DNA of 64,000 bases from assembly GCF_007991635.1 (NCBI RefSeq), contig NZ_BJYS01000036.1:1-64000 (forward strand), given 5' to 3'. Shown piece after piece: positions 1 to 64,000 of this stretch. The notes below the pieces were generated by a model. It made no database searches, was not told the origin of the DNA, and saw only the letters and a list, made by a program, of their open reading frames with translations. A program made the position numbers and the translations under genes. The stretch is from Adhaeribacter aerolatus. Lineage in GTDB: Bacteria > Bacteroidota > Bacteroidia > Cytophagales > Hymenobacteraceae. Position 1 is the first letter of the stretch, and every line of letters begins with the position of its first letter.

Positions 1-215
1 TGAACGGCCGGGGAGTTTATTTTTTCCTGCCGAAATTATTGACTTTATACCCGATAATGTCTCCTGAGTAGTGTAAAGGGTATGAGAATAAAATTGTATT
101 TTATATAATTGTGCTGCTTTTTATATTTTATATATGGCTTATGGTAAGTTCCTTATGAGAAAAAATATAAATCTGGTATAACATAAAATTTATATTGTAA
201 GTATAAAAAGGCGAA
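1..215. other. Left-edge gene-free stretch
   Basis: AT-rich sequence before the first gene. I see no open frame that looks real, no tRNA-like sequence and no clear terminator. It probably holds the promoter of the two small genes that follow, but I cannot identify a convincing TAnnTTTG element. Confidence 0.4.
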
Positions 216-281
216 GTGCATGCGCTTGAAAGAGAACAGTTGTATTGTAATTACTTTGTTATGGGTTGGGAGATTATTAGA

Positions 282-527
282 ATGAGGACAAAAGAGCAAG
301 TATATAATTATTTAATTCAGCCGTCTCACTTGTTTCTGAAGCAGGTTATAAAGGTGATGGAAACAAAGGCGTATATTGTAGTCCTCGATCTGCGTAAATC
401 TAAAAAATTGTTTATTCCGGACCAGGTACTACAGGAGTTTGAATATTATTTAAAAATAATTAAAGCCCAAGCCTGCAAAACGAATGAGTATGATGAGGTA
501 AATTATTTAATTTTACCTAAAAAATAA
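282..527 (+). CDS. Small hypothetical protein
   Basis: About 81 residues if translation starts at the ATG at 282 (MRTKEQVYNYL...). An in-frame ATG at 216 would give 103 residues. I prefer 282 because a GGGAG-like purine stretch lies about ten bases upstream and the extra N-terminus has no domain-like character. The protein is Lys/Tyr-rich with alternating hydrophobic strands (KAYIVVLDLRKSKK) and a helical C-terminal half, so it is likely a small soluble cytoplasmic protein. No signal peptide or membrane segment is visible. Only 24 bases separate it from the next small gene, so the two are probably co-transcribed. I do not recognise the family. Confidence 0.5.
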   Translation: MRTKEQVYNYLIQPSHLFLKQVIKVMETKAYIVVLDLRKSKKLFIPDQVLQEFEYYLKIIKAQACKTNEYDEVNYLILPKK

Positions 528-551
528 TTCTTAAACCTGTTAGGGTTATTT

Positions 552-866
552 ATGCGTCCAAAGAGTGTAGAAACTATTGCCAAGTATATTCATATTGCCG
601 GAAAGCTGCAAAGAACCATTATTGTAAACCAAAAAAAATTTCCGGAATTGCAGGAGCTACAGGATAAGATAATTCATATTCCGATTGACCGGACGCAGCA
701 AAATCCGTTTTTGCACCATTTAGAACAAATCTGCCAGTTACTTAAAGAAAACAGCCATACTTATATTGTCCGGCACCTGCATTATAATTTTACGAAAGAT
801 GTAGAAGCCCTGGCCGAAGACCGGGAGTTGTTAGACCTAAATTATTACCTCAACTATATAGACTAA
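552..866 (+). CDS. Small hypothetical protein
   Basis: A 104-residue soluble protein starting at ATG 552 (MRPKSVETIAKYIHIAGK). It is rich in His, Gln and Leu, and the predicted pattern is helix-strand-helix with an acidic, Tyr-rich tail (LDLNYYLNYID). There is no signal peptide, membrane segment or recognisable catalytic motif. It lies 24 bases after another small unknown gene on the same strand, so a two-gene transcript is likely. The next gene, hemN, converges on it from the other strand. Function unknown. Normal base composition and clean start and stop codons argue that it is a real gene. Confidence 0.5.
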   Translation: MRPKSVETIAKYIHIAGKLQRTIIVNQKKFPELQELQDKIIHIPIDRTQQNPFLHHLEQICQLLKENSHTYIVRHLHYNFTKDVEALAEDRELLDLNYYLNYID

Positions 867-931
867 CCTGGGCGTAAAGCATTATAGTTTTAATATTATT
901 CACTGGCCCTTTATCTACGGCTTTGCCTATA

Positions 932-2302
932 TTATATTGCTTTGCTAAACACCTGCTGACCGGCAGTAGCCTGGGCCTGATGACGGCGGTCGAAAACCAT
1001 ACAAATATTGCGGATAAAAGCTTTGCCTAAATCTGTAACGGTTAAACCAGTGTCGTGTAGTAGCAGCAAGCCTTCCGTTTCCATGTTTAATAAACTAACC
1101 CAGGCATCGGCTGGTAAAATTTCCAGCAACGCATCCGTAAAAACTAACTCGCCCTTGCAGGCAATTGCCAGAATAGCTTCTTTTACCAGCAAATCTTCAT
1201 CGGTTAAAAAATGACCTTTTAAAATGGGTAGCTCACCGGTTTGCAAATTCAGCTTATAATCTTCTACCTTTTTCTGGTTTTGTAAATAGGCGTACTTGGC
1301 ATCGCTGATAGAAGAACAACCCAAGCCAATTAACAAATCGGTGTGGCAAGTGGTGTAGCCCATAAAGTTGCGGTGCAGGGTTTTGTTTTGCAGGGCAGTA
1401 TACAAGGGGTCTTTGGGTAAAGCAAAATGGTCCATGCCAATATCGGTATAACCCAGCGCTTTAAATTTTTCCAGGCCCAGTTCGTACAAGGCGCGTTTAG
1501 CAGCACTATCGGGTAAATCTTTATCGGTGTAGCTGCGCTGGCCGGGTTTTAGCCAGGGCACGTGCGCGTAAGAGTAAAAAGCAATCCGGTCGGGCCGTAG
1601 TAAATTTACTTTATCAATGGTGCTGCCCACACTTTCTAAGGTCTGGTAAGGCAAACCGTAAATCAAATCAAAATTTACCGATTCGTAGCCAATGCGGCGG
1701 GCTTCTAAAGTTGCTCTTTCTACGTTGGCAAAGGGCTGAATGCGGTTAATGGTGCGCTGCACTTTTTCGTCGAAATCCTGAATGCCGTAGCTTACCCGCC
1801 GGAAACCTAAATCGTACAAAGCCTGCAGGTGTTCGGTGGTGGTATTATTCGGGTGTCCTTCAAAGCTAAATTCCCGTTCCGGATGAATTTCGGCCTGGGC
1901 AAATATTCCTTCGAGTAATAACCTCAGGTTTTCAGGACTAAAGAACGTAGGCGTGCCGCCCCCCAGGTGCAATTCCCGGATAATTGGTTTCTCCGGAAAA
2001 TGCTGCAGATATTGCTCCCACTCCAGTAGCAACGTATTAATATAACCGGCTTCTACACCGTGGTTTTTGGTAATGCGGGTGTTACAGCCGCAGTACGTAC
2101 AAAGCACCTCACAAAAGGGCAAATGAATATACAAGCTGATACCTTTCTGCTGGTTCGATTCGGTAAAGGTGCGTTTTACTACCTCAAACCATTGGCTGGC
2201 GGCCGGTCGGTCGGTGTCCCAGTACGGAACGGTGGGGTAGCTGGTATACCGGGGAGCCGGTACGTTGTATTTCTGGATTAAATATTCGTTGGTTAAGCTC
2301 AT
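932..2302 (-). CDS. hemN: Oxygen-independent coproporphyrinogen III dehydrogenase
   Basis: Radical-SAM enzyme of haem synthesis that oxidatively decarboxylates two propionates of coproporphyrinogen III to give protoporphyrinogen IX without oxygen; cytoplasmic. The protein is 456 residues, the normal HemN length. The radical-SAM cluster motif CxxxCxxC is at C64, C68 and C71, followed by the HemN-typical extra Cys at 73 (CEVLCTYCGC). A glycine-rich SAM-binding GGGTP motif follows near residue 115, and the C-terminal HemN domain is present (about 370-445). The start ATG at 2302 gives the conserved N-terminus with PAPRYTSYPT, which separates true HemN from HemW. It is monocistronic. A TAATTTTG promoter-like box lies about 95 bases upstream. 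Confidence 0.95.
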   Translation of the reverse strand: MSLTNEYLIQKYNVPAPRYTSYPTVPYWDTDRPAASQWFEVVKRTFTESNQQKGISLYIHLPFCEVLCTYCGCNTRITKNHGVEAGYINTLLLEWEQYLQHFPEKPIIRELHLGGGTPTFFSPENLRLLLEGIFAQAEIHPEREFSFEGHPNNTTTEHLQALYDLGFRRVSYGIQDFDEKVQRTINRIQPFANVERATLEARRIGYESVNFDLIYGLPYQTLESVGSTIDKVNLLRPDRIAFYSYAHVPWLKPGQRSYTDKDLPDSAAKRALYELGLEKFKALGYTDIGMDHFALPKDPLYTALQNKTLHRNFMGYTTCHTDLLIGLGCSSISDAKYAYLQNQKKVEDYKLNLQTGELPILKGHFLTDEDLLVKEAILAIACKGELVFTDALLEILPADAWVSLLNMETEGLLLLHDTGLTVTDLGKAFIRNICMVFDRRHQAQATAGQQVFSKAI

Positions 2303-2396
2303 GTTTTTGCCCGAATTATTTACCGCTGTTTCGGTAATTATTATTTCTAAACCCCAATGTTGTTTGTTTATCAGGTAATCAGGAAGTTTAGTGTGG

Positions 2397-2404
2397 CAAA
2401 ATTA
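2397..2404 (-). promoter_or_regulatory. Possible -7 box for hemN
   Basis: On the minus strand this reads TAATTTTG, matching the Bacteroidota -7 consensus TAnnTTTG. I see no good TTTG at the -33 position, so this is a weak call. If real, hemN has a leader of about 85-90 bases. Confidence 0.3.
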
Positions 2405-2510
2405 CAGGAGCAGCTTTGTCTGGAGAATGACGATAATTAACTTATCCGGTGATTTTAATCAGGTTAGCACTTTTTAAAAGCCTGCGGGTAGCTGAATCAT
2501 TCAGGCATAA

Positions 2511-2543
2511 AAACAATAAGGATGACCTGGTGGCCATCCTTTC
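2511..2543 (-). terminator. Hairpin terminator after msrB
   Basis: On the minus strand a 7-bp stem (AAGGATG / CATCCTT) is followed by an ATTGTTTTTAT tract. It lies about 20 bases past the msrB stop, consistent with a rho-independent terminator. Confidence 0.5.
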
Positions 2544-2564
2544 TATGGGTTTGATTTTCTTTAG

Positions 2565-2951
2565 TTACTGCGCATCCGGAATAAAATCCAGGGAAACCGA
2601 GTTAACGCAGTGGCGGGTGTTTTTGGGCGTGAAGCGTTCGCCTTCAAATACGTGACCCAGGTGCCCGCCGCAATGGGCGCAAACTATTTCTACGCGGTGT
2701 CCGTCGGCATCCGGCACGTGTTTAACGGCGCCGGGTATTTCGTCGTCGAAGCTGGGCCAGCCGCAGTGCGAGTCGAATTTATCGGCGGAGCGATACAGCG
2801 GGGTATTGCACTGGCGACATACGTACGTGCCGGGCTCTTTGTGTTTGTTAAATTTTCCAGTAAAAGGAAACTCTGTGCCTTTGCGCAGAATAACCCGTTC
2901 TTCCTCGGGCGTTAGTTTATTATATTTTATTTCTCCGGTATTCATCTTCAT
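2565..2951 (-). CDS. msrB: Peptide-methionine (R)-S-oxide reductase
   Basis: Repairs oxidised proteins by reducing the R epimer of methionine sulfoxide, using thioredoxin as electron donor. The 128-residue protein matches a stand-alone MsrB. The structural zinc ligands are the two CxxC pairs C45/C48 and C91/C94. The catalytic Cys is C115 in RHCVNSVSL, and C63 in SHCGWPSF is the likely resolving Cys. No signal peptide, so it should act in the cytoplasm. Translation could begin at 2951 or at the second Met (2945); the difference is two residues. It is a single gene with a hairpin terminator just downstream. Thioredoxin (14706-15032), a plausible partner, is elsewhere in the window. Confidence 0.96.
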
Positions 2952-3196
2952 AAATTTAAATAAGCAAACAGACTATTTATATAACCTTTGCGGACAAATA
3001 ATTGTTCAGGTTGACGGTTGCTTGTTTCATGCAAAATAAACGAAATTAAAGAATAAACAGTTATAACACCCGCTGACTGGTTCAGTTGGTAGTAAATGGC
3101 CTGATCTGATTTTGGGAGGCAAAGCAACCGGAACCGGTACTTTCTAAAACCAGGCAATTGTTATAACTTGTACCCCTATTCGAATATTAAGTACTA

Positions 3197-4348
3197 ATGG
3201 CGGCGGCAGAACCGGATATTTTTTTTAAACAAAAACGTACTACATCCGAAATAAAAGACGAAATATTGCCCGCGTACTTTAGAACCTGGGGCACTATTTA
3301 TTTAAAAGCGCTGAGTAGCCAGTCGTCGAAAGCTTTATATTTTATAGATGTAAACGCCGGCGAAGGTAATACCGCTGCAGGGCAACCAACGGCCCCTTTG
3401 GCCATCCTGGAAAATATTCACCAAAACACTTCGTCAGAAATACCACCGGACGTGCCGGTAAAAACTTTTTTTGTTAACCCTACCCAAGCCTTAGCCGATA
3501 AATTAAACGCTAACCTGGAGCAGTTGCCGTATCTGCCGGCGCTGCCGGTAGCACCCGTGGTCCGGACCGAAATTGCTTTTCAGGCGGAATATATGAATGC
3601 CTTACCAACCGATGAACCAACTTTAATTTTTCTGGATCCCAGCCGGCCTGGGTTAACCCGGCAATTGCTGTTAAAAGCCCGGCAAGGCGCCGCTACCGAT
3701 GTGCTGCTAATTTTTAACTTTAATAAATTACGGCAAGCTTTACTGGCTGATGAAACGGGCGACTGGGAAGCCGATTTCTGGGGTCGCCGCTTGGCGGAAG
3801 TTACAGAAATTAATCGGACCGAAGCCAGTGCCAAGAAGCGGGAAAGTTGTTTTATGCAGTCTTTGGCGGCTGTTTTTAAAGATGCCGGTTTTTACACCTT
3901 TGCGTTTAATATGCTGGCGCCGGGTAAAAATCCGGTCAGCCAATATTTGCTGTTCCTTACCCAATCGTTGCCGGCCTATTTGGGCATGAAAGATTTCATG
4001 CAGGTTTACAGCGAGTACCAGGAAGATGGCGTGCCCTTATTTCGGGTTACAAACAATCCGCCCGTACCGCTGCTGCCGGGTTTTTTCAGGTACCTGAGTA
4101 AGTATACCCTGGACAACCTCACCGAAGATCTGGCCCGAAGCCGCAGCCAGTTTCATTACAAAAACCTGCAGGCCATTTACGAAGAGCACAGCGTGGGTAC
4201 TAATTATATTAAAAGTAATTACCGGCAAGCCCTGGAAAAGCTGCGGGCCGATGGCATTTTATACCCGGTAGATGCCCAAAATAAGAAAGTAAAGGCCTTT
4301 ACCGATACTTCGGTAATTTTCTATAACTTACACCGGAGCAAAAAATAG
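3197..4348 (+). CDS. Three-Cys-motif partner (TcmP)-like protein
   Basis: A 383-residue cytoplasmic protein with the layout of the TcmP family: an N-terminal Lys/Thr segment with KDEILPAYFRTW (about residues 20-31), a methyltransferase-like strand-loop YFIDVNAGEGNT (about 48-59), then DPSRPGL (about 147-153) where TcmP proteins usually have DPFG. The C-terminus (about 320-380) looks like a winged helix (NYIKSNYRQALEKLRADGIL). Family knowledge: TcmP normally sits beside a three-Cys-motif (Gp37/Gp68-like radical-SAM) protein. None is present here; the neighbours are msrB and an SDR. The molecular role of TcmP is not well established. Start ATG 3197 is the first in frame. The family call is from motif recognition and is moderately sure. 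Confidence 0.6.
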   Translation: MAAAEPDIFFKQKRTTSEIKDEILPAYFRTWGTIYLKALSSQSSKALYFIDVNAGEGNTAAGQPTAPLAILENIHQNTSSEIPPDVPVKTFFVNPTQALADKLNANLEQLPYLPALPVAPVVRTEIAFQAEYMNALPTDEPTLIFLDPSRPGLTRQLLLKARQGAATDVLLIFNFNKLRQALLADETGDWEADFWGRRLAEVTEINRTEASAKKRESCFMQSLAAVFKDAGFYTFAFNMLAPGKNPVSQYLLFLTQSLPAYLGMKDFMQVYSEYQEDGVPLFRVTNNPPVPLLPGFFRYLSKYTLDNLTEDLARSRSQFHYKNLQAIYEEHSVGTNYIKSNYRQALEKLRADGILYPVDAQNKKVKAFTDTSVIFYNLHRSKK

Positions 4349-4396
4349 AAAAGCATTGTGCTTACTTGAAGCAATATTTATCCACCACATAAATTT

Positions 4397-5167
4397 ATGA
4401 TTTCAGGAGAATTTCAAAACCAGGTTGCCATTGTAACCGGGGCTGGCCAGGGCATCGGTTTCGAAATATGCCGGCAATTAACCCGCCAAGGGGCATCCGT
4501 TATCCTAAACGACGTTGACCCCGAATTAACCGCCAATGCAGCTGGGAAAATTAACCAGGAGCAGGGCGGCCGTTGTTACGGCATGGCCGGCAATGCGGCC
4601 GATTTAAACTTTATTCAGGAAATGGTAGCCGCGGCCGTGCGGGAATTTGGGCAATTAACCATTGCTATTGCCAACGCCGGTATAACGTTGTTCGGCGATT
4701 TTCTGACTTATACGCCGGAAGCCCTGCACAAAGTAACGGAAACCAATATTGGCGGGAGCTTTTTTCTAGCCCAGGCGGCGTCCCGGCAATTTATAGCGCA
4801 GCAAAGTGGCGGCCGCATTTTGTTTATGTCGTCGGTAACGGGCGTGCAGGCGCATAAAAATCTGGCGGCCTACGCCATGACCAAAGCGGCTTTGCAAATG
4901 CTGGCTAAAAATCTGGTAATCGAATTATCGCCGTTCGGTATTACGGTTAATGCCCTGGCGCCAGGTGCTACCCTCACCGAAAGAACGGCACAGGATGAAG
5001 ATTATGAAAAAATCTGGTCGCGGTTAACGCCGCTGGGCCGGCCCGCTACCCCGGCCGATATTGCGCAAGCCGCCCTGTTTCTTGTATCAGACAAAGCCCG
5101 TCATGTTACTGGTCAGTGTTTGGTTATCGATGGTGGCTGGACCTCTATCAGTCCTTCGCCGTATTAA
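4397..5167 (+). CDS. SDR family oxidoreductase
   Basis: Classical short-chain dehydrogenase/reductase, 256 residues, of the FabG-like type. The Rossmann nucleotide-binding motif TGAGQGIG is at residues 14-21, NAG at 93-95, and the catalytic Ser-Tyr-Lys set is S146, Y159 and K163 with the usual spacing. D40 at the end of the second strand (ILNDVDP) suggests a preference for NAD(H) over NADP(H). The substrate cannot be told from sequence; 3-oxoacyl, sugar or polyol substrates are all possible. Soluble and cytoplasmic. It follows the TcmP-like gene by 48 bases on the same strand, so they may share a transcript, though no functional link is evident. Confidence 0.9.
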   Translation: MISGEFQNQVAIVTGAGQGIGFEICRQLTRQGASVILNDVDPELTANAAGKINQEQGGRCYGMAGNAADLNFIQEMVAAAVREFGQLTIAIANAGITLFGDFLTYTPEALHKVTETNIGGSFFLAQAASRQFIAQQSGGRILFMSSVTGVQAHKNLAAYAMTKAALQMLAKNLVIELSPFGITVNALAPGATLTERTAQDEDYEKIWSRLTPLGRPATPADIAQAALFLVSDKARHVTGQCLVIDGGWTSISPSPY

Positions 5168-5334
5168 AATTTGCCGCCGGGTAAATAATGTATTTGATTC
5201 GGCAACCTTGTTTTAAAGACGGACTTAAGTAGCCTTTAAATATTGCCCGCAGTAATTATTTTAAAAACGCAACTGGCCGGTCAGCAGACACGGCCAGGGC
5301 AGAAGTTGAAGCGCAAGGGTAAGATTAAATATTA

Positions 5335-6645
5335 TTACAAAACATCGTCCTTTTTATCATCGGTAACGGTTAGTAAAACCATTTCTATGTTGCGCTGCGA
5401 TTTCTCCAGCACTTTAAACTCGTATTCATTGTAAACCGCGGTGTCGCCAATTTCCGGAATAGTGCCGTAAATAACGTTTATCAAACCCCCTACTGTTTCG
5501 TAATCTTCGCCTTCCGGAAGCGGGTAGGGCAGGTAATCGTTAACATCCAGAATAGAAGCGGCGGTATCTACCTTAAACTGGAAGTCCGATAGCTTTTCTA
5601 CAATGGGCACTTCTTCATCGTACTCGTCCTGAATTTCACCGACGAGTTCTTCCATAATATCTTCCATGGTAACAATGCCCGAAACACCACCAAATTCATC
5701 CGAAACAATAGCCATGTGCAGGTGACTGCGCTGGAAGTGTTGCAGCAGACGGTTTATTTTTTTGGTTTCGGGTACAAAGTAAGCCGGCCGGATTAATTTT
5801 TCGAGATTAATGGGCTCACCCCGCCGGATGACAACGAGCAAATCCTTTACGTACAAAATGCCCACAATATTATCAATGGTATCTTTATAAACCGGAATCC
5901 GGGAATATCCTTCTTTAAACACCATATCCAGAATTTCATCTTCGGTAGAGTCTATATTCAGAGCAGCCAGCTTGGTGCGGGGCACCATTATTTGCTTCAC
6001 CATGCGGTCGTTGAACTCAAACACGTTCTCGATGAGTTCGTGCTGCGAATCCTGCATGGCCCCGCTTTCCTTGCTTTGCTCAAAAATAAGCCGCAACTCT
6101 TCCGAGCTGTGCACTTCGGAGCCGTGCATGGGCGTAATGCCAATGCCGCGTAATATAAGATTTGAAAAACCGTTTAAAAACCAGATGGCGGGTTTAAAGA
6201 GCAGGTAGAAAAACCGCAAGGGCAGCGACAAGGCTAAACTAGTAGACTCGGGCCGCTGAATGGCCAGCGATTTGGGAGCCAGCTCGCCGAAAACAATGTG
6301 CAGAATGGTAATAACGGCAAAAGAAACCGGTAAGGCAATTTTATGGGCTAGCGCTTCGTCGCCGGCAAACCCAAAGGCGTGCATAATATTAATAATTATC
6401 TCGGACACTACGCTTTCGCCAATCCAGCCCAGCCCTAAGCTGGCCAGGGTAATACCCAGTTGGGTGGCCGATAAATAAGCATCCAGATTATTAATCATTA
6501 CCAAGGCTACTTTGGCTAACTGGCTGCCGGCCTGAGCCCGGAGTTCTACCTGTGAAGCCCGCACTTTAACAATGGCAAATTCGGCAGCCACAAAAAAACC
6601 ATTCAGGAATACCAGAAAAATGGTTAATAAGATGTTTAGGATCAT
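5335..6645 (-). CDS. CNNM/CBS/CorC-HlyC membrane protein
   Basis: A 436-residue inner-membrane protein of the hemolysin-C/CorC family (DUF21-CBS-CBS-CorC_HlyC). The N-terminal CNNM domain (about 1-195) has four hydrophobic segments beginning at the very N-terminus. Two CBS repeats follow (about 210-330: KQIMVPRTKL, VGILYVKDLL, MEDIMEELVGEI), then an acidic transporter-associated CorC_HlyC domain (about 345-430). Characterised relatives act in Mg2+ or Co2+ efflux; a GldE-type gliding-linked member is another possibility in this phylum. No other gliding gene is adjacent, so I keep the general name. Start ATG 6645. Confidence 0.9.
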   Translation of the reverse strand: MILNILLTIFLVFLNGFFVAAEFAIVKVRASQVELRAQAGSQLAKVALVMINNLDAYLSATQLGITLASLGLGWIGESVVSEIIINIMHAFGFAGDEALAHKIALPVSFAVITILHIVFGELAPKSLAIQRPESTSLALSLPLRFFYLLFKPAIWFLNGFSNLILRGIGITPMHGSEVHSSEELRLIFEQSKESGAMQDSQHELIENVFEFNDRMVKQIMVPRTKLAALNIDSTEDEILDMVFKEGYSRIPVYKDTIDNIVGILYVKDLLVVIRRGEPINLEKLIRPAYFVPETKKINRLLQHFQRSHLHMAIVSDEFGGVSGIVTMEDIMEELVGEIQDEYDEEVPIVEKLSDFQFKVDTAASILDVNDYLPYPLPEGEDYETVGGLINVIYGTIPEIGDTAVYNEYEFKVLEKSQRNIEMVLLTVTDDKKDDVL

Positions 6646-6924
6646 AGTTGTTGCTTACAAACGCTGGTAAGCTTTGCGTAATATGCCTCAAAGATAAAAG
6701 TAAGGCCCTATTATCAAAGCAAGGCACCTAAGTTTTGCCTTATTTTACCCGTGGTACTATTATATGTAAACAGGAAAAATAAGTTATAGATTTTAGAAAT
6801 CGTTGCCTGAATATACCGGCACTTAAAGCGCTGAATAGGTAGGTTTACCTTTTTTAAAGATTGTGCGACTAATTGTGCTAATTTTGTAAAGATTTAGTAA
6901 ATATTAATCAGGTCAGAATTTCAG

Positions 6925-9168
6925 ATGAAATATATAAAAATAATAGGGTTGCTCCTGGTTATGGCGTTCGGGTGGCAGGCCGGGCAGGCCCAGATCCTGA
7001 AGCCGGCGCGCTGGAGCTATGAGGTCAGCAGCAAAGAAGTAAAGGTGGGCGAAGAAGTAGAGCTGGTGTTTAACGTAAATATTATGCCCGACTGGTATTT
7101 ATATTCCAGCGATTTCGATCCGGATTTAGGGCCCATGGTTACTACTTTCACTTTTCAGAAAGATCCTTCGTACGCCCTGGTAGGCAAAATAAAACCCATT
7201 AACCCCAAAAAGAAGTACGATAAAATATTCGACGGCGAATATACTTATTTTATTAAAAATGCCCAGTTCCGGCAGCGCATCAAGGTCTTAAGCCCGAATT
7301 TAAATATTAAAGGTGCTTACGAATACCAGGTTTGTTCCGATGTAGACGGCAAGTGCATCCCTTTTGACGATACGTTTACATTTAACCAGATAAGCGTGAG
7401 TGGTGTTGCCCAGCCCGAGCCGGCAGCACCTGCTGTGGGCACCACTACGCCGACAGAAGCACCCGTTATAAATAATCAAACGCCCCGCCCCGCCGAAGAA
7501 ACGGGTATTCTGATGGATGATCCTACGTTTCAGGGTTTGATTGCCGAAGTAGATTCGGCCCGGGTTGATTCGACGCGGAAAGCCGGAACTTTAGCCGTTT
7601 CTCCGGCCGACACTAACCTGCCCGCTACTGCCGAAACAGCGCCCCTGCTAGCGGTGGGCAGCGTGCCAAATGCCGGTTCGGACCTGAGTAGCTTTATGGT
7701 GCTGGCTTTTTTTACCGGTTTGCTGGCTTTGCTTACGCCCTGTGTGTTCCCGATGGTGCCCATGACCGTTTCTTTCTTTACCGGCAACAGCAACAACCGG
7801 GCGCAGGCTATTTTTAAAGCTTTTATTTACGGCTTGTCCATTGTGGTTATTTATACCTTAATCGGCACTATCTTCTCGAAACTGGCGGGACCGGAGGCGG
7901 CTAATTTTATTTCCACGCACTGGCTGCCAAATATTTTGTTTTTTCTGGTTTTCCTGCTGTTCGGCATGTCTTTTTTGGGGATGTTCGAGATTACATTGCC
8001 CAGTTCACTCGTGAATAAAGCCGATGCCCAGGCCGATAAAGGTGGCTGGTACGGGGTGTTTTTTATGGCTTTTACCCTGGTGCTGGTATCCTTTTCGTGC
8101 ACCGGACCGTTAGTGGGCAGTATATTGGTATCCTCGGCTGGCGGCGAAACTTTAAAGCCGATTGCGGGCATGTTGGCGTATTCTACGGCTTTTGCTTTGC
8201 CGTTTACTTTGTTTGCGGCTTTCCCATCATGGCTCAAAAGCTTACCCCGTTCGGGTGGGTGGCTCAACAGTATTAAGGTTTGTCTTGGTTTTATTGAGTT
8301 GGCATTGGCACTTAAATTTTTGAGCATGGCCGACCAGGCGTACCACTGGGGTTTGCTGGACCGCGATATTTACATTGCTATCTGGATTGTATTGTTCACC
8401 CTGATGGGTTTTTACCTGTTAGGCAAGCTTAAATTTTCGCACGATTCCGACCTGAAATTTATTAGTGTGCCGCGCATTTTGCTGGCTATTCTGGTTTTCT
8501 CGTTTGTGGTGTATTTAATTCCGGGTTTGTTCGGGGCGCCGCTAAAGGGTTTAGCCGGTTATCTGCCGCCGCAGTCGTCGCACGATTTTGATTTAAACGC
8601 CATAATCCGGCAGAACAACCAGGGCGGAGCCGTGACAAACGCGCCGGCGAACGAGTTGTGCGAGAAACCCAAATACGCCGATTTCCTGCATTTGCCCCAC
8701 GGCTTGCAAGGCTACTTCGATTTAGAACAAGCCAAGCGCTGTGCCACTGCGCAGAACAAACCAATATTTATTGATTTTACCGGCCATGCTTGCGTAAACT
8801 GCCGCGAAATGGAAGCCAATGTGTGGTCGGACCCGGAGGTGCTCAAACGCCTGCAAAACGATTATGTGGTAGTAGCACTGTACGTAGATGATAAAGCCGA
8901 ACTGCCGCAAGACGAGTGGTACGTATCTACCTACGACAAAAAAGAAAAGCGCACCATTGGCAAGAAAAATGCCGATTACCAGATTACCCGTTTTCAGAAT
9001 AATGCCCAGCCTTTTTATATTTTAATGGATCCGGCCACCGAAAAACCCTTGGTGCAACCCATGGCTTACAACCTGAACGTACAGGAGTTTGCCAATTTTT
9101 TAGACGCAGGTAAAAAACAGTATCAGCAGAAAATGGCAACCAACGGCAATATTTCGGCGCTTAAATAA
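6925..9168 (+). CDS. dsbD: Thiol:disulfide interchange protein DsbD
   Basis: Carries reducing electrons from cytoplasmic thioredoxin across the inner membrane to periplasmic proteins. The 747-residue protein has a signal peptide (1 to about 22, ending GQAQ) and an N-terminal DsbD-alpha domain with the redox Cys pair C137/C144. A Pro/Ala/Thr-rich linker (about 160-245) leads to the membrane domain with eight hydrophobic segments, including C273 in TPCVFPM and C392 in SCTGPLVGS. A C-terminal thioredoxin domain carries CVNC at C623/C626. All three redox pairs are intact. A TAATTTTG box lies about 40 bases upstream of the start. Monocistronic; an isoaspartyl peptidase follows after a repeat. Confidence 0.95.
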   Translation: MKYIKIIGLLLVMAFGWQAGQAQILKPARWSYEVSSKEVKVGEEVELVFNVNIMPDWYLYSSDFDPDLGPMVTTFTFQKDPSYALVGKIKPINPKKKYDKIFDGEYTYFIKNAQFRQRIKVLSPNLNIKGAYEYQVCSDVDGKCIPFDDTFTFNQISVSGVAQPEPAAPAVGTTTPTEAPVINNQTPRPAEETGILMDDPTFQGLIAEVDSARVDSTRKAGTLAVSPADTNLPATAETAPLLAVGSVPNAGSDLSSFMVLAFFTGLLALLTPCVFPMVPMTVSFFTGNSNNRAQAIFKAFIYGLSIVVIYTLIGTIFSKLAGPEAANFISTHWLPNILFFLVFLLFGMSFLGMFEITLPSSLVNKADAQADKGGWYGVFFMAFTLVLVSFSCTGPLVGSILVSSAGGETLKPIAGMLAYSTAFALPFTLFAAFPSWLKSLPRSGGWLNSIKVCLGFIELALALKFLSMADQAYHWGLLDRDIYIAIWIVLFTLMGFYLLGKLKFSHDSDLKFISVPRILLAILVFSFVVYLIPGLFGAPLKGLAGYLPPQSSHDFDLNAIIRQNNQGGAVTNAPANELCEKPKYADFLHLPHGLQGYFDLEQAKRCATAQNKPIFIDFTGHACVNCREMEANVWSDPEVLKRLQNDYVVVALYVDDKAELPQDEWYVSTYDKKEKRTIGKKNADYQITRFQNNAQPFYILMDPATEKPLVQPMAYNLNVQEFANFLDAGKKQYQQKMATNGNISALK

Positions 9169-9210
9169 AATATTCCCAGACCAATAAATACATCTTAAAA
9201 TATACAGAAA

Positions 9211-9243
9211 GCTCCCCTCCTGTTTTAGGAGGGGTAGGGGTGG
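9211..9243. repeat. Short GC-rich palindromic repeat
   Basis: Perfect 8-bp inverted repeat (CCCCTCCT at 9214-9221, AGGAGGGG at 9227-9234) with a 5-base loop, followed by TAGGGGTGGTG. Similar CCCCTCC/GGAGGGG hairpins followed by a G-run recur between genes in Bacteroidota. A related unit lies inside the element at 38190-38285. It may also weakly terminate dsbD, but no T-run follows. Confidence 0.6.
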
Positions 9244-9288
9244 TGATATTCTTATCTTCATATGATTTTTTACCCTGGCACTTATCTT

Positions 9289-10371
9289 ATGACTCTTCTC
9301 AAAAATTGCCTGCTCTTTATTTTTTATTTGGTTAGTTTCATAGCAACCGGACAAACCAAACCAAATGCTACCCTTGATAAAAATAAAATATCTTTGGTTA
9401 TCCACGGTGGGGCCGGTACCATTACCAGGCAGAACATGACCTTCGAAAAGGAAAAAGCTTACAACGAAGCGCTGAACCAGGCTTTGCAGGCGGGTTATGC
9501 TATTTTAAAGAAAGGTGGTACCAGCCTGGATGCCGTGGAGGCTGCCATTAGGGTAATGGAAGATTCGCCGTTGTTTAATGCGGGTAAAGGCGCAGTTTTT
9601 ACAAACGAAGGCAAGAACGAACTGGATGCGGCTATTATGGATGGCAAAACCTTAAAAGCCGGCGCCGTAGCCAGTGTAACCACCATTAAAAATCCCATTT
9701 CGGCTGCCCGGGCTGTAATGGGAAAATCGGAGCACGTAATAATGATTGGTAAAGGCGCCGAGCAGTTTGCGAAAGAGAAAGGCCTAGAGCTAGTAGATCC
9801 CACTTATTTTCGCACCGAAACGCGCTACCAACAGTTAGAAAAAATCCGGAACGAAGAAAAGACGAAACTCGACCATTCGGGTGGTAGCGGTAGCATCCGT
9901 ACGCCCAAAGTAAAAGACCCGGATGCGCTGGCCGAACTAATATTTACCGAAGGTGAGAAATTTGGTACCGTAGGTGCCATAGCCCTGGATCAGTTTGGTA
10001 ACCTGGCGGCGGCTACTTCTACAGGGGGCATGACGAACAAACGCTACGGCCGGGTAGGCGATGCGCCCATTATAGGAGCCGGTACTTACGCCGATAATGC
10101 GACTTGCGCGGTATCGGCTACCGGCCACGGCGAATATTTTATCCGGTCGGTGGTCGCGCACGATATTGCCGCTTTAATGGCGTATAAAGGTTTATCGGTA
10201 AAAAATGCCGCGGAAGAGGTGGTAATGAAAAAACTGGTAAAACTGGGCGGCGAAGGCGGCGTGATTGCTCTGGACCAGAACGGTAATTTTGCCATGCCTT
10301 TCAATTCGGCGGGAATGTACCGCGGTTATATAAAAGCCGACGGCAAAAGTGAAGTACTGATATATAAATAA
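9289..10371 (+). CDS. Exported isoaspartyl peptidase/L-asparaginase
   Basis: Ntn-hydrolase of the type-2 asparaginase family (EcAIII/IaaA-like). It cleaves isoaspartyl dipeptides and L-asparagine after autoproteolysis. The nucleophile is the Thr of GTVGAIALD, residue 227 counted from ATG 9289 (236 from the upstream ATG 9262); cleavage at this Gly-Thr bond would give alpha and beta subunits. Conserved flanking motifs include HGGAGT, SLDAVEAAI and GKGAVF. I prefer ATG 9289 because it yields a compact signal peptide (LLKNCLLFIFYLVSFIATGQ), placing the enzyme in the periplasm. About 360 residues, slightly longer than E. coli IaaA because of the signal and insert. A terminator follows. Confidence 0.93.
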   Translation: MTLLKNCLLFIFYLVSFIATGQTKPNATLDKNKISLVIHGGAGTITRQNMTFEKEKAYNEALNQALQAGYAILKKGGTSLDAVEAAIRVMEDSPLFNAGKGAVFTNEGKNELDAAIMDGKTLKAGAVASVTTIKNPISAARAVMGKSEHVIMIGKGAEQFAKEKGLELVDPTYFRTETRYQQLEKIRNEEKTKLDHSGGSGSIRTPKVKDPDALAELIFTEGEKFGTVGAIALDQFGNLAAATSTGGMTNKRYGRVGDAPIIGAGTYADNATCAVSATGHGEYFIRSVVAHDIAALMAYKGLSVKNAAEEVVMKKLVKLGGEGGVIALDQNGNFAMPFNSAGMYRGYIKADGKSEVLIYK

Positions 10372-10391
10372 AATACTATACAGAAAAGTGC

Positions 10392-10433
10392 AAAACCAGG
10401 TGCAGCGGTAGTTTGCCGGTACCTGGTTTTTTT
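10392..10433 (+). terminator. Rho-independent terminator
   Basis: A 10-bp perfect stem (AAAACCAGGT / ACCTGGTTTT) with a 19-base loop and a run of seven T at 10427-10433, just past the asparaginase stop. Confidence 0.85.
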
Positions 10434-10480
10434 ATGTAATAAATTATGCAGGTTTTCTTTATATAATCTAAAATATACCA

Positions 10481-10488
10481 TATTTTTG
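10481..10488 (+). promoter_or_regulatory. Possible -7 promoter box
   Basis: TATTTTTG matches the Bacteroidota TAnnTTTG consensus and sits 41 bases before the ATG of the 641-residue unknown protein. The -33 region is only T-rich, so the call is moderate. Confidence 0.4.
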
Positions 10489-10528
10489 TATCGCTTCAGG
10501 TAGTAATGCCGCTATCGCTATTTAAATT

Positions 10529-12454
10529 ATGCAATTCAAACGTTTTACTCCGTTTTTCCTGTTCTGGCTGCTCTGTTATGGGGCATTGGCGCAAAACGCA
10601 GTACAGACCCGGCTGGCGTACAATTTCACGGATAAATTCACTTTTTCGGATGAGTGGCAGTACCTGTCTACGGACATCTATTTGTTTAACGGCAGCAAAT
10701 TTACCCGGGTGGTAAACGAGCTGGAGAACGGGGCCGGCCGCGACAAAAAGAATTACCGCAAAGACCTGGAGTACATGTTTATTTCGGCCCAGCTAAAAAA
10801 TATTAAAATATTCGGTAACGAAAACGTTATTTATCCGCTGTATAATTTTAATATCAGCACCGATAAAAAAGAGTATACCACCGAGGTAAGTGATAATATA
10901 GAGGTCATCCGGATTATAGATAAGCTGCCGGTTTCCGACGAAAGCAAAAATATTGAAGCCACTATTCAGGCCAAAGCCATTACCAACGACGAAACCGGCG
11001 ATATGTTTAATATTGTGTCGTCGCAGTTGCTGAATATTTCGAAGCTAACCAACCCTTCCGGGGCGCTGTTGTCGCTGGTAGGGGAGTTTGGTAATTTATT
11101 GGGAACTACTTCTAAAAAGAAAGAGTACCGGTTCAGTTCTACCATTCGGCTCTACGAAGGCCAGGATTTTGATACGCGCCTGCACTCGGTACGCATGTAC
11201 GTACTGGTTCCGCCCGATGCCAAACAGCCCACGCTGCGCATGGCCCGCTTTGCCGAATATTTAGGCGGCGGCCACGCCAACCTCGATCGCCGGAAAATAG
11301 AAGAACTGGTTAATTACAAAGATTATCCTTTCCTGATTATTGCCAATTACAAATCGTTATACAAAACCGATGTACTCAGCGGCAACGAAATAAACACCGA
11401 ACTGATTGAAAAGCGCAAGCAGAAAATAACCAATGCCCACGATGCCGGCCTGGTAAAAGACGAAACCTTTAAGCAGGAAATGTTTTACATCGAGTACCTG
11501 CGCACCTTTGCCGAGCTGAAGCAAAACCTAAACCACTACAAGCTGAATTACCGCAACAATATTTCAGAGGCTAATTCCAAAACCTTGTTCTCGATTATCC
11601 AAAGTTACCGCAACATCAAAAGTTTGCAGCGGCAGCGCGAGAAAGAATTTGCCAAAAACAGCACTTTCCAGACAATATTTAAACCCGAGTACCAGGCCGT
11701 GGCCGCCAGTGCCGATTTGTACCTGGAAGGCGATCACAACCTGAAAAATTCGAAAGAACTGGTACTTACCTTACTGGAACTCGATACCGAAATAAAAAAT
11801 AATTTGAATGCCGCCAAGCGCGAGGCCTACCTGGCCAAACTAAACGCAGTGGAGCTGCCCAACAAAGAATATTTAGCCACTACCATCGAGGGCGAAGCCA
11901 TTAACCGGTACATTACTCTGCTCGAAGACATGCAGTACAAAGAGCTGTTTGAGAAAGATGTAAATAAGCTGGCTACTTTGGCTGGTACCGACGAGAACCT
12001 GGCCTTCCGGAACAGCCTGATGGAAAGAGCCGGTGCTACCAAATGCGTGCGATGCCGGGAACAGGTCCGGGAAGCGGTGCTGAGTTTTAACAAACGCTAC
12101 GAGGCCTCCAAAACCCAGGAAGCACGCAAGAAAACCGAGGAACTCCGGAAGCTCGCCGATGCAAAAGTTACCGAGTTCCTGAAAAAGAAATATTGCATTG
12201 ATAATAATATAAAGAGCAGTTTCCCGGCCGAGGCAGTGCCGGCTTTTGTGGCCCGTTTCAGTGAGAAAAATAACGACCTGGGCAAACAAACCGAAGAACT
12301 GAATGCCTTCTTAAAAGAAGGCTTCAAAGGCGAAAAACTCGAAAATATTACGGATTACAACAACCGCCTGGAAGTGCTGATGAAGCAGATTGAAGACGGC
12401 TTTAACGAGATTTGTACGAGCGAGAAAAACCTGTGCGGCTGCTACAGTGGCTAA
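10529..12454 (+). CDS. Exported hypothetical protein, 641 residues
   Basis: Not recognised. It has a clear signal peptide (MQFKRFTPFFLFWLLCYGALAQ, cleavage after about residue 21) and no later membrane segment, so it is likely periplasmic or surface-attached. Residues about 25-250 look beta-rich (KEYTTEVSDNIEVIRII, YRFSSTIRLYEG). From about 290 to the end the protein is charged and helical with coiled-coil character. The C-terminal part contains a CVRC pair (KCVRCREQV, about residue 510) and ends in a Cys-rich tail (EICTSEKNLCGCYSG), which could be disulfide-bonded or metal-binding. It stands alone between two strong terminators. The ATG at 10529 is chosen because it precedes the signal peptide directly. 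Confidence 0.75.
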   Translation: MQFKRFTPFFLFWLLCYGALAQNAVQTRLAYNFTDKFTFSDEWQYLSTDIYLFNGSKFTRVVNELENGAGRDKKNYRKDLEYMFISAQLKNIKIFGNENVIYPLYNFNISTDKKEYTTEVSDNIEVIRIIDKLPVSDESKNIEATIQAKAITNDETGDMFNIVSSQLLNISKLTNPSGALLSLVGEFGNLLGTTSKKKEYRFSSTIRLYEGQDFDTRLHSVRMYVLVPPDAKQPTLRMARFAEYLGGGHANLDRRKIEELVNYKDYPFLIIANYKSLYKTDVLSGNEINTELIEKRKQKITNAHDAGLVKDETFKQEMFYIEYLRTFAELKQNLNHYKLNYRNNISEANSKTLFSIIQSYRNIKSLQRQREKEFAKNSTFQTIFKPEYQAVAASADLYLEGDHNLKNSKELVLTLLELDTEIKNNLNAAKREAYLAKLNAVELPNKEYLATTIEGEAINRYITLLEDMQYKELFEKDVNKLATLAGTDENLAFRNSLMERAGATKCVRCREQVREAVLSFNKRYEASKTQEARKKTEELRKLADAKVTEFLKKKYCIDNNIKSSFPAEAVPAFVARFSEKNNDLGKQTEELNAFLKEGFKGEKLENITDYNNRLEVLMKQIEDGFNEICTSEKNLCGCYSG

Positions 12455-12471
12455 ACCTGTGCAACCTTTAG

Positions 12472-12509
12472 AAAAAAGCCGGCTGCAAATATTTACAGCC
12501 GGCTTTTTT
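12472..12509. terminator. Bidirectional terminator
   Basis: A perfect 14-bp stem (AAAAAAGCCGGCTG / CAGCCGGCTTTTTT) with a 10-base loop, flanked by A and T runs. It lies between two convergent genes and can serve both. Confidence 0.92.
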
Positions 12510-12527
12510 ATTACTTTAATTTAAATA

Positions 12528-13196
12528 CTATTTACCCAACGGAAGCCAGGTGCTTAACGAAACCTGGAAAACTGAATGCCGGGCATCGGTGCTGCTGTCT
12601 TTCAGGTAAGGATTAATGCTGTTGGCGTACCGGAAGTTTAAGCTAAGCGGACTTTCCGGGGCCTGGAAGCCGATGCCAACCGCATAACCCAAATCGGTGC
12701 TCCGGTAATGGTTGGTGCTCTTCTCGCGGATTACCGGTTCTTTGGTGGTGTTTTCGGTGATTAACCCGGTTTGGGTAAGGGTGCGCCGTTGCTCGGTTTC
12801 CTGATTCAATAAGAATCCAACCTGCGGACCGGCTTCGAAATAGAGGGTACCGGTTTTTACCTGCACCAGCACCGGCACATCCAGGTAATTAACCCGGTTA
12901 TTTATTTCGGTTTTAGTAGTGGTGTTGCCGCTGGTGCGTTCATCATCAATCCGGAACCCTTTGGTAGAATAACTAATTTCGGGTTGAATAGCCAATAGAG
13001 GCGAAATGCCAATGTTGGTAAAAATGCCCGCCTGAAATCCGGGTTTGTAGGCTTTGTCAAATTCCTGGTAGTTACCCGTGTTGCCATTAACGTTGGTGTA
13101 ATTGAAACCACCTTTAATACCTAAATTCAAATTTTGGGCCTGAGTGGTTTCCCAGCAAAGCGCAAGCAGGGAAGCGGCCAGAATAAGTTTTTTCAT
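12528..13196 (-). CDS. PorT-like outer-membrane beta-barrel protein
   Basis: A 222-residue protein with a signal peptide (MKKLILAASLLALCWETTQAQ) followed by alternating amphipathic strands and Gly/aromatic turns (LNLGIKGGFNYTNV, GFQAGIFTNIGISPLLAIQPEISYSTKGF), the pattern of the 'outer membrane beta-barrel' family found throughout Bacteroidota. It ends in a strand (VFQVSLSTWLPLGK), as expected for an eight-stranded barrel. The specific role is unknown. The PorT relative belongs to type IX secretion, but this generic family is much wider and I do not infer that function. Single gene with its own shared terminator. Confidence 0.85.
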   Translation of the reverse strand: MKKLILAASLLALCWETTQAQNLNLGIKGGFNYTNVNGNTGNYQEFDKAYKPGFQAGIFTNIGISPLLAIQPEISYSTKGFRIDDERTSGNTTTKTEINNRVNYLDVPVLVQVKTGTLYFEAGPQVGFLLNQETEQRRTLTQTGLITENTTKEPVIREKSTNHYRSTDLGYAVGIGFQAPESPLSLNFRYANSINPYLKDSSTDARHSVFQVSLSTWLPLGK

Positions 13197-13403
13197 TCTT
13201 TTAACAGTTAAATTGAATATGCCTGAAGCAGCACGTTTTTAAATATTCTTATTAATTAATATTGTGTTTTACGAATATTCAAAAATGAGGCCATTTATAA
13301 ATATTAATTGGCCTTGCAAGAGTTATGTAAGGCAGGCTGAGGCTTTGTGTCTCATTATCAGGGGTAAAAAATTTAACTGTTTAGCACGAAAAAACCCGAT
13401 TAG

Positions 13404-14519
13404 TTAGTTTTTAGCTTTTTGCATTGGGGCTTGGGTTGCTACCTTGGTGCGGCGTTCTTTTAATTCCCGCCAGGTAGTTAAAATTATTTTTTCGTCCCGG
13501 AGGGCTTGCCGCACGGCTGGGTCTAGCATGGCCAATAAGTCGCCTTTGCGCGTAGGCCCCGAGGTAGAAATATGCGGGAAAACTTCGGTGGGATCGGTGC
13601 AGTGCATAATCATCATGGTAACGCCGGGTTTTAAAGATTTGATGGCGGCCACGTAGTTTTTTACTTTTAAAGCCCGCAGGTTTTCGTCGGTGGGTGGTAC
13701 GTTGGCCGGCAAGTTCCAGCCGTAACTGGTGTTATGCAAATCGTCGAGTACCGGTAAGCCGGCATCCCAAACTTGCTGCCCCAATTGTTTAATTTCTGTA
13801 CCGCCGGCCAGAGTAGGAATTGTCATGCCGGGCTTCCATTTGCCTTCGCGCACCAGGCGTTCTTTTGTTTCTTCTTCCATTTCCCGAATGAGCAGGGTAT
13901 TATGGCCGGCCGGCAGCATAACGGGTATGCGCTCCTGAATACCTACCCGCAGGTAACGTTCTGTAAACTGGGGGTGGGCAAATAAAGTACCCATGTGCGA
14001 ATCGAGGTGGGTAGGCTCGAAGCCCATGCGGCGGGCCCGCGCCAACTGCGCCCGGATTTCGGCTTCTACTTCGTCGGGGCTGGCGTGCCGGGTTACTTCG
14101 TTTACCGATGGCCACAAAGCGCCTTCGGCATCTACCAAACCCGGTGCGGCTTGCTGACCGGTAAGCGGCCCCCAGCGGTAATTCTGCCATTCGGAAGTGA
14201 GGGTCAGGTGCAGGCCGGCATCAGTTTGCGGATTTTTCTTCAGGTATTTTACAAAGTCCGGCACCCAGGGGCAAGGCATCATAACGCTTACCGAATTGGC
14301 TACCCCTTCTTCCAACGCCTTAATGGTGCCAATATTCGAGTCGTAAGACATGCCGGCATCGTCGATGTGCAGGATTAGCACCCGGTCGCCTTTTTTCCAG
14401 CCGAGTTTTTCGGCGTAGGTGCGGTTTGTGGGCTTCTGGGCCAGGCCAATCACAGCCGGTATCAGCAACAAAAAAGAAAGCAGGAAGCATAATAACAGGT
14501 GGTGGGTAGAATAAGGCAT
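13404..14519 (-). CDS. YdjC/ChbG-type carbohydrate deacetylase
   Basis: A polysaccharide-deacetylase-like hydrolase of the ChbG/HpnK (YdjC) family. After a hydrophobic signal (LLLCFLLSFLLLIPAVIGLAQ), the mature domain begins with LILHIDDAGMSYDSN, whose DD supplies the metal-binding Asp. GLHLTLTSEW carries the His pair and THLDSHMGTLF a further metal or catalytic His. Family members remove N-acetyl groups from mono- or oligosaccharides such as chitobiose. The signal makes this copy periplasmic, unlike cytoplasmic ChbG. I start at ATG 14519 (MPYSTHHLLLC); the frame stays open to 14648, but that extension runs back towards the trxA terminator. 372 residues. Confidence 0.85.
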   Translation of the reverse strand: MPYSTHHLLLCFLLSFLLLIPAVIGLAQKPTNRTYAEKLGWKKGDRVLILHIDDAGMSYDSNIGTIKALEEGVANSVSVMMPCPWVPDFVKYLKKNPQTDAGLHLTLTSEWQNYRWGPLTGQQAAPGLVDAEGALWPSVNEVTRHASPDEVEAEIRAQLARARRMGFEPTHLDSHMGTLFAHPQFTERYLRVGIQERIPVMLPAGHNTLLIREMEEETKERLVREGKWKPGMTIPTLAGGTEIKQLGQQVWDAGLPVLDDLHNTSYGWNLPANVPPTDENLRALKVKNYVAAIKSLKPGVTMMIMHCTDPTEVFPHISTSGPTRKGDLLAMLDPAVRQALRDEKIILTTWRELKERRTKVATQAPMQKAKN

Positions 14520-14646
14520 ACAGGCTTCATTTAGGGGTGAATAGATGTTAGGCGGAATTCTGCTGGATAAGGTAAATATTTTTCGCCGCAAACAAAACAG
14601 GTATGTTTTTAAGCCAGACCTATCCGGCCTGGCGCACAGACCGGAC

Positions 14647-14688
14647 ATAAAAAAGCCCTTTCGGCTTACGCCAAAAGGGCTTTTTTAT
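14647..14688 (-). terminator. Terminator of trxA
   Basis: A long stem (AAAAAAGCCCTTT at 14649-14661 with AAAGGGCTTTTTT at 14674-14686) and an A/T-rich foot on both sides. It lies 18 bases past the trxA stop on the minus strand. Confidence 0.9.
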
Positions 14689-14705
14689 AAAATATGCAAC
14701 AATTA

Positions 14706-15032
14706 TTAAGCTAACTGAGCTTCCAGTTTTTGCGCCAAGGCATTTTTAGGAACGGCGCCCACTTGCTTATCTACTACCTGGCCGTTTTTGAAAACCAGCA
14801 GGGTAGGGATGCTGCGGATACCGAATTTAGCAGAAGTTTGGGGGTTGGCATCAACGTCAACCTTACCCACTACTACCCGGCCTTCGTAATCGCCGGCCAG
14901 TTCTTCTACTACCGGACCAACCATGCGGCAAGGTCCGCACCACTCTGCCCAGAAGTCAACTAAAACCGGTTTATCAGAATTTATTATTTCTTCGAAATTA
15001 GCATCGGTTATTTCGATTGCTTTGTGTCCCAT
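14706..15032 (-). CDS. trxA: Thioredoxin
   Basis: Cytoplasmic 12-kDa disulfide reductase, 108 residues, the classical size. The redox motif WCGPC has its cysteines at C32 and C35, the cis-proline is P76 in SIPTLLVF, and a buried acidic residue lies in VDFWAEW. It reduces targets such as ribonucleotide reductase, MsrB (2565-2951) and DsbD (6925-9168), all plausible partners here. Start ATG 15032. Monocistronic: a strong terminator follows it, and 67 bases separate it from the upstream gene. Confidence 0.97.
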
Positions 15033-15099
15033 GACATTTACAGTTTAAAGTTTATTAACTAAATATAAAAAACTTGGGCGCCAGGGCCCAAGATTTAAA

Positions 15100-15648
15100 T
15101 TAATGATTATGTTTTACGATAGAAACGGGTTTTTTGTCACGCAGAATATGAGAAAACTTATTCAAATCCTGTTTATCTACCGATTCTTCGTCTTCCAGAA
15201 AGTCACTCCAGTTCTCAACTTTTAGTCGTTTGTTACCAGAAAACTCATTCGACGTTAATACATAACTACCTTTTTGTACCGTAATACCATCTATTACTTT
15301 GTCTGGCTTCGAACGGCCAAACACCTGAACATACATGGTATCGGTAGGGCTAATAAAAGCCAGGCTAATGCCCGGCGATACTGCCGATTCGGTAAAAGTA
15401 AACAGATTGGTATCTTTTTCAAAACTCAGGTGCGGGTCGGTTACTGTTTTGGGGTCACGCAACGAATAAACGCGGTATTGGAAGTTTTTAATGACCGCAT
15501 CGGTTAAGGGTTTGCCGGTTTTATCATACAGCATAAACGAAATGCCTTGCCGTGAAAAATTCTGCGCCCAAACCAGACTAACGCTAATTGCCAACAATAC
15601 AATTACTAAACCTGCCTTTTTACCTTTTGTTTGAAATAGTTTTACCAT
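15100..15648 (-). CDS. Exported hypothetical protein, 182 residues
   Basis: Not recognised. It has a signal peptide (about 1-29, KKAGLVIVLLAISVSLVWAQ) and a beta-rich mature part of about 150 residues. The segment after the signal, SFMLYDKTGKPLTDAVIKNFQYRVYSL, recalls carboxypeptidase-regulatory-like beta folds that often decorate exported Bacteroidota proteins, but the match is too weak to name. The C-terminus is charged and ends in HNH, with no outer-membrane barrel signature. It is on the same strand as trxA, 67 bases upstream of it, so readthrough is possible although the functions look unrelated. Confidence 0.65.
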   Translation of the reverse strand: MVKLFQTKGKKAGLVIVLLAISVSLVWAQNFSRQGISFMLYDKTGKPLTDAVIKNFQYRVYSLRDPKTVTDPHLSFEKDTNLFTFTESAVSPGISLAFISPTDTMYVQVFGRSKPDKVIDGITVQKGSYVLTSNEFSGNKRLKVENWSDFLEDEESVDKQDLNKFSHILRDKKPVSIVKHNH

Positions 15649-16193
15649 TTTACTTTTAACTTTTACAATTTATACAAAAACGCCGCCAACTTTAATTTCC
15701 TGCCAATCTGTCTTAATGCCGGCGTTTGCCAGTCTCTTTATTATTTTCTTGCCCAACTAAATAACTCCTGTTATTTGCTTTAACTAGCTAAACGCGCAGG
15801 TTGGGTTGTTTAGCATAAGTTCCGATGCATTTCGCTGCCGGTTCTATTTTTTGCCAGGCTAAATTACCGCCTTTCTCGCAGTTGGCTAAACCTGTGCCGG
15901 CGATAACAATTATTTTTTGCCAGCTTTTATATTAAAATCCCTAAACTAAGTTTTGCCTATGCAAACTTCAAGTATACGCTCTTAGCAGCACAATACAAAC
16001 TTAACAAAATCCCGGCCAAATAAGCCTATGTAGAGGCTAAGGTATTATTTCTTTTGGGTAGGATAAGCTAAAGTGCTGTAAAGTAGCTTGTAAGCGGTTG
16101 GCCTGGTTGCGATTGTAATTATTCAGGGGTGATGGTAATGGTAAATACAGGGCCTTGCCCAACCAAGTATTACAGCTTGCCTAGGATAACTAT
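15649..16193. other. Gene-free interval of about 545 bases
   Basis: No credible open frame. It contains an inverted pair AAACGCCG (15678-15685) / CGGCGTTT (15720-15727) separated by 34 bases near the start of the gene at 15648, possibly a promoter-proximal hairpin. The rest has ordinary composition, with no tRNA or repeat that I can identify. Confidence 0.4.
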
Positions 16194-16748
16194 TTAACCT
16201 GGTAAGCCCAGGTTGGTGGGTAATCCGTCCAGGCTAACCAGGTTCTTTTCCTGTACGTAAGCTTCCAATCCGGCCGGGCCTTTTTTCTCGGCCCAGTCGA
16301 AATGAATGTCGCGTTCGCCTTCGTAGCGGAACAAGGGTACGCCAAAACCGCAGGAAGTTTGCACCAAATGTATATCGGCAATAATTAACTGGCGGGTGCT
16401 TGGGTAAATTTTAAAATGCGGGGCAAAAATATCCCATTCGTCGGAACCCGGCAGCACCGTTTTGCCTTTGCCGTACAATCTTAAAATTAGTGGTGCCCCC
16501 GCAAAGGAGCAAAACATAAAGGTAATGCGGCCATTTTCTAAAGTATGCGCCGAGGTTTCGTTGCCACTGCTGATTAAATCCATATAACCTACCTGGCTCT
16601 CCGAAAACACCCGGAAACAGTCCAGCCCTTTTGGCGATAGATTAACATGCCCTTCCGGGTTTAAAGGTGCCGAGCTTACAAAAAAGATATGCTGCTGCTG
16701 AATAAATTCCTGGTGCGCTGCCTTAATAGAATCGTGAAATTTGCCCAT
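16194..16748 (-). CDS. Pyridoxamine 5'-phosphate oxidase-family protein
   Basis: A 184-residue split-barrel flavin-binding protein. The N-terminal region FVSSAPLNPEGHVNLSPKGLDCFRVF and the following YMDLISSGNETSAHTLENGRITFMFCSF are typical of the PPOX-like family, with an FMN-phosphate-binding Arg in the ENGRITFMF strand. True PdxH is longer and has a different C-terminus, so this is more likely an uncharacterised flavin or haem-binding reductase than the vitamin B6 enzyme. Cytoplasmic, no signal peptide. Start ATG 16748. It is the downstream gene of a same-strand pair with the AlkZ-like gene, 183 bases apart. Confidence 0.82.
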   Translation of the reverse strand: MGKFHDSIKAAHQEFIQQQHIFFVSSAPLNPEGHVNLSPKGLDCFRVFSESQVGYMDLISSGNETSAHTLENGRITFMFCSFAGAPLILRLYGKGKTVLPGSDEWDIFAPHFKIYPSTRQLIIADIHLVQTSCGFGVPLFRYEGERDIHFDWAEKKGPAGLEAYVQEKNLVSLDGLPTNLGLPG

Positions 16749-16931
16749 GGGTTGGTGGCGGTTAAAAGGATGCTGATTGATACCATTGAACCCGAAAAGT
16801 AGTAATAAGCAAGAAGGGAAACAACCGATTTAAGTTAAAAGCAATTGCCGTTAGCCTGATGGGTATAATTGTCCGCTTGCCTGGCTTTATCGTAATCCTT
16901 TCACCGGACATTGCTGAATCTGGTTTTTAAA

Positions 16932-18005
16932 TTAAAACCGTATATCCGGGTTCTTCTGCAGAAAGCTACTGTATTTTTTTGCTGCTTCCTGCAAAAACGG
17001 GAGGGTAACGTTAAGGGGTGTTCCAAAGAATTCGGTTTCTATTATGACAGCATCTTTTTTGATAGTGCGCTTCCATAAGCCAATTACTTTGCCATCTTTA
17101 ACCACCATTGGCCGGAATAAACCGTTATTCGAAATAGCATTTTTATGATGTTCTGACAGTAACGCCGCCGTCCGGTCTTTGTAGCTAATGATTAATTCGT
17201 CGAAGGCGGGTAAAAAATAGGGGCTGGTTGGTTTGTTGGTGAAACTGGCAGGGTCCGGATTAAACCAATAAGTAGCAGCGTTAACCGTTTCGGAAATAAA
17301 ATTGGCTTTCACCAATTCTAAAGCTTTCCGCGCATCGGTAACGGATAAACCAGACCACCAGGTAAAGTCTTGTAAAGTGGCCGGGCCGTGGCTCTGGAAA
17401 TAGGTGTGTGCCAATTTTGCCAAAGCTTCTTCGCGGGTTAAGGTTATCTTGTGGGGTACTCGTTTGGCTAGCAGCGCGTAAGTCTGTTTGCTTTTTTGAA
17501 CCGGGCCGCTGCAAATAATAGCGTCCTGCTCAGCGTGCATTAGCAGGAGCGAAGTCCGGTTGTTATCGGTAATTATTCCGGATTGACGCAACTCAGTTGC
17601 TAAAGCTTCGCGGGTTAAACATTCCGGCTGGGCTAAGGCTTTTTCCATGACGGCATTGCTTTTAGTAATCAGGGATTCTGTTAGTTCCAGCTTTTTAAGC
17701 CATGGTTTCAGGGCACTTTTAATTTGGGGTGCCGATAAGGCCAGCAGCGGGTAAATATCTTCCGCCGAAACAAAATGCCAGGTTGGCCTCAAAATATGCG
17801 TTCGGAGAATTTTACCTTGGTTTATAGCGGCTTCTATTTCGGTTTCATTGGAATTAGGTAGCCGGACGCCCAGAGCCCATTTAGCCATCGCGAAATCCTG
17901 GGCTTGCATGGCACCCATCCAGCTTACCAGTTCCTGAGCGGTTGTAAAGTTGGTACCGCTAATTTGCTGATTGTGGAGCCGGATATTGCCTATCTCTTCT
18001 AACAC
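16932..18005 (-). CDS. AlkZ/YcaQ-like winged-helix DNA glycosylase candidate
   Basis: A 357-residue member of the HTH_42 (winged-helix DNA-binding domain) family, which includes the AlkZ and YcaQ/AlkX glycosylases. These unhook interstrand crosslinks or bulky alkyl adducts. The N-terminal segment SWMGAMQAQDFAMAKWAL (about 28-45) contains Q34-A-Q36, matching the Q-x-Q catalytic motif of AlkZ-type enzymes (E. coli YcaQ has Q-x-D). Winged-helix modules follow, with LRPTWHFV (about 73-80), and the C-terminal region holds FLPAFDELIISYKDR. Start is a GTG at 18005. Cytoplasmic. The family assignment is fairly safe; the activity is inferred from the motif only. Confidence 0.75.
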   Translation of the reverse strand: MLEEIGNIRLHNQQISGTNFTTAQELVSWMGAMQAQDFAMAKWALGVRLPNSNETEIEAAINQGKILRTHILRPTWHFVSAEDIYPLLALSAPQIKSALKPWLKKLELTESLITKSNAVMEKALAQPECLTREALATELRQSGIITDNNRTSLLLMHAEQDAIICSGPVQKSKQTYALLAKRVPHKITLTREEALAKLAHTYFQSHGPATLQDFTWWSGLSVTDARKALELVKANFISETVNAATYWFNPDPASFTNKPTSPYFLPAFDELIISYKDRTAALLSEHHKNAISNNGLFRPMVVKDGKVIGLWKRTIKKDAVIIETEFFGTPLNVTLPFLQEAAKKYSSFLQKNPDIRF

Positions 18006-18168
18006 ATGTTTCGTTTTTAAACCAATAAGATAAATCTTAATTATAGTTTCGGGTGATAATACCTGAAACGGTACAAAATATTTGAAAAAAATGTTAATGT
18101 TCTGATTTGGTAGTTTTTTTAATTAAACCATATTGCAGATAATTAAAGTTTTTTTCTAAATAAGTTTT

Positions 18169-18768
18169 ATGAATTACAATAAAAAGATTCTTATTATAAC
18201 CGGTGATGCAGGTGAAAGTTTTGAAATACTGTATGCATCGCACCGCCTGTTGGAGGCTGGGTACCAACCAGTAATTGCAGCACCTGCTGTAAAGCGAATG
18301 AACCTGGTGATGCATGATTTTGAACCGGGTTGGGATACCTATATAGAACGGCCCGGTTACCTGATGGAATCTGACCTTTCGTTTGATGATGTAAATCCTG
18401 CTGAATACCATTCCCTTCTTATTCCTGGTGGCAGGGCACCCGAATTTTTACGAAACGACCAACGAGTAATAAACATTGTTAAAGCATTTAATGACAGCAA
18501 TAAATATATTTTTGCTATTTGCCATGGCGTTCAGATATTGGTAACCGCAGGCCTGGTAGATGGGCGAAAGATAGCTTGTTATGAACATGTAAAGTTTGAA
18601 GTTGAAGTATGTGGTGGTATTTATGTTACACCAGACCAGGCGGTACAGGACGGAAAAATTATTACCGGGAAAACGTGGCAGTCGCACCCTGAATTTTACA
18701 GACTTGTATTTAACTGTCTTGAAAAATCAAAAGAGGCAGAACCGGAAACACAGGTTGTTATACATTAA
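18169..18768 (+). CDS. DJ-1/PfpI family protein
   Basis: A 199-residue protein of the class-I glutamine-amidotransferase-like superfamily. The nucleophile elbow AICHGVQ has C118-H119, and the conserved upstream acid is in GDAGESFE (E16), the DJ-1/PfpI arrangement. A GGRAPEFLR segment (88-96) is typical of PfpI-like proteins. Members act as proteases, glyoxalases, deglycases or chaperones, and sequence alone does not decide. Cytoplasmic. Codon use is somewhat less GC-rich than in neighbours, and the gene stands at the edge of a repeat-rich accessory stretch, so acquisition by transfer is possible. Start ATG 18169. Confidence 0.88.
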   Translation: MNYNKKILIITGDAGESFEILYASHRLLEAGYQPVIAAPAVKRMNLVMHDFEPGWDTYIERPGYLMESDLSFDDVNPAEYHSLLIPGGRAPEFLRNDQRVINIVKAFNDSNKYIFAICHGVQILVTAGLVDGRKIACYEHVKFEVEVCGGIYVTPDQAVQDGKIITGKTWQSHPEFYRLVFNCLEKSKEAEPETQVVIH

Positions 18769-18840
18769 CCCTTGTTGTGGCTTGTGCATAAACTATACGA
18801 CCAAGAGTTACTTAATCCTCAGTATAATAATAGGCTGCAC

Positions 18841-18975
18841 AGTATGGCGCGGAAGTTACTTCCGTGCCTCTCAATAATCTAGCTCTAACATCATTCATAA
18901 TATTTCTGGCTTATTTTTCAATAACAAGAAATAAGCCAGTCTAAAAAGTCACGGAAGTAACTTCCGCGCCATACT
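18841..18975. repeat. MITE-like element with 26-bp perfect inverted ends
   Basis: The ends (18841-18866 and 18950-18975) are perfect reverse complements, beginning AGTATGGCGCGG on the left. Each end contains the near-palindrome CGGAAGT-N-ACTTCCG. Inside is a second inverted pair, CTGGCTTATTT (18906-18916) / AAATAAGCCAG (18929-18939). No coding capacity. It is related to the shorter element at 49356-49414 and ends 13 bases from the frameshifted hicA. Confidence 0.8.
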
Positions 18976-18987
18976 ATGGAAGAGATC

Positions 18988-19174
18988 TTATATTTTAGGA
19001 ATCTGCAGTTGCTTGCAAATTGCTTTAGCTAATAAATCAATTATATCCGGATGGCAAGGAACGGTAGTTTGGGTATTTAAAGTATCGTTGGCGTAAATAT
19101 CATGTTTCTGCGCCATGCCTGGCCAAATAACAACCTTGTTCTTCCAGATGCTTAATTAGTTTAGCGCGCTTCAC
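18988..19174 (-). pseudogene. hicA: Frameshifted hicA toxin remnant
   Basis: Reading from a GTG at 19174, directly after the hicB stop, the frame gives VKRAKLIKHLEEQGCYLARHG, the usual HicA N-terminus. It then hits a stop about 25 codons in. One extra base in the GGCG stretch near 19110 accounts for this: in the shifted frame the sequence continues HDIYANDT...TTVPCHPDIIDLLAKAICKQLQIPKI to a stop at 18988. The shifted part carries the conserved HicA pattern (His of the catalytic site, TVP.H, ICKQL). HicA is a small RNase toxin; this copy should be inactive unless frameshifting occurs or the base is a sequencing error. Confidence 0.8.
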
Positions 19175-19384
19175 CTAAACCAACTCAAGCGGTTCCTGAT
19201 ACACAATATTGCCGGTGTTAGAATTCTTATCCCGCACATAATCGAGGTAAAGTTCTAAGGCATCCTTAATATTTTCTTTTACTTCTTCTATGGTAGCGCC
19301 CTGCGTTAGCACATCAGGCATTTCTTTAATTTGCCCCACCAAACCTGTTTCTGTTTTCTCAATTACTAAAGTTAATCCAATCAT
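19175..19384 (-). CDS. hicB: HicB-family antitoxin
   Basis: A short HicB-like protein, 69 residues from ATG 19384 (MIGLTLVIEKTETGLVGQ). An upstream TTG at 19390 is possible but less likely. It has the partial RNase-H-like fold of HicB: a beta strand with GLVGQIKEMPDVLTQGATIEEVKENIKDAL, the family hallmark, then a helix with ELYLDYV. There is no C-terminal DNA-binding domain, so autoregulation would need another factor. HicB normally binds and blocks HicA; here the order is hicB then hicA with directly abutting frames. The toxin frame is broken (18988-19174), leaving an apparently solitary antitoxin. Confidence 0.85.
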   Translation of the reverse strand: MIGLTLVIEKTETGLVGQIKEMPDVLTQGATIEEVKENIKDALELYLDYVRDKNSNTGNIVYQEPLELV

Positions 19385-19468
19385 GGTCAAGGGGTTTTTC
19401 TGATATAACGAAAAATCATAAGTCCTGTTTTATGTTCCGGTATCTATAATCTAAATGTTAACATTAAA

Positions 19469-19610
19469 TGCCTCCACATGCTTCAAGTTTAAGCGTAGCG
19501 GTAACTTGGAACAGCGATATAGGCCACTTTTCAACTCTCGTCAGTTTCAAACTGGCCGAATAAAAGCCACAAGTTATCGCTCCGGTCAAACTTGCGGCAT
19601 GGGTGGAGCA
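19469..19610. repeat. Imperfect inverted-repeat element, about 140 bp
   Basis: The two ends (about 19469-19512 and 19567-19610) are imperfect reverse complements over about 44 bases, sharing CCAC, CATGC, CAAGTTT, AGCG and TAACTTG in order. The middle has a nested 13-base palindrome (CAGTTT-G-AAACTG) and a GGCCA/TGGCC pair. An open frame runs across it but has no protein-like character. The layout suggests a REP/MITE-type element able to fold into a long hairpin. Confidence 0.65.
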
Positions 19611-19664
19611 TATTGGAATTTAAGTTTTTTTTTCTATATTGTTTTTAAAGCTATATGAAATCCT

Positions 19665-20543
19665 ATGAAAAACTTATTACTCCTTTTATTAACAACATTA
19701 TTTTTCAATTGTTCTAATGTCAAAATGGAACTTAATTCAGAACCTGAAAAAGAAAATGATTTACAAAAGTATAATATTATAGGACAAGTAAAATCAATAA
19801 AGACCACTAGCACTAATCAAAAACTTGAAGATACACCTGGTGCATATACTAAACATGTAAGAAAAGTTAAATATAATCAGGATGGATACATTACTGAATC
19901 TACTGATTCAACTGTTAAGATAATTTTAAAATATGATAAAAATGGTAATATTGAAGAGGAAAAAAGATACAATGGTGATAAACTTATTGCTTACGCTGAA
20001 TCTAAATATGATAATAATGGCAATGTATTAGAACGTTTATTTTTTGAAAAAAATGGGAACGATATTAAAAACACTTTTAAATGGATTAAACGTTATGATG
20101 ATAATAATAACCTAGTAGAAGAAAGTGTATTCGATGGCAATGGTAGCCCTGATGGTAAATCTGTTTTCAAATATGATACTAATGGAAATAGGATTGAAGA
20201 ATTATCATATGAATTAGATGGTAAAAGCCTTAACTATAAAGCAACATTTACATATGATGAAAAAGGGAATGTAAAAGAAAGATATATTAAAGATAACGAA
20301 AGTGCTTATATAAGTAAATTTAAATACGATGATAAAAATAATTGTATTGAAATTTCTGAGCTAAGTACAAAATTTAAAACTGATGATAATGGTAGTATAG
20401 TTGAAGTAAAAGAACCTGCAACAGTAAAAGAAGTAAAATATAAATATGATGAAAAAGGCAATTGGACAAAACTTACTGTTACTGTACCAGAAGAATCTAC
20501 TTATCCTGTTAGTATAGAAGAACGAGTAATTGAGTATTATTAA
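19665..20543 (+). CDS. Lipoprotein with YD-like repeats
   Basis: A 292-residue protein with a lipoprotein signal (MKNLLLLLLTTLFFNCSN; lipobox Cys at residue 16). The rest is made of about seven imperfect repeats built around KYDxNGNxxE (KYDKNGNIEEE, KYDNNGNVLER, RYDDNNNLVEE, KYDTNGNRIEE, TYDEKGNVKER, KYDDKNNCIEI, KYDEKGNWTKL). These resemble YD/RHS-type or MORN-like beta-hairpin repeats, but the protein lacks an RHS core and toxin tail. Likely a periplasmic or surface lipoprotein. It is much richer in A, T, Lys, Asn and Asp codons than neighbouring genes and sits among repeat elements, suggesting horizontal acquisition. Function unknown. Confidence 0.75.
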   Translation: MKNLLLLLLTTLFFNCSNVKMELNSEPEKENDLQKYNIIGQVKSIKTTSTNQKLEDTPGAYTKHVRKVKYNQDGYITESTDSTVKIILKYDKNGNIEEEKRYNGDKLIAYAESKYDNNGNVLERLFFEKNGNDIKNTFKWIKRYDDNNNLVEESVFDGNGSPDGKSVFKYDTNGNRIEELSYELDGKSLNYKATFTYDEKGNVKERYIKDNESAYISKFKYDDKNNCIEISELSTKFKTDDNGSIVEVKEPATVKEVKYKYDEKGNWTKLTVTVPEESTYPVSIEERVIEYY

Positions 20544-20650
20544 CAATTTGAATTCATTTTACTCTTAAGGGGAATTTGCTTTTTAGAACCATTCATCATA
20601 TCTCCAAATTAATTTTTAACTATGAAGAAAATTTTATGAATTCCTGCCAT

Positions 20651-20678
20651 GTTAAGTGTTTTTTACCTGACACTAAAC
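20651..20678. repeat. Degenerate copy of CCTGACAC palindrome
   Basis: Shares GTGTTTTTT-ACCTGACACT with the better-preserved copy at 20737-20764, and both are preceded by a similar GCCxTG context. The left arm is eroded here, leaving only AGTGT/ACACT. Confidence 0.5.
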
Positions 20679-20736
20679 AGTAGAAAAAAATACAAATACC
20701 TACAATCATTAATATTACTCTTCTTAGCTTCCCGCC

Positions 20737-20761
20737 GTGTCAGGTGTTTTTCACCTGACAC
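20737..20761. repeat. Perfect 10-bp palindromic hairpin
   Basis: Arms GTGTCAGGTG and CACCTGACAC with a TTTTT loop, 20 bases beyond the dnaE stop. No T-run follows on the dnaE strand, so it is not a standard terminator, though the hairpin could protect the mRNA 3' end. A related copy lies 86 bases away. Confidence 0.7.
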
Positions 20762-20780
20762 TTACTGGCAGCACCAAATT

Positions 20781-23700
20781 CTACAACAACTTACAAGTCC
20801 CGATATTATTTTCTTTAATCTTCTGAATAAAGGTTTTCGGGTCGATGCGGTACTTGCGGGAGAACATTTCGATGGAAATACGTTCGGTGGGGTCGCTTAG
20901 CATGAGTTCGAATTTTTTGCCGCCCGGCGAAGTTTGAGCGGCTTCCTCAATCCGATCAATCAGCAAATCATTCAGCGTTCGAATATCAATATCCAGGCGG
21001 ACGCCGTTGGCCATTTTATCGGTTAAATCGCCTAACAACTGAATATTTACAGGTTTTAATTCCCACTGGTCTTCGGTTTTGTAGCGCAACTGCACTTTGC
21101 CTTTTATAAACACAAACATGCCTTCGCGCAGGTACTGGGCAAACTTTACAAAGTCTTCGCCAAACAAAGCCATGTTCAGGGTAGAGTCGTAATCTTCGAG
21201 GGTAAACAGGGCAAACGGGTTGCCGTTTTTGGCAGAGGTCCGGATTACCACATTCGACACAATACCCGCTACGTTCACGTCTTTGCCCTTGTACTCCGTT
21301 ACTTTATCTAAAGAGCAGGTGCAGTACGAATCAATTTCCAGGCTGAACTGGTCCAAGGGGTGACCCGAAATATAGAAACCTACTACTTCTTTTTCGCGGC
21401 GCAGTTTTTCGGTCGGTGTCCAGGGGGCAACTTCGGGTACTTTGGGCAGCGGAGCGGCTACCGCAGCGCCACCGCCAAACAACGATTGCTGGGCAGCACT
21501 GGCTTCGGCCTGGTGGTTATTGCCAAACCGAACGGCTTTTTCAATCAGGTTTTGGGTTTCGCCTTCGGCCAAATCTAAATATTGGGCACGGTGGTATTTC
21601 TCGAAAGAATCGAAAGCGCCGGCCTGGGCCATGCTCTCGAAGGTTTTCTTGTTTACCGCCCGCAGGTTTACCCGTTTGGCAAAATCAAAAATATCCTGGT
21701 AAGGGCCGTTCTTCTCCCGTTCTTCCAGAATAGCTTCTACCGCCGCTTCGCCGGTGCCTTTTATAGCGCCCAAACCAAAACGGATAGCGCCTTCCTGGTT
21801 GACGTTAAATTTATAAATGGATTCATTTACGTCCGGCCCCAGCACCTGTACGCCTTGCTTGCGCGCTTCCTCAATAAAGAACGTCACCTTTTTAATGTCG
21901 TTCATGTTGTGCGTCAGCACCGAGGCCATGTATTCGGCGGGGTAATGCGCTTTTAAGTAACCGGTTTGGTAAGCTACCACGGAGTAAGCAGCGGAGTGGG
22001 AGCGGTTAAACCCGTACTGGGCAAACTTCTCCATTACATCAAATACCTCGGAGGCTTTTTTCTCTGGTATTTTATGTATTTCCTTGGCACCCTTAATAAA
22101 TTTCTCCCGCTCCTGGGCCATTTTTTTCATGTCCTTCTTACCCATCGCGCGGCGCAGCAAGTCGGCGCCCCCGAGTGAGTAACCGGCCAGGATTTGCGCG
22201 GTTTGCATAATCTGCTCCTGGTACACCATAATGCCCTGCGAATAATTCAGGATGGGTTCCAGGAGTTCGTGCGGGTAATCTACCTCTTCGCGGCCGTGTT
22301 TCCGGTTAATAAAGTTCGGAATGAACTGCATCGGGCCCGGCCGGTAAAGGGCGTTCATGGCAATTAAATCTTCAATATTGGTCGGCTTTAAATCTTTCAG
22401 GTACATGCGCATGCCCTCCGATTCAAACTGGAAAGTTCCGATGGTATCGCCGCGCTGATAGAGTTCGTACGTTTTCTCATCGTCCATCGGAATGGCATCA
22501 ATATCAATGTCTACGCCGTGGTTTCGTTTGATCAACGCCAGCGCATCCTTAATAATGGTCAGGGTTTTAAGCCCCAGGAAGTCCATCTTCAGCATGCCCG
22601 CCGACTCGATTACCTTCCCGTCAAATTGAGTAACTAATAAATCAGAATCCTTGGAAGTTGAAACCGGAATGTAGTTGGTGATATCGTCGGGGGCAATAAT
22701 TACCCCGGCCGCGTGAATACCAGTGTTGCGCACCGAGCCTTCTAGTTTTTCGGCCAGCTTCAGGGTTTTAGCGCGTAAGTCGTTACCGTCCCGGATAGCT
22801 TTAAGTTCAGGGCTTTCTTCAAAGGCTTTGGCCAACGTAGTGCCCGGCGCATCCGGTACCATTTTAGCCAGTTCGTTCGCATCGGATAAAGGCAATTCCA
22901 AGGCCCGGGCCACATCTTTAATACTCGATTTGGCTGCCATGGTACCAAAGGTAATAATCTGGGCTACCTGCGTTTTACCGTATTTATCAACCACATAGTC
23001 GATTACCCGCTGGCGGTTTTCGTCGTCGAAGTCAATATCAATATCGGGCATACTTACCCGTTCCGGATTCAGGAACCGCTCAAAGAGCAGGGAATATTTT
23101 ATGGGGTCGATATTGGTAATCCCCACGCAGTAAGCTACCGCCGAACCAGCCGCCGAACCCCGGCCCGGACCCACGGCTACGCCCATGCTGCGGCCTTTGT
23201 TAATAAAATCCTGCACGATGAGGAAGTAACCCGCAAAGCCCATGGTTTCAATAATCTGCAACTCGTAGTTAAGCCGTTCCTCAATTTCGGGGGTTATGTC
23301 GCCGTACCGTTTTTTGGCGCCTTCAAAGGTTAGGTGGCGCAAAAAGGCATCGGGCCCGGCGTGGTCCGCCGGAATCGGGAAGTTGGGTAATAAAATATCG
23401 CGCTGTAGTTTGGGCGGCGTTATTTTATCTATAATCTCGTTGGTGTTGTCAATGGCTTCGGGTACGTCGATGAATAATTTATTCATCTCGGCCTGGTTCT
23501 TGAAATAAAACTGGTCATTCGGGAAACCAAAACGGGTTTTAGTACCCATTTCGTCAATTTTATTTAAAGCGCTCCGCACCGAAGCGTAATTGGAATATTT
23601 GCTCCGGACGTTATCCAGGGTATCGTAAATTACCTCGTTGCTGTCAGTCAGGAAGCGGTAATATTTGGTAGAGAAATCGCCAACGGGCATACTCTGGTCT

Positions 23701-24407
23701 TCGCCGGTGTTTACGCACAATAAAATATCGTGCGGACTCCAGTCGTCCTGCTCCACGTAGTGCGAGTCGTTGGTAGCAATGGTTTTTACGTTGTATTTCT
23801 TGGCCCACTTTAGTAAAACCTGGTTGATATCTTCCTGGCTTTTACCGGTGTTATCAATATTTTGCAGGCCGTGGCGCTGAATTTCGATGTAATAATCTTC
23901 GCCAAACAAATCGAGCCACCACCGGAATATTTCTTCGGCTTCTTCTTCGGTTTTCCAAAGAATGGCTTGCGGCACCTCGGCCCCGATGCAGCAAGAAGTA
24001 GCAATCAAACCTTTTGAATATTTCTGCAAAAGTTCTTTATCGATGCGGGGCCACTTGCTGTACAAGCCTTCGATGTAGCTGAGCGAGCACAACTTAGCCA
24101 GGTTTTTGTAGCCATCCTGGTCTTTGGCCAGCAGCAACTGGTGGAAGCGGTTGTCTTTAACCTCTTTACTGAACTGCTTTTTAAAACGGTCTTCCACCAA
24201 ATAAAATTCGCAGCCCACAATCGGCTTCACGTTGTATTTATTGGCCTCGGCCACAAAATTAAAAGCCCCGAACATGTTGCCGTGGTCGGTCATGGCAACG
24301 GCTTTCATGCCATCGGCCTGGGCTTTTTTCATCAGGGCACTAATGCTGGCTTGTCCGTCGAGTAAGGAATATTGGGTATGGCAGTGTAAATGCGAGAAAT
24401 CAGGCAC
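20781..24407 (-). CDS. dnaE: DNA polymerase III subunit alpha
   Basis: Replicative DNA polymerase catalytic subunit, about 1208 residues. The N-terminal PHP domain begins HLHCHTQYSLLDG. The polymerase palm has the catalytic acids in PDIDIDFDDENR and the nucleotide-binding region GPGRGSAAGS. Helix-hairpin-helix and OB-fold regions follow (NVAGIVSNVV, about 1040-1130). I start at GTG 24407, giving MPDFSHLHCHTQ, the normal N-terminus in this phylum; the open frame extends to a TTG at 24458 but that extra peptide looks non-native. The gene is divergent from an MFS exporter. Cytoplasmic replisome component partnering with the beta clamp and DnaX. Confidence 0.97.
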   Translation of the reverse strand: MPDFSHLHCHTQYSLLDGQASISALMKKAQADGMKAVAMTDHGNMFGAFNFVAEANKYNVKPIVGCEFYLVEDRFKKQFSKEVKDNRFHQLLLAKDQDGYKNLAKLCSLSYIEGLYSKWPRIDKELLQKYSKGLIATSCCIGAEVPQAILWKTEEEAEEIFRWWLDLFGEDYYIEIQRHGLQNIDNTGKSQEDINQVLLKWAKKYNVKTIATNDSHYVEQDDWSPHDILLCVNTGEDQSMPVGDFSTKYYRFLTDSNEVIYDTLDNVRSKYSNYASVRSALNKIDEMGTKTRFGFPNDQFYFKNQAEMNKLFIDVPEAIDNTNEIIDKITPPKLQRDILLPNFPIPADHAGPDAFLRHLTFEGAKKRYGDITPEIEERLNYELQIIETMGFAGYFLIVQDFINKGRSMGVAVGPGRGSAAGSAVAYCVGITNIDPIKYSLLFERFLNPERVSMPDIDIDFDDENRQRVIDYVVDKYGKTQVAQIITFGTMAAKSSIKDVARALELPLSDANELAKMVPDAPGTTLAKAFEESPELKAIRDGNDLRAKTLKLAEKLEGSVRNTGIHAAGVIIAPDDITNYIPVSTSKDSDLLVTQFDGKVIESAGMLKMDFLGLKTLTIIKDALALIKRNHGVDIDIDAIPMDDEKTYELYQRGDTIGTFQFESEGMRMYLKDLKPTNIEDLIAMNALYRPGPMQFIPNFINRKHGREEVDYPHELLEPILNYSQGIMVYQEQIMQTAQILAGYSLGGADLLRRAMGKKDMKKMAQEREKFIKGAKEIHKIPEKKASEVFDVMEKFAQYGFNRSHSAAYSVVAYQTGYLKAHYPAEYMASVLTHNMNDIKKVTFFIEEARKQGVQVLGPDVNESIYKFNVNQEGAIRFGLGAIKGTGEAAVEAILEEREKNGPYQDIFDFAKRVNLRAVNKKTFESMAQAGAFDSFEKYHRAQYLDLAEGETQNLIEKAVRFGNNHQAEASAAQQSLFGGGAAVAAPLPKVPEVAPWTPTEKLRREKEVVGFYISGHPLDQFSLEIDSYCTCSLDKVTEYKGKDVNVAGIVSNVVIRTSAKNGNPFALFTLEDYDSTLNMALFGEDFVKFAQYLREGMFVFIKGKVQLRYKTEDQWELKPVNIQLLGDLTDKMANGVRLDIDIRTLNDLLIDRIEEAAQTSPGGKKFELMLSDPTERISIEMFSRKYRIDPKTFIQKIKENNIGTCKLL

Positions 24408-24637
24408 GCTTCTTAAATTAATAATTAAAATTATGAATGATGAATTGCTTTTGGGCAATTAAAGCTGGCCGTGGGGCAAGCTTCCGGATATTAAAATTAA
24501 TAAAAATTAGGCTTAGGCCCAAGCTAAATAATGTTTGTATCTGGCTTACAACCATAATAAAATTTTATGCTACCAGATTTGTTTTAGCACCGTATTTACT
24601 ACGCTACAGGTAATTGTTTAACAAGAATATATTCCGG

Positions 24638-25984
24638 ATGAGTTCCACCCTTCCTAATACCACTACCCGCCGACAAGTGCCTCTTTCAGAGATGTTCCGG
24701 GCTTTGCAATACAAAAATTATCGTTTGTTTTTCAGCGGCCAGGGCATCTCGCTGATTGGTACCTGGATGCAGCAGATTGCCATGAGCTGGCTTGTTTACC
24801 GGCTTACCGACTCGGTTTTTTTATTGGGTATTCTGGGTTTTGCCAGCCAAATTCCTTCTTTTTTACTCGGTCCATTTGCCGGTGTTGTATCAGATCGTTT
24901 TAACCGCCACCGCATTTTAATATTTACGCAAGCTTTATCAATGGTGCAAGCCTCCGTGCTGGCGACCCTGGTACTAACCGAAAGAGCAACCACTACCTGG
25001 CTGATTGGCTTAAGTGTTTTCTTGGGTATTGTAAACGCTTTCGACGTAAGCGCCCGGCAGGCTTTTGTGGTCAGTTTAATTCCAAAACGCGAAGACGTGA
25101 GCAATGCTATCGCTTTAAATTCTTCGATGTTTAATATGGCGCGTTTGGTGGGGCCTTCAATAGCGGGTATTTTAATTGCGGCCGTAGGCGAAGGCATGTG
25201 TTTCTTAATAAATGCCATTAGTTACGTAGCCGTTATTTTGTCTTTGCTTTTAATAAAAGTAACACCGTTCGTGCAGTCTAAAAAAGATGCCCAAATTTGG
25301 CGTTCGTTAAAAGAAGGATTTGGCTATGCCTTCGGTTTTCCGCCCATCCGGGCCATTATTTTGTTAATTGCTTTAATTAGTTTGTTCGGGATGCCTTTTA
25401 GCGTGCTGATGCCCGTTTTTGCCCGCGATATATTGCACGGGGGGGCTAATACGCTGGGTTATTTAATGGGGGCTTCCGGTATTGGCGCGCTGTTGGGCGC
25501 ATTGTATTTGGCGCAGCGCTCTTCAGTAATTGGGTTGGGTAAAATAATAATTGGGGCTACTTTACTCATGAGTGTGGGGCTTATTTGTTTTTCGTTTACC
25601 CAAAGTTTGTGGCTGGCCTTAATTTTTATATTTATGACCGGACTGGGCATGATTGTACAGATGGCCGCCAACAATACCATTTTGCAAACCATTGTGGATG
25701 ATGACAAGCGGGGCCGGGTAATGAGTTTTTACTCGATGGCTTTTATGGGCATGGCACCTTTTGGCAGTTTAATCGCCGGGGCTGTGGCCGATAGAATTGG
25801 GGTGGCCTATACTTTTTTAGGCTGTGGTATTATGTGCTTCCTCAGTATTATTCCGTTTGCCATTCAATTGCCCAACTTACGCAAAATGGTGCGCCCTATT
25901 TACGAACGCCTGGGTATTTTACCCCAGGTGGCTACCGGCCTGCAATCGGCTACTGCTTTAACTACGCCGCCGGAAGACCAATAA
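24638..25984 (+). CDS. MFS transporter, EntS/MFS_3 type
   Basis: A major-facilitator exporter with about twelve membrane segments, 448 residues from ATG 24638 (MSSTLPNTTTRRQVPLSEMFRAL). The N-terminal signature is NYRLFFSGQGISLIGTWMQQIAMSWLVYRLT, followed by the conserved cytoplasmic loop GVVSDRFNRHRIL between segments 2 and 3, and DKRGRVMSFYSMAFMGMAPFG in the second half. This is the MFS_3 pattern, which includes the enterobactin exporter EntS and several drug-efflux proteins. The substrate is unknown and there are no siderophore genes nearby. A second in-frame ATG at 24614 would add eight residues. Confidence 0.92.
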   Translation: MSSTLPNTTTRRQVPLSEMFRALQYKNYRLFFSGQGISLIGTWMQQIAMSWLVYRLTDSVFLLGILGFASQIPSFLLGPFAGVVSDRFNRHRILIFTQALSMVQASVLATLVLTERATTTWLIGLSVFLGIVNAFDVSARQAFVVSLIPKREDVSNAIALNSSMFNMARLVGPSIAGILIAAVGEGMCFLINAISYVAVILSLLLIKVTPFVQSKKDAQIWRSLKEGFGYAFGFPPIRAIILLIALISLFGMPFSVLMPVFARDILHGGANTLGYLMGASGIGALLGALYLAQRSSVIGLGKIIIGATLLMSVGLICFSFTQSLWLALIFIFMTGLGMIVQMAANNTILQTIVDDDKRGRVMSFYSMAFMGMAPFGSLIAGAVADRIGVAYTFLGCGIMCFLSIIPFAIQLPNLRKMVRPIYERLGILPQVATGLQSATALTTPPEDQ

Positions 25985-26024
25985 TAGCAATAGCGTTTAC
26001 GAGCAGGTAAATTGTTGGCAAAAA

Positions 26025-26345
26025 TTAGCTAGCGTGTTTTACTTTACTAAGGAAATAATGAAGAATTAGGGCCAGAATAGTCCAGTAAAAAGCAAATCCG
26101 ACCAGAAAAAAAGGTGGCGGCGTATCCGGATCTTGGTGCAAAAAATTAATAAAAGGCAACAGCGGCCCAATTAAAATAATTTTGATAGGCGACAAAATCG
26201 TAGATACAGCAGCTTTCCAGCCTACTTGTGATTCCGTTCCCAGGAAAGACTCAGGCGGCTGTTCCAAAAGTGAAGTAGTGCCAAAAAGAAAGGCAGACGC
26301 AAAAAGGAGGAAGAGGAAGACGAATTTTATTCTTGAATTATTCAT
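26025..26345 (-). CDS. Small membrane protein, unknown
   Basis: A 106-residue protein from ATG 26345 (MNNSRIKFVFLFLL). Three hydrophobic stretches are visible: an N-terminal segment (FVFLFLLFASAFLFG), a central one (TILSPIKIILIGPLLPFINFL) and a C-terminal one (FFLVGFAFYWTILALILHYFL). The loop after the first segment is acidic. It is probably a small inner-membrane protein with two or three spans. It converges with the MFS gene, with 40 bases between the stops. I do not recognise the family; the hydrophobic pattern and clean start support a real gene. Confidence 0.55.
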   Translation of the reverse strand: MNNSRIKFVFLFLLFASAFLFGTTSLLEQPPESFLGTESQVGWKAAVSTILSPIKIILIGPLLPFINFLHQDPDTPPPFFLVGFAFYWTILALILHYFLSKVKHAS

Positions 26346-26527
26346 GCTCTCCAAATAATATACTACCTTTTACTGTATGTTAATATAAGAATTTTTAAGA
26401 CTGTTTGCAAATAAAAACTCATCTAATGAACTGCTGTTCTGGTGTTAGCGGGTGCACAAAGTAGAACAATCAGAATTAAGCTGCTAACTGCTATAGCAAC
26501 GGGAGGCTGAATAGGTATCACATAAAA

Positions 26528-26562
26528 ACAAAAAGGCCGAATAATTAAATATTCGGCCTTCT
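26528..26562 (-). terminator. Terminator of the lytic transglycosylase gene
   Basis: A perfect 11-bp stem (AAGGCCGAATA at 26533-26543 / TATTCGGCCTT at 26550-26560) with a 6-base loop. On the minus strand a T-rich TTTTTGTTTTTATG stretch follows. Confidence 0.88.
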
Positions 26563-26585
26563 TGTTTTTAAGCTACTGGGGATTT

Positions 26586-28922
26586 TTAATTACGGGCAGC
26601 GCCTTTGGGTTTAATTTTTAGTTTCTCGCCCGGACTCACGTTAAAATCTGCTTTGTTATTCCAGTCCATTATTTCTTTAATGGTAACCCCGTAGCGACGG
26701 GAAATCTGGTACATCGATTCGCCGGCCGAGACGGTGTGGGAAACCGGACCAGCGGCATAACTGCCATTACTGGCTACAGTAGGCGCAACATCGGCGGTTT
26801 GTGCCTGCGGTTTATTTACTGTCGAAGTCGGGTAACTGGCCGATGTTACCGGCGGGGCAACCAGTTTCAGGTTCTGGCCAATCGCTAATGGCATTTCACC
26901 CAAATTATTCCAGGTTTTCAGATCCTCTAAAGAAACCTGGTACATCTTGGAAATAGCATATAACGTTTCGCCTTTGGTTACCACGTGTACACCGGGGTTT
27001 GATGCTGGCTGCGCCAAAGCCTTAGCCGGCTCTTTGTAAACGGAGGCCGGAGCGGTAGTTTTAGTAGGCGCGGCAGCTACCGGTTCTTTTAATATTACGG
27101 CTGGTTTGGGAGCCGGCGTTTCTATCGCAGTAGTTTCAGTTATCGCATTCGAATCGGTAGCCGTAGGGGTATTAATTTCAGTTGCAGTTGTGGTGGCTAC
27201 CGGAGCGGGCGTTTTAGTTCTGCTGTAAACCAAAGGCGCGGTTGGTTTATTTACCGGCTCAATTTGCTTGTCGATATTGGCAGATAAAGAATCATCGGTC
27301 TCTTCGGCTTCTTCGTTGGTTTGGGCAATGGCTTCATCCAGCGATGGCTCAGCTGGGCTCGGGGTCGCACTGGTAGTTGCAGCCTCATTTATGGTGGTTT
27401 CTGCCGCAGGTGTTGTTGCAGGTGCTGGTCTGGTTGCTAGCTGGGGTTCAGCTACTGGTTCAGGGGTGGCGGGTACTTCCACTTCCTGTACTTTCGCTGG
27501 TTTCTTTTTCACGCCAAACCATTTATTCAAGCGTTTTTCCAAAGCCGACGCTATCGACTTTTCTTCTTCGCGGTTTGAATCAGCAGATTTGTTTTCGGTT
27601 CTGGCTTTTGCCGGATCGTCGTTTTGGGCCAGAATACCTGGTTGAGCGGGTGCCGGAGCATTGTCGGGATACGTTTTCTGGAACTCAACCGGCGTATTGG
27701 CCGGCCGGCGGCGCTGCATCCACAGCAACCGGCCTTCGGCCAAGGTTTCGGTGGCTTTTAAGCGGTTGTAGAACAAAAGCGAGCGTACTTTTACGCCGTG
27801 TTGCTGCGCCACCTGCTGAATGGTTTCGCCTTGTTTTACTACGTGGTAGGGCGCATCGGCTTTGCTGTGCTTCATCTCTAAATAATAGGCTTCGCCGGGT
27901 ACAATCGGGTCGAAACTATACATGTCGTTGTACATCAGGAACCGACGGGCGGGCATATCGGCTTCGGCGGCCAGTTTATCTTTGGTATCGCCGCGGCGGG
28001 CAATAATTACTTTCAGGTTATTTTGTTTCCGGAATTCGCGTTTGCCGGTTTGCTCGGCGTAGGTATTCTGGCTACCGGTACGGTTAGAGGCATATATTAC
28101 CGACTGCTGATCGGGGTTGGTAACCGGAATAAGGACGGTATAGGTTTTATCGTAAGGTACCGCCCGACCGTGCAGCCACTTATTATATTTTTGTAATTCG
28201 GCTTCATCGGTTTGGGTTTCCATCGCAATTTCGCGGAAGCTTTTGCCCGCCGAAGCCGTCATTTCCTGCAATAAAATCATTGGCGCGGGGTTGCGGCCCA
28301 CGTAATTACTGAAAGCTACTTTGTGCGCTAAAAATGTAAGAATATACGGATGCGTTCTTTCCGTAATATCCATTTCTTTTTTATTTACATCGTTGGGCTT
28401 GGCGTAACCTTTAGCGCCGGTTAACCCCAAGTTGTAAGAGAGCAACGTGTTGTGCCAGTTTTTATAATATACATTGTTGTGCTTTACCAGGTAGCGGGCG
28501 GCACCTCGGGTAGATTCTATAATATGCTTACGTTCATCAATATCCTGGTTTATCTGCAATTTCTGGTCCGAGGCGGCTTCTTTTTTAAATTGCCAGAAAC
28601 CTACGGCGTTGGAGGTCGAAACCGCATCCGAAACCAGGCCGCTTTCCTGCAAGGCCAAATATTTAAAATCATCGGGTAAGCCTTCTTCCCGGAAAATGCG
28701 CTCAATAATCGGGAAATACGTATCGGCCCGGTCTACTTTAGCCTGGAAATAAGTCGGGTATTTGGTTAAGGCATCTACTTGTCTTTGTATTTCCTGCCGG
28801 CCCCTATCGTTTACCCGCAGGTGCTGGTCTGCAAAATAAATATCCGAAGGAACAATAATATTTTGGGCATTAGCCAGGAAGCTGATACAGCTTAGGAGGA
28901 ACAAAATGGTACCTTTTCGCAT
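26586..28922 (-). CDS. LysM-containing lytic transglycosylase (MltD-like)
   Basis: A periplasmic cell-wall enzyme that cleaves the MurNAc-GlcNAc bond. The 778-residue protein has a signal peptide (1-20, ending LANAQ). A GH23/SLT domain (about 60-230) has the catalytic Glu E93 in LALQESGLVSDAVS and the AVGFWQF motif. LysM peptidoglycan-binding modules follow: one near 350-400 (VKQGETIQQVAQQHGVKVRS), and two at the C-terminus near 665-710 (VTKGETLYAISKMYQVS) and 730-775 (VSAGESMYQISRRYGVT). Between them is a long Pro/Ala/Thr/Glu-rich low-complexity linker (about 440-655). Single gene with a strong terminator; its upstream region holds the DnaA-box cluster. Confidence 0.95.
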   Translation of the reverse strand: MRKGTILFLLSCISFLANAQNIIVPSDIYFADQHLRVNDRGRQEIQRQVDALTKYPTYFQAKVDRADTYFPIIERIFREEGLPDDFKYLALQESGLVSDAVSTSNAVGFWQFKKEAASDQKLQINQDIDERKHIIESTRGAARYLVKHNNVYYKNWHNTLLSYNLGLTGAKGYAKPNDVNKKEMDITERTHPYILTFLAHKVAFSNYVGRNPAPMILLQEMTASAGKSFREIAMETQTDEAELQKYNKWLHGRAVPYDKTYTVLIPVTNPDQQSVIYASNRTGSQNTYAEQTGKREFRKQNNLKVIIARRGDTKDKLAAEADMPARRFLMYNDMYSFDPIVPGEAYYLEMKHSKADAPYHVVKQGETIQQVAQQHGVKVRSLLFYNRLKATETLAEGRLLWMQRRRPANTPVEFQKTYPDNAPAPAQPGILAQNDDPAKARTENKSADSNREEEKSIASALEKRLNKWFGVKKKPAKVQEVEVPATPEPVAEPQLATRPAPATTPAAETTINEAATTSATPSPAEPSLDEAIAQTNEEAEETDDSLSANIDKQIEPVNKPTAPLVYSRTKTPAPVATTTATEINTPTATDSNAITETTAIETPAPKPAVILKEPVAAAPTKTTAPASVYKEPAKALAQPASNPGVHVVTKGETLYAISKMYQVSLEDLKTWNNLGEMPLAIGQNLKLVAPPVTSASYPTSTVNKPQAQTADVAPTVASNGSYAAGPVSHTVSAGESMYQISRRYGVTIKEIMDWNNKADFNVSPGEKLKIKPKGAARN

Positions 28923-29289
28923 AACAACAGGCTTTAAGTGAATAAATTATGGATTAAGAAATAATATTAAAAGCAATCGGTTCTTCGGTTTTTGCCGCAA
29001 CTGGCGCAAAAACAGACGCAACCGGAGAACAAAATAGCAGATTTAGTGCCGAATCAGGAATTTTTCGGGTGATTACTTATCTACAATTTATCCACAAGTT
29101 ATCCAAAGCAACTCTTTAAGGTTGATACACCAAATTGCATAGAATGAATAAGTTGCAAATGTAGTTGTTTTAGCAAAGCCGTTGAAATATGCTAAAATTA
29201 GAAGAATAGGAAGTAAGAAGTAAAGCCTGAAAATAGCAATATAATTTTCTTATATATTTCTGAACGAGCGCTTTATAAAACTTATTGCC
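28923..29289. other. Gene-free interval of about 370 bases with DnaA-box cluster
   Basis: Lies upstream of the lytic transglycosylase and downstream of the O-methyltransferase. It holds three DnaA-box-like 9-mers (29077-29107), a GTTTTTGC/GCAAAAAC inverted pair near 28990-29015, and an AT-rich tract (about 29215-29285). No open frame or tRNA is seen. Confidence 0.6.
29077..29107 (+). promoter_or_regulatory. Three phased DnaA-box-like sites
   Basis: TTATCTACA (29077-29085), TTATCCACA (29088-29096) and TTATCCAAA (29099-29107) follow each other in direct orientation with starts exactly 11 bases apart. The middle one is the perfect canonical DnaA box; the outer two differ by one base each. They may be part of a replication origin or a DnaA-controlled regulatory site. 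Confidence 0.6.
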
Positions 29290-29934
29290 TTACTTTTTGC
29301 GCATTAGCAACAGCCCGTCGCGGAGCGGCAAAAGCACGTTCTCTACCCGGTCGTCCTGCTGTATTTTTTGGTTAAAATCCAGGATAGCCTGGGTGTCTTT
29401 GTCTATTTTTTTACACGGTTGCTGCACTACTTTGCCACTCCAGAGCACATTGTCGGCCAGGATAAAACCACCCGCAACGGTTTTCTCCAGAATCAGGTCG
29501 TAGTAGCGGCTGTAGTTAATTTTATCGGCATCAATAAATACCAGGTCGAATTGAATATCTAGGGTAGGAATAATTTCGAGGGCATTGCCGAGGTAATATT
29601 TTATTCTGTTCTCCAGCCCGGCTTCCGCTACATACTTCCGGACCAAGTCTTCGAGTTCGTCGTTGATATCTATGGTATGTAACTGTCCATCCGGGGCTAA
29701 ACCTTCCGCCAAACACAAACCCGAGTAGCCGGTGTAAGTGCCAATCTCCAATATTTGCTTGGGTTTAATCATGTGCGACAACATAGCCAACACCCGGCCC
29801 TGGTAATGCCCCGAAAGCATACGGGGCATTAACACCTTTAAGTAAGTTTCGCGGTTTAGCCGCTGCAACAGTTCCGGCTCCGGGCTGGTGTGCTGCAATA
29901 CATATTCCTGAAGCTCTTTGGAGAGAAAATCCAT
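29290..29934 (-). CDS. Class I O-methyltransferase (COMT-like)
   Basis: A 214-residue SAM-dependent methyltransferase of the O-methyltransferase family 3 (catechol/caffeoyl-CoA type). The SAM-binding motif I is ILEIGTYTGYSGLCLAEGL (about 68-86). The later VFIDADKINYSRYYDLIL carries the metal-binding Asp and NYSRYY, and ADNVLWSGKV is typical of this family. Bacterial members methylate small catechols or hydroxylated metabolites with a divalent cation; some relatives act on tRNA (TrmR). The substrate is not predictable here. It follows the M16 peptidase gene by only 17 bases on the same strand, so they form an operon. Start ATG 29934. Confidence 0.9.
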   Translation of the reverse strand: MDFLSKELQEYVLQHTSPEPELLQRLNRETYLKVLMPRMLSGHYQGRVLAMLSHMIKPKQILEIGTYTGYSGLCLAEGLAPDGQLHTIDINDELEDLVRKYVAEAGLENRIKYYLGNALEIIPTLDIQFDLVFIDADKINYSRYYDLILEKTVAGGFILADNVLWSGKVVQQPCKKIDKDTQAILDFNQKIQQDDRVENVLLPLRDGLLLMRKK

Positions 29935-29951
29935 AACAAGTATTTTAATGT

Positions 29952-31190
29952 CTAATTATTAGCCGGTATGTAATTCAGGTAGCTTAAATTGTCTTCGTGC
30001 AAAACCTCGTTGGCAATATCCTGCAGTTGTTTGGCCGTTATGCCCCGGATTTGGTCGAATATTTCGTTCAGTGTTTCCACTTTGTCCAGGTCCAGAATGC
30101 TTTTGCCCAGCATCATCATTAAACCAATATTGCTTTCTTCGGCCATAGCCAGTTGGCCCATGAGTTGTTCTTTGGCGGTATGTAGTTGTACCGTGCCTAA
30201 AGGCTTTTCGCGCAATATTTTAAGTTCCTTTAATACCAGCGAGGTCGTTCGGTTTAGCTGTTTTTTTTCGGTGCCAAAGTAAATGCCAAACAAGCCGGTA
30301 TCGATATAAGTAGTGTAGTTGGCATCGATGGTATAAACCAACCCGTGTTTTTCGCGCACCGCCAGGTTTAACCGCGAGTTCATGCCAGGCCCACCTAAAA
30401 TATTAGAGAGCATAAAAAACGGAATTCGCTTTTCGTCCGCAAGGGCATAAGCCGGACAGCCTATCATACAATGGGCCTGGGTAATGGGTTTTTCCAGGTT
30501 TACCCGGTTGGGCTGGTACTGGCTAAATGGTTGCCGCTCGCGACTGCTCTCGATGCGGGGCAGCGGTGCCAAATATTTCTGGCTAAGTTTTAAAACTTTA
30601 TCGAAAGGTAAATTACTCACCGAACAGAAAACCAGCCGATTGGTACTCATGTTGTCCTGAATAAACTTGAGAAAATCAGCTTTTTTAAAGCCCGATACGC
30701 TTTCGCGGGTACCTAAAATATTATTGCCCAGGCTGTGATTGCCAAATATAACATTGTCAAACTCATCTATCACTGCGTCTTCAGGCGTGTCGAGGTACAT
30801 GGCCATTTCTTCCAGAATAACGCCGCGCTCTTTTTCTATTTCTTTGCCCGGAAAAACGGAGTTAAAAGTGATATCAGTCAGCAGGTCGAAGGCTTTTTCG
30901 AAATGGTTATCCAATACCGAAGCATAAAAACACAGCTTTTCTTTGGTGGTATAGGCATTTAGTTCGCCGCCCACCGTTTCGAGGCGGTTGAGAATATGAA
31001 ACGATTTGCGTTTTTTGGTGCCTTTAAACGCCATGTGCTCCCAGAAATGGGCAATACCCAGTTCTTCCGGCTTTTCGTCGCGGCTGCCAATATCCAGCAT
31101 AAAGCCGCTGTGGGCAATTTTGGTATGGGTAACTTGTTTATGAATAATACGAATGCCGTTAGGCAAAGTATGCAGTTGATAATCAGGCAT
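29952..31190 (-). CDS. M16 family zinc peptidase
   Basis: Insulinase-type metalloprotease, 412 residues, the length of a single processing-peptidase-like subunit. The inverted zinc motif HxxEH is H48-F-W-E51-H52 (HFWEHMAFKGT), with the third ligand among the Glu residues of EKERGVILEEM (about 125-130). The C-terminal half is the inactive M16_C domain. No signal peptide is seen, so it is probably cytoplasmic and degrades small peptides, perhaps after signal-peptide or targeting-peptide release. First gene of a two-gene operon with the O-methyltransferase. A TACCTTTG promoter-like box lies 21 bases before the ATG at 31190. Confidence 0.93.
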   Translation of the reverse strand: MPDYQLHTLPNGIRIIHKQVTHTKIAHSGFMLDIGSRDEKPEELGIAHFWEHMAFKGTKKRKSFHILNRLETVGGELNAYTTKEKLCFYASVLDNHFEKAFDLLTDITFNSVFPGKEIEKERGVILEEMAMYLDTPEDAVIDEFDNVIFGNHSLGNNILGTRESVSGFKKADFLKFIQDNMSTNRLVFCSVSNLPFDKVLKLSQKYLAPLPRIESSRERQPFSQYQPNRVNLEKPITQAHCMIGCPAYALADEKRIPFFMLSNILGGPGMNSRLNLAVREKHGLVYTIDANYTTYIDTGLFGIYFGTEKKQLNRTTSLVLKELKILREKPLGTVQLHTAKEQLMGQLAMAEESNIGLMMMLGKSILDLDKVETLNEIFDQIRGITAKQLQDIANEVLHEDNLSYLNYIPANN

Positions 31191-31210
31191 GCAATATAAA
31201 TTTGGGAGGG

Positions 31211-31218
31211 CAAAGGTA
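31211..31218 (-). promoter_or_regulatory. Possible -7 box of the M16/O-methyltransferase operon
   Basis: On the minus strand this reads TACCTTTG, matching TAnnTTTG, 21 bases before the M16 start codon. The -33 region shows only GGTTTTC, so the match is partial. Confidence 0.4.
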
Positions 31219-31251
31219 CGAAATATTAAAGAGAAAACCGTTTAAACCGGC

Positions 31252-32385
31252 TTATTTGCCCGCGAGCAGTTCTATGTAAAGCCGATGGATTTGGGTAATG
31301 GTTTTTCTGGGACGGAAACGGGTTGCCTGTTCTACACCTTTTTGGATCATGTCGGCTCTTAATTGCTGGTCTTGGGCTGCCTGCTTCAATAAATCGGCAA
31401 GATGGCTTATATTATTCGGTTCGGCGTAAAGGGCTGCTTCGCCGCCGGCTTCGCTAAAACATGAACCCGTAGAGGTGACAACCGGCACGCCGCTGTTCAA
31501 CGCTTCCAGGATTGGAATACCAAAACCTTCGAAAACCGAGGGGTATACAAATAAATAAGCTAACTGGTAAATCGCCGGTAATTCTTCGGTGGGAATATAA
31601 GGCAGAAATATTACGCGTTGGACTAGATTGTTTTGCCCGATAAAAGCCTCTAGTTCTTTTTTATAAGTGGTGGCGCGGCCAATAAATATAACCGGTAAAT
31701 CAGCAGCAAGACCGGCCTGGTGCCAGGCCCGGAGCAATTGCAACTGGTTTTTCCGCGGCTCCAAAGTGCCTACGCATAATATAAAAGTATCGGGTAGCTT
31801 ATATTTCTGTTTAATTAATTGCAGGTTTTCGGCGGGTAATAATTGATGAAAGATGGGGTTACAATCCTGGTAAATAACCTCAATTTTCTCCTCTGGAATA
31901 TTATAATGCTGCATAATATCCTGACGGGTTTGTTCGCTGATAGCAATAATTCTATTTGCCCGGCGGCAGGCGTACCGGAATTTATAATGATACACTTGCC
32001 GGTCGATGGGTTTGTACAACTCGGGGTACCGGATAAAAATTAAATCGTGAATGGTAACCACCTGTTTTAAGTTAGGCGGCAGGCCAGCCGGTAATTCGTT
32101 GCTCAGGCCGTGATAAAGCTTAATATCTTGTTTTTTTAGGTCGGCTCCTAAACCAAAGGTACGCCACAAGGCCGGCAATGCTTTGTGCCAGTTGGTGGGT
32201 GTTATTATTTTTACCTGGTCGGAGGTAGCATAAAATTGCCGGAATGTTTCGGAAACGCGGGGTGTAAACAAGAAATATTCATCCTGCGGATAATATTCAG
32301 CTAAACCCGAAATAACAAAACGGCTGTAATTGCCCAGGCCGGAGGTATTATTAAAAGCTCTTTTGGCGTCCAGGCCTATTCTCAT
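31252..32385 (-). CDS. Glycosyltransferase family 4 protein
   Basis: A 377-residue retaining GT-B glycosyltransferase. The acceptor half starts MRIGLDAKRAFNNTSGLGNYSRF, whose Gly-rich loop is typical of the WbaZ/mannosyltransferase-like group. The donor half has FILCVGTLEPRKNQLQLL (about 208-225) and the EX7E-type region SVFEGFGIPILEALNSGVPVV (about 286-306), which binds the nucleotide-sugar. It probably adds a sugar (often mannose) to a surface polysaccharide or lipid-linked glycan at the inner face of the membrane. It stands alone rather than in a polysaccharide cluster. Start ATG 32385. Confidence 0.93.
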   Translation of the reverse strand: MRIGLDAKRAFNNTSGLGNYSRFVISGLAEYYPQDEYFLFTPRVSETFRQFYATSDQVKIITPTNWHKALPALWRTFGLGADLKKQDIKLYHGLSNELPAGLPPNLKQVVTIHDLIFIRYPELYKPIDRQVYHYKFRYACRRANRIIAISEQTRQDIMQHYNIPEEKIEVIYQDCNPIFHQLLPAENLQLIKQKYKLPDTFILCVGTLEPRKNQLQLLRAWHQAGLAADLPVIFIGRATTYKKELEAFIGQNNLVQRVIFLPYIPTEELPAIYQLAYLFVYPSVFEGFGIPILEALNSGVPVVTSTGSCFSEAGGEAALYAEPNNISHLADLLKQAAQDQQLRADMIQKGVEQATRFRPRKTITQIHRLYIELLAGK

Positions 32386-32573
32386 AGAGGTTACGGGGTT
32401 AAGCGGGCAAAATTAAGCTTACTGGTTGATATTTAATATTTATACCGGTTGTTTAACTTTTATTTCTGAAAGATGCTGCTAATATTTGCTTAGTTACTTA
32501 GTTTTACCGGTATTTATTTGGCCGAAAAATTGCTGGTTTTTCCGGCTAATTGCCTAAAATTTATGATGCTCCT

Positions 32574-33863
32574 ATGAAATACGAACGTATTAACGCCGAC
32601 TTATTTGTCCAGAACCGCAAGCAATATTGCAGCCGTTTAAAGCCCTGTTCGCTGGCTGTTTTTCAGTCGAACGATATTATGCCCACCAACGCCGACGGAA
32701 CCATGGCTTTCCGGCAAAGCAGCGATTTGTTTTATTTAAGCGGCGTAGACCAGGAAGAAAGTATTTTGCTGTTGTTTCCGGATGCGAAAGATGTAAAGCA
32801 CCACGAGATTCTGTTCGTGCGCGAAACCAACGACCATATATTAACCTGGGAAGGCTATAAATTAACAAAAGATGAAGCCCGGGAAGTATCGGGTATTAAA
32901 ACCATTTACTGGACCTCAGAATTTAAACAGGTTTTTAATGCGTTAATGGCCGAAGCCGAAAACGTATACCTGAACACCAACGAACATTTGCGGGCGGTGA
33001 TAGAGGTAGAAACCCGCGATGCCCGCTTTTTAAAATGGTGCCGCGAAACCTACCCGCTGCACCAGTACCACCGCAGCGCCCCTATTATGCATCACCTGCG
33101 GGCCGTTAAATCCGATATTGAAATAGAGTTAATTAAAAAAGCTTGTAGAATTACCGAAAAAGCTTTTCTGCGGTTGCTTAAATTTATTAAGCCGGGCGTG
33201 ATGGAGTACGAAATTGAAGCGGAGATTGTGCACGAGTTTATCCGCAACCGGTCCCGCGGACCAGCATACGGTTCTATTATTGCTTCCGGCGCTAACGCCT
33301 GCATCCTGCACTACGTAGATAACTTCCGCGAATGTAAAGACGGCGATGTGGTGCTGATGGATTTTGGCGCCGAATACGCCAACTACGCCGCCGACCTGAC
33401 CCGCACGGTACCGGTAAACGGTAAATTTACGCCGCGCCAGAGAGAGGTATATAATTCGGTGCTGCACGTACTCAAAACGGCCCGCAACATGCTGGTGCCC
33501 GGTAATACTTTAGACCAGTACCATTCGTTTGTGGGCACGGTTATGGAAAACGAACTGATAAAACTGGGCTTGCTGAACGAAAGCGACGTTAAAAATCAAG
33601 ATCCGGATAAGCCGCTGTACAAGAAATATTTTATGCACGGCACCTCGCATCATTTGGGTTTAGACGTACACGATGTGGGCAATAAATACCGGCCATTTGA
33701 GCCCGGCATGGTTTTTACCTGCGAGCCCGGCATCTATATCCGCGAAGAAGGCTTGGGAATCCGGCTGGAGAACGATATTCTGGTAACCCACAGCGGCCCC
33801 GTAGATTTAATGCAGAATATTCCGCTGGAACCCGAAGAGATTGAGCGACTCATGCAAAGCTGA
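32574..33863 (+). CDS. pepP: Xaa-Pro aminopeptidase (aminopeptidase P)
   Basis: Removes an N-terminal residue next to proline. The protein is 429 residues from ATG 32574 (MKYERINADLF). The N-terminal creatinase-like domain (about 1-170) is followed by the pita-bread metallopeptidase fold. The dinuclear metal ligands are in VLMDFGAEY and DLTRTV (two Asp), HGTSHHLGLDVHD (His), FTCEPGIYI (Glu) and GIRLENDILV (Glu), all present. Cytoplasmic, no signal peptide. The frame is open upstream to a TTG at 32550 but without family support. Single gene, with a likely hairpin terminator about 35 bases after the stop. Confidence 0.93.
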   Translation: MKYERINADLFVQNRKQYCSRLKPCSLAVFQSNDIMPTNADGTMAFRQSSDLFYLSGVDQEESILLLFPDAKDVKHHEILFVRETNDHILTWEGYKLTKDEAREVSGIKTIYWTSEFKQVFNALMAEAENVYLNTNEHLRAVIEVETRDARFLKWCRETYPLHQYHRSAPIMHHLRAVKSDIEIELIKKACRITEKAFLRLLKFIKPGVMEYEIEAEIVHEFIRNRSRGPAYGSIIASGANACILHYVDNFRECKDGDVVLMDFGAEYANYAADLTRTVPVNGKFTPRQREVYNSVLHVLKTARNMLVPGNTLDQYHSFVGTVMENELIKLGLLNESDVKNQDPDKPLYKKYFMHGTSHHLGLDVHDVGNKYRPFEPGMVFTCEPGIYIREEGLGIRLENDILVTHSGPVDLMQNIPLEPEEIERLMQS

Positions 33864-34230
33864 TTTTAGAGAACAATTTTTTTAATGCTTTAATACGAGA
33901 CAGATATGGCCCCGCGCGATACCTGTCTTTTTATTTTAGGCTGGTAGCTCCGCAAACTATAAGCTGCACAAGTAAGGATTGAAATAATTTTAGGGGAGTT
34001 AACAGCTACAGAATTGCTTCAGAATTAGATTATAATATTGGTTTATTAAGTATTGATTATTGTTAACTTTTAGGGGCAGCCCCTCATTCCTGGTTTCTTT
34101 AGAGAAACTAGGATTACCGAGTAAATAAAGCAAATGTTTGGGTGGAATAAAGTTTTATTTATCAGGTTCGGGGCTGCCTACTTAACAAAATAATTTTCAC
34201 CCCCTTCGGATAGCTTACCGGCTAAGTTAC
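33864..34230. other. Gene-free interval of about 370 bases
   Basis: Holds a likely terminator of pepP (33898-33935) and the upstream region of the TolC gene. GGGGCAGCCCC forms a short palindrome near 34073-34083. No further gene, tRNA or clear promoter is seen. Confidence 0.4.
33898..33935 (+). terminator. Probable terminator of pepP
   Basis: Stem AGACAG (33898-33903) / CTGTCT (33923-33928), extendable by ATA pairs with mismatches, followed by TTTTTATTTT. Confidence 0.5.
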
Positions 34231-35712
34231 ATGTATAAAGTTTTTATTTACTTAGTTTGCTTCTTCCTCTTTTTCGGAGCCTTGCCTGCTTTGGGTCAGG
34301 TAAAACCGGAAATGCGCCTTTTTACGTTGGCGGAGGTGGTCCGGCAGGCCAAAGAAAACTCGCCCAGTTACCGGTACACTTCAGTTTTGTTCGAGAACAA
34401 GCAATGGCAGTACAAATCTTTTAAAGCTAATTTCTTACCCCAGTTAAACCTAAACGGATATTTACCGGAGTATAATAAAAATATTGTACCGGTATTGCAG
34501 CCAAACGGGAGCATAATTCCACAACCCAACCATAGCGCGGCTTCTGCTTTGGCTTTATCGCTGGGGCAGGAGGTATGGTTTACCGGCGGCTATATTTCCA
34601 TCAACAGTAATATTAACCGGTTCGATGATTTTATAGAAGGCAAGGAGCGAATTCCCCGGCGTTATACAGCAGTGCCGGCTACCATTACTTTTAATCAGCC
34701 GTTTTTTGGGTACCGGTGGCTAAAATGGGAGAATAAGGTGCAGCCCTTACGCTACGAAGAGGCTCGGCGCGATTACTGGGAACGCATGGAAGGCATTGCC
34801 GAAGAAGCCACGAGCCACTTCTTTAGTTTATTACTCAGCCAGATTAGTCTCCAGATTGCCGAAAAAAATGTCAGTACAAACGAAATATTGTATAAAAACG
34901 CGCAGGAACGGTTTAGTAAAGGCAGCATGCCCGAAAATGAGTTGCTGCAGATTGAGCTAAGTTTATTAAACTCGCGGCAAAACCTGGAGCAAACCACTTT
35001 GGATGTGGAAGGTAGTACCTTACGCCTAAAAATATACCTGGGCTTAACCGATGATGAACCCATTATGTTGGTACCACCCTCGGAGATTCCGGAATTTGCG
35101 GTAGACGAGAAATTTGCCCTGGAGCAAGCCCATAAGTACCGGCAGCGCATAATTGGTTTTAAGCGCGAGTTACTGGAAGCCGAGATGAGCATGGCCCGGG
35201 CCAAAGGTGAGACCGGGGCTACGGCCAGCTTGTTTGCCTCTTTTGGCCTTACCCAGCAAGCCAAAAATATACCCGATGTTTACCAGCAACTCTCCGAACA
35301 GCAACGTTTGCGGATTGGTTTTAATATTCCGGTAATGGATTGGGGCCGTTCGGATGCGCGTTTGGGTACGGCCAAGGCCAACCAGGAACTCGTAAAAGCC
35401 AACGTAGAGCAGCAGCGGATTAACTTCGACCAGGATATTTATTTGAATGTAAAGCGCTTTAAGGTACTGCGCAACCAGATGGCGGTGGCCAAACGCACCG
35501 ATGAAATAGCTGAAAAGCGCTACACCTTAACCAAGGAACGCTACCTGGACGGGCAAATTGGCATTCTGGATTTAAACGTAGCTACCGAAGAAAGAGACAA
35601 GGCTACACGTAGTTATGTAAGCGCCCTCCGTAATTTCTGGATGGCTTATTATAACCTGCGGCAAATAACGTTGTACGATTTTGAGTTAAATAAACCAATA
35701 ATAGCTGAGTAG
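34231..35712 (+). CDS. TolC family outer-membrane channel
   Basis: A 493-residue outer-membrane efflux protein. It has a signal peptide (about 1-23, FLFFGALPALGQ) followed by two OEP repeats with long heptad-rich helices (KNAQERFSKGSMPENELLQIELSLLNSRQNLEQT; ERYLDGQIGILDLNVATEERDKATRSYV). In TolC-type proteins these build the trimeric alpha-barrel through the periplasm. It would normally work with a membrane-fusion protein and an inner-membrane pump, but neither is adjacent, so the partner must be encoded elsewhere. ATG 34231 directly precedes the signal peptide. Substrate unknown. Confidence 0.92.
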   Translation: MYKVFIYLVCFFLFFGALPALGQVKPEMRLFTLAEVVRQAKENSPSYRYTSVLFENKQWQYKSFKANFLPQLNLNGYLPEYNKNIVPVLQPNGSIIPQPNHSAASALALSLGQEVWFTGGYISINSNINRFDDFIEGKERIPRRYTAVPATITFNQPFFGYRWLKWENKVQPLRYEEARRDYWERMEGIAEEATSHFFSLLLSQISLQIAEKNVSTNEILYKNAQERFSKGSMPENELLQIELSLLNSRQNLEQTTLDVEGSTLRLKIYLGLTDDEPIMLVPPSEIPEFAVDEKFALEQAHKYRQRIIGFKRELLEAEMSMARAKGETGATASLFASFGLTQQAKNIPDVYQQLSEQQRLRIGFNIPVMDWGRSDARLGTAKANQELVKANVEQQRINFDQDIYLNVKRFKVLRNQMAVAKRTDEIAEKRYTLTKERYLDGQIGILDLNVATEERDKATRSYVSALRNFWMAYYNLRQITLYDFELNKPIIAE

Positions 35713-36130
35713 ATTAGCCTTTAATAAATTTTTACTCCCGGATAAAGGGTTCATTTTCAATACCTGACTAAAAATAAACAGCGAATGAGAAATTTTTTTG
35801 CAGTTGTAATTTTAGAAGAACTTAACAGAAAGACTACCGGGTAAATATTATCTTTCTATATTTGCGGCCATTAAAAGTAAAATAAGGAGGCAAATAAGTG
35901 CCGGAAAGTTTTTACAGAACGTAACTGTAAAGCCGGGTTTTAAAAATTAAAATAGAAAAGGCATAATATTATTAAATCTTACTGCTTTTTTACCCGTACA
36001 TAAAAACCATAAAAGGAAATTGCTATATAAAGGCAACATTTTTTTGTAAACGGGGTATATACGCAAAACTTAATATTTATTATTTATAACTCTAATTAAT
36101 TTTTTCAGTTTTCACACTAAACTACAAACT
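35713..36130. other. Gene-free interval and ompA leader, 418 bases
   Basis: AT-rich region before the ompA-like gene. A TATATTTG box at 35857-35864 fits the -7 consensus and would imply a leader of about 260 bases. Within it, AGGAGG (35885-35890) sits 7 bases before a GTG that opens only an 8-codon frame (35898-35924). Nothing else is recognised. Confidence 0.4.
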
Positions 36131-37642
36131 ATGAAGAAAGTTCTAAACAAAATGGTAGCAATGGCATTCTTGCTTAGTGCCTTTTTGGCTACCTCTGTCC
36201 AGGCACAAAATGCCGACAATAAATGGGCTGTATCAGGTTTTGCCAGCGTTTACCAATACAAAGGTAACTTAGGTACAGAGTGGTTCGAATTCGGCCAGGG
36301 TCGTACGGGTGGCGGTTTAAGCATTTCCCGTTATTTAAGCCCTTCGTTTGACTTTGTGGCCCAATTCAGTGGCGCTCGCATCGACTACAACAACAACGTA
36401 CAAGGTGGTGTTTATGCTGCCGGCCGACCAAGAAACATGTACTTCGACGGTGAAACGCGCAATATTATTGGCGCTTTCAAATTAAAGATGAACAATGGCA
36501 AGATTCTGAAAGAAGATGCCTTTATTCAGCCTTACCTGATGTTAGGTTACGGTGGTGCATTTTCAGATGTATCTGGTAAAGGTGCGCACGGCTTGTTCGG
36601 CGAAAACCAGCCTGCTAACCGCGGTACCGACGGTGATTTAAGCCACGGTGTTGCCTTTGGCGCTGCCGGTATTGGTCTACGTATTACCGAAAGACTAGGT
36701 GCTTTTATCCAAACTGGCCAGATTTATACCTTCACCGACCAGTACGATGGTTTCAAACGTGCTGGTGACAAACGTCCGGACCGTTTCTTACAGCACAACT
36801 TTGGTTTAACCTTTGCTTTGGGTAAACCAAAAGATACCGACATGGACGGTGTGCCTGACAGAAAAGACAAATGCCCTGACACCCCATCTGGTGTAAAAGT
36901 TGATGAAAATGGTTGTCCGGTTGATACCGATAAAGACGGTGTGCCAGATTACCAGGATAACTGCCCAGATGTAGCCGGTGTTGCTAACCTGAATGGTTGC
37001 CCAGATAAAGATGGTGACGGTGTAGCTGATGCTCAGGATCAGTGCCCAGACCAACCAGGTACTGCTGCTTTACAAGGCTGCCCAGATGCTGACGGCGACG
37101 GTGTTGCTGACCAAAACGACAAATGCCCAGGCACTCCAGCCGGAACCCAAGTAGATGCCACTGGTTGTCCGCTTGATGCTGATGCTGATGGTGTAGCTGA
37201 TGCTGCTGATAAGTGCCCAGATACTCCTGCTGGTACCCAAGTAGATTCTACTGGTTGCCCACTGCGTAAACCAATCCCACGTGGTGTTGGTCGTGGAACC
37301 CTGAAAGATACTACTTACATCCAGTTCGAATTCGACAAAGCGGTATTAAGAAAAGTTTCTTTCAGAACTTTAGACCAAGTTGTTCGCTTCCTGAAAGCTA
37401 ACCCTGAGTTTACTGTAAACGTTTCTGGTCACGCTGATGCAACTGGTACCGACGAATACAACCAAGGCTTATCTGAAAGAAGAGCCGCCGCTGTAGCCCG
37501 TTACCTGACTGCCAGAGGCCGACTAGGCAAAGAACGTGTAACTACGGTAGGTTACGGTGAGTCCAGACCACGTGCCGACAACGAAACGGCTGAAGGTCGA
37601 GCGCTGAACCGAAGAGCACAAGTTGAACTCGTAGTTGAATAA
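36131..37642 (+). CDS. OmpA family protein with TSP3 calcium repeats
   Basis: A 503-residue outer-membrane protein. The signal peptide (1 to about 25, ending VQAQ) is followed by an N-terminal beta-barrel region (about 30-230). Then come about five thrombospondin type-3 repeats rich in D-x-D-x-DG and CPD (DTDMDGVPDRKDKCPD, DKDGVPDYQDNCPD, DKDGDGVADAQDQCPD), which bind Ca2+ (about 235-375). The C-terminal OmpA domain (about 385-503) binds peptidoglycan, with SGHADATGTDEYNQGLSERRA. It links outer membrane to cell wall. Codon use (many GGT, GCT, AAA) is more biased than in neighbours, suggesting high expression. A very strong terminator follows. Confidence 0.95.
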   Translation: MKKVLNKMVAMAFLLSAFLATSVQAQNADNKWAVSGFASVYQYKGNLGTEWFEFGQGRTGGGLSISRYLSPSFDFVAQFSGARIDYNNNVQGGVYAAGRPRNMYFDGETRNIIGAFKLKMNNGKILKEDAFIQPYLMLGYGGAFSDVSGKGAHGLFGENQPANRGTDGDLSHGVAFGAAGIGLRITERLGAFIQTGQIYTFTDQYDGFKRAGDKRPDRFLQHNFGLTFALGKPKDTDMDGVPDRKDKCPDTPSGVKVDENGCPVDTDKDGVPDYQDNCPDVAGVANLNGCPDKDGDGVADAQDQCPDQPGTAALQGCPDADGDGVADQNDKCPGTPAGTQVDATGCPLDADADGVADAADKCPDTPAGTQVDSTGCPLRKPIPRGVGRGTLKDTTYIQFEFDKAVLRKVSFRTLDQVVRFLKANPEFTVNVSGHADATGTDEYNQGLSERRAAAVARYLTARGRLGKERVTTVGYGESRPRADNETAEGRALNRRAQVELVVE

Positions 37643-37684
37643 CCTTAAAATTAATCCTGTAAAATATTAAGGATTAATACAGAA

Positions 37685-37718
37685 GAGCCGCCGGAGGATT
37701 CTCCGGCGGCTCTTTTTT
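37685..37718 (+). terminator. Strong terminator of the ompA-like gene
   Basis: A perfect 12-bp GC-rich stem (GAGCCGCCGGAG / CTCCGGCGGCTC) with a GATT tetraloop and six T. Confidence 0.97.
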
Positions 37719-38189
37719 ATTTTAATATTTGTTAAGGCAAAACAGAAGTAGCAGCTGTTCGTGTCCGTAGATGCGCCTTGTTTTTTTGCCGCTAATGCCT
37801 AAATAAAATATGGATGCATTGTAGGAAATGAGAAAGATTTAGACCATGCCAATACTATGGCAAAACTGCTATCGTAAATATTGTTTAATAATTTAAGTTA
37901 GCGGCCAGAGGCCGGCAGGAAACCTTCACCGGCAATAGCGCTATATTATGTTACGCGCACTAATAATTCTGTTTTGATGTAATTACATAGAGATGCACGC
38001 TCCTCGGTTTGTGCCCTTTTGAACCGGAAATAAAGCAGTTTATTAGCGCTATTTAGAATTTGAAGGATTGCGGTCAGCAGCCGAAAAAGAAGAAACACGG
38101 GTGAGGACACCAGCGCAGGAAACGGATTAAAAATAAAATTTAGGGAAACGCAGATTTGTCGTAACCTGCTATCGAAGCTGTTAAATATT

Positions 38190-38285
38190 TAACAGGACTT
38201 TCGCAAAATTATCCAAAGTCCCCCTTTGGAGGGGGCAAGGGGGAGGATTTACAATGTTAAAAACCATTTTGCGAAAGTCTTATTT
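38190..38285. repeat. MITE-like element with GC-rich core
   Basis: Perfect 14-bp inverted ends GACTTTCGCAAAAT (38196-38209) and its complement (38266-38279) enclose a core with the hairpin CCCCCT-TTGG-AGGGGG followed by CAAGGGGGAGG. The core resembles the unit at 9211-9243. There is no coding capacity. Confidence 0.75.
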
Positions 38286-38294
38286 AAACTAAAA

Positions 38295-38362
38295 GCAAGA
38301 ATGGTCGGCATTGGTGGTGTTATCACCGCCAATCTTAAAGCTCTTGCCCGGCTAATTGCCGG
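38295..38362 (+). ncRNA. Tandem hairpins, possible structured RNA
   Basis: Outer stem GCAAGA (38295-38300) / TCTTGC (38342-38347) encloses an inner stem ATTGGTGGTG (38310-38319) / CACCGCCAAT (38324-38333) with a TTAT loop and one G-U pair. A second hairpin CCGGC-TAATT-GCCGG (38348-38362) follows at once. No promoter is recognised, so an RNA is only a hypothesis. Confidence 0.25.
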
Positions 38363-38636
38363 TGAAAACAAACGGCAAGGGCTACTGACGAGCTAATTCT
38401 TAAAATGCGAAACGGCTTCTTCTTAAATTAGACGGTATTTAAGGTTTCTAGCAAATAAGAGCCCCTGAAAATATCAGCAAAAAAAAATTGCCGGAAGAAG
38501 GTAGGGGTAAGTGTCAGAAAGGACAAATATCCTTAATATGGAAAGCTTGTAAGCTACCAAATTATAGGAAATAAAGTACGAAAAGGAATAAAGTTAAATT
38601 TAACCGTACTGTTTGCGATAACAAAAGGTAATTTAG

Positions 38637-39563
38637 TTAAGCTACCTGTGAAGCTAGTAAATACAATACCGCCATCCGAATAGCAACGCCGTTTTCTACC
38701 TGGTTCAGAATAATAGAATGTTGGGAGTCGGCGGCATCGCTGCTGAGTTCCACACCCCGGTTAATGGGGCCCGGGTGCATGATGGTTATTTCTTTATCCA
38801 GGCTGTCGAGTAATTTTTTGTCGATGCCATAATATAAGGTGTATTCCCGGAGCGAAGGAAAATATTTCATTTGCTGCCGCTCCAACTGTATACGCAAAAC
38901 ATTGGCCACATCGCACCAGGCCAGGGCTTTCCTGACATCCAGTTCTACCTTTACCCCCAGTTCCGAAATATAGCGCGGCAGCAAAGTAATCGGACCGCAA
39001 ACCATTACTTCGGCCCCTAATTTCTTTAAAGCAAAAATATTAGACAGGGCAACCCGCGAGTGCAGAATATCGCCAATAATGGCTACTTTTTTGCCGGCTA
39101 CTTCGCCGTACTTTTCACGGATAGAGAAAGAATCGAGCAGCGCCTGGGTGGGATGTTCGTGGGTGCCGTCGCCGGCATTTACAATATTGGCTTTAATGTG
39201 GCGTGATAGAAAATGCGGAGCACCGGCACTGGCATGGCGCATCACAATCATATCTACCTTCATGGCCAATATATTATTAACCGTATCCAGCAAAGTTTCA
39301 CCTTTTTTTACGGAACTGCCACTCGCCGAAAAGTTAATAACATCGGCCGATAATCTTTTCTCGGCCAGCTCAAAAGAAAGCCGGGTGCGGGTAGAGTTTT
39401 CGAAAAATACGTTGGCAATGGTAATATCGCGCAGCGAAGGTACTTTCTTAATGGTCCGGCTGAGTACTTCTTTAAAGTTGTCGGCCGTTTCAAATATTAA
39501 GGAAATATCGGCCGGGGTTAGATCTTTAATTCCGAGTAAATGCCGGACACTTAATTGTTGCAT
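38637..39563 (-). CDS. pyrB: Aspartate carbamoyltransferase catalytic chain
   Basis: Condenses carbamoyl phosphate with L-aspartate in pyrimidine synthesis; cytoplasmic. The 308-residue protein shows the carbamoyl-phosphate loop STRTRLSFELAEKRL (about 56-70), the HPTQALLD motif (about 141-148) and MHPGPINRGVELS near the C-terminus, which provides aspartate-binding residues. It is second in an operon: its start lies 2 bases after the pyrR stop, so the genes are likely translationally coupled. No pyrI regulatory chain is seen, which fits an unregulated class-C trimer of the Bacillus type or an external regulatory subunit. Control would come from PyrR or the shared promoter. Confidence 0.97.
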   Translation of the reverse strand: MQQLSVRHLLGIKDLTPADISLIFETADNFKEVLSRTIKKVPSLRDITIANVFFENSTRTRLSFELAEKRLSADVINFSASGSSVKKGETLLDTVNNILAMKVDMIVMRHASAGAPHFLSRHIKANIVNAGDGTHEHPTQALLDSFSIREKYGEVAGKKVAIIGDILHSRVALSNIFALKKLGAEVMVCGPITLLPRYISELGVKVELDVRKALAWCDVANVLRIQLERQQMKYFPSLREYTLYYGIDKKLLDSLDKEITIMHPGPINRGVELSSDAADSQHSIILNQVENGVAIRMAVLYLLASQVA

Positions 39564-39565
39564 GC

Positions 39566-40117
39566 TTACAATTCTTCGTTTTTAGTAATAAGCCAGACGT
39601 TATCTTCTGCCTTTTCCGGACTTTTCCATTCCACCAGTACTTTTTCGGAAGGCAGTGAGTTTACATATTTGCCCACGTACATGGCCTCGATGGGTAAATG
39701 ACGGGTATACCGCCGATCGATTAACACCAGCAATTCTACCTTAGCCGGACGGCCGTAAGCTATCATGGCATCCAGTGCCGCCCGCACCGAGCGGCCCGTG
39801 TATAAAACATCATCTACCAGAATTACCTTCTGGTTTTCGATGTGGAAATTAATTTTAGTAGCATTGGCCGTTATCGGGCTTTCGCGCCGCCTAAAATCAT
39901 CGCGGTGGAAAGTAATATCTAACTGGCCGGTCCGGGCGGGGAACCCCAATATTTGCTGTAGTTTTTGCGTTAAACGCTCGGCCAGGTAAATGCCGCGGGG
40001 CTGCAGACCCAGAATAACAGATTCAGAAAAGTCTACATGGTTTTCGATGAGCTGGTGGGCCAGCCGCTGGAGCATAATGTCCAACAATTGATCGCTTACG
40101 ATAAGTCTTTTCTGCAT
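39566..40117 (-). CDS. pyrR: PyrR, pyrimidine operon regulator/uracil phosphoribosyltransferase
   Basis: A 183-residue PRTase-fold protein from ATG 40117 (MQKRLIVSDQLL). The PRPP-binding loop VILVDDVLYTGRSVRAALD (about 98-116) is intact, as is the RGIYLAERL segment. PyrR converts uracil and PRPP to UMP and, in Bacillus, binds pyr mRNA to cause attenuation. A near-consensus promoter (40133-40162) would start transcription only about 8 bases before the ATG, so no attenuator leader fits upstream of this operon. It may act mainly as an enzyme here or control another target. Immediately followed by pyrB. Confidence 0.95.
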   Translation of the reverse strand: MQKRLIVSDQLLDIMLQRLAHQLIENHVDFSESVILGLQPRGIYLAERLTQKLQQILGFPARTGQLDITFHRDDFRRRESPITANATKINFHIENQKVILVDDVLYTGRSVRAALDAMIAYGRPAKVELLVLIDRRYTRHLPIEAMYVGKYVNSLPSEKVLVEWKSPEKAEDNVWLITKNEEL

Positions 40118-40132
40118 GGCGGTATTCTTGCG

Positions 40133-40162
40133 CAAATATAAATATTAGATAGCAGGGGCAAA
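40133..40162 (-). promoter_or_regulatory. Promoter of pyrR-pyrB
   Basis: On the minus strand TTTG (40162-40159), an 18-base spacer, then TATATTTG (40140-40133): almost the exact Bacteroidota promoter consensus TTTG-N19-TAnnTTTG. The predicted start point is about 40126. Confidence 0.8.
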
Positions 40163-40344
40163 ATTTAAATTCAAAATTAACCGAATCCGGATTGATTAAA
40201 CGCGCTGCTTTTAACTAATCTGTTGCTAAGGTCGGGCAAATATTGCCCCCAGAAATATTCATTCGGTATAATATAACTACTTGTACCGTATACTGTTCCT
40301 GTAATCTATTATCCTAAATATGGTTATGAAACCAAGGACAAGAT

Positions 40345-41913
40345 TTAAAACGATACTTTGTTCAGGAAAAAAACTTCGCGGGCGGCGCTTTTAGGAGGTT
40401 TTATGCGCCCAAAACCAAAAGCTAAGAAATGCGGACCGTACCAATGCACAAAACCAGCGTCTTCTACCGAGGTAACTTTTTCCTGGGGATTATTGCCGGC
40501 CAGCGGCACCGATAAATCGTTGGCCGAAGTGCTGTCGCGGGTAAAAACTTTGTAGCGGATTTCTTCTTCGTGCAGATAAGCCATGGCTATCTGTTCGCCG
40601 GTAAAAGCAAAGTAGGTGGTTTGCCCCAAATTATTGCGAACTACATCTTTTAAAACAAAGCTGTTGTCCCAGAGTAATTTTCCGTTTTTATCAAAAGCAC
40701 ACAGTACCGCGTGCGAGTACCGGTATTCGCTGGCATCCGGGGTATTTCGGCCATAAGCGTTGGGGTACGGAAAGTAGCGGTCGAAGCCATAAATGCGGCT
40801 GTAGTAACCCGGCCAGCGGTACAAATTATTGCTGCCGCCCTGGGGCTGAAAAACTTCGGAAAATAAATAATAAACGCCGTCCTGTTGCACCAGATTGTGA
40901 AAAAGCAAGCGGTACCGGTGGCGTAAGTCTTTATCCTGACTCTTAAAGCGTTCGGCTTTTTGGTAAACTTTGCGGTGGGCGCGTTTACTCAGAAAATCGA
41001 AAAAGTGCTTGGTCTGAATAAAATCGATGTACCGGAGCGAATCGGGAGTGGTTAAAGCACTTGAAAAAAAGCCCTGGGCGTAGCGGGTATCGCGGTGGCT
41101 ATAAGTACCAATTACCAATTTTTGCAGGCTGTCGCCGGGCGTTAGCTGCGCCGAAACCAGGTTGCGGCCAAATGGCGGTTGTAACAAAGTATTGCTGTAT
41201 AAATTGCCGGCCGGGGTAAAGCGTTTTACCTGCAGCCGGCCTTTTATACCGTTGGTCTCCGATAAAATAAATTCGGCCCGGTTAGCCAGCGTATCCATGT
41301 GAAACTCTTCCAACGCATTTTCCTGGTCGTACAAAGCCGGTATGGTTTTAATATCTTTGGTCGCTTCGTTTATATGAATAACCAGCGAGTTGCGCGAACT
41401 ATGGGCTGATATAAAGTAGTTGCCGTTTAGTACCTGAAAATGGTCCAGCTTAATATCGGCGTCTAAATCTTCCTGTTTTTTTAAATTAAAATTAGTTTTT
41501 TGGTGGGCACCGGTTTTAAGATTCATCTTCAGGATGAAAAACTTCCGCGGCACATTTTCGAGATACAACAGGTAAATGGAATTACCGCTGGCGTAAAACT
41601 GGTGAAAGTCGGGTTGGTCTTCCAGCTCCAGGTCGCTGGTCCAGAGAAGTTTCAGGCCCTTGGAATACCGCTGAAAAGAATGCTTTTCTTTAAAAGAACC
41701 AAAATTGGGTTGCTTGTAAACCAAAATGGTACTATCGGGTAGCGGAAAAACATGAATATTTTTTTCGAAAGATTTTTCTTCTAACTCCAAGCGTACCGAT
41801 TGGTCTGGTTCCTGGTTTGGTCCCTCAGTCTCCTGCCCCCAACTGATATAAGGCAGCAGGAACCCCATAAAGGCAATAGCAGCGGCTAGTTTTTTTAAAG
41901 CTAATCTTATCAT
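40345..41913 (-). CDS. Exported hypothetical protein, 522 residues
   Basis: Not recognised at family level. It has a signal peptide (about 1-26, IAFMGFLLPYISWGQ). The mature part consists of many short strands with aromatic and Asp/Asn turns (SIYLLYLENVPRKFFILKMNLKTGAHQK, YSHAVLCAFDKNGKLLWDNSFVLKD), reminiscent of beta-propeller or Kelch/PQQ-like blades, especially the FDKNGKLLWD motif seen in PQQ-type repeats. No catalytic site is apparent. Likely periplasmic. It lies upstream of pyrR on the same strand, about 210 bases away, but pyrR has its own promoter. ATG 41913 precedes the signal directly. Confidence 0.7.
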   Translation of the reverse strand: MIRLALKKLAAAIAFMGFLLPYISWGQETEGPNQEPDQSVRLELEEKSFEKNIHVFPLPDSTILVYKQPNFGSFKEKHSFQRYSKGLKLLWTSDLELEDQPDFHQFYASGNSIYLLYLENVPRKFFILKMNLKTGAHQKTNFNLKKQEDLDADIKLDHFQVLNGNYFISAHSSRNSLVIHINEATKDIKTIPALYDQENALEEFHMDTLANRAEFILSETNGIKGRLQVKRFTPAGNLYSNTLLQPPFGRNLVSAQLTPGDSLQKLVIGTYSHRDTRYAQGFFSSALTTPDSLRYIDFIQTKHFFDFLSKRAHRKVYQKAERFKSQDKDLRHRYRLLFHNLVQQDGVYYLFSEVFQPQGGSNNLYRWPGYYSRIYGFDRYFPYPNAYGRNTPDASEYRYSHAVLCAFDKNGKLLWDNSFVLKDVVRNNLGQTTYFAFTGEQIAMAYLHEEEIRYKVFTRDSTSANDLSVPLAGNNPQEKVTSVEDAGFVHWYGPHFLAFGFGRIKPPKSAAREVFFLNKVSF

Positions 41914-41971
41914 ACCAGGGCCTGAAATTTACAGGAAACAAGAAACCGGGAGTTATTTATCTAATAAACGT

Positions 41972-42376
41972 TTAGTTGCTCATTCCCAGTATTAAGTCAA
42001 ATTCTTCTGGTTTTAACGGCATTACCGATAACCGGGATTGCTTTAGCAAAGAGATATTTTCCAGACGCGAATCTTTTTTTATCTGGTCCAGGGTAACCTC
42101 TTTTTTTAAACTGGTTTCGGGTGCCAAATCCACGGCTACCCAGCGGGCATCGTCGGTGGTGCTATCGGGGTAAGCTTCCTGTGCCACCCGGGCTATTCCT
42201 ACTACGGCTTTTTCCGAAACGCTGTGGTAAAAAAGTACTAAATCGTCTTTTTTCATTTGGCCTAAATTGTTGCGGGCCTGATAATTCCGGACCCCGGTCC
42301 AGGCAGTATTACCGTCTTTTACTAAATCGGCCCACGAGTAGGCCTCCGGTTCTGATTTAACTAACCAGTATTGCAT
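41972..42376 (-). CDS. EVE domain protein
   Basis: A 134-residue stand-alone EVE (PUA-like) domain beginning MQYWLVKSEPEAYSWADL, the standard N-terminus, with WTGVRNYQARNNLGQMKKDDLVLFYHS and the aromatic-cage region VVGIARVAQEAYPDSTT. EVE domains bind modified bases in DNA or RNA; bacterial stand-alone members (thymocyte nuclear protein 1-like) are proposed to recognise modified nucleotides. The physiological ligand is unknown. Cytoplasmic. It lies 58 bases upstream of the unknown 522-residue protein and 59 bases downstream of a small lipoprotein gene, all on the same strand, so a loose operon is possible. Confidence 0.92.
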   Translation of the reverse strand: MQYWLVKSEPEAYSWADLVKDGNTAWTGVRNYQARNNLGQMKKDDLVLFYHSVSEKAVVGIARVAQEAYPDSTTDDARWVAVDLAPETSLKKEVTLDQIKKDSRLENISLLKQSRLSVMPLKPEEFDLILGMSN

Positions 42377-42435
42377 GTTTTAAATAAATCTCTAAGTAAA
42401 AATTAATTTTTAAACGGTGGCAAATATGCCGATAA

Positions 42436-42840
42436 TCAGGGAGCTTTGGTAGGTACTTTTTTAATTTTAAGTAAATCGGGGGCTAACGAAATTATTTGTA
42501 AGTCGAAGCCTTCGGGTTGCTCGGCCGCAAAACGGATGCGTAATACGTCGTCTTTAACTTTTTTCCAGCGGCCCGGGTGCTCTTCCAGGCCATCGGTGGG
42601 CGCAATAGTAAAAAGCCGGAAAGTGCCGTCGGCGCTTAAACTAAAACCGGTACGGCCCCGCGAAGGCGGAAAAGCGTAAGTATTGGGCCGGTAAACTTCT
42701 ACCTCCGCGCTGTCTTCTTCCACGGCGTGTAACCAGGTTTTATCGTAAAACGGATCTAACGCTTCGGGCGCCTGCCGGCAGGTAGTACCCATTAAGCAAA
42801 ATAAAGTTAAAACTAAGCCCGAGATATATTTAGTGTGCAT
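42436..42840 (-). CDS. Small lipoprotein, unknown
   Basis: A 134-residue protein with a lipoprotein signal (MHTKYISGLVLTLFCLMGTTCRQ; lipobox Cys at residue 21). The mature part has a lipocalin-like rhythm: a Trp after the N-terminus (YDKTWLHAVEED), a central FSLSADGTFRLFT strand and GRWKKVKDDVLRIRF, then a closing LQIISLAPDLLKIKKV strand. This pattern is common in small Bacteroidota lipocalin-like lipoproteins, but I would not assign a ligand. It is probably anchored in the outer membrane facing the periplasm. It is divergent from polX. Confidence 0.7.
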   Translation of the reverse strand: MHTKYISGLVLTLFCLMGTTCRQAPEALDPFYDKTWLHAVEEDSAEVEVYRPNTYAFPPSRGRTGFSLSADGTFRLFTIAPTDGLEEHPGRWKKVKDDVLRIRFAAEQPEGFDLQIISLAPDLLKIKKVPTKAP

Positions 42841-42999
42841 GAAACGTAAAAAGTATAACTGGTTTAAGTTAACTTCTGTTGCTAATATACAATTATAATA
42901 AAGTAATTTAAATTTTATTCAGGCGGCAGGTGCGGCGCTTACTTGGGCCGGAAAGCCTTGGTTAACCTAACAAGCATAAGCGAGTAAGCCAGAATTGCC

Positions 43000-43007
43000 T
43001 ATATTTG
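43000..43007 (+). promoter_or_regulatory. Possible -7 box of polX-GT9
   Basis: TATATTTG fits the TAnnTTTG consensus, 22 bases before the TTG start codon of polX. No good -33 element is visible. Confidence 0.4.
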
Positions 43008-43029
43008 TAGAAAGATTTAAGCTGCATCC

Positions 43030-44748
43030 TTGGAAAATAAAGATATAGTGCGGGCTTTCCGGTTGGCTACTTCGCTGATGGAGCTGCACGACGAAAACCC
43101 CTTTAAAATAAGAAGCTATACCAACGCCGTAGCCGTGCTCGAAAGGCTGGAATCGCCGTTGGTGGGCTTAACGGCCGACCAACTGGAGCGCATTGAAGGT
43201 ATTGGTAAAGCACTGGCCGGCAAAATTGTGGAGTTGTCTGAAACGGGTTCATTTGCCGATCTGGATAAATTTGTAGCAGCCACCCCGCCGGGCGTGGTCG
43301 AAATGCTGCGCATTAAAGGTATTGGGCCTAAAAAAATCCGGGCTATCTGGAAAGATTTAGGGGTAACCACCACCGAAGGCTTGCTGGAAGCCTGCGAAAA
43401 CAACCAGATTGCTGCCTTAAAAGGATTTGGCGCTAAAACCCAGGAAACTATCAAGAATGCTTTGCTCTACACCCAGGAAAGCAAAGGGAAAGTGCTTTAC
43501 GCCGAAATAGAACCCCTGGCGCTGCACCTGCGCGATTACCTACGGCAAACTTTAAACACTGAGCTGGTAGAAACAGCCGGCGAAGTGCGCCGGCGACTCG
43601 AAATTATTCAGACTTTGCTGTTAGTGATTGGCCAAAATAATCCAGACCCGGTATTCCAGGCCTTGGCCGCCGTGCCCGAGTTAACCTTCGAGGAACACCG
43701 CTCGGGACCATTTATTTGGCGGGGGCGGGAAAATACCGCTGGCTTGGCACTGGAAGTAAAGATAGTGCCGGATGCATGTTTTACGAACGAATTATTCTTA
43801 CAAACCGGTTCCGAAGCGCATTTATCAGCTTTATTCAACGAATCGGAATGTTTGGTGCAGCTGACCCGAAAGGAGAAGTTTACCTCTGAAGCAGCCATTT
43901 ACGAAAGAGCCGGCCTGGCGTTTGTACAACCCGAAATGCGCGAAGGCACCAACGAAATATTGCTGGCCCGCGAAAATGCTTTGCCCGAACTAATAACCGA
44001 GGATGATTTGCGGGGTATTTTGCACAACCACAGCACCTACAGCGATGGCGTGCATACCCTAGAACAAATGGCGGTTCATTGCCGCGATAAAGGCTACGAT
44101 TACCTGGGCATCTGCGACCATTCTAAGTCCGCTTTTTATGCCAACGGCTTACAGGAGTTCCGGGTAAAAGAGCAGCACCGCGAAATAGAAAAACTCAACC
44201 GCCAGTTAGCGCCCTTCATTATTTTTAAAGGCATTGAATCCGATATTCTGGCCGATGGCTCCCTGGATTACGACAATGCGGTATTGGCTACTTTCGATTT
44301 TGTAGTAGCTTCTATTCACAGCAATTTAAAAATGGATATTACCAAGGCTACTAACCGGTTAATAGGTGCCATTGAGAATCCGTATACCACTATTCTGGGG
44401 CATCCTACCGGGCGATTGCTGCTGCGCCGCGAAGGTTACCCCATCGACCACAAAGCCGTAATTGATGCCTGCGCCGAGCACGAAGTTATCATTGAAATAA
44501 ATTCGAACCCGTGGCGGTTAGACTTGGATTGGCGTTGGGTAGAATATGCTTTAGCAAAAGGTGTAAAACTAAGTTTAAACCCAGATGCGCACAGTATGGC
44601 CGGTTACGACGATATGCGCTACGGCGTATTTATGGGCCGCAAAGGCGGCTTAACCCGCGAGATGACCTTTAATGCCTGGTCGGCGGAAGCGGTTGCCAGC
44701 CATTTTGAAGCCCGGAAAAAACGAGCCGTAGAAATATTGGCTTCCTGA
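43030..44748 (+). CDS. polX: PolX-like DNA polymerase/PHP exonuclease
   Basis: Family-X polymerase-like protein, 572 residues, starting at a TTG (43030; MENKDIVRAFRLATSLMELH). The N-terminal part has helix-hairpin-helix motifs (GIGKALAGKIVEL, RIKGIGPKKIRAIW, LKGFGAKTQETI). The palm region follows at about 180-310. Where active PolX enzymes have GS.RR..E..GDIDIL, this protein has GEVRRRLEIIQTLLLVI (from residue 184), so the catalytic Asp pair is missing. The C-terminal PHP domain (about 330-560) is intact, with H332-N-H334-STYSDG and downstream Asp/His residues. It is therefore probably a 3'-5' exonuclease or AP-end processing enzyme in repair. The stop overlaps the next start (TGATG). Confidence 0.92.
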   Translation: MENKDIVRAFRLATSLMELHDENPFKIRSYTNAVAVLERLESPLVGLTADQLERIEGIGKALAGKIVELSETGSFADLDKFVAATPPGVVEMLRIKGIGPKKIRAIWKDLGVTTTEGLLEACENNQIAALKGFGAKTQETIKNALLYTQESKGKVLYAEIEPLALHLRDYLRQTLNTELVETAGEVRRRLEIIQTLLLVIGQNNPDPVFQALAAVPELTFEEHRSGPFIWRGRENTAGLALEVKIVPDACFTNELFLQTGSEAHLSALFNESECLVQLTRKEKFTSEAAIYERAGLAFVQPEMREGTNEILLARENALPELITEDDLRGILHNHSTYSDGVHTLEQMAVHCRDKGYDYLGICDHSKSAFYANGLQEFRVKEQHREIEKLNRQLAPFIIFKGIESDILADGSLDYDNAVLATFDFVVASIHSNLKMDITKATNRLIGAIENPYTTILGHPTGRLLLRREGYPIDHKAVIDACAEHEVIIEINSNPWRLDLDWRWVEYALAKGVKLSLNPDAHSMAGYDDMRYGVFMGRKGGLTREMTFNAWSAEAVASHFEARKKRAVEILAS

Positions 44749-45734
44749 TGAAAATATTAATCCTGCGCTTTTCTTCCATTGGCGATATTGTGCTGACCAC
44801 GCCCGTCATCCGGGCGCTGAAGCAGCAGGTACCCGGCGCTGTAGTACATTATTGCACCAAACCCAATTTCAAAGCCCTGATAGCGCACAACCCTTATATA
44901 GATAAAATACACTACCTGCCCGAAAAGCTGAACGATTTAGTATCCGAGTTAAAGGCCGAAAAGTTTGATTACGTTGTAGATCTGCACAATAATTTACGTA
45001 CGCGCCTCATCCGGTTTAAACTTGGCGTGCCGGCCAAAGGCTTCGATAAACTGAATATTCAGAAATGGCTGCTGGTAAATCTAAAAATATACCTGTTACC
45101 CGATGTCCACATTGTAGATCGGTACTTAGCCGCCGCCGCTAAATTAGGTGTTAAGAACGATGGCTTAGGGTTAGATTATTTTATCCCGGCTGCGGATGAA
45201 GTAACTAAATCCTCGTTGCCGCTCAGCCACCAAACCGGCTACGTAGCGTTGGCCATTGGTGCCCAGCACGCCACTAAGCGCTTACCCGTAGCGCGTATAA
45301 TAGAACTCTGCGAGAAAATTAACCGCCCCATTATTTTATTAGGCGGCAAAGAAGACGGTGCTACCGGCGAGGCTATCCGGCAATATTTCGAACAATCTTC
45401 TCGATTAACGAGCAACGGACAACGAACAACGATCTTCAACGCCTGCGGGAGATATAATTTAAACCAATCGGCCTCTTTGGTGCGGCAAGCCGAATTCGTT
45501 TTTAGCCATGACACCGGTCTGATGCACATTGCCGCCGCTTTTAAGAAGAAAATATTCAGTATTTGGGGCAATACCGTACCGGAATTTGGCATGTACCCGT
45601 ACCGCACCGATTTTACCGTGCTGGAAAACCGCAATATTCTGTGTCGTCCTTGTTCTAAAATTGGCTATGCAGCCTGTCCGCAGGGGCATTTTAAATGTAT
45701 GCGGGAAATTAAGTTTGAGTTTACCTTGCCCTAA
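44748..45734 (+). CDS. Glycosyltransferase family 9 protein
   Basis: A 328-residue heptosyltransferase-like (GT9) enzyme beginning MKILILRFSSIGDIVLTTPVIRALKQ, the standard N-terminus, with GAQHATKRLPVARIIELCEKI and the donor-site motif SHDTGLMHIAAA. GT9 members add heptose or another sugar to lipopolysaccharide core at the cytoplasmic side. The start overlaps the polX stop by one base, so the two are co-transcribed and coupled. A short stretch encoding about 10 residues (LTSNGQRTTI, bases 45402-45436) is made of a tandem ACAACGA-type repeat and looks like an in-frame insertion in a surface loop. A terminator lies about 50 bases downstream. Confidence 0.92.
   Translation: MKILILRFSSIGDIVLTTPVIRALKQQVPGAVVHYCTKPNFKALIAHNPYIDKIHYLPEKLNDLVSELKAEKFDYVVDLHNNLRTRLIRFKLGVPAKGFDKLNIQKWLLVNLKIYLLPDVHIVDRYLAAAAKLGVKNDGLGLDYFIPAADEVTKSSLPLSHQTGYVALAIGAQHATKRLPVARIIELCEKINRPIILLGGKEDGATGEAIRQYFEQSSRLTSNGQRTTIFNACGRYNLNQSASLVRQAEFVFSHDTGLMHIAAAFKKKIFSIWGNTVPEFGMYPYRTDFTVLENRNILCRPCSKIGYAACPQGHFKCMREIKFEFTLP
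45402..45436. repeat. Tandem AACGA/ACAACGA repeat inside the GT9 gene
   Basis: Four degenerate 7-base units (AACGAGC, AACGGAC, AACGAAC, AACGATC) in frame within the coding region, adding a polar Ser/Asn/Gln/Thr loop. Such repeats are common in intergenic DNA of Bacteroidota. Confidence 0.65.
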
Positions 45735-45782
45735 TTTTAAAAATATTCAGTTCAGGGGTACCGTTATAAAATGTACTAAAAT

Positions 45783-45816
45783 AAAAACGCCGCTGGTACA
45801 ACCCAACGGCGTTTTT
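45783..45816. terminator. Bidirectional terminator between GT9 and serS
   Basis: Stem AAAAACGCCG (45783-45792) / CGGCGTTTTT (45807-45816) with a 14-base loop, located between two convergent genes; A and T runs on both flanks let it serve both. Confidence 0.85.
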
Positions 45817-45846
45817 GCTTTAAGATGAGCTATGAATATTTTTAAA

Positions 45847-47118
45847 TTATATCCTATCAAATCCGCAGTAAGAATGCAACACTTGGGGTAATTTAATGCC
45901 TTCGGAGGTCTGGTTGTTTTCCAGGATGGCCGCTACAATTCGGGGCAAAGCCAGTGCGCTACCGTTAAGCGTGTGCAATAACTGCGTTTTGCCGTTTTCG
46001 CCTTTGTAACGCAACTTTAAGCGGTTGGCTTGGTACGTTTCAAAATTGCTGCAGGAGCTAACTTCCAGCCACCGCTTTTGGGCCGCCGAATAAACCTCCA
46101 TGTCGTAGGTTATAGCCGAGGTAAAGCTCATATCGCCGCCGCATAAGCGTAAAACCCGGTACGGTAACTCCAGTTTTTGCAGCAAGCTTTGAATGTGCTG
46201 GCTCATTTGTTCCAGCGCCTCGTACGATTTTTCCGGCTCCTGAATCTGCACAATTTCTACTTTATCGAACTGGTGCAGGCGATTCAGGCCGCGCACATCC
46301 GCGCCCCACGAACCAGCTTCGCGCCGGAAGCACGGCGTATACCCGGCATTTTTAATGGGTAATTGTTCGCGCGGAATTATTTCGTCGCGGTACATATTGG
46401 TAATAGGCACCTCGGCCGTAGGTATCAGGTAATAATTGTCGGCGGTGGCGTGGTACATCTGGCCATCTTTATCGGGCAACTGCCCGGTGCCGTAGCCCGA
46501 TGCTTCGTTTACCAGAATAGGAGGTTGCACTTCAGTATAACCCGCTTTAGTGGCTTCATCCAGAAAAAAATTGATTAAAGCTCTTTGCAAACGGGCGCCT
46601 TTGTTTTTATAAACCGGGAAGCCGGCCCCGGTAATCTTGTTGCCGAGTTCAAAGTCGATGATATCGTATTTTCTAATCAGCTCCCAATGGGGTAGTGCAG
46701 TTTCGGGTAAATTGGGAATTGAGCCGTGTTCTAACACTACCTCGTTATCTTCGGGTGTTTTACCTTCGGGTACGCTGGCATGCGGGGTATTGGGTAATTT
46801 TAAAAGGGCGGCTTGTAAGCTTTCTTCAATAGACGAGAGTTCTTCCAGGTATTGTTTGGCTTTATTTTTTAATTCAGCTGTTTCGGACTTCAGGGTTTCA
46901 GCCCCGGCTTTGTCGCCGCTTTTCATTAAGCCGCCAATTTCGCGCGCCAAAACATTGGCCCGGGCCTGCACTTCGTCGTGCTCGGCCTGGGTGGTGCGCC
47001 GGCGCTGGTCCAGTTCTAAAATGGCAGCTACCTCGTCGGCCGCATTTTTATAATTTTTCTTCAGCAGGCCCGCAATAACCTGGTCGGTTTGTTCTCGTAT
47101 TACCGCTATCTGTAACAT
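45847..47118 (-). CDS. serS: Seryl-tRNA synthetase
   Basis: Class II aminoacyl-tRNA synthetase that charges tRNA-Ser, and tRNA-Sec where present. At 423 residues it has the usual bacterial length. The N-terminal coiled-coil arm that grips the tRNA long variable arm spans about 25-110 (ILELDQRRRTTQAEHDEVQARA...). The catalytic domain follows with GTGQLPDKDGQMY (about 212-224), motif 2 TPCFRREAGSWGADVRGLNRLHQF (about 266-289) and motif 3 NGSALALPRIVAAILENNQ near 385-403. Cytoplasmic. It is divergent from rho; TATTTTTG at 47147-47140 (minus strand) is a possible -7 box. Confidence 0.97.
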   Translation of the reverse strand: MLQIAVIREQTDQVIAGLLKKNYKNAADEVAAILELDQRRRTTQAEHDEVQARANVLAREIGGLMKSGDKAGAETLKSETAELKNKAKQYLEELSSIEESLQAALLKLPNTPHASVPEGKTPEDNEVVLEHGSIPNLPETALPHWELIRKYDIIDFELGNKITGAGFPVYKNKGARLQRALINFFLDEATKAGYTEVQPPILVNEASGYGTGQLPDKDGQMYHATADNYYLIPTAEVPITNMYRDEIIPREQLPIKNAGYTPCFRREAGSWGADVRGLNRLHQFDKVEIVQIQEPEKSYEALEQMSQHIQSLLQKLELPYRVLRLCGGDMSFTSAITYDMEVYSAAQKRWLEVSSCSNFETYQANRLKLRYKGENGKTQLLHTLNGSALALPRIVAAILENNQTSEGIKLPQVLHSYCGFDRI

Positions 47119-47390
47119 GGTATAACACTTTTAAGCGTGCAAAAATATACTTTTTTATATAGTGCCGCTGCACGCTGAAAATATTAAATAAAAAATTGAA
47201 ACATTTTAGATAAAAGTAAGCGTATTATTTGGTAATTAGGTTGCATTACTATAACATTGTAGTGCTAATAATGAACGAACCGTCTTTCCTGGTTCATCCT
47301 AACGAACTATAACCACTTTTCCTGAAACATTCACTCCTGTTGCCTCCTGCAATCCTGTGAACAAAATATTTATAACTACCTAATTTCTGT
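47119..47390. promoter_or_regulatory. Divergent serS/rho upstream region
   Basis: 272 bases between divergent starts. A possible serS -7 box (TATTTTTG, minus strand, 47147-47140) is present. Before rho a GAACC/GGTTC hairpin lies at about 47277-47295. I see no clear promoter for rho. Confidence 0.4.
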
Positions 47391-49250
47391 ATGTACAATA
47401 TTGAAGAATTGAAAGACAGATTGCTTTCAGAACTTAAAGAAATTGCTGAAGACCTTGGTGTAACCAATTTCAACAAACTCAGCAAGCAAGACTTAATATA
47501 TAAAATCCTGGATCAGCAGGCCATTACCCCTCCCGAAAAACTGCCCAAAAAATACCGCTCTCCTGCCCGTAAACCTGAACCCGTAGAAGCAGCGCCCGAA
47601 CCTGTTGCAGCCGCGGCTACCCCCGTGCAAACCTCGGTTATATTTGATGAAGAACCCCGGGTAGCGGAACCGGCAAGAGTTGTAACGGCGCCGGAAATAC
47701 CAGCCGAAGCACCCAGCCGCCCGCCGGTTCGCCGGCAACCAGAGCCGCGCCGCGATACGAACGAAGCCCGCCCAGCCCGGGAACCACGGGCCCGGGAACT
47801 ACGGGAGCCGCGGGAGACGACCTCACAACCACCGGTGCGGGAGCAAAACCAGGCACCCCGCGAACCGCAACCAAACCGGGAGGCCCAGGCACCACGCGAA
47901 CCCCAGCAGTTACGGGAGCCCCAGGCACCCCGGGAAGTGCCAGCCCAGGCACCAGTACCAACCCGGGAGAACGGACGCGAACAAAACCAGCCGGTACGGG
48001 AGCAAGTCCAGCAACCCCGCGAAAACCGGGATCCTAATTTTCAGCAACGGCGGCCTAACCAACCCCAAGGTGGTGCTAACCAAAGCAATGCAAGCGGCCA
48101 GGCTGGCGGTCCTAATGCTGCTACTTTTAAAGAATTCGATGGCGTAATTATTAACGAAGGGGTACTGGAACTGATGCAGGACGGCTACGGCTTCCTGCGT
48201 TCTACCTATTATAACTACCTGGCTAGCCCCGATGATATTTATGTGTCGCCGTCGCAGATTAAATTATTTGCCTTAAAAACCGGCGATACCGTTAAAGGCC
48301 AGATTCGTCCACCCAAAGAAGGTGAGAAATATTTTGCTTTGTTAAAAGTGGAATCGATCAACGGCCGGACCACCGAAGAAATCCGGGACCGGATTCCGTT
48401 CCAGCACTTAACGCCTTTGTTCCCGGAAGAACGCTTAAACCTGAGCACCAAATCTTCGCTGTTATCAACCCGTATACTGGATTTATTTGCCCCTATTGGT
48501 AAAGGCCAGCGTGGTATGATTGTGGCGCAGCCTAAAACCGGTAAAACGGTGTTATTACAGGAAATTGCTAACGCTATTTCAGAAAACCACCCGGAAGTTT
48601 ACCTCATGATTTTGTTAATTGATGAGCGTCCGGAAGAAGTAACCGATATGTCGCGGAACGTGAAGGCCGAAGTAATAGCTTCTACCTTTGACGAAACGGC
48701 CGAGCGCCACGTTAAAATATCCAGCATTGTATTAGATAAAGCCAAGCGCATGGTAGAGTGCGGGCACGATGTGGTAATTTTGTTGGATTCGATTACCCGA
48801 TTAGCCCGTGCGTATAATACTGTAGTACCTAGTTCCGGTAAAATATTATCGGGTGGGGTAGATGCCAATGCTTTACACAAGCCCAAGCGTTTCTTTGGTG
48901 CGGCCCGTAACGTAGAAAATGGTGGTTCTTTAACCATTATTGCCACGGCCCTGATTGATACCGGTTCTAAAATGGATGAAGTTATCTTTGAAGAATTTAA
49001 AGGTACCGGTAACATGGAATTACAACTGGATCGCAAGCTGGCGAACCGTCGTATTTATCCAGCTATTGATGTGCCGGCTTCGGGTACCCGTCGCGAAGAC
49101 TTGCTGATGGACAAAGACGAACTGAACCGCGTTTGGATTCTGCGTAAGTTTATGTCGGATATGAACTCGGTAGAGGCCATGGAGTTCCTGAAAGACCGCA
49201 TGAAAGGCACCAAAGACAACGATGAGTTCCTGATTTCGATGAATAGTTAA
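47391..49250 (+). CDS. rho: Transcription termination factor Rho with disordered insert
   Basis: Hexameric RNA-dependent ATPase that ends transcription. The 619 residues compare with about 420 in E. coli. Order of parts: Rho N-terminal helical domain (1 to about 45, [18 protein letters not shown]); a long low-complexity insert (about 50-235) rich in Arg, Glu, Pro and Gln with repeated REPQAPRE-type units; the cold-shock-like RNA-binding domain (about 245-325, GYGFLRS); and the ATPase with Walker A QPKTGKT (380-386), Walker B region [16 protein letters not shown] and the Q/R-loop area. All catalytic parts are intact. The insert is typical of Bacteroidota Rho. A terminator follows. Confidence 0.97.
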
Positions 49251-49271
49251 TATTTTCAAATATTTATGGAT

Positions 49272-49303
49272 GCCCGGTTGTAGCAATGCAGCCGGGCTTT
49301 TTT
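49272..49303 (+). terminator. Terminator of rho
   Basis: Stem GCCCGGTTG (49272-49280) / CAGCCGGGC (49289-49297) with one G-U pair and an 8-base loop, then six T. Confidence 0.9.
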
Positions 49304-49352
49304 ATTTATTTTACTCAACTGTTTAGTCAATCCAATTTTATAGGGTTTTTCT

Positions 49353-49420
49353 AGCGCGGAGGTTACTTCCGTGCTCGCTTTGCTATTTATGGAAGGTACG
49401 GAAGTAACCTCCGCAACATA
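49353..49420. repeat. Short MITE-like element related to that at 18841
   Basis: Perfect 17-bp inverted ends GCGGAGGTTACTTCCGT (49356-49372) and its complement (49398-49414) flank a 25-base spacer. The core CGGA.GT-ACTTCCG matches the 18841-18975 ends. It is placed between rho and the UbiA gene. Confidence 0.75.
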
Positions 49421-49430
49421 GTGGGCAACC

Positions 49431-50285
49431 TTAAAATATTATCATCAGAATAAAAGCCAGGCTGATAGACAGCGAAGAGATTTTGTTCATCAGCATGGTG
49501 TTTTCGAAGTTAGCTTCGGCGCGGTTCTGTCGGACCCGCCAAAACCACCGGTTAAAGAAAAACACTACGGGAGCCGTGCAAAGCAGAAAAATAAGAATAT
49601 TTATTTGCTGATTAGTAGAGAAGAAAGCATATAGCAGCAAGGCGGTACCGGCAAATAAACTGAGACCGGAAAAAATAAAAGTGCCCTGGATACCTAATAA
49701 CAAACTAATGGTTTTATCGCCCCGTTGGGCGTCTTCGGTGTGCTGGTAAACCTGGGTGAGCGGGTAAGAACCACATAAAAATAAAGAGCTAACGGCGGCA
49801 AATATTAAATTAGTAGGGCTGGTAATTATTGCCGTACCAACACCAATGCCCAGTTGCACCATTAGAAAAGTAAAAGCGCCTTGAAAAATGATGACAACTA
49901 TTGTGCTGATAAAAGGGTATTTTTTGAGGCGTATTTTATCATAACTATAAGCTTTTGAAACCAGCAGGTAAACAGCAATACAAACGGCAAAAGGTATAGA
50001 AACAAACAAGGCTCCTAAAATAGCCAGCCCGTCGAATAACGAGACCAACCAGAAAAGACTTTTAGTAACTCTGGGGGGATGTTTCAAGCCCCCAATGCTA
50101 CTTTCGTCGCGGTCGAAGTAACAGTTATAACCGTTGCTGGCCGGGTAAACCAGCAAATGAATTATCAGAAATACAGCAACCACTTTACCCACCGAATAAT
50201 CAGTAACTACGCTCAGCGCAAACCAGAACACCGGCATCAGGTACACCGAAAAAGGTATTCGCATTAATTTTAGCGCATCACGCAT
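49431..50285 (-). CDS. UbiA family prenyltransferase
   Basis: A 284-residue polytopic membrane protein with about eight hydrophobic segments. The first Asp-rich region is NGYNCYFDRDESS (about 52-64), corresponding to the prenyl-diphosphate motif NxxxDxxxD of UbiA enzymes in a diverged form. A second, HTEDAQRGDKT, lies near 183-193. UbiA enzymes attach prenyl chains to aromatic acceptors for quinones, haem O or other lipids. It is not clearly MenA, UbiA or CtaB, so it is probably one of the unassigned paralogues common in Cytophagales. A methyltransferase gene lies upstream on the same strand, but repeat-filled DNA separates them. Confidence 0.85.
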   Translation of the reverse strand: MRDALKLMRIPFSVYLMPVFWFALSVVTDYSVGKVVAVFLIIHLLVYPASNGYNCYFDRDESSIGGLKHPPRVTKSLFWLVSLFDGLAILGALFVSIPFAVCIAVYLLVSKAYSYDKIRLKKYPFISTIVVIIFQGAFTFLMVQLGIGVGTAIITSPTNLIFAAVSSLFLCGSYPLTQVYQHTEDAQRGDKTISLLLGIQGTFIFSGLSLFAGTALLLYAFFSTNQQINILIFLLCTAPVVFFFNRWFWRVRQNRAEANFENTMLMNKISSLSISLAFILMIIF

Positions 50286-50342
50286 GAACAGTTAACAATA
50301 AACAGTTATCAGTAAACAAAAACCAGTGAACAGTTAATAATC
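50284..50342. repeat. AACAGTTA-type degenerate repeat array
   Basis: Several copies of AACAGTTA or AACAGT-like octamers in a row (AACAGTTAAC, AACAGTTATC, AGTGAACAGTTAA). An oppositely oriented array lies at 50468-50515. Confidence 0.6.
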
Positions 50343-50467
50343 ATTAAATAAGAGTAGTTTTAAAGATACGTTGGGATGAAGAAGCTTAAAAGCATTCACC
50401 CATCTAAATTATTATTCCATTCTATTTTCTTTAATTAAAGCCAGCTAGGCATAAACACGCCTAGTTA

Positions 50468-50515
50468 AATATAACTGTTTACTCGTAACTGCTAACTGAT
50501 CACTGCTCAGTGTTT
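50468..50515. repeat. Inverted AACAGTTA array overlapping a gene end
   Basis: Reads TAACTG, GTAACTG, CTAACTG, CACTG in succession, the reverse orientation of the array at 50284-50342. It supplies the last few codons (NTEQ) and the stop of the methyltransferase gene. Confidence 0.55.
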
Positions 50516-51294
50516 ACGGGGTAGCCGATGAGGTAAATTATTTTGAGTCCGGTTTTATGTTTTACTTTACCGGCTCGCCAGGTATAATTCTTTACCGGTA
50601 TAGCAGCCGTAAGTTGCAACAGGTGTTGCGGCGTATACAAACGCAATATTGAAACACAACCATCCCATAGAGTACAAAGTGGAATTAGCGGCACCAGGTA
50701 CGTAAAGAACAACCGGCTCCACCGGAACGGACGCATAAACGGGGTAATAAAGAAAAATATTACCGGGAAAAATAACAGAGCAGCTAATATTTCGAGGTAG
50801 CTTTTGCCGGCACCTTCAAAAATACCGATAGGCACGCGTTTTTGGGCGGCATCCGTTAATATAGAGCGACTCAGGGTGGGATTAAAGTGGTGAAATGCGG
50901 AAAAGATAGTCCGGCATCCGGCTAGTTCACCCGGTACATCTGTGGCATCGATGGGTTCCGGCACAAAATCAATGGCACCGCCTGATTCTTGCCGAATCAG
51001 CTCAAAAGCCGGAATATTCGGGAATTTATCGCTGAGGATCACCTGAACAGGTTGTTGCATTTGGTCTGCCAATAGCTGCTGTATTCCTTTAATGCCGCCA
51101 CCGCCCCCCGAGCACAAGTCTAAAATTGTGGTTTGTTCGCTTTTGATGAGTAATTCTCTTAATAAAGGTACAATGGGTTCATACACCCCCAACTTGCTGA
51201 TGGAGAAGCGTAAAAAATCCATCATATTTTGCCGCAAAAAGTCCGGGAACCAGGGCTGATCCTCAAATTCGAATAATTGATATCGTTTCGTCAC
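50500..51294 (-). CDS. Class I SAM-dependent methyltransferase-like protein
   Basis: A 264-residue protein starting at a GTG (51294; MTKRYQLFEFEDQPWFPDFLR). The SAM-binding loop ILDLCSGGGGGIKGI is at about 57-71, followed by VILSDKFPN with an acidic residue at the end of strand 2. TIFSAFHHF (about 129-137) resembles the post-III motif. Two hydrophobic stretches in the C-terminal half (LAALLFFPVIFFFITPF, LFFTYLVPLIPLCTLW) suggest membrane association. The substrate is unknown, though a lipid or quinone intermediate would fit the UbiA neighbour; that is only inference. The extreme C-terminus derives from a repeat. Confidence 0.75.
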   Translation of the reverse strand: MTKRYQLFEFEDQPWFPDFLRQNMMDFLRFSISKLGVYEPIVPLLRELLIKSEQTTILDLCSGGGGGIKGIQQLLADQMQQPVQVILSDKFPNIPAFELIRQESGGAIDFVPEPIDATDVPGELAGCRTIFSAFHHFNPTLSRSILTDAAQKRVPIGIFEGAGKSYLEILAALLFFPVIFFFITPFMRPFRWSRLFFTYLVPLIPLCTLWDGCVSILRLYTPQHLLQLTAAIPVKNYTWRAGKVKHKTGLKIIYLIGYPVNTEQ

Positions 51295-51471
51295 AAATGG
51301 TAAAGGAAAGAATATTTTTAACTTTTTTACGTTCAGGAAGGATGATTTGGCTCAAAAATATTCGTAACAACTTAATTATTAAGCTAAAATATTAAGTTGC
51401 CGGGTTTAGGTAAGGTATTTTGGGAACTATTTTATTTAAGTGCATCTTAACTTAAAATAATTCTCATAGGT

Positions 51472-51479
51472 TATATTTG
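51472..51479 (+). promoter_or_regulatory. Possible -7 box of the PBP1A gene
   Basis: TATATTTG matches TAnnTTTG, 52 bases before the ATG. The -33 region (ACTTAAA) is a poor match. Confidence 0.4.
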
Positions 51480-51530
51480 TAAAGTTTTAAAGAGCCACTG
51501 GTTTGGTTCTTACAGGTTTAGTTTGCAGGA

Positions 51531-53879
51531 ATGTCCGTAAAAGCACAGGTAAAAAAACAAACAGGGTACCGGACCTTTATCCGGGGTATGTGGCGAATAT
51601 TTGCGGTAGGGCTAGCGGCCGTTTTTATCTATATTTTTTGTGTTTCCACTAACTTTCTTTTTCTTTTCGGCGATACACCCAGTACCGAAAAACTGGAAAA
51701 CCCCAGCACCGAATTAGCTTCGGAATTATATACTGCCGATGGCGTTTTAATTGGTAAATATTTCACCGAAAACCGCAGCCCGGTTACTTACCAGAAAATA
51801 TCGCCCATGCTCATACAAGCATTGGTAGCTACCGAAGATGTCCGGTTTTACGAACACGCCGGTATTGATCCCAAAGCACTTTTATCGGTTTTTTATTTTA
51901 CGTTACAGGGCGATAAACGGGGCGGTAGTACGCTTACGCAGCAGTTAGCCAAAAATTTATACAAAACCCGCCGGAAAGAAACCACAGGTTTGCTGGGGTA
52001 TATACCCGTAGTGAGTACCATTATTGCCAAAACCAAAGAGTGGCTTACGGCCATCCGGCTGGAGCGCCAATACACCAAAGAAGAAATCCTGACTATGTAT
52101 TTAAATACCGTGGAGTTTGGATCAAATGCTTTTGGGGTAAAAGTGGCGGCTAAAACTTTTTTTAGCGTGTCGCCGGATAGTCTCAAAACCGAAGAGGCCG
52201 CGATGCTGGTGGGTTTGGTAAATGCCCCTACGCGTTACAGCCCCCGTTTTCGCCCCAAAGCGGCTTTAGAAAAACGGAATTTTGTTTTAGCTAAGTTAGC
52301 CAAGTACAATATTCTCAGCAAGGCCGAGGCCGATTCACTTAGCCAGTTACCCATTACGTTGAAGTATCACGTGGAAAACCATTACGACGGCCCGGCAACT
52401 TATTTCAGGGGAGCGGTAAACGAATTTGTGAAAGAATGGTGCGAAAAAGAAAACGAAAAAGCAGGTTACGATAAATACGATGTTTACAGCAGCGGCCTGA
52501 AAATATATACTACTATAGATTCGCGAATGCAGGAACTAGCCGAGGAAGCGGTGCAAGAGAAAATGAAGAGCCTGCAGGCCAAGTTTTACCGCCATTGGCG
52601 GGGTAAGAATCCCTGGACCGACGAGAAGCATAATGAGATTCCGAACTTCATTGAAAATATTGCCAGGCGCACGGAATACTATAAAAAGCTGAAAAGGGCT
52701 TACGGCGACGACCAGCAGAAAATAGATACGTTAATGAATACCCCGCGTAAGATGCGGGTGTTTACCTGGCAGGGTGAGAAAGATACAACCTTAAGCCCAT
52801 TGGATTCGCTGCGGTATTACAAGCATTTTCTGCACGCCGGCATGATGAGCATGGATCCGTTTACCGGCCACATTAAAGCTTGGGTAGGCGGTATTAACTT
52901 TAAATACTTTAAATACGACCACGTGCGGCAAGCCCGTCGGCAGCCCGGTTCTACGTTTAAACCCTTTGTTTATTTAACGGCCATCGATAATGGTTATACG
53001 CCCTGCGATCGCATCCGCGACCAGCGGGTTAGCATTGATTATGTGGAGAATGGTAAACCCATGAACTGGCAGCCCGATAATGTTACCCGTTCGTACACCG
53101 GTATTAACATGACCCTGCGGCAAGCCATGGCCCGTTCGGTAAACTCTGTAACAGCCCAGCTAACCGAAAGAGTAGGCTGGGAGAAAGTAGCGGAATACGG
53201 CAAAAAGCTAGGTATTACCAGCCCGTTACAAGCAGTACCATCCATTGGCCTGGGATCGGGCGGCGATGTTTCGGTTTACGATATGGTGGGGGCTTACGCT
53301 ACTTTCGTGAACAATGGTTTCCATAGCGAACCCATGTTTGTAACCCGGATAGAAGACCGGAACGGAAATATAATTCAAAGCTTTACGCCTAAGCAAAAGC
53401 GGGTAATCAGCGAAGAAGCGGCGTTTTTAATGGTACACATGCTGAAAGGCGGCATGGAAGAGCCCGGCGGAACCTCGCAGGCGCTGTGGGAATACGACCT
53501 CTGGAAAAACGGCAATCAGATTGGCGGCAAAACCGGTACTACTTCTAATTATTCCGATGCCTGGTATATGGGTATTACCAAAGATTTAGTGTCGGGCGTT
53601 TGGGTTGGCGGCGAAGATCGCAGTATCCACTTCCGTACTTCCGATACTGGTGAAGGCTCTAAATTGGCCCTGCCTATTTTTGGAACTTACATGGAGAAAG
53701 TCTATAAAAGCAAAGATTTAGGCTATAAAATGGGGCCTTTCCCGAAACCCACTGTAAAAATCCGGAAGAATTATCATTGCCCAACCCCAAGACTGGCTCC
53801 ACCACCGCCCGTAGTAGATTCTATTAGTACCGATTTAATGCTGGAAGAATTAAACGACATACCATTACCCGGCATTTAG
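51531..53879 (+). CDS. Penicillin-binding protein 1A
   Basis: Bifunctional class A PBP that polymerises and crosslinks peptidoglycan. The 782 residues begin with a short cytoplasmic tail and one membrane anchor (about 20-45, FAVGLAAVFIYIFCV). The GT51 transglycosylase domain has catalytic E102 in ATEDVRFYEHAGID, GGSTLTQQLAKNLY and the KEEILTMYLN motif. The transpeptidase domain has S474 in PGSTFKPF (SxxK, K477), S536-V-N538 (SxN) and KTGT at 667-670. All catalytic residues are intact. It is periplasmic and anchored in the inner membrane. Monocistronic with a hairpin after the stop. Confidence 0.96.
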   Translation: MSVKAQVKKQTGYRTFIRGMWRIFAVGLAAVFIYIFCVSTNFLFLFGDTPSTEKLENPSTELASELYTADGVLIGKYFTENRSPVTYQKISPMLIQALVATEDVRFYEHAGIDPKALLSVFYFTLQGDKRGGSTLTQQLAKNLYKTRRKETTGLLGYIPVVSTIIAKTKEWLTAIRLERQYTKEEILTMYLNTVEFGSNAFGVKVAAKTFFSVSPDSLKTEEAAMLVGLVNAPTRYSPRFRPKAALEKRNFVLAKLAKYNILSKAEADSLSQLPITLKYHVENHYDGPATYFRGAVNEFVKEWCEKENEKAGYDKYDVYSSGLKIYTTIDSRMQELAEEAVQEKMKSLQAKFYRHWRGKNPWTDEKHNEIPNFIENIARRTEYYKKLKRAYGDDQQKIDTLMNTPRKMRVFTWQGEKDTTLSPLDSLRYYKHFLHAGMMSMDPFTGHIKAWVGGINFKYFKYDHVRQARRQPGSTFKPFVYLTAIDNGYTPCDRIRDQRVSIDYVENGKPMNWQPDNVTRSYTGINMTLRQAMARSVNSVTAQLTERVGWEKVAEYGKKLGITSPLQAVPSIGLGSGGDVSVYDMVGAYATFVNNGFHSEPMFVTRIEDRNGNIIQSFTPKQKRVISEEAAFLMVHMLKGGMEEPGGTSQALWEYDLWKNGNQIGGKTGTTSNYSDAWYMGITKDLVSGVWVGGEDRSIHFRTSDTGEGSKLALPIFGTYMEKVYKSKDLGYKMGPFPKPTVKIRKNYHCPTPRLAPPPPVVDSISTDLMLEELNDIPLPGI

Positions 53880-53888
53880 AGTGTTAGG

Positions 53889-53971
53889 GCCGCTCAGTTA
53901 TAAGCTGAACGGCAATTCTGATAGCCTTATCATACAAAAGCCTTTCTGAGTTATTAGAAAGGCCTTTGTAT
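53889..53971. terminator. Two hairpins between convergent genes
   Basis: First hairpin: GCCGCTCAG (53889-53897) / CTGAACGGC (53905-53913), one mismatch. Second, stronger: ATACAAAAGCCTTTCT (53932-53947) / AGAAAGGCCTTTGTAT (53956-53971), one mismatch. No long T-run, but the position between convergent stops suggests bidirectional termination. Confidence 0.6.
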
Positions 53972-53989
53972 AAGTGGTAATTGTGGATT

Positions 53990-54910
53990 TTATTCGGCTT
54001 TTTGGGTGGTATAAAAAGATTCCAAGGCTTCGTGAATGGTATTGTACTCAAAGGTAAAACCTTGTTTAGTTAATTTATCGCAACTAACGCGCTGGCCTTC
54101 CAGCACCACTTCGCTCATTTCGCCCAGTACCATTTTTAGCCCAAAAGCTGGTACTTTTAAGCCGGTAAGCGGTCTGTGCATTACATCGGCCAGAGCCTGG
54201 GTAAATTCTTTGTTCGTAACCGGATTGGGCGCTACGGCATTAAACACCCCCTGGTAGCTGGTGTTTTCTATTGCCTGAATAAACAACCGGCACAAATCAT
54301 CGATATGAATCCAGGACATATATTGTTTGCCGGAGCCCAAAGGAGCCCCCGCCATTAGTTTTACCGGCCGGGCCATCTGGGGCAGGGCACCACCCTTATC
54401 GCTGAGCACCACGCCAATCCGGAGAATACAGGTACGAATATTTAATTCGTGAATTTGCCAGGCGGCAGCTTCCCATTGTTTGGTTACGTTGGCTAAAAAA
54501 TCATCACCGTAGGCACTTTCCTCGGTTACCAGGCGGTCGTGGGTATCGCCATAAATACCAACTGCCGAGGCCGAAATAAAAGCTTTAACGTGGTGTTTGG
54601 TTTTACTCAGGCAGGTTCTTAATAATTGGGTGCCCTGGACCCGGCTCTCCAGAATTTCTTTTTTGCGCTGCGGGGTCCATTTGCCTTCGGCAACACTGGT
54701 ACCGGCCAGATTAACGATATAATCGGCATAGCCCAGAACGTTGTCGTCTATAAACTGATTTTGGATATCCCACCGGAAAGTTTTATAACGGGCGTGCGGG
54801 TTGGCTTGCCGGCTTAAATGGGCTACTTCGTAGCCCTGGTCTATGAGCAGTTCTGAGAGGCGGCTGCCTATTAAACCGGTGCCTCCCGTAATTAGTATTC
54901 TTCCGGACAT
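53990..54910 (-). CDS. TIGR01777 family epimerase/oxidoreductase
   Basis: An extended SDR of the TIGR01777 (YfcH-like) family, 306 residues from ATG 54910 (MSGRILITGGTGLIGSRLSEL). The N-terminal GGTGLIG motif binds NAD(P), and the family hallmarks are VNLAGTSVAEGKWTPQRKKEILESRV (about 69-94) and a C-terminal DUF1731 domain with GLKVPAFGLKMVLGEMSEVVLEGQ. E. coli YfcH is a relative of unknown function, and plant members are linked to cell division. The substrate is not known. The open frame runs on to 54967, but that extension does not resemble the family. The next gene, folE, lies 114 bases upstream on the same strand. Confidence 0.9.
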   Translation of the reverse strand: MSGRILITGGTGLIGSRLSELLIDQGYEVAHLSRQANPHARYKTFRWDIQNQFIDDNVLGYADYIVNLAGTSVAEGKWTPQRKKEILESRVQGTQLLRTCLSKTKHHVKAFISASAVGIYGDTHDRLVTEESAYGDDFLANVTKQWEAAAWQIHELNIRTCILRIGVVLSDKGGALPQMARPVKLMAGAPLGSGKQYMSWIHIDDLCRLFIQAIENTSYQGVFNAVAPNPVTNKEFTQALADVMHRPLTGLKVPAFGLKMVLGEMSEVVLEGQRVSCDKLTKQGFTFEYNTIHEALESFYTTQKAE

Positions 54911-55023
54911 GTAGTTATTTAGGTATAATACTCCAGGTATCTGATACAAAGAGGTTTTTACGTGCAAAAAGCCAAAAGGTACAGCTTAAAATTAAGGTAC
55001 GGGCTTAGTATTATATAAAAGTC

Positions 55024-55677
55024 TTATTTCCGGATATAAGTCAGAAACTCATTCCGGTACTGATCCTGCTGAAACAAACCTGAATATTCGGTGGTAATGG
55101 TGCTGCTGCTTACGTCGTTCACGCCCCGGCTCATCACACACAAATGATCGGCCTCAATATATACGGCTACATTATCCGTAAATAGCGTCGACTTAAGTTC
55201 ATCAGCAATTTGCATGGTAAGCCGTTCTTGTACCTGGGGGCGTTTGGCGTAATATTGCACAATGCGGTTTAGTTTAGAGAGGCCTACCACGTGCTTATCC
55301 GGAATGTAAGCTACGTGAGCTTTGCCAATAATAGGCACAAAGTGATGCTCGCAGTAAGAATAAAGGGTAATATCGCGCTCTACCAGCATTTGGTTATAAG
55401 CAAAGCGATTTTGAAAAAGCTTGGCGTGCGGCTTGTTTTCCGGGTCTAAACCCCGGAAAATTTCGTTTACGTACATTTTAGCCACCCGGTGCGGTGTGCC
55501 CTGCAAACTATCATCAGTTAGGTCCAGGCCCAGAATGTGCATTATTTCCCGGAAATGCTTTTCAATGAGTTCGATTTTTAAATCATTGGTCATTTTAAAA
55601 GCATCTTCGCGCAGTGGCGTATGCAACGAAGAATTTTCGTGTTCGAGATCTTCCGCGTCTAAATTATATTTGTCCAT
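55024..55677 (-). CDS. folE: GTP cyclohydrolase I
   Basis: Converts GTP to 7,8-dihydroneopterin triphosphate, the first step to folate, tetrahydropterins and queuosine. The 217-residue protein has the zinc site C109 and H112 in SYCEHHF with C180 in DHLCVMSRGV, and the substrate region RVAKMYVNEIF. These are the residues of the type IA enzyme. Cytoplasmic homodecamer. Its start overlaps the end of the PTPS-like gene by 14 bases, so the two are translated from one message and form consecutive steps of a pterin pathway. Start ATG 55677. Confidence 0.97.
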   Translation of the reverse strand: MDKYNLDAEDLEHENSSLHTPLREDAFKMTNDLKIELIEKHFREIMHILGLDLTDDSLQGTPHRVAKMYVNEIFRGLDPENKPHAKLFQNRFAYNQMLVERDITLYSYCEHHFVPIIGKAHVAYIPDKHVVGLSKLNRIVQYYAKRPQVQERLTMQIADELKSTLFTDNVAVYIEADHLCVMSRGVNDVSSSTITTEYSGLFQQDQYRNEFLTYIRK

Positions 55678-56077
55678 TATATTCTACAAAGTTGCGTTCG
55701 GTTTCAAATAAAGTTACAGCTAAGGCGTACTCCGGCGAAATGCGTTCCCGCAGCCGGTTCCAGATAACCATGGCAATATTTTCGGCCGTTGGGTTTAAAT
55801 CCTTAAATTCTTCGGTGTCGAGGTTCAAATTCCGGTGGTCAAATTTACGGAGAATTTCCTTCTTAATCAGTTCGCTTAGTTGCTTCATGTCGTACACGTA
55901 CCCCGTTTCGGGGTTGATGCTACCGGTTAACTTTACGATTAATTCGTAATTATGCCCATGGAAATTCTCATTGCTGCACTTACCAAAAAAATCGTTGTTT
56001 TTAGATTTGCTCCAGGCAGGATTGTACAAGCGGTGGGCCGCATTAAAGTGTTCTTTTCTACAAACTGTAACCTTCAT
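55664..56077 (-). CDS. 6-pyruvoyl-tetrahydropterin synthase/QueD family protein
   Basis: A 137-residue T-fold enzyme acting on dihydroneopterin triphosphate, the FolE product. Zinc ligands are H15 (FNAAH), H40 and H42. The catalytic Cys C34 lies in CSNENFHGHNY, i.e. CxxxxxHGH. By family knowledge this spacing marks type-I PTPS (tetrahydrobiopterin synthesis), while typical QueD has CxxxHGH. Length and FGKC..HGHNY match animal-like and some bacterial PTPS. Either a tetrahydropterin cofactor (e.g. for an aromatic amino acid hydroxylase) or a QueD role remains possible. It is the first gene of an operon with folE (14-base overlap). Confidence 0.92.
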   Translation of the reverse strand: MKVTVCRKEHFNAAHRLYNPAWSKSKNNDFFGKCSNENFHGHNYELIVKLTGSINPETGYVYDMKQLSELIKKEILRKFDHRNLNLDTEEFKDLNPTAENIAMVIWNRLRERISPEYALAVTLFETERNFVEYNGQI

Positions 56078-56341
56078 AACGATTTAACAAGCGGAGGTGA
56101 ATTAATGTTCTGAGTTTTAAATTTAAAGCCGTATGTACAGATAAGGCTTAAGTCAAATGGGCGAATTCTAAAAGATATTAAATTTTTCTTTAGCAGTTTA
56201 AAGAACCTTTAATACCTACTGCTACAAGGATTTTAAGATACGTTTTATTCCTAAATTAAGCTGTATCCGAAAAGATTAATAATTAAGATAAGGACGGGTA
56301 AACTGTTTCGGGCCAGGAACACCTCCGGTAATATTTGTTCT

Positions 56342-57046
56342 TTATTCCAACCACCGCCGGATTAAATCTTCGGTATATTTTTCGTCGTGCCAACCGCCCA
56401 AACGGGCTTTTTGATTGGGGTTATGATGCAAAAACCACTGCTGAATTATTTCTTTAGCGGCCGGGTATTTTGTTTTTAATTCGGCTAAGGTTGCGGCCGC
56501 TACTACCTGCTCGCTGGGCTTGGCCGGAATGGTAACTATTACGTAATTGGTTTCATCGGCAATCTGTAAAGTTAAGGTTCCGATGGGAATAACTTCTACT
56601 ACTGTGCCGGTGGCCACACTTTCGGCGAGAACCAGGGCCTGTAGGGGATAACTTTCGGCGGTCTCAGCGTTTTTTAAAGCGGTAGAAGGAATAAACCCGA
56701 GGTTGGCCGGAGCTGGTAAAAACTTAATGCTGGCGGGTAAACCGGCATCCTGCATATTTACAAAAGTCTTTTTTTGAGCGTCGTAGGCCTGCGGGTGATT
56801 ACTGCCAGCCGGCGTTAAAATTACTACCTGTAATTGCTTCTGCTCCGAAAAAGTTGGTAAATGCTGGTAATCGGTTTTGCAGCCCGCAACCAAAAAAAGC
56901 AACACCCATACCAGGCTCGTATAATTTAGGCGAGGCTTAACGCAAGGCGTCGGCCACTTGCCGGAATGGGTTAAGTGCGTTGAGTTGCAACTGGAAACGG
57001 ATGTTGTGCTGGAATTCTTTAAGGTTCTGAGGAATATTTTGCGCAT
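56342..57046 (-). CDS. Lipoprotein with degenerate inorganic-pyrophosphatase fold
   Basis: A 234-residue frame whose C-terminal 170 residues follow family-I inorganic pyrophosphatase: LPAPANLGFIPST (about 110-122), a DGDPxD-like stretch that here reads ESYPLQALVL (131-140), VIPIGTLTL (152-160), ADETNYVIVTIPA and a closing GGWHDEKYTEDLIRRW. The catalytic Asp residues (E-S-Y-P-L-Q instead of D-G-D-P-x-D), the Tyr of NYG and the basic residues are replaced. A lipobox (LVAGC, C56) precedes it, so it is probably membrane-anchored outside the cytoplasm. The start is unsure: ATG 57046 overlaps the M1 gene by 110 bases; a non-ATG start nearer 56930 is possible. A scaffold or binding role is likelier than catalysis. 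Confidence 0.7.
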   Translation of the reverse strand: MRKIFLRTLKNSSTTSVSSCNSTHLTHSGKWPTPCVKPRLNYTSLVWVLLFLVAGCKTDYQHLPTFSEQKQLQVVILTPAGSNHPQAYDAQKKTFVNMQDAGLPASIKFLPAPANLGFIPSTALKNAETAESYPLQALVLAESVATGTVVEVIPIGTLTLQIADETNYVIVTIPAKPSEQVVAAATLAELKTKYPAAKEIIQQWFLHHNPNQKARLGGWHDEKYTEDLIRRWLE

Positions 57047-59897
57047 AATTGCTACCGGCTACCGGAAAGTAAATCTGCAGGAATTTTTTTGCCAAAGATA
57101 CACTTAATCCGGTTCCGTAAAGCAGCTCTTTGGCACCATGAGCGGTACCTAAATCGAGGAACGCGGTTACAGGCACCACCGGAATATCAGCATCTAAGTT
57201 AACGGCGGTAAGCCAGCGGCTGGAGAATACCGGAATAAAATGGCGGAAGCCGCCATCGCGCCCATCGGTTTGCCGGATAAAAGCCGCCAGATTATCTTGT
57301 CGCTGCGACCGATCCAGGAATATTGTTTCTTTTTTGTAATCGAGGCTGCTGCTCATCCCTAACTGGAACCAAGGCGGTATTGTACTGGCGTTTCCGAAAA
57401 AGTTACCCCCGAACACCCTTATGGCCAAACGTTTCTTCGCCGCGTAATAACGTTCAAAGGCCAGCGATAATTTGCCTGCCAGAACGTTCTGACCGGAGCG
57501 GGTAAGGCCGGCAGTGGTATCAGTAGGTAATAAGTCAAAATTTAATTCCGCCTGAAAACCCTGCAAAGCATTTTTCTTCTCGTAAGTATACCGCAGCCAT
57601 GGTATATTATATTCTATATTTTTCCCGAACGGTGGCGCAGCGCCGTGGTCCACCGCTTTATTTACTAAAGGTTCCTGGTGCGAAATATTAGTGTATCCAA
57701 GTTGCAACTGCTGCTGGTAAGCCCCAGCCGCCGGCTTTGGAAAGTTAACCAATACCGACGATTCTAGTTTCCTGAACCGCCCGAAGCGTTGTGCATTCAG
57801 CCCCACTATTACCGATTGGACCAGCCTTTTGGGTAAAAACCGGATGTTAATATTGCCGATGCCGCGTAATTCTTCCTGGCCTACGCTGTACAATGGCATA
57901 AACAAATAATTTATTTTTTTCTGGAAAAGCGAACTGTTGTACAAGGCCCCACCAAACATAATGCGGTCGTAGGTATTAGCACCCAGTACCGGCACAACAT
58001 ACAACTGTTGGCGGTCGAACTGTTCTATGCCTGCCAGGAACTGCAATCGTAAAGGCTCTACTTTTTTCAGGAAGCCGTTTACCGCCAGCCGGTTATTGGT
58101 GCGGTTTAGTTCCGGCAGAAAATAACCCGGATCTATTACTACATCGTGTACGTTCTGGCGGTTAAAGGTTAGTTGCTGGGCTGCTTGCCCCGGCTTGGTC
58201 CATTTTACTTCCAATAACTGGGCATCGGCGTTGCGGGTAGCTACCGGCACGGGGGCTAGCAAGTTCGTTTTATTTTCAACGGTAACTTGCAGGGGGTTCT
58301 CGGTGGTGTTTAGGTGAGTTAAAGCCGCATCTACGGTTTGGGTAGTTCCGATAATATCTTGAAAGAACCAGTCCAGCTTTTCGCCGGTAGATTCTTCAAA
58401 AATAGCTTGCAGGTCCTTAGGGTAAGGGTGTTTGAATTGCCAGCGCTGGTAATAAGCTTGCATGGCTTTATCAAAACGGTCCTGGGTAAGGTAATTGGCC
58501 AGGTATTGCAGCATTACACCGGTTTTCAGGTACACAATACTGCCATAATTGGTATAGGTGTAGGCCGCTGCCGGGCCGGCTATTGGTTGGTCCAGGCCGC
58601 GGCTGGCACCCATCTGGTACATCAGTAAATTAAGGGCGGTGCTATGAATATTCTGTAAGCGGTAATTTTTAATGCGGTCTCGGGTGAGCAAGGGTTCCAG
58701 TTGGCTGTAGTTGCGGTTAGTGAGCTGGCCAATTCTAAATTCGTAGTAAGAGTTAATGCCTTCGTCGAGCCACGGGTGCTGCCGCTCATTAGTGCCCAGA
58801 ATACCGTAAAACCAGTTGTGGCCTACTTCGTGAATAATGGCACTGGGTTCGGTTACGGTTACCATCGGGTACTCCATGCCTGCGCCGGCACTTAAGGCCC
58901 CGTCTACGGCAGTGGCCTGCGCGTAAGGGTAATCGCCTACCCACAAAGAATAATAATGAATGGCATCCTTAATATCTTTCATACTCCGCACCCAGTCCGA
59001 AGCATCTTTGTTCAGGAAAAACAGCCAGGTGGTGACTTTGCGTTTAGAGTGCGGCAATTCTACTTCGCCTTTCCGTACATTAAACCGTTTATCGGCAAAC
59101 CAGGCAAAATCATGAATATTGTCGCCGGTATAACGCAGCGTTTTGGTTTGCCGGGCGGAGGGCGGAAAAACATCTTCGGCTTGCCGGAATATTCTTTTCT
59201 CGGCCGTAATAGCCGATAAGCTATCCAGCTTCTTTGATTCATCGGGGTTTTGCAGCGTTCCCGTAGCCGCTACCAAATAATTGGCTGGTAAGGTAATGCT
59301 TACATCAAAGCGGCCAAATTCTGAGTAAAACTCGCCCTGGTCTAAGTAAGGCATGGGGTGCCAGCCTTGGTGGTCGTAAACGGCTGGTTTCGGGTACCAT
59401 TGCGTTATCTGGTAAGACTGACCTACGTGGCCCAGGCGCGAAAAGGAGTTAGGTAGCTTTACCCGGAAAGGCGTAGAAATGTGGATGCGCTGGCCGCTGG
59501 CCAAAGGCTGGTTCAGGATGAGCTTGCCGATATCAATATTTTCCGGATCGACTTCGAACTTAGCTGCCTGCCCGTTTATCTTAAAATCCAAGCCATCTAT
59601 ATAACCGCGCGCGCTGTCAGGCGCAAACTGGAAATTACGTTTTTTATTGATGAGCTGCTGCCTGGCAAAGGCCGTGGAATTATTTTTATAAGCGTTGGGC
59701 CAGAGGTGGAAATAAATAAAAGTCAGTTCGTGGGGTGAGTGGTTTATATATTCTATCTCGGCGGTAGCTGTAAGGCTGTGCTGCTCATCGTTTAGGGTAA
59801 CCGCTATGGTATAATTTACTTCCTGTTGCCAATAATGCTGCGTAAAGCCTTCCAAGATTGTAAATAAAGATAAAAGGAATACCAGTAAATATTTCAT
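56937..59897 (-). CDS. M1 family zinc metallopeptidase
   Basis: An exported aminopeptidase-N-like protease, 986 residues. The signal peptide (about 1-19, LLVFLLSLFTILEGFTQ) is followed by the M1 N-terminal beta domain (about 20-280). The gluzincin site is HEVGH at 356-360 with the third zinc ligand E379 in WLDEG (HExxH-x18-E), and GAGMEYPMV supplies the substrate-binding GxMEN-like loop. The last third (about 640-986) is unusually strand-rich and may form a barrel or surface domain. Well-matched promoter 59931-59960. Its stop lies inside the frame of the downstream pyrophosphatase-like lipoprotein, so the two are probably co-expressed. Confidence 0.93.
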   Translation of the reverse strand: MKYLLVFLLSLFTILEGFTQHYWQQEVNYTIAVTLNDEQHSLTATAEIEYINHSPHELTFIYFHLWPNAYKNNSTAFARQQLINKKRNFQFAPDSARGYIDGLDFKINGQAAKFEVDPENIDIGKLILNQPLASGQRIHISTPFRVKLPNSFSRLGHVGQSYQITQWYPKPAVYDHQGWHPMPYLDQGEFYSEFGRFDVSITLPANYLVAATGTLQNPDESKKLDSLSAITAEKRIFRQAEDVFPPSARQTKTLRYTGDNIHDFAWFADKRFNVRKGEVELPHSKRKVTTWLFFLNKDASDWVRSMKDIKDAIHYYSLWVGDYPYAQATAVDGALSAGAGMEYPMVTVTEPSAIIHEVGHNWFYGILGTNERQHPWLDEGINSYYEFRIGQLTNRNYSQLEPLLTRDRIKNYRLQNIHSTALNLLMYQMGASRGLDQPIAGPAAAYTYTNYGSIVYLKTGVMLQYLANYLTQDRFDKAMQAYYQRWQFKHPYPKDLQAIFEESTGEKLDWFFQDIIGTTQTVDAALTHLNTTENPLQVTVENKTNLLAPVPVATRNADAQLLEVKWTKPGQAAQQLTFNRQNVHDVVIDPGYFLPELNRTNNRLAVNGFLKKVEPLRLQFLAGIEQFDRQQLYVVPVLGANTYDRIMFGGALYNSSLFQKKINYLFMPLYSVGQEELRGIGNINIRFLPKRLVQSVIVGLNAQRFGRFRKLESSVLVNFPKPAAGAYQQQLQLGYTNISHQEPLVNKAVDHGAAPPFGKNIEYNIPWLRYTYEKKNALQGFQAELNFDLLPTDTTAGLTRSGQNVLAGKLSLAFERYYAAKKRLAIRVFGGNFFGNASTIPPWFQLGMSSSLDYKKETIFLDRSQRQDNLAAFIRQTDGRDGGFRHFIPVFSSRWLTAVNLDADIPVVPVTAFLDLGTAHGAKELLYGTGLSVSLAKKFLQIYFPVAGSNYAQNIPQNLKEFQHNIRFQLQLNALNPFRQVADALR

Positions 59898-59930
59898 AAG
59901 TAAATACGTAGGAGCGTACGCTGTCTAAAA

Positions 59931-59960
59931 CAAATTTAGCGGCTTTTTTCGCTTACCAAA
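59931..59960 (-). promoter_or_regulatory. Promoter of the M1 peptidase gene
   Basis: On the minus strand TTTG (59960-59957), an 18-base spacer, then TAAATTTG (59938-59931). This fits the Bacteroidota consensus very well. Predicted leader of about 27 bases. Confidence 0.75.
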
Positions 59961-60128
59961 TATTTTGAAAAGTCTAGAAAATTAATGCCATTAAAGCCGG
60001 TTTAAATTGGCCCGGAACAATATCGGGCAAACCGAAACAGAAAATACTACGGCGCTTCTGTAAGATTTGATGACCTCCAGGTGAAATATAGAAATAAAAT
60101 ATTGGCAGCGGCATAGCCTGAACTCAAT

Positions 60129-60158
60129 AAAAAAGCCAATCCGGACAGGATTGGCTTT
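60129..60158 (-). terminator. Terminator of the rpsP-rimM-trmD-rplS operon
   Basis: Stem AAAGCCAATCC (60132-60142) / GGATTGGCTTT (60148-60158) with a 5-base loop. On the minus strand TTTTTTATT follows. It lies about 30 bases after rplS. Confidence 0.9.
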
Positions 60159-60187
60159 CAAAAAAAGATAAGGAAAAACAGGATAAA

Positions 60188-60553
60188 TTAAGCTGGTTTG
60201 TTCCGACGTTCTTTAATACGGGAAGCTTTACCGGAAAGACCTCTTAAGTAGTACAAACGAGCGCGTCTTACTTTACCACGACGTACCAGTTCAATTTTTT
60301 CGATGTTTGGCGAAAGCAAAGGGAAGATACGCTCCAAACCAATTTGGTTAGAAACTTTACGTACGGTAAAAGTTTCACCGGCTGTATTTGGGTTTTTACG
60401 CTGAATTACAACGCCCTGAAATTGCTGAATTCTTTCTTTGTTACCTTCACGGATTTTTACGTGAATATTAACCGTGTCGCCAGCCGCAAAATTCGGAATA
60501 TTGGCACGCTGTTCACGATATTCGTTGTTTAATACATCTAAAATATTGCTCAT
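60188..60553 (-). CDS. rplS: 50S ribosomal protein L19
   Basis: Large-subunit ribosomal protein at the 30S-50S interface, 121 residues. It has the conserved N-terminus ([30 protein letters not shown]), the central [12 protein letters not shown] and the basic C-terminus [24 protein letters not shown]. Last gene of the rpsP-rimM-trmD-rplS operon, the usual bacterial order. It is separated from trmD by 177 bases, more than elsewhere in the operon, and a TATCTTTG box (60609-60602 on the minus strand) suggests an extra promoter allowing separate L19 supply. A terminator follows the gene. Start ATG 60553. Confidence 0.98.
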
Positions 60554-60601
60554 GGCTATTGTAATTATTGCTGTAGTATCTTCTTCTCAAAATTCGGAGT
60601 G

Positions 60602-60609
60602 CAAAGATA
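60602..60609 (-). promoter_or_regulatory. Possible internal promoter -7 box of rplS
   Basis: On the minus strand TATCTTTG, matching TAnnTTTG, 49 bases before the rplS ATG. The -33 region is only T-rich (TTTTTC). Confidence 0.4.
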
Positions 60610-60730
60610 TAAACTTTTTTTATAGAAAAATAGTAGGTGTGCTTTTTTTTGTGTAAGTATTTAACTTACAGCCGGTAGCCCAACCACTACGGTAATGGCA
60701 AACAGTATATTAATTTATTCGATTTCTTTA

Positions 60731-61405
60731 TTACTCCAGTAAATCCGGGCGCCGCTGGCGGGTACGGGCTATTGCCTGCTCAAAGCGCCATTGTTCTACC
60801 TTAGGCGTATCGCCGGAGAGCAGAATATCGGGTACCTTCATGCCTTCATAATCGGCCGGGCGGGTATATACCGGCGGGGCCAGCAAACCATCCTGGAAAG
60901 AGTCGGTCAGGGCCGAAGATTCGTCGTTCAGGACCCCGGGAATCAGGCGAATAATCGCATCCGTCAGAACGGCTGCTCCCAACTCGCCACCCGATAATAC
61001 GTAATCGCCGATGCTTATTTCGTAGGTAATGTATTTCTGCCTTACCCGCTCGTCTACGCCTTTGTAATGGCCGCACAAGATAATTACGTTCTGCAGCAGC
61101 GAAAGCCGGTTGACCAACGGTTGCCGTAAGGTTTCTCCGTCGGGTGTCATGTAAATAACCGCATCGTAAGTGCGCTCAGCCTGTAAGTTGTTGATGCATT
61201 TGGCAATAGGCTCTATCATCATCACCATGCCGGCGCCGCCACCGAAGGCATAATCATCTACCTGGCCGTATTTGTTAATAGCAAACTGGCGAAGGTCGTG
61301 GATGTGGATTTCTACCAACCCTTTGTTCTGGGCCCGCTTTACAATAGAGTGACCCAAAGGGCTAAGGAGTAAATCGGGCTGAACGCTGATGATATCAAAC
61401 CGCAT
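60731..61405 (-). CDS. trmD: tRNA (guanine37-N1)-methyltransferase
   Basis: Methylates G37 next to the anticodon, preventing +1 frameshifting. The start at ATG 61405 gives [13 protein letters not shown], the usual N-terminus, and about 224 residues. The SPOUT trefoil-knot SAM site is [16 protein letters not shown] followed by [16 protein letters not shown], and the active-site loop has [13 protein letters not shown]. All are intact. The start overlaps the rimM stop by 11 bases, so the genes are coupled. The open frame extends to 61441 but without conserved sequence. Part of the rpsP-rimM-trmD-rplS operon. Confidence 0.97.
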
Positions 61406-61979
61406 CTTTCTCGTTATCGTCGTCGCGGTCCTCGTCGGCATCCGGACCGGTAGGGTTGGTGTAAATATCTACTAGGCCTTCGGGTAAGTTTACAAAAAGT
61501 TTACGGCCAACTTTATCCGCCCGCAGAATTAATTCGTCCTGCACCGGAATCAGCACTTCCACACCCTGGTAATCCATGGCCATTAAGTCCTGGTAAGGCA
61601 TTTCGTAAATTTCCCGGATGGTACCTAGTTCGCCTAACTGTTCATCTACTACCGTGTACCCAATTACTTCATGAAAGTAAAACTGGTCTTCGTCGAGTTC
61701 GGGTAATTGGTCGAGGGGCAGGTAAAGTGGAACGCTTTTGAGTTTTTCGGCCTCCACAATAGAATCCACATCTTCGAACTTAATAATAATACGGCCGTTG
61801 GGCTGGATTTCGAGGGTATGGATAAAAAAAGGAACCAGCTTTCCGCTTAATTGCAGGAAAACTGATTCCAGTTCTTCGTAATCTTGCGGGTAATCTACAT
61901 CAAAAAATGCAACTACCTGGCCTTTTACACCATGTGTCCTGACGATGTAGCCGAGCTGGTAACAGGCGTCAATATTCAT
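61395..61979 (-). CDS. rimM: Ribosome maturation factor RimM
   Basis: Assists late assembly of the 30S head domain and binds S19. The 194-residue protein has the N-terminal RimM barrel (about 8-95, [18 protein letters not shown]) and a C-terminal PRC-barrel (about 100-180, [22 protein letters not shown] ... [30 protein letters not shown]). It ends with an acidic tail ([13 protein letters not shown]). It follows rpsP by 13 bases and overlaps trmD by 11, consistent with the standard ribosome-modification operon. Start ATG 61979. Confidence 0.96.
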
Positions 61980-61992
61980 GGCCTAAAATTTA

Positions 61993-62547
61993 TTAAGCTT
62001 GTGCTTCTTCGGCTGGAGCAGCAGCTTCGCCAGCGTTGTCGCCTTCAGTAGCCGGGGCTTCTTCGGCCGGAGCAGCAGCTTTGGCGGCATCTTCAGCGCG
62101 TTTGCGTAAAGCTTCGGCACGGGCAGCATTAACTTTTTGTTCGGCAGCAAACGCAGCTTTAGCAGCATCAGATTGTTTCTGGCTCAGCTGGTCGCGTTTG
62201 CCCTGGATCTTCGCTTCTTTGCCTTCTTTCCACTCGTTAAATTTAGAATCGGCTTGTTCCTGGGTAATAGCACCTTTGGTTACACCAATCTGTAAATGCT
62301 TTTTAAACAAAATACCTTTGTAAGACAACATGGCCTTAACCGTATCAGTTGGCTGGGCACCTTTCATCACCCAATCAAACGCTTTCTGCTCATCAAAGTC
62401 GATAGAAGCAGGGTTGGTGTTTGGGTTGTAAGTACCTAATTTCTGAATAAAGCGACCATCCCGTGGTGATCTGGAGTCAGCTACTACAATATCGTACATA
62501 GCAGCTTTTTTGCGGCCTCTGCGGGCCAGTCTGATTTTAACAGGCAT
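61993..62547 (-). CDS. rpsP: 30S ribosomal protein S16 with C-terminal extension
   Basis: Small-subunit protein needed for 30S assembly. Residues 1 to about 80 are the conserved S16 core (MPVKIRLARRGRKKAAMYDIVVADSRSPRDGRFIQKLGTYNPN). The rest, about 100 residues, is a helical Lys/Ala-rich segment and then a low-complexity Ala/Pro/Glu tail (AEEAPATEGDNAGEAAAPAEE). At 184 residues it is twice the E. coli length; such tails are usual in Bacteroidota. First gene of the rpsP-rimM-trmD-rplS operon. A TACTTTTG box at 62606-62599 (minus strand) may be its promoter, and a GACGGA/TCCGTC hairpin lies in the leader. Confidence 0.97.
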   Translation of the reverse strand: MPVKIRLARRGRKKAAMYDIVVADSRSPRDGRFIQKLGTYNPNTNPASIDFDEQKAFDWVMKGAQPTDTVKAMLSYKGILFKKHLQIGVTKGAITQEQADSKFNEWKEGKEAKIQGKRDQLSQKQSDAAKAAFAAEQKVNAARAEALRKRAEDAAKAAAPAEEAPATEGDNAGEAAAPAEEAQA

Positions 62548-62598
62548 ATTAAATAACGTTTGTTAAGCGACGGAACCCGTCCGTCTTTTTTGAGTCTG

Positions 62599-62606
62599 CA
62601 AAAGTA
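62599..62606 (-). promoter_or_regulatory. Possible -7 box of the rpsP operon
   Basis: On the minus strand TACTTTTG, matching TAnnTTTG, 52 bases before the rpsP ATG. The leader between them holds a short GACGG/CCGTC hairpin. No clear TTTG at -33. Confidence 0.4.
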
Positions 62607-62666
62607 AGAAATATTTCCGAAATAATGAAAACTCTGACTTAATAATATTTAAACCAAGGAGTTAGA

Positions 62667-64000
62667 TTAGTCCGGTATTTTTATTAAACGTAGTTGTGCC
62701 GAATCCTGTAAAGCTTTTTTCTGATTGGCCATAATGTGGCTGTAAGTTAAGTTGTTAAACTCGGCATGGTCTAAGTAAAGCAGCGGCGATAACAACGAGG
62801 GCTCTTTCCAGGATTGCAGCGCCGGTAATTTTTCCAGTTTTTTAAAGTTACGCACGTTGGCCACTTTATAATAATTATCCAGCAGCACATATTCGTAACC
62901 CTGTTTTTTTAAGGCCGGCAATTCTGTTTCCGAAATAATGCTTTTAACCACAATATTGTTTTGGGTAGCCGCCGGGGCTAAACCTATACTAACCGTGGTG
63001 GCAATGCGCGTAATATTTTTGGACTGGAGGTATTGAGCTACCGCCGGGTAAGAAGTCCTGGAATAAGTATAAATGGTTTCCTGTAGTTTCCAGATTTGCG
63101 CGAAGGTACCGGCGGCCAATAAACCAATGATCAGCGAACGGTTGGGAATTAGTTTTTTTAGAACCAGGTAAAAGAGCAAATACAGCAGGCCGTAAATAAA
63201 TGTTAAACCGCGGGGCGCTTTAATCAGCAGGTGCATACCGGCCAATACCGCATAATTTATAAAAAAAAGATATTTATAAATATCCAGGCTGCGCCATGGC
63301 TGTTTAAAAAGCTCCCACTGGTATACTACCGGAAATAAAAAGAGGGCCGGCACCAAAACCGGTAATTCAAAATCCCAGATATACTGCAGGTAAAACAAAA
63401 AATCTGCGTTGAAATAACCGACGCGTTGGGCCGGGTTGGGTGTGAGCGGATTTTTAATATTAAAAACGGCGGCCGTATAAATGTAAAAAGGCAAATTAAC
63501 GAGCAGCGCGACTAACGTAAATAGCACAAAAGGAATGCAAATAATTATGCCGGCAAATACTAAATTTCTGAAGGTTAATACCTTATCCCATACCCATAAC
63601 TCCAGCAAGACAGCTACCGGCAGCAGTAATAAAAATTTATAATTTATGGTTAAGCTTACGGCCAGCAACGCCGCTACTTGTAAAAAAGCTTTCGCATCGT
63701 GGTGCACCAATCGCTGGTAGTATCGCTCCAGCAAAAGCATAAACAGGAACATACTCATCGATTCGGTGGCGAAATTGCGGCCGGTACTCACCGCGAAAAC
63801 CGATAAACCAAATAATAAACCGGTTAGGTGTGCTTCGGGAACTGGAATGGCCAAATGCCGCCGCATAAACCGGATGAGCAGCACCACGGCCCCGATATTG
63901 AAAAGGCTATTTATTAAAATATAGCCCGTTACGCCTTTCAGAAAGGGCGTAAAAAGGCTGTAAAACAAAAAGAAGCCGGGGCTGGCGTGGTGAAAAACGT
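62667..64000 (-). CDS. Multipass membrane protein, glycosyltransferase-39-like (partial)
   Basis: The frame is open to the right edge, so the N-terminus is missing; codons at the edge read FHHASPGFFLFYSLFTPF. At least 444 residues are visible with about nine or ten membrane segments, followed by a soluble C-terminal tail (about 120 residues) predicted to face the periplasm. The HHASPGFF segment and overall design resemble PMT/ArnT-like (GT-C fold) enzymes that transfer sugars from lipid-linked donors. The catalytic Asp region expected near the N-terminus lies outside the window, so the activity is uncertain. Confidence 0.65.
   Translation of the reverse strand, partial: VFHHASPGFFLFYSLFTPFLKGVTGYILINSLFNIGAVVLLIRFMRRHLAIPVPEAHLTGLLFGLSVFAVSTGRNFATESMSMFLFMLLLERYYQRLVHHDAKAFLQVAALLAVSLTINYKFLLLLPVAVLLELWVWDKVLTFRNLVFAGIIICIPFVLFTLVALLVNLPFYIYTAAVFNIKNPLTPNPAQRVGYFNADFLFYLQYIWDFELPVLVPALFLFPVVYQWELFKQPWRSLDIYKYLFFINYAVLAGMHLLIKAPRGLTFIYGLLYLLFYLVLKKLIPNRSLIIGLLAAGTFAQIWKLQETIYTYSRTSYPAVAQYLQSKNITRIATTVSIGLAPAATQNNIVVKSIISETELPALKKQGYEYVLLDNYYKVANVRNFKKLEKLPALQSWKEPSLLSPLLYLDHAEFNNLTYSHIMANQKKALQDSAQLRLIKIPD

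Follow-up and report, generated by a model that had tools for sequence, protein, structure and literature searches.

A conserved tandem array of DnaA-box-like sites as a candidate DnaA control site in the mltD promoter region of Adhaeribacter

Introduction

Control of transcription by the replication initiator DnaA is a known kind of regulation, in which the arrangement of the binding sites matters. In E. coli, the main in vivo sites of DnaA are paired boxes with a gap of 2 or 3 bp, a 4-bp gap giving poor binding, and at purH either mutating one of the two boxes or inserting a base between them cuts DnaA binding (PMC11317965, in the sections drawn on here). The E. coli regulon, as given in these same sections of PMC11317965, covers nucleotide synthesis, replication, repair, and RNA metabolism. 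Ribonucleotide reductase (nrd) is one of the DnaA-controlled functions, and at nrdAB DnaA can either activate or repress, according to part of a second account (PMC8203912).

Beyond E. coli, the Caulobacter genes ftsZ, mipZ, and gcrA, together with DnaA binding at B. subtilis ftsL, connect DnaA with division and cell-cycle genes (PMC8203912, same part). These are other genes in bacteria of another phylum than the one studied here, and the searched text of PMC8203912 names no peptidoglycan hydrolase among them, the terms “peptidoglycan” and “cell wall” having 0 occurrences in it. A lytic transglycosylase gene would be an unusual target for a known kind of control. In the open-access collection searched, outside which most subscription journals lie, we found nothing on DnaA sites in Adhaeribacter's family and no DnaA-controlled lytic transglycosylase.

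Here, we analyze a tandem array of DnaA-box-like 9-mers upstream of an MltD-like lytic transglycosylase gene (mltD) of Adhaeribacter aerolatus. The window, that is, the whole stretch of DNA that was analyzed, comprises 64,000 nucleotides of a contig designated C36.

Results

An earlier note on this DNA had reported a 367-base gene-free interval, which was confirmed at 28923–29289, flanked by two minus-strand genes. It lies upstream of mltD (26586–28922, minus strand), the likely regulated gene, and downstream of an O-methyltransferase gene (29290–29934, minus strand; 214 aa, PF01596), a neighbor outside the element. The 778-aa MltD-like protein presents an SLT domain and LysM repeats, with Pfam PF01464 and PF01476 above cut-off, and falls below cut-off against the NCBIfam murein transglycosylase D model (120 of 508 bits). 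A simple promoter scan of the interval returned one sigma-70-like match, located on the plus strand (shuffle mean of 1.7), and a simple terminator scan of the interval found none. The AT-rich tract described by the earlier note is present but ordinary for intergenic DNA, since the interval as a whole has 33% G+C, with its lowest points near 28931–28970 and 29221–29270. Elsewhere in the window, positions 18001–21000 have a low G+C of 0.33–0.36, compared with about 0.45 in the rest.

Within the interval, a motif scan recovered the three co-oriented 9-mers that had been noticed at exact 11-bp steps, all on the plus strand: a proximal DnaA-box-like 9-mer, TTATCTACA (29077–29085; TGTAGATAA in the mltD sense), a middle box, TTATCCACA (29088–29096; TGTGGATAA in the mltD sense), which is the consensus DnaA box, and a distal DnaA-box-like 9-mer, TTATCCAAA (29099–29107; TTTGGATAA in the mltD sense). 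Counted singly, boxes show no enrichment: allowing up to one mismatch, the window contains 17, the expectation being 13.6 and 24 of 100 shuffles reaching 17, and the exact TTATCCACA occurs 36 times genome-wide against 54 times for the reversed control. The tandem arrangement of the boxes is far beyond chance. Same-strand triples with 9–15-bp steps number 1 in the window and 0 in 300 simulated windows, with an expectation of about 0.0008 per genome, and the pattern TTATCNACAN{2,4}TTWTCNACA has 1 match in the 6.68-Mb genome and 0 control matches.

Taking a double box to be two consensus-like boxes in the same orientation, 2–3 bp apart, both 11-bp steps of the array form one, and the genome's best 2-bp-gap double box, with 1 mismatch of 18, is contained in it. 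Loose double boxes are hardly more frequent in the window's genome (10 for a 2-bp gap, 7 for a 3-bp gap) than in the reversed control (8 and 3, respectively). The mltD pair is not the top double box of the genome in three relatives (G002, G003, and G006).

We located mltD in all eight Adhaeribacter genomes, each of which carries two or three boxes upstream of the gene. It adjoins the O-methyltransferase gene in the window's genome (G000), G001, G004, and G007, and lies far from it in G002, G003, G005, and G006, where the array is still found upstream of mltD. Conservation in close relatives, which the earlier note had linked to the interval between the two genes, is therefore borne out for the sites themselves, but they track the mltD promoter and not the interval. 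Judged by this comparison of loci, the array belongs to the predicted mltD promoter, not to its neighbors.

The 31-mer spanning the array is kept letter for letter in G001, and the three-box pattern with 1 mismatch has matches only in G000 and G001 among the genomes searched. Poor conservation, as suggested by the exact three-box pattern search, was dropped as an interpretation after direct reading of the mltD upstream regions. In G002, G003, G005, and G006 the first step measures 13 bp (4-bp gap) and is followed by a 2-bp gap, the proximal box having 2 mismatches, while G004 and G007 present only two boxes within 2 mismatches. With A. soli and A. terrigena added to the eight loci of the genus search, the 11-bp step into the proximal box (2-bp gap) is shared by all 10 Adhaeribacter loci, in whose alignment the most invariant 12-column windows (10/12) cover the middle and proximal boxes; throughout, the compared sequences are related, hence the counts are not independent.

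The family survey covered 80 named mltD loci, the best 80 of 353, and defined a tandem pair as one box with up to one mismatch and another with up to two, at a 10–13-bp step. Such a pair lies upstream of mltD in 14 of these best 80, including all Adhaeribacter (4/4), Rufibacter (8/8), and Sabulibacter (1/1) loci and 1 of 38 from Pontibacter; among the same 80 it is absent from the other 37 Pontibacter loci and from Hymenobacter (0/27), Botryobacter (0/1), and Solirubrum (0/1). Since the array is missing from all 27 Hymenobacter loci, 37 of the 38 Pontibacter loci, and the single Botryobacter and Solirubrum loci, mltD needs no array across the family. When both boxes are restricted to one mismatch, 9 of the best 80 loci retain a pair, whereas none appeared in any of 50 shuffled sets or in the 11 control windows per locus set, which were placed inside or farther from the gene. 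The arrays of Rufibacter and Sabulibacter advance in 12-bp steps (3-bp gap). Eleven Pontibacter mltD loci present instead opposite-facing boxes at −191 or −192 and at −73 or −74.

Between the array and mltD lies a −7-like promoter element, TATTTTG(T) (29030–29036, minus strand), separated from the proximal box by exactly 40 bp, and the 10-locus Adhaeribacter alignment also reveals a conserved A/T block (29059–29064, minus strand; AAAATT in the mltD sense) between array and element. Measured from where the proximal box ends, a TAnTTTG element follows at exactly 40 bp in all 10 Adhaeribacter loci and also in Pontibacter arcticus, and at 41–43 bp in nine Rufibacter and Sabulibacter loci. The distance from the −7-like element to the start codon is variable (107–134 bp). 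A DnaA promoter target would be expected to hold a conserved place, and the fixed box-to-element gap gives the array such a place relative to the predicted promoter.

The −7-like element fits TAnnTTGY in 19 of the 20 array-bearing loci, the twentieth, that of P. arcticus, reading TAATTTTG, and the frequency of TAn(n)TTTG in the mltD upstream regions surveyed is 0.0027 per base. TAnnTTGY is motif SM5 of Flavobacterium psychrophilum, which the portion of PMC9723704 used here keeps separate from the housekeeping TAnnTTTG motifs in its listing; compared with those motifs, it is one base shorter. The −7-like element would be the active mltD promoter.

One explanation for such boxes is a chromosomal replication origin, in which they would act together with an AT-rich unwinding element, as the earlier note had suggested. 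A consensus box and two near-consensus boxes within an AT-rich intergenic region do recall the oriC of Bacteroidota, which likewise has DnaA boxes in this setting, and the distance from dnaA is no obstacle, given that the dnaA gene of G017, at 3.02 Mb, is not near the skew flip, so oriC need not adjoin it. Unlike an oriC, however, the mltD array lies away from both the GC-skew flip and the box-dense zone. Skew in the window is mostly positive on either side of 29 kb, as it is in the rest of contig C36, and the negative-to-positive flip is found on contig C13 near 135–145 kb, inside a box-dense zone. An origin would also need no locked spacing between boxes and promoter. The origin reading fails, because GC skew shows no sign change at the interval and flips elsewhere in this genome and in relatives; an origin at the interval was ruled out by skew as far as the samples allow, and we regard it as extremely improbable.

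Along C13, negative skew prevails until about 130–145 kb and positive skew beyond, and 39 of the 63 boxes with up to one mismatch are concentrated in 37 kb (about 105–142 kb), the other 141 kb holding 24. This dense zone includes 7 of the genome's 36 exact TTATCCACA boxes and contains mnmG and ileS. The C13 zone at about 105–145 kb is probably the origin zone of the window's genome. Many of the 39 boxes in C13 105–145 kb (L100–L102) lie inside genes, and an AT-rich intergenic stretch at C13 136871–137344 carries four. An oriC beside dnaA was considered and rejected, the dnaA locus of this genome having been deduced, indirectly, to lack boxes with up to one mismatch. A literature search on the Cytophaga oriC gave no direct answer.

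The near-complete chromosomes G003, G005, and G017, with skew read from 20-kb samples, repeat this pattern: the flip falls in a box-dense zone, apart from mltD. In G003, the samples remain negative as far as 1.765 Mb and turn positive at 1.775 Mb, staying so until about 4.4 Mb, and a single 20-kb stretch at this flip holds 24 boxes together with mnmG and ileS; mltD lies at 0.03 Mb, against about 1.77 Mb for the flip. The G005 flip falls between 4.34 and 4.46 Mb, where 33 boxes occupy 40 kb together with mnmG and ileS, and mltD lies at 0.19 Mb, against about 4.4 Mb. In G017 the flip is noisy (about 4.3–4.55 Mb), the 4.33-Mb stretch holding 13 boxes together with ileS and the other 19 sampled stretches 0–7 each; the O-methyltransferase/mltD locus lies at 3.19 Mb, compared with about 4.3–4.5 Mb for the flip. 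These zones resemble the E. coli origin.

The same distances bear on a second explanation, that of a DnaA titration or conversion site, either like datA and DARS or like the box clusters of B. subtilis, with mltD as a mere neighbor. Consensus-like boxes clustered far from the skew origin are what such a site would offer, datA, DARS, and the DnaA box clusters being likewise non-origin boxes in clusters, and a case for chromosomal titration has been made in E. coli (PMC12371093, in the part consulted). The array differs from them in being promoter-locked and in following one gene: its gap to the mltD −7-like element is fixed, and it stays with mltD where the neighbors differ. Its distance from the skew origin varies among G003, G005, and G017, so that no conserved position relative to the origin was found, and two or three boxes are few compared with the dense zone there. 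Where the earlier note had offered a titration or a regulatory site as one reading, conservation and promoter-locking with mltD speak for the regulatory half, while an array that moves with mltD speaks against titration, which we consider quite improbable.

DnaA itself is the predicted binder. The window's genome encodes an ordinary DnaA, helix-turn-helix domain included, in which DnaA_N, Bac_DnaA, and Bac_DnaA_C are all present, PF08299, PF00308, and PF11638 scoring above cut-off. The C-terminal part of this protein gives a match to the solved E. coli domain chain 1j1v_A (E 4e-18), 1j1v being the complex with DNA. The box gaps of Adhaeribacter (2 bp) and Rufibacter (3 bp) match the E. coli preference, the group with a 4-bp gap fitting less well. 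A DnaA site is plausible because 2–3-bp gaps correspond to the arrangement preferred in vivo in E. coli, and DnaA would be the protein that occupies the array.

Boxes also occur upstream of nrdB in the family. From 31 genomes, 30 were taken, and nrdB was not located in two, leaving 28 loci; counting boxes that have no more than one mismatch, 27 of the 28 carry one or more upstream of nrdB, compared with a shuffle average of 2.5, and 22 of the 28 carry two or more, compared with 0.13.

Several further occurrences were observed in passing. In G000 and G004, the space between clpX and a divergent ORF holds a double DnaA box (L264 and L257, about 1501), and TTATCNACGAGTTATCCACA is found near a Glu/Leu/Phe/Val dehydrogenase gene in G002, G003, G005, and G006 (L251, L252, L255, and L258, about 1501). 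Another double box stands beside acpP, G000 being the only genome examined. Upstream of mraZ (L012, about 1400–1580), GTGG repeats at 10-bp steps are accompanied by an opposite-facing DnaA-box-like element; the 20-mer at mraZ, counted among the double boxes that species share, is listed in 7 of the 8 Adhaeribacter genomes, the gene having been identified in G000.

A third explanation takes the repeats at mltD as sites of another regulator of GTGGA type, such as MraZ of the division and cell wall cluster. The operator rule for MraZ is GTGG repeats at 10-bp steps. That mltD is a cell-wall gene, and that the mraZ upstream region of the window's genome combines, by eye, GTGG repeats with a DnaA-like box, would agree with this explanation, but the steps of the mltD array measure 11, 12, or 13 bp and not the 10 bp seen by eye at mraZ, and the 3′ half of the DnaA consensus (ATAA) is mostly kept in the array. 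We therefore regard MraZ-type control of mltD as unlikely.

Discussion

Taken together, we consider it fairly likely that the array is a cooperative DnaA site in the mltD promoter region, tuning mltD transcription as part of a predicted regulon to which nrdB would also belong, an assignment drawn from comparative sequence evidence. Two or three DnaA protomers would probably bind head to tail at boxes 2 bp apart, which would seat DnaA 40 bp upstream of the −7 element, beside the RNA polymerase site. Bound DnaA may then contact or exclude RNA polymerase at the adjacent promoter, and mltD transcription would follow the amount of DnaA or its ATP/ADP state. As to the sign of regulation, we lean toward activation, because the array, which ends 40 bp short of the −7 element, is clear of the core promoter.

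The proposed site resembles the E. coli double-box targets purH and nrdAB in placing tandem boxes with 2- or 3-bp gaps ahead of the gene and in the consensus TTATCCACA (PMC11317965 and PMC8203912, as far as covered here), and nrdB, the counterpart of one of these targets, carries boxes in Adhaeribacter's family too. It differs from that regulon in its gene, a lytic transglycosylase, and in being a predicted site.

A wider proposal is more tentative, and we hold it as possible but doubtful. In Adhaeribacter and Rufibacter, DnaA might directly control a peptidoglycan-cutting enzyme at a TAnnTTGY promoter, so that opening of the wall is tied to replication, within a small family regulon that would also include nrdB, clpX, gdhA, and the mraZ cluster. 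The analysis also points to the family's likely origin region, near mnmG and ileS. If DnaA does control mltD, the promoter would offer a natural spacing series, with box gaps of 2, 3, and 4 bp among related species, and the array would represent a direct link from the replication initiator to a cell-wall hydrolase in Bacteroidota.
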